A stretch of DNA of 24,824 nucleotides from the IMG/VR virus record IMGVR_UViG_3300040801_000800, positions 1 to 24,824 of that record, one strand, 5' to 3'. This stretch comes from a virus. The notes beneath the pieces are model-generated. The model ran no database searches. It was given only the letters and a program-made list of their open reading frames with translations, and was not told the DNA's origin. How positions within the stretch are numbered: position 1 is the stretch's first letter; every line of letters starts with the position of its first letter. Shown here piece after piece: positions 1 through 24,824 of the stretch. Made by a program: the position numbers and the translations under genes.

Positions 1-866
1 ACATCACACTAGACGTCTTACAGGCATTTGAACGTAGAACACGTTTCATGAATCTTATTCGCGTTGATGACGCATCAGAAACAGGTGCCGCAAGCGGTTC
101 TTTCATCATCGAAGGTAAAGAGGACAAGACTAACGGGGCATTGGCTACATATGGCACAGGTACTCAGGTTTCCGTTTCTAATGGTACACAGGATGAAATC
201 ATCATCGCAATTGACCGTCCTCAGTATGAGTCACGTCGTATCGACAAGTGGAAAGAAGCAGTAGCTCGTTACGATGTTTCAGCAATGAATGTACGTCAAC
301 TTGGTGCACGTCTTGCAAACGCAATCGACCGTAAGGTATCTGCGGCTATCGAAGCGGCTTCTCTTGCTACAGGTCTTGTATCAAATGGTGATGGTACTGT
401 TATTGTTAATACAGTTCTTCCCGGCGGTTTGGCAGCAGCTACTACAGCTGAAGGTAAAGGTAATGCAATCGCAGAGTCTATCTACGCAGCTGTAGCGGCA
501 GTTCAGACTAACGATGTTTACGATGAGCTTTATGTTGCTATTAACCCAACGAACTACTCTTACCTACCACAGTCTTCACGTGCTGTAAGTACAGAGTTTA
601 CATCAGGTAACGGTGGATATGACAACGGTGAAGTCAAGATGATTGGTGGAGCAACAGTGTTCTCAACAAACAATCTTCCTGCAACTGCTGGTCTTATTGC
701 TCTTGCTTTCACAACTGAAGCAGCTGGTATGGTTAAGCTTTGGGATGTTCAAGTTGACATCAACGAGCAGCCGGACTTCTTGAACGCTAAGCTTATCAAC
801 GCTTACTTCTCAAACGGTGTTGCGGCTCTTCGTCCTCAGTGTGCGGTCTCTATCAAGAACGTATAA
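1..866 (+). CDS. Major capsid protein, T7 gp10-like (N-terminus cut by window edge)
   Basis: Builds the icosahedral head shell. The reading frame is open from the first bases, so the true start lies upstream; the first in-frame Met at 48 is internal, because the residues before it (LDVLQAFERRTRF) already look like the family's N-terminal region (a 'VLxAFxR' segment). About 287 residues are visible against roughly 350 for T7 gp10. The middle (YDVSAMNVRQLGARLANAID, then KVSAAIEAA) matches the long spine-helix area of HK97-fold T7-type capsids, and the C-terminal part (ALRPQCAVSIKN) resembles the family's end. The position just before tail tubular protein A is the classical T7-supergroup order. 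The identification rests mainly on this order plus overall resemblance. No frameshift site for a minor capsid form is visible at the stop. Confidence 0.85.
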   Translation, partial: ITLDVLQAFERRTRFMNLIRVDDASETGAASGSFIIEGKEDKTNGALATYGTGTQVSVSNGTQDEIIIAIDRPQYESRRIDKWKEAVARYDVSAMNVRQLGARLANAIDRKVSAAIEAASLATGLVSNGDGTVIVNTVLPGGLAAATTAEGKGNAIAESIYAAVAAVQTNDVYDELYVAINPTNYSYLPQSSRAVSTEFTSGNGGYDNGEVKMIGGATVFSTNNLPATAGLIALAFTTEAAGMVKLWDVQVDINEQPDFLNAKLINAYFSNGVAALRPQCAVSIKNV

Positions 867-874
867 CTTCTAGT

Positions 875-890
875 GTCCTCCTCGGAGGGC
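875..890 (+). terminator. Small GC-rich hairpin after the capsid gene (weak terminator or processing site)
   Basis: GTCCTC pairs with GAGGGC (six pairs, one of them G-U) around a four-base CTCG loop, nine bases after the capsid stop. No U-tract follows, so a full intrinsic terminator is not supported. T7 also has its main terminator directly after its capsid gene, and a partial terminator or RNA stabiliser here would keep capsid output above that of the tail genes. That role is inferred. Confidence 0.4.
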
Positions 891-917
891 ATCGTTAAGA
901 TATAAAGGAGCTATGAG

Positions 918-1505
918 ATGGCATCGATTTTAGAAGAGAACAACACATCAAAACTATTTTTAAATGCTGTCAATAAGCTTTTACGTTCAATCAACGAACC
1001 ACCTATTGATACTGAAGAAGATATTAACTCGCTTGAAGAAGCAAGTATAGCCGCGACAACTCTCATCGAGACTAAGCGTGAGGTCCTGACAGAAGGGTGG
1101 AAGTTCAATCGAGATGATAACTATTCATTTCCACCGAATGATGAAGGTATTATCGTAATCCCTGCTAACGTGCTAGATATATCATCCTCAGATGGGAACT
1201 TAATCATGCGTGATTGGAGACTATACTCTATCTCAGGCCAAACCGCAATCTTTGATGAGCCACAACCATTGAATGTTATATGGGATATGGGATTCAATTC
1301 ATTGACACATCCTATACGTAACTACATCACTATACGTGCAACACGTATATTCCAAGCTGAACAGGTAATGGATACGTCTCTTTACGCGTATAACCAAAAT
1401 GATGAAGAGCAAGCGTACATGCTTGCTCGTAGGTCAGAAGGAAGAACCGGTAACTTCAATATGCTTAATAGCACATTCGGACAAAACTATAGAGTAAGGT
1501 CATAA
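918..1505 (+). CDS. Tail tubular protein A (T7 gp11-like gatekeeper)
   Basis: Forms the dodecameric adaptor under the portal that joins head and nozzle. It is 195 residues long, close to the 196 of T7 gp11. Family marks are the N-terminal segment with 'INEPP' after a helix (AVNKLLRSINEPPID), 'LTEGWKFN' near residue 60, 'PANVLDI' and a C-terminal 'NMLN' stretch. An AAGGAG Shine-Dalgarno site lies 7-8 bases before the ATG at 918. An ATG at 913 is in another frame and is not used. The gene is followed after one base by tail tubular protein B, so the two are almost certainly co-translated, as in T7. Confidence 0.9.
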   Translation: MASILEENNTSKLFLNAVNKLLRSINEPPIDTEEDINSLEEASIAATTLIETKREVLTEGWKFNRDDNYSFPPNDEGIIVIPANVLDISSSDGNLIMRDWRLYSISGQTAIFDEPQPLNVIWDMGFNSLTHPIRNYITIRATRIFQAEQVMDTSLYAYNQNDEEQAYMLARRSEGRTGNFNMLNSTFGQNYRVRS

Positions 1506-1506
1506 C

Positions 1507-4500
1507 ATGGCGTTAGTACATAACTCAAAAGAAAGTTTATTTGGTGGTGTAAACCAACAGGCAGCTGAGTACCGACTCAACACCCAAGTCGAAGAGATGA
1601 TTAACGCGTATCCTACTATCGACCGAGGACTTCTACGTAGAAACCCTACTGTACGCAAGACATTGAGTTCGGATATAACCTATACCAATGACATTTGGAC
1701 ATACGAATATGATAGAGGCACCGGTGGTGACGAGGCTGAGACCTACGCTATAAATATCACAATCGACGGTATGGAGATTATCAATACGATTGATGGTACT
1801 GTTTTTAAAGATGGTGCAGGGTTGACTTTTGATGGTAACTCACGTGAGTATCTTTTCCCTTTTATAGGCTCAAACGGTTACGCGGCTACAACTATCAAGG
1901 ACACAACCTTTCTTGTAAACAAGAACCGCACTCCAACTTTGTATGCTACTGAACATGGTGGAGAAGCCACTCCTGTATCAAAGAACTATTATTACGCGTT
2001 CACACAATTGGTTAAGACCCCAAGCAAATCCATGACTATAGACATGTACGGTGTAACCAAAACTATTTTTCAAAAAGACTACTGCCCAGCTAGTATGGTT
2101 GGATGGTTCACTCGTTTAGGCCGTAATACTTATTACAAGATGATTGTTGGAGCATCGACATTAACTATTGTTGTTGATGGGAAATCTATAGTTGTAACAA
2201 CCCCAAAACTTGAATTTAATACAAAAGTAAATACTAGCACTCTTCTTGGGGGAGATACAGCGTCATCTGTAATAAACGATTTTTTGAAAACGATAGAGAG
2301 TTTAAATAACTATTATGCTCGTATTGAAAAAGCAATACGTAATGCACTTGACCCAAACGTTTATACTGTAGAGCGTGCCGACGATTACAACGGAATAGCC
2401 ACTAACTTCCCACCAATACGAATAACACGTTGGGATGAATCTACTATATCTGCGGCATACAATTTAGTTATTGATACTGTACCATTGCCTACATTCACGC
2501 TTGTTTCTAATGCTCAAACAATGACATCTGTACAGAGTGATTACATTGGAAGCACTTCTACTGGAACGTACACTACAACCTACACTCCTCCCGTAAGTGA
2601 TTATCAAAAAGACGGATTCATTTGGGTTGAAAGAAGTGACCCTATATCCGGATACACATATAGTTTCACAGTTACAGACACGTTGGGAAACAGTAAGTCA
2701 GGAACGGCAACCGGAACAACGACCACAGCAGTGGCGTCGAGCATAGCGGCAACCATTACCGCTGACGCAAACTTTACTGCATCATCAGTAGGTTCAGCTG
2801 TCCGAATAACCGCAACAGCTAGTGGTGCAAACATGGATAGAGTTGACGCAGGGGATACTTATGGTAATCAAGCCTCATTTGGTTGGGCAAGAGAAGTGTC
2901 CACAGCCAATGACCTACCCAAGAATCTTGGGTTTAGTGGCTCGATTGTTAAGGTCATTGGTACAAGTGAGAACGCGTTCGCTGCTTATTGGTTAGTATAT
3001 ACTGAAGGACAGTGGCGTGAGACAGTTGACCCTGCATCACGCACAACAATCAACCCTGACACAATGCCCCATGTGCTTGTACGTGAGTCTAATAACACAT
3101 TTACTCTTAAGCCATACGATAAATGGGCAGTAAAAGAGATTGGTGATGACGATACTAACAGGCCACCATCGTTTATATCTACAACAGATAACCCGTCTCC
3201 TGTAATTAAGGATGTGTTTTTCTTTAAAAATAGACTTGGGTTTATGACTTCTACAACAGTTGTATTATCTGAAGTTGGAGAGTATGGGAACTTTTGGAGA
3301 ACCACTGTTGCTGCACTTCTTGATTCAGATAGGATTGATGCAAATGTTGATACAACAAAGGCCATCGACTTAGAGTACGCTACGTATCTTGAAGATTCTG
3401 TGATGTTATTTTCAGACATACAGTTTAGACTTGCAGGTGGAGATATCTTGTCTCCTAAGAATATTCAGATATCACAGACATCAGCATTTCAGATTAATCG
3501 CAATGTTCGTCCATTATTTATGAATGACCGTATTTTCTTCTGTGTTAAACGTGGTGGTAATACATCTGTGCAAGAATACTTTGTATCTGAAAGCGCATCT
3601 TCAAAGTCCGAAGCCAATGATATAACTGCACATTGTCAAACCTACATCCCTGATGACGTAACAAAGTTATCCGGTTCAGCGGTAAACAATATGCTGTTCT
3701 TAATATCAAAGTCTTCACCTGATGCATTGTTTGTGTATAAGTATTATGATTCAGGTAACGAGCGTATGCAATCTGCATGGTTTAAATGGACATTCAACGG
3801 TAACCTTCACAACGCGTTTGCATTTGGCTCAGAGATTAATCTGATGATTGACCGCATCCAATCTATAGCGGTTGAAGATTGGGTTATGTCTACAGGTATT
3901 TGGGAAGGTTCTAAGCTATGGAAAGGAGACGAGCTATGGATTGGGTCTCCTAGTGAGCTAACATCTCTCAACCAATTTGAGCAGATGGAAATATCACCAC
4001 TTGATTTTCTAACAACAACTTATATCGATGACAATCGTGAAGAAGAGGATAAGACTATTATTGATGGATTTAGCATTGATGGTAATTATGCCTCAGGGGA
4101 AGTGTTAAGTCGTGAGAACTTTAGTATCATTCTAAACAATGATACAGAGTTTGTATTCAATCAAACAGTTACGGCCGGTTCATTGACATACACAGTCCAT
4201 AGAGATGATGGTACAACCTATACTGCTATAACAACTGACGACACACCTGTGACAATACCCGTTCCTAAAAATCTTGCATTTAAGATTTTTAAGATTACCG
4301 TAACTCCGGAGTATGGAGCTACGACAACCGCTAAGGTTAATCCACCTGAAGCATACAACATCGATACCCCTGATGTGAATATTCTTCAACATCTAAACAC
4401 TTATGGGTGGTATGTTGATACTGTATCTATGCCATCTGATGTTCTGATTGATAACCAAGGTGCATGGTTTAAGATATATGGTGTGTCTAATGTAGGAGCA

Positions 4501-4815
4501 CTTATCCCTACACGTATTGACCTTGGAGAGTGGGTACTTGATACCGGTGGTAAAAAAGAGACAAGAGGACATCTACAATTTAAAACTGCTCAGATTTCTT
4601 CAGAAGAGGGTAGTGAGTTTTCACTTGAAGTTCGCGATATTAGTAGGGATAGGATTAAAAAGATACAGTCAAAATACACTGTTAATAGAAAACCTATGAT
4701 ATATGGTAACGCAAATCACATGAGACTTGGTATAATTAGTACATCAGAAGTTGGTTTTAGAATCAACACACTTTCTTACGAAGGTAACTTTAATATTCGC
4801 TCAAGGAGAATGTAA
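1507..4815 (+). CDS. Tail tubular protein B (T7 gp12-like nozzle)
   Basis: Forms the hexameric tail nozzle through which DNA leaves. The N-terminus (FGGVNQQAAEYR) is the hallmark 'GG(I/V)xQQ' opening of this family. Further marks are 'TMPHVLVR' (about 519-526), 'FFFKNRLGF' (571-579) followed by 'VVLSEVGEYGNFW', and 'LLDSDRIDANV'. At 1102 residues it is much longer than T7 gp12 (794). The extra length lies partly in residues about 205-460, where two similar beta-rich segments follow one another; see findings. A short AAGG site precedes the start. The stop overlaps the tailspike start by one base (TAATG), which suggests translational coupling. Confidence 0.9.
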   Translation: MALVHNSKESLFGGVNQQAAEYRLNTQVEEMINAYPTIDRGLLRRNPTVRKTLSSDITYTNDIWTYEYDRGTGGDEAETYAINITIDGMEIINTIDGTVFKDGAGLTFDGNSREYLFPFIGSNGYAATTIKDTTFLVNKNRTPTLYATEHGGEATPVSKNYYYAFTQLVKTPSKSMTIDMYGVTKTIFQKDYCPASMVGWFTRLGRNTYYKMIVGASTLTIVVDGKSIVVTTPKLEFNTKVNTSTLLGGDTASSVINDFLKTIESLNNYYARIEKAIRNALDPNVYTVERADDYNGIATNFPPIRITRWDESTISAAYNLVIDTVPLPTFTLVSNAQTMTSVQSDYIGSTSTGTYTTTYTPPVSDYQKDGFIWVERSDPISGYTYSFTVTDTLGNSKSGTATGTTTTAVASSIAATITADANFTASSVGSAVRITATASGANMDRVDAGDTYGNQASFGWAREVSTANDLPKNLGFSGSIVKVIGTSENAFAAYWLVYTEGQWRETVDPASRTTINPDTMPHVLVRESNNTFTLKPYDKWAVKEIGDDDTNRPPSFISTTDNPSPVIKDVFFFKNRLGFMTSTTVVLSEVGEYGNFWRTTVAALLDSDRIDANVDTTKAIDLEYATYLEDSVMLFSDIQFRLAGGDILSPKNIQISQTSAFQINRNVRPLFMNDRIFFCVKRGGNTSVQEYFVSESASSKSEANDITAHCQTYIPDDVTKLSGSAVNNMLFLISKSSPDALFVYKYYDSGNERMQSAWFKWTFNGNLHNAFAFGSEINLMIDRIQSIAVEDWVMSTGIWEGSKLWKGDELWIGSPSELTSLNQFEQMEISPLDFLTTTYIDDNREEEDKTIIDGFSIDGNYASGEVLSRENFSIILNNDTEFVFNQTVTAGSLTYTVHRDDGTTYTAITTDDTPVTIPVPKNLAFKIFKITVTPEYGATTTAKVNPPEAYNIDTPDVNILQHLNTYGWYVDTVSMPSDVLIDNQGAWFKIYGVSNVGALIPTRIDLGEWVLDTGGKKETRGHLQFKTAQISSEEGSEFSLEVRDISRDRIKKIQSKYTVNRKPMIYGNANHMRLGIISTSEVGFRINTLSYEGNFNIRSRRM
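4728..4738 (+). promoter_or_regulatory. Possible promoter element TGGTATAATTA inside the 3' end of tail tube B
   Basis: This 11-base string is identical to the one that overlaps the stop of the HNH gene at 10621-10631. It lies 77 bases before the tailspike start and could drive the tailspike and lysis genes. It is inside coding sequence (Leu-Gly-Ile-Ile-Ser), so chance is a real alternative. Confidence 0.25.
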
Positions 4816-7277
4816 TGCCGGTACAGAGTTCATTTTACACAGTCGATGGGGTAACACGAACCTTCCCGTCATCTAAGCATATAGCAACAAAGCAACACAT
4901 GGCAGTATGGCTGCAAAAGATTATTGATGATTCTTGGGTCCAATTAGAGGTATCAAGATTTGAATTGATTACAAACTCAGCCGTTCTTGTTGAGGCTGTT
5001 GACATTAAAACATATCAGCGTATCGAAATACGTGTTGCAGACACACTTAATGAATTAGAAGATAGTTTATCGAATACAGCTATTGTTGCTTCTATTGCAT
5101 CTGATATAATAACTGTTAGTGGAATTTCTGCTGAAGTCGTAACTGTTGCAGGAGACAGCGCGGTTATAAACACTGTGGCCGGAGATACGATTGCGATTAA
5201 TATTGTTGCAGGGGATAGTGCAGCGATTAACGTAGTAGCAGGTGACACAACTGAGATTAACATTGTAGCCGGTGATACAATCCAAATAAACCTTGTAGCT
5301 GATGATTTGGCTAAAGGTATTGGTACAAACCAACCAACTGACTCTGCAATCCTTAATGCACTAACAAATGCAGGGATTGCTATAGCAAAAGCAGGTGAGG
5401 CAAGTGTATCGGCCTCAAGTGCATCAGCAAGTGCGACATCCGCTCAACTAAAAGCATGGGAATCAGAAGCAGAGAGATTGACAGCAAACTCATACGCATC
5501 AGAAGCAGAAAATGTTCCTGTAAATATAGTCACTTCTGATGGTGACGGTACATTTACATATACACCTACAAATCCTGCGGAATACTCGGCTTTACACTAT
5601 AGCAACAAGTCTAACGTAGGTTTAGGTATGACTTCCTATGTAGATACAATTTCTGATTTAGCTACAGTAGACACGACTATAACAACATCTGTAGTTGTAA
5701 AAGGTTACTTTACACAAGGAGATGGTGGAGGAGGTATATTCAACTACGATGCTACACAATCAGCAGTCAATGATGGCGGTACTATTATTGATGGATGGGT
5801 TAGGCAATACTCTGGTGAGGTGAACATTAAATGGTTTGGAGCAAAGTGTGATGAAGTAACAGATGATACCTCAGCAATACTAGCAGCCATTGCAACAGGG
5901 AAAATAGTGAGGCTTGGTGGTGTTGGTGATATATCATTAATAACATCATCGTTAACTTTGTCAGAGGGGCAGGGCTTAATAGGCTACGGAGGGACGTTAA
6001 AGACTACATCAAATATAACAATTCTTAAGCTACTTTCAGACTCTTCAGTGGAGGGAGTTGTTTTTCTAGGGAATTCAGTTGGTGCATCACAACGTGGTGT
6101 AGATATTGATGGTGGGGTATCTCTTGCAGATGTAGCAAGCACAAGAGTTTCAAAGTGTGTTTTTAAACTTATAGGTGGAGATGGTTATAGAGTGACAAGA
6201 ACTGGTTCCCTAGATGAAGGACACATACTAGAGAGTAGTTTTTTTGAAGAGTGTACGGTAGGTGTAAACTTTGATATACGTGGAGAGTATACAAGTATGA
6301 CAGGCTGTAATGTTTCACAATGTACAACTGGTGTTATTATAAAGGGAGGTAATAATATCCTAAATGGCTGTCATATTACTAGATGTAATACAGGTGTTAA
6401 TGTAGCAGCAGGTGAGAATGATGCACACGGGGCAATGACTGGATGTACAATTAACCATAGTGTAACAACAGCCATATATGTGGGAGCTATAACAGTAGAT
6501 GATTTTAGATTTACATCATGTGATATATTCTATGGTAATGTCTTTTTATATAGATGTTCAGGTGTAAAATTCTCAGATTGTACTTTTGGTAGTAACCCTG
6601 CATTTTACTTTCAAGGAGCTATTGATAACTCTTTTATCTCATGCCACTTCTTAAATACTGTACCTACTATGCTCCATAATTATCTAGGAGAAGCAAGTAA
6701 AACACACTTTGTGGATACAACATATGGTAATGGTACCTCAGGTCTCTCCAGTTATGATATGAATGGAGGATATATTTCAGTCGCTCAAACAGGTTTAACA
6801 AATATTGATATTACTAGTGTAACAACACCTCAGGTTATGAAATTTAACACAATAAGATATAACGCAATGACACATAATTTAAATTATACTTATGAGAGCT
6901 TCTATAATACTACAACAGGTATATTTAATTTAAACCAATGTTTTTCACCAAATAGAAGTCATTATGTAGATGTTAACATTACGGTAAGTATAGGTGGTAG
7001 TAATAAGGTAGTAGATTATGATAAGATAAATGTGTATTTAAGAGATACAGCCGCCTCATCAAGTGTGCCATATGTTGAAGGAATATTAACTCCATTACCT
7101 AACTACCTTGGTACAAATTCAGCAAGTACTACATCTTACAAAACATATTCTTTAAAAGGACGAATTGTAAGAGGCTCATATGAATTAGTAGTTGAGAATA
7201 AAACAGGTTTGACGCTGATATTCTTTAGAGACCAAGGGCTAACTGTGCCTTCTGAAGCAGTTTTCTCAAATTTATAA
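4815..7277 (+). CDS. Tailspike / tail fibre with T7-type anchor and right-handed beta-helix
   Basis: Receptor-binding protein of the virion, 820 residues. In order: a T7 gp17-like N-terminal anchor (about 1-85, with 'YTVDGVTRTFP' and 'RIEIRVADTLNELED'); ten-residue repeats (about 101-160, VAGDxxxINx); an Ala/Ser-rich coil (about 185-232, 'AGEASVSASSASASA'); a conserved linker ('DGDGTFTYTP', 'SALHYSNKS'); then the head of a pectate-lyase-like beta-helix with 'GDGGGGIFNYD' (303-311) and 'FGAKCDEVTDD' (341-351), the mark of Pectate_lyase_3-type spikes. Parallel coils follow to about 680 (Cys/Thr-rich 'GCNVSQCTTG', 'GCHITRCNTG'), then a C-terminal domain I cannot assign. Such spikes often cleave surface polysaccharide, but no catalytic residues can be named here. 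The distal half looks more AT-rich than the anchor, as expected of an exchangeable host-range module. Confidence 0.88.
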   Translation: MPVQSSFYTVDGVTRTFPSSKHIATKQHMAVWLQKIIDDSWVQLEVSRFELITNSAVLVEAVDIKTYQRIEIRVADTLNELEDSLSNTAIVASIASDIITVSGISAEVVTVAGDSAVINTVAGDTIAINIVAGDSAAINVVAGDTTEINIVAGDTIQINLVADDLAKGIGTNQPTDSAILNALTNAGIAIAKAGEASVSASSASASATSAQLKAWESEAERLTANSYASEAENVPVNIVTSDGDGTFTYTPTNPAEYSALHYSNKSNVGLGMTSYVDTISDLATVDTTITTSVVVKGYFTQGDGGGGIFNYDATQSAVNDGGTIIDGWVRQYSGEVNIKWFGAKCDEVTDDTSAILAAIATGKIVRLGGVGDISLITSSLTLSEGQGLIGYGGTLKTTSNITILKLLSDSSVEGVVFLGNSVGASQRGVDIDGGVSLADVASTRVSKCVFKLIGGDGYRVTRTGSLDEGHILESSFFEECTVGVNFDIRGEYTSMTGCNVSQCTTGVIIKGGNNILNGCHITRCNTGVNVAAGENDAHGAMTGCTINHSVTTAIYVGAITVDDFRFTSCDIFYGNVFLYRCSGVKFSDCTFGSNPAFYFQGAIDNSFISCHFLNTVPTMLHNYLGEASKTHFVDTTYGNGTSGLSSYDMNGGYISVAQTGLTNIDITSVTTPQVMKFNTIRYNAMTHNLNYTYESFYNTTTGIFNLNQCFSPNRSHYVDVNITVSIGGSNKVVDYDKINVYLRDTAASSSVPYVEGILTPLPNYLGTNSASTTSYKTYSLKGRIVRGSYELVVENKTGLTLIFFRDQGLTVPSEAVFSNL
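5115..5294 (+). repeat. 30-bp in-frame tandem repeats in the tailspike stalk
   Basis: Six consecutive 30-base units encode a ten-residue repeat of consensus (T/I/V)VAGDxxxIN in perfect register (residues 101-160). The first unit (VSGISAEVVT) is the most diverged. Sequence identity at DNA level is partial, so the units are old or under third-position drift. Repeats of this kind form trimeric stalks in phage fibres, and unequal crossing-over between units would change stalk length. Confidence 0.9.
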
Positions 7278-7288
7278 AAGGAAATAAA

Positions 7289-7594
7289 ATGGCATTATTA
7301 ATAGAAAAAACAGTAACATACATGGGACATTCTATAGTTTTTAAAGAAGCATACGCACGCATATCTGAGATGACTATAAGAAAACCCTATGAACCTATAG
7401 AAGGTAATCCTGAAACAAGGCCAGCAAGTGTAGTAACAGTTATGACATACTCAGATTCTACCTGCACTAAACAACTAGATGTTTACCATTATGAAGTTGA
7501 CTTTGACCCAAATCTATCAACCTCAAATAATTGGAGTCAAGCTTATTCGTTCTTAAAGACTACTACAGATTTTATAGATGCAAAGGACGTTTGA
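7289..7594 (+). CDS. Unknown small protein after the tailspike
   Basis: A 101-residue soluble protein that I do not recognise. It has a good Shine-Dalgarno site (AAAAGGAAATAAA before ATG) and sits 11 bases after the tailspike stop, so it is translated with it. It has no signal peptide, membrane segment or cysteine motif. The sequence alternates beta-like stretches ('KTVTYMGHSIVFKEAYARI', 'ASVVTVMTYSD', 'YHYEVDFD') with a Trp-containing tail (NNWSQAYSFLK). The position after a spike gene suggests a small virion component or spike assembly factor, but this is only context. Confidence 0.75.
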   Translation: MALLIEKTVTYMGHSIVFKEAYARISEMTIRKPYEPIEGNPETRPASVVTVMTYSDSTCTKQLDVYHYEVDFDPNLSTSNNWSQAYSFLKTTTDFIDAKDV

Positions 7595-7599
7595 ATTTG

Positions 7600-7716
7600 A
7601 TGAAAGATTATTGCACATGGTCAAATAAAGTTGTTGGAACTACTTGGATAGCTTTAGGAGGGACACTTGGCTGTATAGTTAGGTCTCCATATATAACAAT
7701 AAAGAGGTGGTTCTGA
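7600..7716 (+). CDS. Tiny single-pass membrane protein of the lysis block
   Basis: A 38-residue ORF starting at ATG 7600. It has one hydrophobic stretch (VVGTTWIALGGTLGCIV) flanked by Lys and Arg-Ser-Pro and a basic end (KRWF). Its TGA overlaps the ATG of the holin-like gene by one base (TGATG), the usual sign of coupled genes. An AAAGGA site lies 12 bases upstream, a little far; TTG codons at 7591 and 7597 are alternative starts. It may be a small holin partner or pinholin-like protein. A lipobox reading (TLGC) is weak. No homologue is recognised. Confidence 0.5.
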   Translation: MKDYCTWSNKVVGTTWIALGGTLGCIVRSPYITIKRWF

Positions 7717-8234
7717 TGTTAGGAATAGGAAGTATGTTAGCAGGTCTTGGAATAAACTTTGTTAAAGACCTTATCATGGATAACGGTGAGGACTTAGTTA
7801 AGGAAGGTATAAAGAAGGTTACTGGTATTGATTTAAACAAAAAAGAGTTGACTCCTGAAGATATAGCTAAGATTAAATCTCATGAACTAGAGATTAAACA
7901 ACTTGACTTCAAGAAGCTTGAAGAAGAGCATAGGCACAATGAAGCTAAACATGCTAAATCACACGAGACATACCAGATAAATCATGCAATGGCGGATACT
8001 ATTGCTAAGCAAATTATTAGTAGAAATCTTCCAATTATTGCTATACTTGTATTAGTGAATATATCTGTCGTATACTATATGGAAGATAAACCATCACTAA
8101 TAGCTATTGCTAGTAATATTATAGGAGTTGCAATAGCAAATCTATTTAATGAGAGACAAGCTATCGTAAACTTTTTCTTTGGCTCTAGCCTTGGTTCTAA
8201 AGAGAAAGACAAACAATTAAATAAACAGGTGTAA
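7716..8234 (+). CDS. Holin-like membrane protein (3TM holin family type)
   Basis: Probably sets lysis timing by making holes in the inner membrane. The protein is 172 residues from ATG 7716, which has AGAGGTGG at good spacing; a GTG at 7707 is in frame but overlaps that site. A charged middle helix (residues about 42-90) is followed by two hydrophobic segments (about 104-121 and 127-143) and the ending FFFGSSLGSKEKD (153-165). The pattern 'F-GSS-GSK-KD' at the C-terminus is typical of the phage holin family first described in gene transfer agents. The N-terminal segment (MLGIGSMLAGLGINFV) may be a third, weaker membrane or amphipathic helix. It lies upstream of the endolysin in one lysis block. 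Confidence 0.72.
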   Translation: MLGIGSMLAGLGINFVKDLIMDNGEDLVKEGIKKVTGIDLNKKELTPEDIAKIKSHELEIKQLDFKKLEEEHRHNEAKHAKSHETYQINHAMADTIAKQIISRNLPIIAILVLVNISVVYYMEDKPSLIAIASNIIGVAIANLFNERQAIVNFFFGSSLGSKEKDKQLNKQV

Positions 8235-8237
8235 GCA

Positions 8238-8726
8238 ATGGTAGAACGTGAAGAGTTTGAAGCTATGAAGCAGGAAATAGAAGAGTGTAAGTCGGGTGTC
8301 CATAATGACATTAAAGAGTTAAAAGATGGGCATAGAGGTTTACAAGAAGCACTTCACGCGCAATCAGTAGAGAGAAAGTCTTTCAATGATGAGATGAAGA
8401 GTATGATTGCAAATGTTATGTCACAAGTTAAAGAGCATACAATAGATGAGATGGATACTATTAAAAAGATTCATACTGTATTAGATACTCTTGTTAAACA
8501 AACTGCTGACAATACTGGATTTATTAGTTCTGTTAAACAGAATGAAGAACTAGAAAGAAGATTAGCTGAAAGAATGGATTCAATAAATAGACCAAAAGAA
8601 GAGATGTGGAAGAAGGTAAAGCTTACTGTTATCACTACATTGACTATTGGCTTTATTGGAGCAATAGGAACTGGCATAGGTATAATTGTGAAGATGTATT
8701 TTATGCTAACTGGTGAGGCTGTGTAA
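8238..8726 (+). CDS. Coiled-coil protein with C-terminal membrane anchor (lysis accessory?)
   Basis: It has 162 residues. Residues 1-118 are highly charged and heptad-like (EREEFEAMKQEIEECK, ELERRLAERMDSI). One membrane segment follows at about 127-151 (VKLTVITTLTIGFIGAIG and on), rich in spaced glycines, with a short tail. This layout resembles XhlA-type hemolysin/holin accessory proteins, and more distantly tail-anchored spanin-like proteins. No lipobox, signal sequence or proline-rich region supports a classical spanin. The gene starts three bases after the holin-like gene and is followed closely by the phosphoesterase. The coding sequence contains TATAAT at about 8681, upstream of the next gene, probably by chance. 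Confidence 0.65.
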   Translation: MVEREEFEAMKQEIEECKSGVHNDIKELKDGHRGLQEALHAQSVERKSFNDEMKSMIANVMSQVKEHTIDEMDTIKKIHTVLDTLVKQTADNTGFISSVKQNEELERRLAERMDSINRPKEEMWKKVKLTVITTLTIGFIGAIGTGIGIIVKMYFMLTGEAV

Positions 8727-8727
8727 C

Positions 8728-9669
8728 ATGACAGATTATAGCCAACTGCTAAAGTGTTGTACAACCCACCATCAGAAAGCTGTAATAAAGTCATTGATAT
8801 CTAACAACGGAAATAAGCTTCTTGTCGAGGAAGAGTTTGGATTGATAAGAACAAACCTTAACCGGATGATAAGACAACTCTCATCAATGCTTGAGGAAGA
8901 CGCCTATACCAATAAAGATATTGTTGTCATAGCCGATACACAAGTAGATTTAGAATCTCCAACATCACACATTTACGCTTTGAGCAAGTATATATGGGAA
9001 CACAAACCTGCCCACATTGTCCATATCGGGGACCATTGGGATTTCCCAAGCCTATCCTCATACGCGTCACGTTTACATGCAGAGGGGAAAAGACTTTCAA
9101 GCGACCTTGAAGGTGGGTTCGACGCGTTTAAGCTTATAATGGCTCATACAGATAAGATGAATAATAAGACTGGCGACGACTATAAACCGCGTAAGAGCTT
9201 TCTGATGGGCAACCACGAGATGCGACTTACTCGGTTTATAAACGAACATCCGGTGCTTCAAGGCTGCTTTGACTTAGAGGATTTTGTCACATCAGAAGGG
9301 TGGGAATTTCATGGATTTAATCAGCCTTTATGGATACATGATATATGCTTCTCTCACTATATGGAAAACCCTATGAGTGGTAGACCTGTCGGTGGAAGTA
9401 TGGAGAACAAGATTAATAAGTTTCCACATAGCTTTGTCCATGGTCATCAGCAACAGTACCAATACGCCCGTAGGCAGAACCTAAAAGGAAAGCCACATTT
9501 TGGTGTATGTGCAGGGTCGTTTTATATGCACGATGAAGACTACCGCGGTGCTAATAACACAGAGATAAGAGGGTTTACCCACTTGAAGGGTTTCACAAAT
9601 AGGTATGGGTATTTAGACCACGATGTTGAGTTCATATCTTTAGAAAGATTATTGGAGAAGTACGAATGA
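8728..9669 (+). CDS. Calcineurin-like metallophosphoesterase with N-terminal HTH-like segment
   Basis: A 313-residue protein from ATG 8728, with a GGTGAGG site nine bases upstream; GTG 8713 is in frame but less likely. Residues about 14-52 (QKAVIKSL through LNRMIRQL) look like the small helix-turn-helix that precedes the phosphoesterase in many phage proteins of this type. Metal-site motifs of the family are present: D70-T-Q72, GDHWD (101-105), GNHE (161-164), SH at 209-210 and GH at 239-240. The first motif reads DxQ rather than the common DxH. The substrate is unknown and could be a nucleotide, a nucleic-acid end or a phosphoprotein. Its TGA overlaps the endolysin start (ATGA), so it is expressed with lysis genes although its fold does not suggest lysis. 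Confidence 0.85.
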   Translation: MTDYSQLLKCCTTHHQKAVIKSLISNNGNKLLVEEEFGLIRTNLNRMIRQLSSMLEEDAYTNKDIVVIADTQVDLESPTSHIYALSKYIWEHKPAHIVHIGDHWDFPSLSSYASRLHAEGKRLSSDLEGGFDAFKLIMAHTDKMNNKTGDDYKPRKSFLMGNHEMRLTRFINEHPVLQGCFDLEDFVTSEGWEFHGFNQPLWIHDICFSHYMENPMSGRPVGGSMENKINKFPHSFVHGHQQQYQYARRQNLKGKPHFGVCAGSFYMHDEDYRGANNTEIRGFTHLKGFTNRYGYLDHDVEFISLERLLEKYE

Positions 9670-10007
9670 GTAAATCAGATGAGCAATGGTTATTCCTACA
9701 GGATGTAGCAAAGTTGGTATTGTTTGCACACGCACACGGGTATAAACTCACAGGTGGCGAATTGTATAGGACACAGGAGCAACAGGACATATACTTTGCA
9801 GAAGGTAAGAGTCAGGTAAAGAGGTCAAATCATCAGGATAGACTCGCCATAGACTTGAACCTGTTTGTTGATGGCGATATACAATGGTCTAAAAATGAAC
9901 ATTGGGAAAAGTTAGGTGAGTATTGGAAACAAATATCACCTGAGAATAAATGGGGTGGAGACTATAAAAGCTTCAGTGACCCGTACCACTTTCAAAGAGA
10001 TATATAG
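9666..10007 (+). CDS. Endolysin: M15-type peptidase (L-Ala-D-Glu / D-Ala-D-Ala endopeptidase)
   Basis: Cuts peptide cross-bridges of peptidoglycan at the end of infection. The protein is only 113 residues, a single catalytic domain. The zinc ligands of the VanY/M15 family are visible: H56 and D63 in SNHQDRLAIDL (54-64), and H108 in DPYHF (105-109), whose D105 fits the catalytic acid position. 'GGELYRTQEQQ' (30-40) is the usual early family motif. No cell-wall-binding domain or signal peptide is present, so it needs the holin to reach the wall. The four-base ATGA overlap couples it to the phosphoesterase. Confidence 0.88.
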   Translation: MSKSDEQWLFLQDVAKLVLFAHAHGYKLTGGELYRTQEQQDIYFAEGKSQVKRSNHQDRLAIDLNLFVDGDIQWSKNEHWEKLGEYWKQISPENKWGGDYKSFSDPYHFQRDI

Positions 10008-10019
10008 TGTAAAGATTTA

Positions 10020-10028
10020 TGTTATAAT
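10020..10028 (+). promoter_or_regulatory. Extended -10 promoter-like site TGTTATAAT before the HNH gene
   Basis: TGnTATAAT, the extended -10 form used by bacterial sigma-70 holoenzyme, lies in a 45-base gap between endolysin and HNH gene. No TTGACA-like -35 is seen at 15-19 bases. A start about seven bases downstream would leave the AAAGGA ribosome site (10042-10047) intact. This is the first of three such sites in late-operon gaps. Confidence 0.5.
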
Positions 10029-10052
10029 ATCACTTCTAACGAAAGGAAAATT

Positions 10053-10628
10053 ATGGCAAAAGCACATACATTGGAAACAGTATCAGAGTTTATGAAGGGT
10101 TATGAAGTGATGGAAGACGGAAGGTTTTTTAGCATTAAGAGTAGTAAGTTTTTAAAGCCCAGTTTGTCTAGTAATGGGTACTATATGCTTACACTTTCTA
10201 ATGGTGGAAAGACAAAAAGATTTCATCTTCACAGGCTTGTAGCAATAAGATTTATCCCAAACCCTCATAATAAGCCTCAGATTAACCACATTGATGGGAA
10301 TAAACAAAACAACAATGTGGTTAATTTAGAGTGGTGTACGGCCAAGGAAAATAATGCTCATGCCTTCAATGCTCTTGGATGTAAAAGAGGCGGTGGGCAA
10401 AGAGGAAAGTTTGGCGAAGAGCACAATAATTCAAAGCAGTTTTCTCTAGTATTTCCAAATGGAGAAATAAGAAGATTTGGAAGTGGGTTGGAGATGAAAA
10501 GAGAGTTGGGCTTCGACCATACGTCAATCTCTTACGCAAGGAATAAAAAAGGATTTGGGTATACTTTTACTCAAGGAAAAATGAAAGGGTTGACTATTCA
10601 ACCCTTTCACTTTGAACGTGTGGTATAA
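10053..10628 (+). CDS. Free-standing HNH homing endonuclease (NUMOD4/HNH_3 type)
   Basis: A selfish DNA endonuclease of 191 residues. An N-terminal NUMOD4-like segment (YEVMEDGRFFSIKS, about 17-30, then LKPSLSSNGYYMLTL) leads into the HNH_3 core: HLHRLVA (58-64), INHIDGN (77-83), NNNVVNLEW (86-94) and the closing CTAKENNAHA. A C-terminal segment with 'FDHTSISYARN' looks like the DNA-binding tail of this group. It stands between two intact genes, so it is not within an intron or a split gene. The start has a strong AAAGGAAAA site. The 3' end carries a perfect 12-bp inverted repeat and its stop codon overlaps a TATAAT element. The cassette was probably inserted into the late operon with its own expression signals. 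Confidence 0.88.
   Translation: MAKAHTLETVSEFMKGYEVMEDGRFFSIKSSKFLKPSLSSNGYYMLTLSNGGKTKRFHLHRLVAIRFIPNPHNKPQINHIDGNKQNNNVVNLEWCTAKENNAHAFNALGCKRGGGQRGKFGEEHNNSKQFSLVFPNGEIRRFGSGLEMKRELGFDHTSISYARNKKGFGYTFTQGKMKGLTIQPFHFERVV
10582..10609 (+). terminator. Perfect 12-bp stem-loop in the 3' end of the HNH gene
   Basis: TGAAAGGGTTGA pairs with TCAACCCTTTCA around a CTAT loop, all 12 pairs Watson-Crick. It encodes the residues just before the end of the HNH protein (from Met-Lys-Gly to Pro-Phe-His). It is followed by CTTTGAACG, not a U-tract, so it is better read as a weak terminator or RNA stability/processing hairpin. A promoter-like site comes 12 bases after it, as if to isolate the cassette from the next gene. 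Confidence 0.6.
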
Positions 10629-10631
10629 TTA
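10621..10631 (+). promoter_or_regulatory. Extended -10 promoter-like site TGGTATAATTA overlapping the HNH stop
   Basis: TGnTATAAT with no -35, 17 bases before the next start codon. The HNH stop TAA is part of the element. The AAAGGA ribosome site starts six bases after TATAAT (10635-10640), the same offset as at 14004-14012, so a transcript starting at the usual distance would lose part of its ribosome site. This leaves both a promoter and an RNA-level role open. Confidence 0.5.
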
Positions 10632-10646
10632 CATAAAGGATTTACA

Positions 10647-11243
10647 ATGGCTAGTGGATGGGCAGGAATAAACAGTGGTACAGATACCGGAGATGATGTA
10701 GAAGCGAACCTTGCAAGCGCGTTTGCAGCGATAGATGCTGACACACTTGCACTTGGAAACAGGGCTAGTGCTCTTGAAGCAAGTCACGGACTGTTGATAA
10801 TTGGTACAAGTGTTGCAGCGTCACAGCAACCAAGTTCTGTAGATAGCGCATTACAGGTGGAGTTTGGACCTGCACAATCGACAACAAATATTGATATCTC
10901 AGCAGCAGGTGATATAACATTTAAAGTCGCAGGGAAATATATCATATCGCCTTTCTTCCAATATGGACGAATTGGTGCTTCAGGTACTTCTGTTCTTTTA
11001 AATAGGTATCTTAAGAATGGTATTCAGATTGGTGGGTCTCTTGCATCTAAGATTGATAACGCCAATACACTTGTTCCATGGTCAAGCTCTGTAGTATTTG
11101 AAGCAGAGGTCAATGATGTGTTGACTATAGAGATAATGAGAGACAGCACCGGAAATAATTCAGGTGGCCTATTCGCAGTCACACCTACAGCCGGATGGTC
11201 AGTAGCACCATGCGCCGCCATTCAGATTTATAAAGCGACATAA
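10647..11243 (+). CDS. Probable virion decoration/fibre protein with C1q/TNF-like jelly-roll C-terminus
   Basis: It has 198 residues. The N-terminus (GWAGINSGTDTGDDVEANLA, then AFAAIDADTLALGNRASALEA) is a short alpha-helical, trimer-type leader of the kind found in phage fibres. From about residue 62 the sequence is beta-rich (VEFGPAQSTTNIDISAAGD, FKVAGKYIISPFFQYGR, EVNDVLTIEIMRD, AAIQIYKAT) with the spacing of a C1q-like jelly roll: 'F...GKY.ISP', a glycine-rich middle and a final short strand. Such proteins decorate heads or tails and bind surfaces. The function is inferred from fold resemblance and its place between the HNH gene and the core-protein genes. It has a clear AAAGGA site. Confidence 0.6.
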   Translation: MASGWAGINSGTDTGDDVEANLASAFAAIDADTLALGNRASALEASHGLLIIGTSVAASQQPSSVDSALQVEFGPAQSTTNIDISAAGDITFKVAGKYIISPFFQYGRIGASGTSVLLNRYLKNGIQIGGSLASKIDNANTLVPWSSSVVFEAEVNDVLTIEIMRDSTGNNSGGLFAVTPTAGWSVAPCAAIQIYKAT

Positions 11244-11252
11244 GGATAGTAA

Positions 11253-11891
11253 ATGGTATCACCAAATTTCAGCACAGCCAACATGACAAGCGGTGGTAGC
11301 ATAAACCCTAACGCTAGTGCAAGCATGGGTGGCCTAAGCACCGCAACCATGTTTCTCCCTGCACTCACAACACTTCTTGGTACAGCCGGTGCTGTATCAG
11401 ATATAAAACGACAAAGCGCGGCGGTTGTATCTAACATAAAGTCTATGGGAGAATCGTTAAAGTTCTCTCAACATGCCAAGTCTCAACAGTTGCTTGAGCT
11501 TGACCGTGTTATCGGAGACAAGCTTAGCGCGAGTGGGCTTGAGACATTGAAACGAGAAGCACGACTTAAGGCGGCCTCAGCAGAGACCGGTGTAAGTGGC
11601 ACTTCTACAGAAGAGGCTATCGGCGAAGCCTTCATGGAAGAGAACTTTAGAACTGCTGCTATCTTGCGTGATTCTGATATTCAGAAAAACTCATTGAAAC
11701 AATCGATGGTAGCAGATATGCTTAACTTCTCAAATCAAACCGAATCGATGATATCAGGTATGCCATCAGCTACATCAGCAATGTTACAGACATTGGGTAC
11801 TGGAGTCAGCAGTTTCAATATCGGACTTAGCATGATGACACAAACAGATAGAGACAGAATACTAGGCGTTGACCAAGGGAGTATGGGATGA
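11253..11891 (+). CDS. Internal virion protein B, T7 gp14-like
   Basis: A 212-residue protein in the position of T7 gp14 (196 residues). In T7 that protein leaves the head first and forms the outer-membrane part of the ejection channel. The sequence has a hydrophobic, Ala/Gly-rich start (FLPALTTLLGTAGAVSD, about 34-50), then long helices rich in Ala, Ser, Gln and Lys with 'LKAASAETGVSGTSTEEAIGEAF', matching the family's pattern of an 'SxxGSS' turn between helices. The identification rests on size, composition and order before gp15- and gp16-like genes. An AAGGA site precedes the ATG. Its stop overlaps the next start (ATGA). Confidence 0.8.
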   Translation: MVSPNFSTANMTSGGSINPNASASMGGLSTATMFLPALTTLLGTAGAVSDIKRQSAAVVSNIKSMGESLKFSQHAKSQQLLELDRVIGDKLSASGLETLKREARLKAASAETGVSGTSTEEAIGEAFMEENFRTAAILRDSDIQKNSLKQSMVADMLNFSNQTESMISGMPSATSAMLQTLGTGVSSFNIGLSMMTQTDRDRILGVDQGSMG

Positions 11892-13993
11892 GTACATTAG
11901 AACAGTTAGCCGGTGGCTCACAGGCACAACAGACATCAACCTCTGTGGGCTCAGTAAGCGGAGTCAACCCTACGCGTAAAGTCGCAGGGGAATCTCTTGC
12001 CAATGACTTAATGGGTATCATTAAACCTGTTGCACAAACAGTCAATGAGTATAACACTGCCTCTGTCAAAGCTGCCCAGCGTAGCGCGATGGACCGTAAG
12101 ACTGAGGTTGCTCGTTTCATTGCAGAACAGGAGAGTACTCTAACAGAAGGGTCAACTCCTGAAGAGCTGCGTCAGGCACAGGCACAACGCCAATCTATGT
12201 TCAGAGATATGTCTAATACAAAGTTTGATAATCCTGATGCCCAAGATGCGTTTGATACAATGTACACTAAAGAGGTGGGTGTTTCAGTTGCTCAGTCCAA
12301 CGCCCGTTTAGAGGTAATGGCGTTAAAAAAAGATGCTGCTATTAATCGTACAAACAACATTGATGGTATATCTGTACAATCAGAAGCAGGGATACCAATA
12401 CCATTGGAACAAATCAATGAGCATATCGACAGTATTACTGCCGGTGGATATTACACCAAAGAACAGGCGTATGAAGATATTGCAACCGCTGTAGGCACGT
12501 CATTAAATAAGAAATATTCAATAGATAAGAACCTTCCTATTTATAATGACGACGGTACAGTTAACCCAACATTGCAAGCGCAAGTATTCAATCAGTTTAA
12601 TGGTTCAATGGTACGTATGAATGAAGATGGTTCAGTTGAACGAGTCGGTAACACAACTGATAAGGCGGCTAGACTCATAATGAATAACTGGAAAGCACTT
12701 AAAATAAATCATACCGGCAAAAATGATAGTTGGAACGCTAAGTTTGAATCTTGGAAAACCACAACACGTAAGACCTCAGCAAATAACGGTAAGGGATGGA
12801 AGTCCCCCACTGATATTCAAGCACAAATTGATAACTTCTCTGAGCAATACATAGCTATAAACTCAGAGAAACCTTTGAATGAACGACAACATCAGGACGC
12901 AGCAGAAATCCTTGCAGGGCTAAAGGACCAACGTGATATCTCTACAATCGTAACACAAGATGTATTAAGCGGAGACATTAATAAAGTACGTGAGTATCTA
13001 AATGATGGCCGTACGCTTGATGTTGTCAGTAATCTTGATGGGACTATCATCGATGGGTACAAAATTACCAAAGACGAATACTCGTCAATGGTCAATAAAG
13101 TCTTAGAGACACAATCTGCCTCCTTATTAGCTACTGACCCTACCCAACAAAATAGCGCAGAGTTTGAACAAGGTCTCCAACAACTTGATAGGTGGGAAGA
13201 AATTAGCGGTAAGATGAGCGCGTTTACTGAGAAAAACACGAAAATATTTGATAAGAGTACATTCCCTACAATCACGAGTGATGCAGAGTTACGTAGAGCA
13301 CTTGCTTTCCAAGCACATCACTCAATTTCTAATCCTGCGTATAAGGGTGATGATGAAGTTGCCGGAAAGCTACAAGCTCTATTTTCAAAAACGAATGAAA
13401 AAGGTGAGCCATTAACAAGTGTCCAGTTGGCTCAACATGCAAATGCTATTATCCTGCAAGATAAAAATACCAAACAGTCATTGTTGAACGGGAAAATCCT
13501 TGATAAAGCTATAGTTGACACTATTGAGAAAGTCGAAACGGGAGAGGGTTCAATCACTAGAATGTTCAATGCAACTGCATCAATAGGAAGTGCGACAGCT
13601 GTAAAAGATTATCTTGTTACGAATGGTATGCAGAATGACCCTGAAGACACTATACAGAACTTAGAATGGGCAGATTACGGAACATCCACACCTACATTAA
13701 TTGGTGGTAAGATGGACAACCGTATTCCTGTTCCTATTGGTGTTAGTAAAAATGTGTTTTTAGATGCAGTCGATAATGTACGATTAAAATATAACAAGAA
13801 ATACAGCACCAAATTTGACAAAGGTGATGTAAGTTTTAGAACTACATACGATAAGCGAAGTAACAATTTCATAACTGAAATGTTCAACTCCAAAAATGCA
13901 AATGAAAGAATAGGTATTATTGATTCTGAATCAGTTTATATTCTTGCTAACAAGACTGAAGCCAAGAAGTCTAAACGAAAAACTAATAGATAG
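11888..13993 (+). CDS. Internal virion protein C, T7 gp15-like core protein
   Basis: It has 701 residues (T7 gp15 has 747). In T7 this protein forms the periplasmic tube that carries DNA with gp16. The start (MSTLEQLAGG) and region 30-75 (VAGESLANDLMGIIKPVAQT, AAQRSAMDRKTEVARFIAE) resemble the gp15 N-terminus. The rest is soluble and alpha-helical without membrane segments. It overlaps the gp14-like gene by four bases and is followed by a 36-base gap holding a TATAAT element. Assignment depends on order, length and the N-terminal region; no enzymatic motif is expected. Confidence 0.8.
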   Translation: MSTLEQLAGGSQAQQTSTSVGSVSGVNPTRKVAGESLANDLMGIIKPVAQTVNEYNTASVKAAQRSAMDRKTEVARFIAEQESTLTEGSTPEELRQAQAQRQSMFRDMSNTKFDNPDAQDAFDTMYTKEVGVSVAQSNARLEVMALKKDAAINRTNNIDGISVQSEAGIPIPLEQINEHIDSITAGGYYTKEQAYEDIATAVGTSLNKKYSIDKNLPIYNDDGTVNPTLQAQVFNQFNGSMVRMNEDGSVERVGNTTDKAARLIMNNWKALKINHTGKNDSWNAKFESWKTTTRKTSANNGKGWKSPTDIQAQIDNFSEQYIAINSEKPLNERQHQDAAEILAGLKDQRDISTIVTQDVLSGDINKVREYLNDGRTLDVVSNLDGTIIDGYKITKDEYSSMVNKVLETQSASLLATDPTQQNSAEFEQGLQQLDRWEEISGKMSAFTEKNTKIFDKSTFPTITSDAELRRALAFQAHHSISNPAYKGDDEVAGKLQALFSKTNEKGEPLTSVQLAQHANAIILQDKNTKQSLLNGKILDKAIVDTIEKVETGEGSITRMFNATASIGSATAVKDYLVTNGMQNDPEDTIQNLEWADYGTSTPTLIGGKMDNRIPVPIGVSKNVFLDAVDNVRLKYNKKYSTKFDKGDVSFRTTYDKRSNNFITEMFNSKNANERIGIIDSESVYILANKTEAKKSKRKTNR

Positions 13994-14003
13994 CTGTCAG
14001 TTA

Positions 14004-14017
14004 TAGTATAATTATAC
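14004..14017 (+). promoter_or_regulatory. Promoter-like TAGTATAATTA with palindrome GTATAATTATAC before the gp16-like gene
   Basis: The 36-base gap holds TATAAT at 14007-14012 inside a perfect 12-bp palindrome (14006-14017). Upstream is TAG rather than TGn. No -35 is seen. AAAGGA begins six bases after TATAAT. The palindrome could be a small operator or simply an AT-rich coincidence. Confidence 0.45.
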
Positions 14018-14029
14018 AAAGGAACCAAC

Positions 14030-17000
14030 ATGGCAGATATTTCACAAGAAGAACTTAGCGATACTCCAATAAACCTCGGAGCCGGCAATATATTTAGAGT
14101 TGGTGATGAGATTGCCCAAGAACATGCCAATTTAAAAAGTCAAGACGAAGCAAGTCTAGGTCAAAAGGGATGGGCCTTTTACGACCAAGCTTTAAAAGTA
14201 AGCACTGGAAACAAAGTTACTGGATGGGCTATAGAGAAGTCAATGTCATGGGAGTCGGAAGATGGCTATGCAATGGACGATGATATAGCTCTAGGTGTTT
14301 TAGACGCGTATAATCTAAATATGAAATACTTTGGAGACATACGTAACACACAATCAACCGAGGAACGCTATTACCGAATTGCTCAAGCCCTCAGAGAGCA
14401 GGAGACTGACCAACGCATAAATACCACACTTGGTGAAGTAGGCCGCACCGGCGCGATGATTACCGGTAGCTTTGTTGACATTGACTTGGCAGTAGGCTTT
14501 ACCGTTGGTATGGCTACAAAGTCTTCTGCCTTAGCGAAAGTTATGATGTGGGATGGTGTTGCTGAGACATCTCTTGTTGCCACACGCTTCATGGTAAATA
14601 AAGACTACACCGCTGAGGATGCGCTGTTTGATATGACAACAGGACTGGCCATCACTGCCGGTGCGAACAAACTCATGCACTCATTCAAAAAACCAAACGC
14701 TACAGGTACACCAAGAGACTCTGATGCAACAGCAGCCAGTCAACGCGCAGGGGCACCTATGGGTCAAGAGACACCGCCAACACCTCGCCCAAGAGACACT
14801 GAAGCTCCAACAGGTGCTCAACGTACAGACACACAGGCAACAGGTGCTCAACGTGCAGACGTACAACCAACAGCCAAAACAAATGCTGATTACAGAGCTG
14901 AAATCAATCGTGTAAATGAGGTTCGTAAACGAACATACACTCAGATGGGATTGAGTAAAAAGCAGGTCGATGAATTGGAAGCCCGTAAAGTTGAACACAG
15001 TAAGATGGGGCTGACTCCGGACCAAGCTAAACGCATGGATACCGAGAAGCCATTAAAGAGTATCGATAATGAAACTGCCCGTATCCTACGTACAGTTGAT
15101 GACATGAGTAGGGATATGAAAACTGTTGCTGATGACGTCTATGCTTTGATAAAACAAGCCCCACAAGAGGACTTAGAAGACCTCAAAGCGATTATAGATG
15201 ATTTGGTAAAGCAGTCTCCAAAGGAAATGGCAGCTGTAAAAAGACTTTATAAATCTAAACTTAATAATAAAAAGTTTGACAAAGTTCTTGCTGGGATTGA
15301 AGGGCTTGACCTTAAAACTAGCACTAAGAAAAAGCTATTGGCGGCATCAGTTGTTCTTGGAGCGACAGGTGCTCAAGCCGCTGAGGATGATTTCGCAGCA
15401 GAGCTTACCGGAATGTTCCTATTAGCAGGTGCCGCTGTGGTATTCGGTCCAAGTCTTGTAAAGAAAGTACGTAATGCCAATATTAGACAAACAGTTGGTA
15501 ATATTAGTGGTCGTGTGGAAGACTCGTACCATCGGGCCGCAGTGAATAACTCAACGCAGGGAGATATGGTACGTAGCCTTGGTGGGTTAATCTCAGATGA
15601 GCTGCACACCCGTATAACTTCCACAGTTGCTCCATACAACAAAGCCGGCGGTCAAGCCAAAAAGATTATGAACGACCTAGTGTACTCTACAGAGAGCGGT
15701 GCCGGAGCGGAAACGACTAAGGCTATGTGGGCACATGGCTCGATGTTTAAATATGCACGTGCTGAGCAAAAGATGTACCGTGCATGGAAAGCCGAGCGTA
15801 AGATTACTATGACATCAAATATACTTGATGGCATGAACGCTATCCATAAATTTCGTCAAGAAGTAATGGACAACATGGAGCTTAGAAACACAACCTCTCC
15901 TGCTGTAAAAGAGCTGACTGCTGAAAATGATAAAATCATGCAAGAGATTTGGGACAGGGTTAAAGAGTACGATGTATATGGATTTGAGAAGATTAACTAC
16001 AAGGCAGGGATGATGCCCCGTCTTTGGAAATCTGCCAATCTCAATGACCTAGTTAACAAAGTTTCTACTCAGGACCAATTTCTTATTAGAGACACTATAG
16101 CAAACGCGATAGCAAAAACAAGTGGCGACCCAAGCACTGCTATCGATATCGCAGATAAGTATATGGATAGTTGGATTAAAGGGTTCGATGCTGACATTGG
16201 AGTAAACAGGGCAGAAGACATATTTGGTTCTATTGGTTCACTACTTAAGGATGATGTTGACTTTGAGAAGTTCGCGGATGCAATGAATGTTGTTAAAGAT
16301 AAAAACTCTCGTGCCCAATATCGTGTTGATTTTGATATTAATGATATTCAGCCGATAACAGTTAATATTGATGGTGTCGATACGGTACTGACTAAGGCAC
16401 ACTTTGTGGAACGTGACTTCAAAACTGTACTCGACAGAGTGGCCAACTCAATGTATGGTTCTGCTGCAATAGCTAAGCGTGGCTATAAGAGTCGTAGACA
16501 GTTAGATGGCGCCATCACGACGGGAGTAACTAACCCAACAATGCGCTCAGAACTCAAACAGGTCGCTGACCTTGTGATGGGAGTACCTATCGCTAGTAAT
16601 AATAAGTTTCTGCATGAGATATCAATGATAACAAAAGACCTTACGATGGTAGCTAAGCTTCCGTTTGTTGTATTCTCAATGCCACCGGAGCTCATCGCAA
16701 CTTTGGGTAATGCAGGGTTTACGAAAGGTGTTAGAGCCGTTAAGGATGCGGTGGTATCCACATTCGGTAAAGACAGTGCAATGCTTGCAAGCCTTAGTGA
16801 GGTTAGTGGTCTTGGAACAAGTGTTAAACGTATGGACACAAGTGGGTACCGCGGATTGACTGATGATATAACAGAGCTTGATGATGCAGGGATAACATCA
16901 AAGATTCGTGAAAATACAATGAAACTGAGAGACTTTTCAATGTTAGCCAATGGATTGAGTTATTTCAGTGATGTATTGCAGCGTGCAAATCTACAACTTA

Positions 17001-17590
17001 ATGCTGAGAAGTTTGCAAACTTTGTGGCGTTCGGCAAAGAGGGTGGCGACGGTATAAACAAATCGCGCCTTAAAAGCTTTGGTATTGATGACGACACGAT
17101 TAAGATGTTTGAAAATACATTTGAATTCAACGAAAAAGGTAAACTAAAAGATTACGACATCAGTAAATGGCCTGTTAAGAAACGCGATAAGTTTGGAGAG
17201 ATACTTCGAGACATGAATCAGGCCGTTTCTCCTGAGACGACCATCGGTGAGACAGGTCTATATACGAGGACTACTGACCTTGGACGCGCACTATCAACAC
17301 TAATAAGTTACCCGATGCAACAGTTCAATATTCATGGTCTTGAGGATTTGAAACACTTCGATAGAATGACTTTCTTACACTCTGTTGGTGGATTTGCCGG
17401 AGCGTATTTAGGGCTGCACGCAAGATACGCAGCACAGGGTAAAGAAGTTGACGATGACAAGATTTTATTATACGCGCTACTGAATGTACCACAGCTCGGA
17501 GGGTTATCGGCGGTAACTTCGATGACAAGCCCTGCAACATTGGATACAATACAGAGTGCATTAAATATAGTTGGAATGGATAAAAAATAA
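14030..17590 (+). CDS. Internal virion protein D, T7 gp16-like core/ejection protein without visible lysozyme domain
   Basis: The largest gene here (1186 residues; T7 gp16 has 1318). In T7 it spans the inner membrane after ejection and pulls DNA in. Parts seen: a helical N-terminal region (1-215), a Pro/Thr/Gln-rich linker (about 221-285) with a 30-bp DNA repeat, charged helices (285-430), then two hydrophobic segments at about 435-450 (LLAASVVLGATGAQA) and 459-477 (LTGMFLLAGAAVVFGPSLV) that could form a membrane hairpin, and a long helical C-terminal part. The C-terminal segments 'LPFVVFSMPPELIATLGN' and 'TLISYPMQQFNI' are the kind of conserved stretches found in gp16-like proteins. The transglycosylase domain at the T7 gp16 N-terminus is not visible. 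Stop and next start overlap (TAATG). Confidence 0.85.
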   Translation: MADISQEELSDTPINLGAGNIFRVGDEIAQEHANLKSQDEASLGQKGWAFYDQALKVSTGNKVTGWAIEKSMSWESEDGYAMDDDIALGVLDAYNLNMKYFGDIRNTQSTEERYYRIAQALREQETDQRINTTLGEVGRTGAMITGSFVDIDLAVGFTVGMATKSSALAKVMMWDGVAETSLVATRFMVNKDYTAEDALFDMTTGLAITAGANKLMHSFKKPNATGTPRDSDATAASQRAGAPMGQETPPTPRPRDTEAPTGAQRTDTQATGAQRADVQPTAKTNADYRAEINRVNEVRKRTYTQMGLSKKQVDELEARKVEHSKMGLTPDQAKRMDTEKPLKSIDNETARILRTVDDMSRDMKTVADDVYALIKQAPQEDLEDLKAIIDDLVKQSPKEMAAVKRLYKSKLNNKKFDKVLAGIEGLDLKTSTKKKLLAASVVLGATGAQAAEDDFAAELTGMFLLAGAAVVFGPSLVKKVRNANIRQTVGNISGRVEDSYHRAAVNNSTQGDMVRSLGGLISDELHTRITSTVAPYNKAGGQAKKIMNDLVYSTESGAGAETTKAMWAHGSMFKYARAEQKMYRAWKAERKITMTSNILDGMNAIHKFRQEVMDNMELRNTTSPAVKELTAENDKIMQEIWDRVKEYDVYGFEKINYKAGMMPRLWKSANLNDLVNKVSTQDQFLIRDTIANAIAKTSGDPSTAIDIADKYMDSWIKGFDADIGVNRAEDIFGSIGSLLKDDVDFEKFADAMNVVKDKNSRAQYRVDFDINDIQPITVNIDGVDTVLTKAHFVERDFKTVLDRVANSMYGSAAIAKRGYKSRRQLDGAITTGVTNPTMRSELKQVADLVMGVPIASNNKFLHEISMITKDLTMVAKLPFVVFSMPPELIATLGNAGFTKGVRAVKDAVVSTFGKDSAMLASLSEVSGLGTSVKRMDTSGYRGLTDDITELDDAGITSKIRENTMKLRDFSMLANGLSYFSDVLQRANLQLNAEKFANFVAFGKEGGDGINKSRLKSFGIDDDTIKMFENTFEFNEKGKLKDYDISKWPVKKRDKFGEILRDMNQAVSPETTIGETGLYTRTTDLGRALSTLISYPMQQFNIHGLEDLKHFDRMTFLHSVGGFAGAYLGLHARYAAQGKEVDDDKILLYALLNVPQLGGLSAVTSMTSPATLDTIQSALNIVGMDKK
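14808..14867 (+). repeat. Two 30-bp direct repeats in the gp16-like linker
   Basis: CAACAGGTGCTCAACGT occurs at 14808-14824 and again at 14838-14854, giving two copies of a ten-residue unit containing TGAQR with Asp/Gln/Thr (residues about 261-280). A looser copy (AASQRAGAPM) lies at about 235-244. This is a flexible, recently duplicated linker. Confidence 0.85.
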
Positions 17591-17820
17591 TGACAAAACA
17601 GGAAAAGTTAACAGCACTGGATACAAAGATTTTAGACAAGATGATTGATATCCTAGATAGTAAAGATGGTCTACAGGAGCTATCGCTGCTCTCAGTACCG
17701 GTCAATTATCTTAAAGCCAATGCGGTTGTATCTGAGAAGCCTAAGTCTTCTGTAGAGGAAGACATGAAGAAGCGTCTTGAAATTGCTGAAAAACGCCGTA
17801 AAGTGAACAAACCCAAATGA
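17590..17820 (+). CDS. Small terminase subunit, T7 gp18-like
   Basis: A 76-residue charged helical protein directly before the large terminase, the place of T7 gp18 (DNA maturase A, 89 residues), which recognises the concatemer and stimulates the motor. Seen: an N-terminal helix (LTALDTKILDKMIDILDSK), a second helix 'LSLLSVPVNYLKANAVV' and a basic C-terminal helix (MKKRLEIAEKRRKVNK). Helix-loop-helix proteins of this size occupy this slot in many T7-like phages. Start and stop overlap the neighbours (TAATG, ATGA), showing tight coupling. The identification is mainly positional. Confidence 0.75.
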   Translation: MTKQEKLTALDTKILDKMIDILDSKDGLQELSLLSVPVNYLKANAVVSEKPKSSVEEDMKKRLEIAEKRRKVNKPK

Positions 17821-19571
17821 GCGTGCCTTTAAACACAATGACTCCTCGTGGTCATGTCGATTACTTCACCTCGGTGGCATGGGGCGAGTGTTATGATGAC
17901 GATAAATATTTCTCTGATGAACTTCTTGAAGACCACTTCATCATATTCTACACGTATGCCTTTGCCCACTTAGGTCTACCTCGACCAACACGTGCGCAGT
18001 ACGAGATGGCCCTATTCGTTCAGGACCGGTCCAATCCGCACCGTATGCTTATGGCTGAGCGTGGTCTGTCCAAGTCACTGACTTCTCAGATATACGTGGT
18101 ATGGCGTTTACTTAATGACCCGAACGAGCACATCCTTGTTATGTCTGCCGGACGAACTCGTGCTGGAAACTACTCACAGTTTGTACAGAAGCTAATCAAA
18201 ACCTTACCCATCACTAAGCCGATGGCACCACGACACAACATAGAGCGTACATCGGGTGAGTCGTTTGACGTTGCAGGTGCCACCGCATCAGATTCACCAT
18301 CGGTTTACGCGGTTGGAGCTTCAACACAGATTGCAGGTTTTCGTGCATCCCTGATTGTATATGATGATATTGAGACAGCGCAGTCTGTTGAGTCAGCAGT
18401 TATGTCTCAGTCGATTGACACGTATGCGATGGAAGCACAGAACCTTTTGATGTCAGGTATGGACGAGTCGATTACACTATGTACACCACACTCGATGTCA
18501 TCCATTTATATAAACTGGATTGATGAAAAAGGTTTCAAACCATTCATCATACCTTCTGAATACCCTGAAAGTGGGGCCAACTACTTTGGTGGCCTTGCTC
18601 CTTACATCGAAGAGCGCATTAAAGCCAACCCAAGTCTTATTGGACAGGCCGTTGATGAACGCCTTAACATTGATTTCCTTAACTCTAAGAAGATGCGTAT
18701 TGGAAAGTCTAAGTACAAGCTACAGTACATGCTTGATGTATCTGATTCAGATGATATGCGCTACCCTCTCAAGCTTGCTGACTTTATCGTTGATGATATT
18801 GATGATGAGATGGGTCCGCTACGTGTGATGTATTCGTCGATGCCTGAGAACATCTTATACCAAAAGCACAATGGTTTTGCCAAGGATAAACTGTTTAAAC
18901 CGGCGATGCGTTCAACAGAGATGGCAGAGTACGACTATCGTGTAATGTCAATCGATACTGCAGGTAAAGGCGCAGATGAGTTGGGGTACTCTATTTTGTA
19001 TCATTTGAACAGTAAAATATTTGCTAAGAAAGTGGGAGGGATGCAAGGTGGATATGAAGATGAGGTCATGATTAACATCGCGACCATGTGTAAGATGCAC
19101 AATATTCACACCTGCGTAGTGGAAGATAACTTCGGGGATGGTGCGTTTAGTAAGATGCTTGAACCACATATTGCGCGTATAAGCCCGTACACAGAGCTTG
19201 AGGGAATCAAAGTCACAGGTCAAAAAGAAGTGCGTATTATTGAGGCCCTTGAGCCGATGATGAACCAACACCGGATTGTAATTGACAGAGGTGTATTTGA
19301 GCAAGACCTACTTGCTACAAAGAGAGACTACTCGTTTACTCATCAGATAAGTCACATCACGAAAGAGCGCGGCTCACTTGGTCATGATGACCGACTTGAT
19401 GCGTTCGCTAATGGTGTTACGTATTTGATGGATAAGATTAGTGATAGTGATGAGAGGGGACTGGAGTTGCATGCAGAAGAGGAAGCAATGAAAACCCTTG
19501 AGTTTACATTGCAGATGTTTGGAGGACGGAGCCGAGGTAGGAAGCACTTAAACTTCGGGACTCGGTTTTAA
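17817..19571 (+). CDS. Terminase large subunit, T7 gp19-like
   Basis: The ATP-driven motor and nuclease that packages DNA, 584 residues (T7 gp19 is 586). The Walker A region is AERGLSKS (80-87) in the T7-specific 'RGxxKS' form, and Walker B is LIVYDDIE (179-186). Family segments 'SDSPSVYAVGASTQIAGFRA' (158-177), 'LCTPHS' (coupling motif area, 221-226) and 'YPLKLADFIV' follow. The RNase H-like nuclease has D380 (SIDTAGKG), the ED pair at 436-437 (VVEDNFGDG) and GHDDRLDAF (522-530). All expected catalytic residues appear present. It begins within the small-terminase stop (ATGA). Its stop shares TTAA with the stop of the convergent minus-strand operon. Confidence 0.95.
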   Translation: MSVPLNTMTPRGHVDYFTSVAWGECYDDDKYFSDELLEDHFIIFYTYAFAHLGLPRPTRAQYEMALFVQDRSNPHRMLMAERGLSKSLTSQIYVVWRLLNDPNEHILVMSAGRTRAGNYSQFVQKLIKTLPITKPMAPRHNIERTSGESFDVAGATASDSPSVYAVGASTQIAGFRASLIVYDDIETAQSVESAVMSQSIDTYAMEAQNLLMSGMDESITLCTPHSMSSIYINWIDEKGFKPFIIPSEYPESGANYFGGLAPYIEERIKANPSLIGQAVDERLNIDFLNSKKMRIGKSKYKLQYMLDVSDSDDMRYPLKLADFIVDDIDDEMGPLRVMYSSMPENILYQKHNGFAKDKLFKPAMRSTEMAEYDYRVMSIDTAGKGADELGYSILYHLNSKIFAKKVGGMQGGYEDEVMINIATMCKMHNIHTCVVEDNFGDGAFSKMLEPHIARISPYTELEGIKVTGQKEVRIIEALEPMMNQHRIVIDRGVFEQDLLATKRDYSFTHQISHITKERGSLGHDDRLDAFANGVTYLMDKISDSDERGLELHAEEEAMKTLEFTLQMFGGRSRGRKHLNFGTRF

Positions 19572-19819
19572 CTTCTTCGCCTTAAGGTTAACATTCTCAA
19601 AAACATTTCAGGAATAATCCTTACAGGTATCTCTATGGCCACATACTCTTCACCAAGCTCGTAAGGCTTGTCGTATCTTTCAAAATGACAAGATGAGAAT
19701 ATCTTATTTAAGAACTCCAACTCTTCTTTATCATCATCATCTGACAATGTGTCGTAAGGTATTGGGGTGTCACGCTCCTGCCACTCTTTGTACTCTTCTT
19801 CAGTCAATAGGTATTGCAT
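19568..19819 (-). CDS. Unknown acidic small protein, last gene of the minus-strand operon
   Basis: An 83-residue protein that I do not recognise. It has an AGGAGGT site five bases before ATG 19819. The N-terminal half is acidic (LTEEEYKEWQERD, LSDDDDKEELEF) and the C-terminal half ends in basic residues (LRMLTLRRR). 'LLTEEEY' at residues 4-10 also occurs in the DUF3310 protein encoded upstream at 20246-20605. The start lies inside the end of the preceding gene (20-base overlap). The stop codon overlaps the terminase stop on the other strand, leaving no room for a terminator. Confidence 0.75.
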   Translation of the reverse strand: MQYLLTEEEYKEWQERDTPIPYDTLSDDDDKEELEFLNKIFSSCHFERYDKPYELGEEYVAIEIPVRIIPEMFLRMLTLRRRS

Positions 19820-20030
19820 CTTCTACCTCCTCATCTTTAGGGCGTACATTAACATCGCCCTTCATCTCGTCAAGTATCTCACGAATGTCAGGAGCATCTA
19901 ACCCAAGTTGTGTAGCCAACCAACCTTCAAGACCTAAGAGGACTGTGAAGACCTGTGCCGGTTCACTGACGTGTATATCAAACTCCGCAGAGCCACCTTC
20001 AAAATTTACTAATACAAAGTCTTCTGTCAT
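19800..20030 (-). CDS. Unknown small acidic protein
   Basis: A 76-residue protein from ATG 20030, chosen over an in-frame ATG 42 bases upstream because AAGGA stands eight bases before it and the longer form would run into the preceding gene. Seen: a beta-like start (DFVLVNFEGGSAEFDIHV), a helix (AQVFTVLLGLEGWLATQLG) and an acidic tail (DEEVEDAIPID). No cysteines, signal peptide or membrane segment. Not recognised; small acidic phage proteins are sometimes host-protein inhibitors, but nothing here shows that. Confidence 0.7.
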   Translation of the reverse strand: MTEDFVLVNFEGGSAEFDIHVSEPAQVFTVLLGLEGWLATQLGLDAPDIREILDEMKGDVNVRPKDEEVEDAIPID

Positions 20031-20040
20031 ACTATTATCC

Positions 20041-20256
20041 TTAATCAATTTCGTATTCAGATACAACCACAAACGCTTGGTCTGAGTCTATCTGTGTATT
20101 CAACTCATCGCGGCGAACTTCGATGGCTCTAAACAGAATCTTCTGCACGTCGGATGGAAACATGGAGGTCGATACTTGATGACCTAGCTCATGTAGTTCG
20201 TTTTCATTCATCGTAGCTATTCTATAGATTAGCTCTTTACCTTTTTCAAGACTCAC
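20041..20256 (-). CDS. Unknown small protein with GTG start
   Basis: A 71-residue protein from GTG 20256, with GGGAG seven bases upstream; the internal Met at residue 16 has no ribosome site. The start overlaps the stop of the DUF3310 gene by 11 bases, which favours coupled translation. The protein is helical and charged (KGKELIYRIATMNENELHELGHQV, FRAIEVRRDELN), ending in 'AFVVVSEYEID'. Not recognised. Confidence 0.68.
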   Translation of the reverse strand: MSLEKGKELIYRIATMNENELHELGHQVSTSMFPSDVQKILFRAIEVRRDELNTQIDSDQAFVVVSEYEID

Positions 20257-20605
20257 CCTTGAGCTCCCGTTCGTAGTCCATAGCCTTTTCTATCTCAGCC
20301 TCGGTCTTGTCTTTTTTCCCTGCACGCAAGCGGTACTTCAACATATTGCCTTTTAAATAACCACGATACTCCTCTTCTGTAAGCAGAATCTTGATGGCAT
20401 CGATAGCTTGAAAGTCTTCCCAAAGTTCATAGTGCGTGGACTTGGCGTTCTTTACTTTGTTTTGAGGCTTATTCTGAGGTACTGTACGCTGCTTTGTCAT
20501 ACCCCATGTTCCACAGTTTGGGCAACATAACCCTTCTGTGGCACTCGACTCTATACGCTCACCGCTTGTTGCTGAGTAACGACACTTATCACACTGATAG
20601 TTCAT
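20246..20605 (-). CDS. Zinc-finger plus DUF3310 protein (possible nucleotide enzyme)
   Basis: A 119-residue protein from ATG 20605 with GGAGAG five bases upstream; the longer frame back to 20623 lacks a site. The N-terminus has a zinc-ribbon pattern, C5xxC8 and C28xxC31. Residues about 58-117 fit DUF3310: 'HYELWEDFQAIDAI', then 'GNMLKYRLRAGKKDKTEAE' and 'IEKAMDYEREL'. The family occurs in T7 gp1.7 (nucleotide kinase) and many phage replication operons, and its members are often fused to other domains. A role in nucleotide metabolism is inferred from this. The start lies within the end of the small basic gene at 20589-20756. Confidence 0.75.
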   Translation of the reverse strand: MNYQCDKCRYSATSGERIESSATEGLCCPNCGTWGMTKQRTVPQNKPQNKVKNAKSTHYELWEDFQAIDAIKILLTEEEYRGYLKGNMLKYRLRAGKKDKTEAEIEKAMDYERELKGES

Positions 20606-20756
20606 TTTGTCTCTCCATATCACGTTGGTAATGTTTAGCCTGTTTCTTTTGGTCTTTTAAAAACATCGCTCGCTTTCTTTCCTTGAAGCTTTTACTAGAC
20701 TCTTGCAAGCCACCTATCTTTAGTGTTTTCTTTTTGAACTTTTCGATATCATCCAT
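20589..20756 (-). CDS. Small basic protein (55 residues), unknown
   Basis: A 55-residue ORF from ATG 20756, two bases after the stop of the RHH gene, with AAAGGA 11 bases upstream. Very lysine/arginine-rich (EKFKKKTLKIGG, SFKERKRAMFLKDQKKQAKH), fully helical in appearance, with no hydrophobic core. It overlaps the next gene by 17 bases. Such proteins often bind nucleic acid, but no family is recognised. Without this gene a 150-base hole would be left in an otherwise gapless operon, which supports it. Confidence 0.6.
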   Translation of the reverse strand: MDDIEKFKKKTLKIGGLQESSKSFKERKRAMFLKDQKKQAKHYQRDMERQNELSV

Positions 20757-20757
20757 T

Positions 20758-20892
20758 TTACTTTTTATCCTTTTTCTCTTCTTCAGTTACCATGTGGTCC
20801 AGTTGACCACGCATGCTGCGTTTGTACTTCTCAGCAAGTCGCTTGAACCGTTCATGCAACTTGTCATCAACACTGATATGTTTCTCTTTCAT
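20758..20892 (-). CDS. Ribbon-helix-helix (Arc/CopG-type) DNA-binding protein, 44 residues
   Basis: A tiny transcription-factor-like protein. It has a beta strand KHISV (4-8), helix A (about DDKLHERFKRLAEKYK, 9-24) and helix B (SMRGQLDHMVTEEEKK, 26-41), exactly the strand-helix-helix pattern and size of Arc/Mnt-type repressors. The start ATG 20892 overlaps the stop of the zinc-ribbon gene (ATGA) and has AAGGAGG at good spacing. As a dimer it could bind an operator in the phage genome or in the host. The target is unknown; no operator with paired sites is evident nearby. Confidence 0.72.
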   Translation of the reverse strand: MKEKHISVDDKLHERFKRLAEKYKRSMRGQLDHMVTEEEKKDKK

Positions 20893-20908
20893 TTGTCCTC
20901 CTTTAAAT
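20888..20908 (-). repeat. 21-bp translation-start repeat, copy 1
   Basis: The minus-strand string TTTAAAGGAGGACAAATGAA (plus one more A) contains the ribosome site and first codons (Met-Lys) of the RHH gene. An identical copy lies at 21079-21099 before the zinc-ribbon gene. Two such strong identical starts in neighbouring genes suggest duplication or gene conversion of the initiation region. Confidence 0.85.
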
Positions 20909-21083
20909 CGTCTTCGACCCTATAGCCGTTCTTTTTATAGAATTCAGCATAGCGCATTGATTTGAAAGTTTTTCTTGCAGCTATTCCATGCTCTCTTCCA
21001 CCATCTAAAGTTACAGCACCGCAGCTACCACATTTAACATAAGCATAACTTGGATTGTATTTGTAGTTATCGCAGCATTTCAT
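20889..21083 (-). CDS. Small zinc-ribbon protein (64 residues)
   Basis: Residues C3-C4 and C18xxC21 ('MKCCDN', 'VKCGSCGAVT') give a zinc-ribbon-like knuckle arrangement; the first pair is adjacent rather than CxxC, so metal binding is not certain. The 'V-C-x-x-CGA' segment followed by 'AARKTFKSMR' recalls the second half of Lar-type restriction-alleviation proteins, but the expected Trp-Asn ending is missing, so I do not assign that function. It has a strong AAAGGAGG site and a four-base ATGA overlap with the RHH gene. Confidence 0.65.
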   Translation of the reverse strand: MKCCDNYKYNPSYAYVKCGSCGAVTLDGGREHGIAARKTFKSMRYAEFYKKNGYRVEDDLKEDK

Positions 21084-21099
21084 TTGTCCTCCTTTAAAA
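21079..21099 (-). repeat. 21-bp translation-start repeat, copy 2
   Basis: Exact second copy of the ribosome-site-plus-ATG-AAA block, before the zinc-ribbon gene at 20889-21083. It also contains the stop codon (TAA) of the 35-residue membrane protein gene upstream. Confidence 0.85.
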
Positions 21100-21201
21100 T
21101 ATTAAGTCTATGAGCTTCCATACACCAAGTGGTACAAATATGACTAACCCAATTGTCATAATTTTCAATAGGGATACTAGCCCATCTCCGAAATCGTACA
21201 T
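21094..21201 (-). CDS. Tiny single-pass membrane protein (35 residues)
   Basis: Starts at ATG 21201, which shares one base with the stop of the VRR-NUC gene (TGATG), with GGAGGA six bases upstream. A short acidic start (MYDFGDG) is followed by an almost wholly hydrophobic helix (LLKIMTIGLVIFVPLGVWKLI) and ends in DLIF. It fits a membrane micropeptide. Its place in the replication operon, away from the lysis genes, suggests an early role such as superinfection exclusion or inhibition of a host membrane function; this is a guess from position. No family recognised. Confidence 0.62.
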   Translation of the reverse strand: MYDFGDGLVSLLKIMTIGLVIFVPLGVWKLIDLIF

Positions 21202-21461
21202 CAGAATTCCTCCATAACATCGTAAAGGTGGTACGCAACTATCGCCTTACCACCGCTTTGTTTAATGAGATTGAGATGCACTTTCTGCAACTCACTCACC
21301 TTACCGCCCTTCTTCTTAACCTCAACAGCACAGAACTTACCGTGCTTACAAAATAAGATATCAGGCACTCCGCTTACGTTGGCCACTACAACCTTGATGA
21401 CGTAGTAACCCTGAGCCTTGAGATAATCGATTATCTCTTTTTGTATTTGTGATTCAGTCAT
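21201..21461 (-). CDS. VRR-NUC family nuclease
   Basis: A PD-(D/E)XK nuclease of 86 residues, the usual size for the stand-alone phage form. Seen: 'ESQIQKEIIDYLKAQG' (3-18), 'NVSGVPDIL' with catalytic D34, 'FCAVEVKKKGGKVSELQ' with E47, K49 and Q59. The family includes Holliday-junction or flap-cleaving nucleases and sits in the FAN1 C-terminus. AGGAGGT-like GGAGGT precedes ATG 21461. It is encoded immediately downstream of a SNF2-like helicase, a pairing seen in many phage genomes, which suggests joint work on branched or recombining DNA. Confidence 0.88.
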   Translation of the reverse strand: MTESQIQKEIIDYLKAQGYYVIKVVVANVSGVPDILFCKHGKFCAVEVKKKGGKVSELQKVHLNLIKQSGGKAIVAYHLYDVMEEF

Positions 21462-21486
21462 ATTTTACCTCCAATTTGTTTATAGT

Positions 21487-22818
21487 TTACTTAAGGGCCT
21501 TTATCAATTTATCCTGTGTTGCATCCTTTTTAGCCAATGCGGTCATCAGTTTGTATTCAACTTCACCCACAGCGATGTGCATGGCTCTGACCACCTCAGT
21601 TTGACCTTGTCTATGCAGTCGGGCATTAAACTGTTGGTAAAGCTCAAGGGACCACGTGAACCCATACCATATAATGAGGCTTCCACCGTGCTGCAAGTTT
21701 AGTCCATGCCCTGCCGATGCCGGATGTGCAAGAAGGGTTTTAATTTCACCCTTGTTCCATTGTTCAACCTCGGCTCCACTTTTACTGAGAACACACGCTT
21801 CAGGGAAAGCGCGTTTAAGAGCTTCCAATTCGTGCTTATAATTGTAGGCGACCAATATATTATCGTTGGGATTTTCATCGATTACCTCCTTCAAGGTATC
21901 TATCTTCAAGTCATGTATGTGATGAACCTTTCCATCCTCATCATACATGTTACCGCTACAAAATTGAAGCAGTTTGTTTGACAGCGTAGCCGCACTCATC
22001 GCAGTAATGTTGTCCTCACCATTCAGCTTTAACACCAAATCCTTTTCAAACTTTTCGTACTGTTTTAACAGCGGACCTTCGAGCGGATTCTCAAGAACTG
22101 TTGGTACGAATTTCGGAAGTTCCAAATAATCCTCTGCTTGCATTGAAAGCACAAGGTCTTTAATGTTGTTTTGAATCTCAGTCACCGAGCCACTACGTAT
22201 CGTATAGTCAAACCCATACGGGTTCTTGTCGAAGTACCGTGTTCTAAACATAGTTATCGTACGTCCTAATCGAAGTCCCCCATCAAGCAGATACATCTGC
22301 GGCCATAGGTCCATGTACCCATTAGCAGCAGGTGTACCGGTCAATAAAACCATACGACTGATGTACGGTACGACTTTCTTCAATGCTTTGAATCGTTGTG
22401 ATGCGTGCGACTTGAACGATGACGACTCATCGATGACCACCATATCGAATGGCCACTTGGCTTTGTAGTGTTCGACTAACCACTTGACGTTTTCTCTGTT
22501 GATAACGTACACGTCAGCCGTTCGCTGCAAAGCAGTGAGACGGTCGTTAAGTTTACCCGTTATGATAGAGAACTTCAGATGTGATAAGTGCTCCCACTTG
22601 GAAGCTTCTTTGTGCCATACGGTGTTGGCCACACGTAGAGGAGCGATTACCAAGACCTTGTTTGTAACGAAGTAATCGTTCATCAACTCATCGATTGCTG
22701 TCAGCGTGGTTGTTGTTTTGCCTAGTCCCATCTCAAGGAACAGGGCTGACTTGGGTACGTCGCAGATATGCTCAACACCCTTCTTCTGATATTCATGTAA
22801 GTTGTCATAGCTCAGCAT
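21487..22818 (-). CDS. SNF2/SWI2-like DEAD-box helicase (DNA translocase)
   Basis: It has 443 residues from ATG 22818, which has AGGAG at good spacing; an in-frame ATG at 22881 lies deep in the preceding gene and lacks a site. Superfamily 2 motifs in order: LHEYQKKGV (Q-like region, 7-15), EMGLGKTTT (29-37, Walker A), VVIDESSSFKS (127-137, a DES form of DEAH), LLTGTPAANG (158-167), then 'QFCSGN' and in lobe 2 'AGHGLNL' (369-375) with QFNARLHRQGQ (396-406) as motif VI. These short phage SNF2 proteins lack accessory domains and are thought to act in recombination or fork remodelling. It overlaps the zinc-finger gene by 14 bases. Confidence 0.93.
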   Translation of the reverse strand: MLSYDNLHEYQKKGVEHICDVPKSALFLEMGLGKTTTTLTAIDELMNDYFVTNKVLVIAPLRVANTVWHKEASKWEHLSHLKFSIITGKLNDRLTALQRTADVYVINRENVKWLVEHYKAKWPFDMVVIDESSSFKSHASQRFKALKKVVPYISRMVLLTGTPAANGYMDLWPQMYLLDGGLRLGRTITMFRTRYFDKNPYGFDYTIRSGSVTEIQNNIKDLVLSMQAEDYLELPKFVPTVLENPLEGPLLKQYEKFEKDLVLKLNGEDNITAMSAATLSNKLLQFCSGNMYDEDGKVHHIHDLKIDTLKEVIDENPNDNILVAYNYKHELEALKRAFPEACVLSKSGAEVEQWNKGEIKTLLAHPASAGHGLNLQHGGSLIIWYGFTWSLELYQQFNARLHRQGQTEVVRAMHIAVGEVEYKLMTALAKKDATQDKLIKALK

Positions 22819-23191
22819 TGAACTCTCCTGTCTCGCACCATCGCTTAAAGATAGCCCGTATTTTATTTCGTCTTTTTTCACGCTTCTCTATATCGAGCTC
22901 ACCTGAGGATAACCATCTTCTATAGCGGCTTCCTTCGGCACACGCCTTACATTGAAACTGATATCCTGTGTACGATGAACAGTTCTTATAGAACATTGTC
23001 GGGTCTGTTTCACCACAAGCGCATTTAGGAACCAGTTTGCGTGGTCGTGCCTTTGCAACTTTCTTTACATAGTTCTCTTTTCTCGATATCGATGTGCACT
23101 TGTGGCACTGAGCTGAATACCACTTACGAGCCTTATAAAATAAGGTTACAGGTAAATATTCTTTACATCGACTACATCTTTTAGTCTGCAT
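22805..23191 (-). CDS. Double zinc-finger protein, unknown role
   Basis: It has 128 residues and two zinc-finger-like modules. Module 1 has C6xxC9 and C29xxC32, and module 2 has C57xC59 and C81xxC84, each with a 'FYK' between the pairs (KEYLPVTLFYK and PTMFYKNC). The repeated pattern points to an internal duplication. Similar 'CxxC...FY...CxxC' modules appear in phage endonuclease VII-like proteins, but the His/Asn catalytic residues are not visible. The C-terminal third is basic and helical (EKREKRRNKIRAIFKRW). Probably nucleic-acid binding. The start at ATG 23191 has AGGAG upstream and overlaps the polymerase stop by 11 bases. Confidence 0.72.
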   Translation of the reverse strand: MQTKRCSRCKEYLPVTLFYKARKWYSAQCHKCTSISRKENYVKKVAKARPRKLVPKCACGETDPTMFYKNCSSYTGYQFQCKACAEGSRYRRWLSSGELDIEKREKRRNKIRAIFKRWCETGEFNAEL

Positions 23192-24824
23192 AACTTACTC
23201 CTAAATCTTTCAACGCGGATATTGCTTCTTTAATATACCAATCATAATCTAAATCATGAGGTATCGCGTCTGTCAAATCCATCATCGGTCTACACCCATC
23301 AGTCTTTGGAACTTTGTTTCCGTTAATCTTGTATGAGATACAACCAACACTTTCTTTTGAGTAATACCAACGCACCATCTTACCGAGATATTCACCATCA
23401 TACATGCCGCCACCTTTGACCGTACGTGCCGATACAAATTGGTTGATGTCATTACATGAAGCGATTGTGTTATTAACCGGTCGTCCTTTTAATAAGAACT
23501 CTCGTATCGCAGTGTACACGATAGGTGTCGAGCGACCCTTACTGAGGGTTGTCTCTCCGTACACACCCTTGGCCTTCGTATATCCATCGTACACCGCGAC
23601 GTAGTTATTCACGTCGCGTGCATGTAGAGCCTTATATTCGCCATGTTCCATCTCGAATCCAGTCACCATCTCCAAATCGAAGATGATTGCTTCGGCAAGA
23701 GCGACCTTATCACGTGGACAGTAATATTCAAGACCGTCGGTGTTGGCTGATACGACGGATATACCGTTTGCTTCTAACTCTTCGATTAACATTAGAAGCG
23801 TAAGCTGTCCAGTCAGTGTCGTAGCAAGAAGCAGGTCCGGTGAATAAAGCTTTGAATACTTTGAACCGAACTTTCCGAAGGAACCGTTGATTGTAATCTT
23901 AAGTGAGTCAGCCACAAGCTTATTACCCTCAGCCTTAGCCTTTAGTCTTGTCTCAACGATTGTGCGGTACACATTCAGGAATCGTTTGCTCAAGTGCTTA
24001 GGATACAGACCTAGATTCAGGATAATAAAAGGGTAATAGGAAGCAAAGTCAGCGTTGCGCATCACGTGAGTGTCATTTGATACAACACTCAATGACTTCT
24101 CTTGCGAGTGTAGGCCGCCAATACCCATCTTGTAGACTGTGTTACCAATCTTTATCTTGTGCTTAGCCAACTCAGGAGGCATCTTCAACTGCCCATTGGC
24201 CGCGAGTGAGAAGTTTATGTTCTCGACCATATCGACAAGACCGATTAGGTCGTATGTCGTGTATTTGATGAAAGATGGCGTTATATACTTCGCTTTATAA
24301 CCCTCTTTTAATACCGGCTTTGCTGCGGTAACACCAAGTTTACTCAACTCAGAGGTGATTACGGTCTCGGCTATCTGTGCATCGGACTTAGAGCGCAGGT
24401 CTAATCCGTATCTTTCTCCCATATTAACACGCAAATCAATGCGGTCGTTAATAGCATTGTACAAATCAATCGTAACATCCAAGTCATTTTCGCAGTATTC
24501 CTTTAGTGGTTGGATTTGGTCATCAGTGATGGGTACATGTGGGTCAAGATAAAAGTCTTGTAACTTCTTAGAACCAACACGTGTTCCGTAGTTCTTAAGC
24601 GAAATCATAACGGCAGGGGATGGCTCACTGATATCGAAGTGGTCATAGGGGCGCTGTTCACTATCGAAGTCACGATAAGTCATCCATTCCGGCATGTTCT
24701 TTTCGATGATGGCTTTAGATGTTTTGTGTATTTCACGGCATGTTCCACCGTCAAGCATAGCATTGATAAGCGGCAAATCATATTTGATTGAATTGAATCC
24801 AAAGGTACTGTGCTTAGACATTAT
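23181..24824 (-). CDS. B-family DNA polymerase (N-terminus cut by window edge)
   Basis: Replicative polymerase with proofreading exonuclease. About 547 residues are visible; the frame is open to the edge and the Exo I motif (DxE) has not yet appeared, so ATG 24821 is probably internal. Residues counted from that Met: Exo II-like FGFNSIKYDLPLI (7-19), Exo III-like YCENDLD (109-115, YxxxD), motif A DFASYYP (258-264), motif B KITINGSFGKFG (308-319) and motif C SANTDGLEYY (358-367), where the first aspartate of the usual DTD is Asn. 'YKALHARDVNNYVAVYDG' (396-413) fits the downstream KxY region. Only about 50 residues separate motifs A and B, a compact arrangement. T7 itself has a family A polymerase, so this phage combines a T7-type virion with a different replication module. 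Confidence 0.88.
   Translation of the reverse strand: MMSKHSTFGFNSIKYDLPLINAMLDGGTCREIHKTSKAIIEKNMPEWMTYRDFDSEQRPYDHFDISEPSPAVMISLKNYGTRVGSKKLQDFYLDPHVPITDDQIQPLKEYCENDLDVTIDLYNAINDRIDLRVNMGERYGLDLRSKSDAQIAETVITSELSKLGVTAAKPVLKEGYKAKYITPSFIKYTTYDLIGLVDMVENINFSLAANGQLKMPPELAKHKIKIGNTVYKMGIGGLHSQEKSLSVVSNDTHVMRNADFASYYPFIILNLGLYPKHLSKRFLNVYRTIVETRLKAKAEGNKLVADSLKITINGSFGKFGSKYSKLYSPDLLLATTLTGQLTLLMLIEELEANGISVVSANTDGLEYYCPRDKVALAEAIIFDLEMVTGFEMEHGEYKALHARDVNNYVAVYDGYTKAKGVYGETTLSKGRSTPIVYTAIREFLLKGRPVNNTIASCNDINQFVSARTVKGGGMYDGEYLGKMVRWYYSKESVGCISYKINGNKVPKTDGCRPMMDLTDAIPHDLDYDWYIKEAISALKDLGVSYAD

Follow-up and report, generated by a model that had tools for sequence, protein, structure and literature searches.

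Gene content of the contig

The stretch of DNA analyzed here (the window) is a 24,824-base viral contig. Its plus strand carries a T7-like virion block with genes for the capsid, tail tube, nozzle, spike, endolysin and an HNH endonuclease, together with a jelly-position gene, internal virion proteins (including a gp16-like protein) and terminase; polymerase, helicase and resolvase genes are carried on the minus strand. The 5' part of the major capsid gene (positions 48 to 866, plus strand) lies outside the window, and its predicted promoter is visible in a sister contig, L117. The HNH gene (10053 to 10628, plus strand; NUMOD4 plus HNH_3) is located between the endolysin gene and the jelly-position gene (phrog_3614; 10647 to 11243, plus strand), which opens the internal-virion block, and the gene for the gp16-like internal virion protein occupies 14030 to 17590 on the same strand. 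No close isolates of the window phage were found, the best identities to annotated phages being ∼37% for terminase and ∼31% for the capsid protein. Relatives were found among viral contigs, some of them 41 to 45 kb in length; no gp16 relatives specific to the window were detected.

The gap upstream of the first tail gene (867 to 917) contained no TATAAT and had a hairpin instead (873 to 892, plus strand), between the capsid gene and the first tail gene. In phage T7, gene 10 is followed by a terminator, and this hairpin stands at the corresponding place, as do the hairpins at the same junction in the relatives compared.

TATAAT sites between the late genes

The first-pass annotation had placed a TATAAT hexamer in each of the real gaps of the late operon, and hexamers were indeed present at 10023, 10624 and 14007. 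Gaps of at least 15 bases between plus-strand genes after position 9600 were limited to 10008 to 10052, 10629 to 10646 and 13994 to 14029; the remaining junctions overlapped or were spaced by 9 bases or less, as had been described. The placement held for the copies at 10023 and 14007 but not for the copy at 10624, which shares bases with the stop codon of the HNH gene (TAA at 10626 to 10628) and therefore belongs to the 3' end of this gene and not to the gap.

Two of the sites were exact TGnTATAAT elements: TGTTATAAT at 10020 to 10028 (plus strand) upstream of the HNH gene, with a predicted start at about 10034 to 10036, and TGGTATAAT of the jelly-roll gene at 10621 to 10629 (plus strand), with a predicted start at about 10636. 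The third, TAGTATAAT at 14004 to 14012 (plus strand) upstream of the gp16-like gene, had no TG directly before the hexamer, which lies within the palindrome TATAATTATA. The reported lack of a -35 element was confirmed at 16 to 18 bases from all three sites, the hexamers at a spacing of 17 being ATATAT, ACCCTT and TAATAG. An RNA hairpin with a 12-bp stem and a 4-base loop was predicted at 10582 to 10609 (plus strand), at the end of the HNH gene and 11 bases before TGGTATAAT; the 51-base segment had a folding energy of -17.8 kcal/mol (z, -4.4). This hairpin has no T-run and hence is not a typical intrinsic terminator.

Plain TATAAT was not enriched over the whole window (19 found versus 24.7 expected), and thus the signal is one of position. 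When the four late gaps, together with 10 bases upstream, were shuffled 5,000 times, three TATAAT copies were observed versus 0.48 in shuffles, with 39 shuffles reaching three. The extended form was far more clearly above shuffled sequence of the same gaps, with two TGnTATAAT elements versus 0.018 and only 1 of the 5,000 shuffles reaching two. A chance origin of the TGnTATAAT placement in the window is unlikely.

The 8-mer TATAATTA, which had also been singled out, was present on the plus strand at 4731, 10624 and 14007 as reported, and occurred on the minus strand at 14009 because TATAATTATA is palindromic. The copy at 4731 lies within the nozzle gene and was missing from the relatives in which this junction was compared. 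In a first contig set that included the window the 8-mer was enriched (7 versus 0.5), and in a second set it was not (0 versus 1.87). As the enrichment failed to replicate, TATAATTA was rejected as a special or family element.

Recurrence of the motif in related contigs

Motif counts in relatives were made in zones 8 to 70 bases upstream of called gene starts. These starts came from a simple calling script on which several of the counts depend, and the contigs compared are fragments, partly related to one another, so that the relatives are not fully independent. Enrichment of TGnTATAAT upstream of late genes was found in two contig sets. In late-arm zones of the first set, with the window excluded, 9 copies were present versus 0.56 (0 of 200 shuffles; 1 copy in antisense), while early-arm zones held 2 versus 0.95. 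The second set consisted of 44 deduplicated capsid loci, mostly new, on contigs largely nonoverlapping with those of the first, and again gave 9 copies versus 0.93 (0 of 100 shuffles; 1 in antisense). On the strand opposite the capsid gene in this set, 3 copies were found versus 0.53, and therefore the late-arm preference is not absolute. An unbiased count of all 8-mers in late zones placed GGTATAAT and TGGTATAA near the top.

Upstream of the gene preceding ivp212, which is the jelly position, TATAAT was present in four of seven relatives (G005, G009, G015 and G021), for which the chance probability is about 1.6e-4, and TACAAT was present in G012. Directly upstream of ivp212, TGGTATAAT or TGATATAAT was found in G018 and G017. 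In relatives, TATAAT-like sites before ivp212 were in some cases located inside hairpins and may reflect that structure. At the gp16 junction, TGGTATAAT was found in one relative, G012, and most relatives had no exact TATAAT.

These counts bear on whether the three window sites are AT-rich matches that fell in short gaps by chance and are not promoters. The flat window-wide count of plain TATAAT, the number of gap shuffles reaching three copies and the missing TG at the gp16 site are all compatible with such an origin. It is nevertheless quite unlikely, given that the TGn form greatly exceeds its frequency in shuffled sequence, both in the window and in the two contig sets, and that its placement before jelly and capsid genes recurs.

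A predicted promoter and RNA hairpin upstream of the capsid gene

Contig L117 overlaps the start of the window by 508 bases at 94.7% identity and continues further upstream. It carries TGTTATAAT at 8087 to 8095, 143 bases before the capsid ATG at 8239. Two further elements of L117 are TGGTATACT, downstream of the portal gene, and TGCTATAAT, upstream of an earlier plus-strand gene. A scan of 260 bases upstream of the capsid gene in 48 deduplicated loci detected 18 TGnTATA(A/C)T elements, all of which sit 120 to 180 bases from the ATG. Among the relatives, it was before the capsid gene that the pattern was most pronounced.

Over the 45 bases that follow the predicted capsid start, folding into a hairpin was seen in the majority of 46 loci. 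The mean z was -2.26, compared to +0.26 in a later control stretch, and values below -1 were obtained in 87% and 11%, respectively. A 15-sequence alignment of the leader contained no compensatory pairs, and therefore the case for this hairpin rests on stability.

The conserved capsid leader is about 130 to 170 bases long (L117:8096-8238), with the 5'-terminal hairpin GTTGGGC...GCCTGAC and a conserved downstream stretch, GGCA..CCACAACC. Comparison of the L117 leader with Rfam gave no convincing match. Elsewhere in L117, a divergent promoter-like pair at 3849 to 3874 has CATGCTATAATTGTACCATG common to both members; each predicted start coincides with the ATG of its gene, and both messages would thus be leaderless. 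A tandem array of short CACGCAAGTCGGCCC-like units occupies positions 1 to 200, at the start of this contig.

-35 boxes in related contigs

In many relatives TTGACA or TTGACT was located 17 to 18 bases before the capsid -10 element. Matches to TTGACA at 5 or 6 of 6 positions (spacing of 16 to 18 bases) were present at 20 of 46 capsid promoters, and under a similar selection shuffled upstream sequence reached this level in 1.4%. The control region of L117 has TTGACT-16-TGATATAAT. Capsid -35 boxes were commoner at promoters lacking TG (12 of 18) than at those with TG (8 of 28; P = 0.012) when the -10 element was picked with a bonus for TG, and this trade-off was not significant (P = 0.13) with a TG-blind choice. 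Across 12 late sites the mean best match to TTGACA was 2.67 at spacings of 15 to 19, versus 2.75 to 3.42 at control offsets. Boxes of this type were also present at some early promoters of relatives. Early-arm promoters were rejected as a motif class, since their -35/-10 pairs were not in excess over shuffles.

Searches for a phage polymerase or sigma factor

The window is a fragment of its phage, and the searches covered near-complete relatives. None of ten relatives had a T7-type RNA polymerase (PF00940); the positive control, LUZ100, was matched. No sigma-70 region 2 was detected in the records searched, eight of them 40 to 45 kb long, and region 4 gave only weak matches below the threshold, one of them inside an HNH gene. 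No sigma or transcription factor was present among the 25 most frequent Pfam/PHROG families matched by 80 other proteins. A search for the AsiA anti-sigma protein gave no match, and no positive control was matched either. Late zones of 44 loci showed no enrichment of the T4 late motif TATAAATA (0 versus 2.08 in shuffles).

Two readers of the TATAAT sites had been put forward at the outset: the host polymerase, acting on extended -10 promoters, or a phage factor recognizing a late-promoter family like that of T4. The first gained support and the second did not. A late family that depends on a sigma or late factor of the phage (gp55 in T4, gp36 in phiEco32) would be in keeping with the -35-less late-arm sites of the window and with the higher frequency of TGnTATAAT in late than in early zones of relatives, and a divergent sigma factor could evade profile searches. 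Such a family is very improbable in view of the searches for sigma regions and frequent protein families, the lack of TATAAATA enrichment and the TTGACA or TTGACT at 17 to 18 bases in orthologous capsid promoters. The capsid -35 boxes, together with the lack of a T7-type RNA polymerase and of sigma region 2, favor the host sigma-70 holoenzyme over a phage factor. Furthermore, as the virion genes are T7-like and no T7-type RNA polymerase was found, late transcription is probably carried out by the host polymerase.

The TATAAT sites are thus very likely host sigma-70-type extended -10 promoters positioned before late genes of a T7-like phage. Support for this reading comes from the late-arm enrichment, the positionally fixed capsid promoter with its 5' hairpin, and the TTGACA or TTGACT boxes of relatives, all of which can be read directly from the sequences. 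The host primary sigma-70 holoenzyme would read the sites, with the TGn before TATAAT offsetting the missing -35 element, and sites before the capsid gene, the internal-virion block and gp16 in the window phage would lead to late transcription. The HNH gene, between the endolysin and jelly genes, would have its own promoter, and that of the jelly gene would follow just after it. RNA initiation by the host polymerase at these sites, its timing and the host itself are inferred.

The host

No host genome was found by means of terminase and polymerase alignments. A special case of the host-promoter reading is a host belonging to the Campylobacterota, in which TGxTATAAT without a -35 element is the normal promoter, so that nothing phage specific would be involved. 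In Campylobacter jejuni, TGxTATAAT without a clear -35 is found in about 89% of promoter regions (PMC3656092), and these promoters resemble the window sites; a data set that includes several of the relatives is cited in two papers, one of them on Guaymas Basin vent sediments. The -35 boxes at capsid and some early promoters of relatives, including TTGACT-16-TGATATAAT in L117, argue against such a host, as do the replication proteins (polymerase and helicase), which are closest to those of marine gammaproteobacterial phages, and the host scans, which found nothing. A Campylobacterota host is therefore not favored and appears unlikely.

There is also a slim chance that a small phage protein disables -35 recognition by the host sigma-70, turning early and host promoters off and leaving late extended -10 promoters active. 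Were this so, an early-to-late switch would take place without a phage polymerase or sigma factor.

Comparison with known systems

The window sites resemble sigma-70 extended -10 promoters in having TGn plus TATAAT with a -35 that is poor or absent, in a start-codon spacing that permits a start 6 to 8 bases downstream, and in the -35 boxes at 17 to 18 bases in relatives. They differ in that the gp16 site has TAG instead of TGn and in that the sites described here are predicted promoters. T4 late promoters are likewise -10 only, as in the window, but TATAAATA was not enriched and relatives have -35 boxes. The middle and late promoters of phiEco32, with the consensus tAATGTAtA, are read by the phage sigma factor gp36 (PMC8948821); these are also single-element promoters without a -35 before late genes, whereas no sigma factor was found here.

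In T7, the class III promoters phi10 and phi13 lie before gene 10 (capsid) and near the internal-core genes, and class III promoters have a 23-base consensus used by T7 RNA polymerase. The late promoters predicted here are in roughly the same places but have sigma-70-type motifs, and the T7-type polymerase was absent from the ten relatives searched. Host-type promoters ahead of the capsid gene and close to the internal-virion genes would thus take positions similar to those of the strong late promoters of T7, which suggests how T7-like structural genes can be expressed in phages lacking their own RNA polymerase. A capsid-gene promoter with a 5' RNA hairpin appears to be conserved across this group of uncultured phages.

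T7-supergroup podoviruses without an RNA polymerase, SIO1 and VpV262, are already on record (PMC6775973). The window phage shares with them T7-like capsid, tail tube, nozzle, gp16-like and terminase genes and, in its relatives, the lack of a detectable RNA polymerase. It differs in that its capsid is only about 27 to 31% identical to the closest isolate matches and in that the nearest DNA polymerases are from siphoviruses and other marine phages.

Additional gene arrangements were observed in the relatives. In one contig (L067:947-1651) an HNH gene preceded the internal-virion block at a short distance; TGGTACAAT was present upstream of the HNH gene and TGGTATAAT upstream of ivp212. In another (L042:15554-15890) a small reverse gene was present between g76 and the terminase gene, which had its own TGTTATAAT upstream.

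Follow-up and report, generated by a model that had tools for sequence, protein, structure and literature searches.

Four very small open reading frames (ORFs), of 35, 64, 44 and 55 residues, fill positions 20589-21201 of the minus strand of the window, by which we mean the whole stretch of DNA analyzed, a complete virus record of 24,824 bases. Are these ORFs genes, and what do they do for the phage that carries them? On balance, we lean toward reading the row as the accessory end of the leftward early/replication operon of a podovirus-like phage, made up of four real genes with differing histories, among which the 44-aa ribbon-helix-helix (RHH) gene, rhh44, would encode a brake on the phage's own promoters and the 64-aa zinc-ribbon-like gene, zn64, would have been captured. 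One row of tiny ORFs is thus resolved into a conserved regulator and passing cargo.

The operon and its four small genes

The rightward part of the window holds structural genes and a terminase, the top matches of which among phage records were the terminases of, e.g., Lau218 and LUZ100, at approximately 37% identity. The leftward operon comprises, in this order, a DNA polymerase, a Cys-rich endonuclease-like protein, an SNF2 helicase, a VRR-NUC nuclease, the four tiny ORFs, a DUF3310 protein and three more small genes, the names of the polymerase and of the SNF2 helicase being taken from matching phage genes; the last gene of the operon and the terminase converge end to end. No operon promoter was identified in the window; the record breaks off within the polymerase gene or immediately ahead of it. 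The VRR-NUC nuclease, located at 21201-21461 on the minus strand (Pfam VRR_NUC, 3.3e-7), was detected by tblastn in relatives and is a conserved upstream neighbor. The downstream neighbor, the DUF3310 protein (20246-20605, minus strand; Pfam DUF3310, 5.7e-14; phrog_2585, 1.7e-19), shows by eye a zinc ribbon at its N-terminus. Near the operon end, a minus-strand gene at 19800-20030 encodes a conserved 76-aa protein of unknown function that tblastn found in relatives with E down to 2e-17. Additionally, a 128-aa Cys-rich protein in the interval between the polymerase and SNF2 genes (22805-23191) matched endonuclease PHROGs at 1.3e-6 and a Lar-like PHROG at 1.1e-4.

All four ORFs start with ATG, are on the minus strand and lie exactly where the first-pass annotation had placed them: the 35-aa ORF at 21094-21201, zn64 at 20889-21083, rhh44 at 20758-20892 and bas55, a 55-aa basic orphan with a net charge of +7, at 20589-20756. 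Their junctions are as tight as had been described, with TGATG joining the VRR-NUC stop to the start of the 35-aa ORF, followed by a 10-nt spacer, an ATGA junction and a 1-nt spacer; bas55 overlaps the DUF3310 gene by 17 nt. The strong ribosome sites claimed for the whole row are present ahead of three ORFs (GGAGG at 7 nt, and AAGGAGG at 4 nt twice), whereas bas55 has a weaker AAGGA at 11 nt; an SD match of at least 4 nt is present in 21 of 136 spurious ORFs. Of 637 nt, 602 are covered by the chain of ORFs with ATG and SD. In 2000 dinucleotide shuffles, a chain of at least three ORFs never arose, and the opposite strand holds no chain of this kind. Each of the four ORFs has positive codon log-odds per codon, their scores being matched by five (35-aa ORF), two (zn64), one (rhh44) and one (bas55) of the 136 spurious ORFs, which makes the 35-aa gene the least well supported on this measure. 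Conservation of the reading frames in relatives, to which the first-pass annotation had looked as a check, was found for two of the four, the RHH and zinc genes, with more change at the third codon position (all pairs, 0.49/0.38/0.65 in the RHH set and 0.42/0.35/0.65 in the zinc set), whereas the 35-aa ORF and bas55 have no detected relatives. Taken together, the four ORFs are genes, and the kinds of product originally named for them (a membrane micropeptide, a zinc ribbon, an RHH protein and a basic protein) fit. The row is an accessory slot surrounding a single conserved regulator.

The 35-aa gene probably encodes a single-span membrane micropeptide, the hydropathy of its product being 2.23; this product would probably be located in the inner membrane. 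The basic product of bas55 may perhaps bind nucleic acid. The 35-aa ORF is supported by its context, ribosome site and hydropathy, and bas55 by its context and codon use. No relative of the 35-aa ORF was found in the relatives' loci by tblastn or in phages at E 10, and in a comparison that included the Imm superinfection immunity family (PF14373) it matched no Pfam family at all; bas55 had no relatives in the relatives' loci, phages or viral contigs. This lack of detected conservation, the codon score of the 35-aa ORF, equalled by five spurious ORFs, and the weak ribosome site of bas55 are what would be expected if both ORFs were untranslated and merely filled space. Nevertheless, both are tightly coupled to their neighbors, GGAGG precedes the 35-aa ORF, only 1 of 120 spurious ORFs equals its hydropathy and only 1 of 136 the codon score of bas55, and we consider such a filler role quite unlikely. 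By eye, a second membrane micropeptide family (LLxKxxWK...WDxxEVxxDI), unlike the 35-aa ORF, was seen in the relatives L016 (11509-11682), L013 (11848-11979) and L014 (5097-5267).

rhh44, a core gene of the lineage

Based on tblastn, eight of the 11 loci obtained with the terminase as bait contain a homologue of rhh44, L013 and L014 being near-identical among the eight. As for the three negative loci, two (L010 and L015) are truncated by the contig end before the gene could appear, and L006 is without it in the 4.3 kb after the terminase. An RHH profile searched against the 15 records behind L002-L016 matched those eight alone, a result that is partly by construction, as the profile was built from seven of the eight sequences; with leave-one-out profiles, the eight members scored 45-70 bits (E ≤1.3e-12, 4527 six-frame ORFs). 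Furthermore, all three new loci fetched via the YKWY family carry an RHH gene, at 47, 22 and 44 bits. A tblastn search with rhh44 and one RHH homologue in 50,697 phage records gave no answer.

The YKWY family precedes the RHH gene in L007, L008, L013/L014 and L016. VRR-NUC is located upstream of the RHH gene in L007, L008, L009, L011, L012 and L016, directly so in L011 and L012, and inspection by eye gave the same picture for L064, L065 and L069. The gene that follows the RHH gene varies among relatives, being DUF3310, MazG or one of several unrelated small ORFs (69, 72 and 67 aa). rhh44 belongs to the lineage core, with a fixed place after VRR-NUC and flanking genes that differ between relatives.

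Two further observations concern these loci. A conserved protein of 50-60 aa (EVTKDYFADGD..IN.ENGW) precedes the RHH gene at L008:10880-11044, L016:10798-10971, L013:10928-11080 and L007:10234-10416, and the best PHROG match of the three sequences scanned was no better than 0.078. At L069:2295-2492, a different Cys-rich protein of 65 aa, by eye unrelated to zn64, occupies the slot that separates VRR-NUC from the RHH pair.

Six residues (E3, H5, A20, R25, M27 and R28) are invariant in the eight aligned RHH sequences. The rhh44 model has a pLDDT of 89 and helices at residues 10-22 and 27-43 in the RHH arrangement; the single-chain model is without a DSSP strand, a strand being expected in the dimer only. 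RHH chains head its PDB fold matches, the nearest being CopASO, Arc, MatP and PutA (Foldseek E 0.12 or worse, none ≤0.001). rhh44 scored under every curated Pfam cut-off (ParD_like, 19.3 of 23; RHH_1, 14.3 of 20.5), and its homologues matched RHH_5 at 3.4e-4 and Arc-like repressor families at up to 3e-6. We infer the step from fold to repression, and the reading that we favor for rhh44 is an Arc-like repressor acting on promoters of the phage itself.

RHH antitoxins are common, and rhh44 matched ParD_like at 0.0011 and a FitA-like RHH family at 0.024 in Pfam, as might be expected if it were an antitoxin with the neighboring bas55 as its toxin. This pairing is very unlikely: no relative of bas55 adjoins an RHH homologue, the gene after the RHH gene differs between relatives, and a cognate toxin next door was not seen, the libraries used giving no match to a toxin family. 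We also hold it to be extremely improbable that rhh44 serves a phage-plasmid as a ParG-like partition protein; a PHROG labelled as partition is hit by two of its homologues (6.8e-4 at best) and ParG is among its fold matches, but neither ParA (PF13614) nor an integrase (PF00589) was found in seven records, some of them fragments and three of 41-45 kb, with 14 of 14 controls detected.

rhh44 as a candidate early brake

As an Arc-like repressor, rhh44 would form an Arc-type dimer, and its beta-sheet, with E3, H5 and S7 pointing outward, would bind operators at those promoters of the phage that the host polymerase serves. As the gene is located far down the operon, its product would appear after the replication genes and would damp them, acting as a delayed brake. 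No T7-type RNA polymerase was found in three relatives of 41-45 kb, the T7 control being positive, and host polymerase promoters are therefore the likely targets. The RHH gene is a concrete candidate for an early brake in a podovirus-like lineage in whose three relatives so searched a phage RNA polymerase was not found.

A search for operators was negative: the intergenic gaps of three relatives have no inverted repeat with 6-nt half sites in common, and in the operon part of the window there were no inverted repeats and no excess of promoters or terminators. Repeats and tandem arrays do occur near the early gaps of the relatives, and they are different in each genome. In relative G005, a large intergenic stretch beside candidate early promoters (L029:12934-13277) contains arrays of GTTGAGGC-like 8-nt units, which resemble spaced sites of a DNA-binding protein. 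In relative G006, a gap of 583 nt with a good promoter match close by contains two exact 21-nt tandem copies with a third partial copy (L033:14340-14415), together with a 40-nt palindrome of 90% (L033:14506-14545).

The first-pass annotation had held that small early phage proteins frequently serve host takeover or anti-defence, which for rhh44 would mean that it targets host promoters and not those of the phage. Small early phage DNA-binding proteins that shut off transcription exist, and the sequence of rhh44 gives no indication of which DNA is bound; T7 Gp5.7 is such a protein, yet it is reported to act at phage early promoters (PMC5569994). The position of rhh44 is conserved within one lineage, and the RHH profile matched neither 10 unrelated records or genomes nor two Vibrio phages with the same replication genes; this distribution pattern is that of a regulator of the phage's own circuit, and we regard host promoters as unlikely targets. 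As a lineage core gene at a fixed place, rhh44 speaks for regulation of the phage's own genes.

zn64 and a putative mobile zinc-ribbon family

Searched against Pfam, PHROGs and NCBIfam, zn64 gave nothing better than 1e-3. Neither tblastn nor a profile detected it in the relatives of the window (0 of 15 records, a weak negative without a positive control), and in a six-frame search of the 11 loci and the window, the zn64 profile matched the window alone, at 54 bits. As the only query in viral contigs, zn64 gave no answer; in the 50,697 phage records, it gave weak matches in 11, all Vibrio (E 0.006-0.04), which a better bait reached at 5e-10 to 7e-10. Besides these Vibrio records, stepwise widening gave 19 viral loci on 18 IMG/VR contigs, together with the Aliikangiella marina genome and an Aliarcobacter MAG. 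zn64 scored 53.9 bits against a profile of 10 sequences (best of 5000 shuffles, 12.1); a second profile, built without it from 17 relatives with one representative per near-identical set, gave it 59.6 bits.

The family pattern is C-x-H, C-x2-C-G, [T]D[SG], W-G-[IVL]-A, W-F, A-x-[FY]-Y and [NH]-G-R-L-P. The columns CxxCG, G-x-A, F, A-x-[FY]-Y and [NH]-G are present in zn64, which also has K-T-F-K in common with L061; it departs from the family in that the His of CxH is Asn, both Trp residues are changed and an extra Cys stands beside the first. No member scanned exceeded a Pfam cut-off (best Lar, 0.015, and CBM_10, 6.5e-4), and zn64 scored 14.2 of 25 bits against DUF7695 (PF24749), below the cut-off. 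The zn64 model, based on nine sequences, has a pLDDT of 67, and its fold search returned nothing under E 3.6; matches to BIR domains, most over approximately 22-24 columns, were rejected as a chance likeness of the zinc knuckle. The family is a small, defined and unnamed set, the function of which is testable by single-gene expression.

Members of the family have as neighbors an integrase (L061), SSB (L060 and L020), a Rad52-like protein (L020) and a DnaQ-like exonuclease (L050), and these neighborhoods fit the early replication/recombination regions of phages. zn64 is an accessory gene from a mobile family that occurs in unrelated phages and prophages, in many cases next to replication/recombination genes. 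The same neighbors, with VRR-NUC in the window, would also be expected if zn64 were a replication/recombination accessory rather than an anti-host protein, to which we give serious weight, although somewhat less than even chances. On the other side, zn64 was not found in those relatives of the window that have the same replication genes and is therefore dispensable there, and Lar-like genes lie near the family in the L051 group and in L023. These are true Lar genes (2.3e-9 and 4.7e-10); in the L051 group the Lar gene comes immediately after the family member, whereas in L023 it stands two genes downstream. As reported in PMC10286901, Lar and Ral relieve restriction by stimulating methylation. 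Since Lar-like genes occur near the family in two independent settings, anti-restriction is in play, and an anti-defence or anti-restriction role of zn64 is possible. Its product would be a small zinc protein that acts at an early stage on nucleic-acid enzymes of the host or the phage, with restriction systems as the first suspect.

The idea of a cassette of a TM gene and a zinc-ribbon gene came from Vibrio phages 1.243.O and 115E34-1, in which a TM gene stands directly before the zn64 relative. It was given up because, in the other settings with listed ORFs, the gene immediately ahead of the family member is non-hydrophobic; L026 has a hydrophobic gene two upstream of the family member, and the homology of the aligned TM proteins was not convincing. 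In Vibrio phage 115E34-1, the gene directly before the zn64 relative (L018:4659-4853) encodes a superinfection immunity protein of the Imm type (PF14373, 5.2e-9) and forms an insertion among tail genes, on the strand opposite to theirs.

A 21-nt repeat at two start sites

Two exact copies of a 21-nt repeat, TTTAAAGGAGGACAAATGAAA, lie 191 nt apart on the minus strand, one comprising the ribosome site and start of zn64 (21078-21098) and the other those of rhh44 (20887-20907). No third copy of the 19-nt core with up to 3 mismatches was found in the window, and none was expected; apart from it, the longest block that any two listed starts have in common within their 20-nt upstream regions measures 8 nt. 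A deletion between the copies would excise zn64 cleanly. The repeat, which brackets zn64, suggests RBS-linked gene capture, in which zn64 would have entered via recombination at the ribosome-site sequence.

Start-site blocks of at least 13 nt form 10 pairs in 7 of 15 stretches of the lineage, AT-richness being only partly controlled, and the proteins behind the paired blocks have no similarity. T7 and lambda have two such pairs each, so the repeat alone is no proof of insertion. With similar, shorter blocks elsewhere in the lineage, T7 and lambda, the 21-nt repeat is a hint of mechanism; the idea of start-site repeats as a general device of the lineage was dropped on account of the pairs in T7 and lambda and the partial control of AT-richness.

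A further reading, which we raise tentatively and consider rather unlikely, is that the zn64 family is an undescribed mobile phage zinc-ribbon family with a counter-restriction or nuclease-modulating function, whose genes enter early operons through recombination at repeats of the ribosome site; "undescribed" here means unrecognized in the profile libraries used. If this were true, gene gain or loop-out at these repeats would leave the neighbors undisturbed, and the repeat suggests a possible route of clean cargo exchange.

Comparison with known systems

P22 Arc and Mnt (PF03869, phrog_3180) resemble rhh44 in their length and in having a beta-strand and two helices. Four of the eight RHH homologues match PF03869 and four match phrog_3180, at up to 0.1, and Arc chains compared with the rhh44 model gave a TM of about 0.8-0.92 by query length. 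We take the register of the RS motif to be common to rhh44 and Arc/Mnt, and E3, H5 and S7 of rhh44 presumably stand in the register of Q9, N11 and R13 of Arc. Unlike Arc/Mnt, rhh44 has sub-cut-off scores and an invariant E-x-H and R-x-M-R signature, and it is located in a replication operon, in records without a detected integrase.

Lar (PF14354) is, like the members of the zn64 family, a small Cys-rich phage protein, and four of nine members match it at up to 0.5, the best at 0.015; zn64 itself scored 13.1 of 28.6 bits, below the cut-off. The family differs in having CxH where, as we assume for the Lar layout, the first CxxC is found, and in a C-terminal GIA...A-FY--NG part of its own.

T7 Gp5.7 is described as a tiny mid-operon DNA-binding protein that represses host-polymerase transcription at T7 early promoters (PMC5569994); its reported help in closing the early promoters is the analogue of the delayed brake proposed for rhh44. 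However, Gp5.7 is winged-helix-like and rhh44 is an RHH protein, and the T7 switch uses its own RNA polymerase, whereas none was found in three relatives of the window phage.

Finally, the nearest described thing to the repeat of the window is the Start Associated Sequences of cluster K mycobacteriophages, which are repeats with a ribosome site immediately before the starts of non-structural genes (PMC3203893). A genome-wide start consensus of that kind was not seen in the window, where two copies were found with up to 3 mismatches allowed. The repeat of the window differs from the Start Associated Sequences in having two copies only, in being longer (21 nt) and in extending into the coding start.
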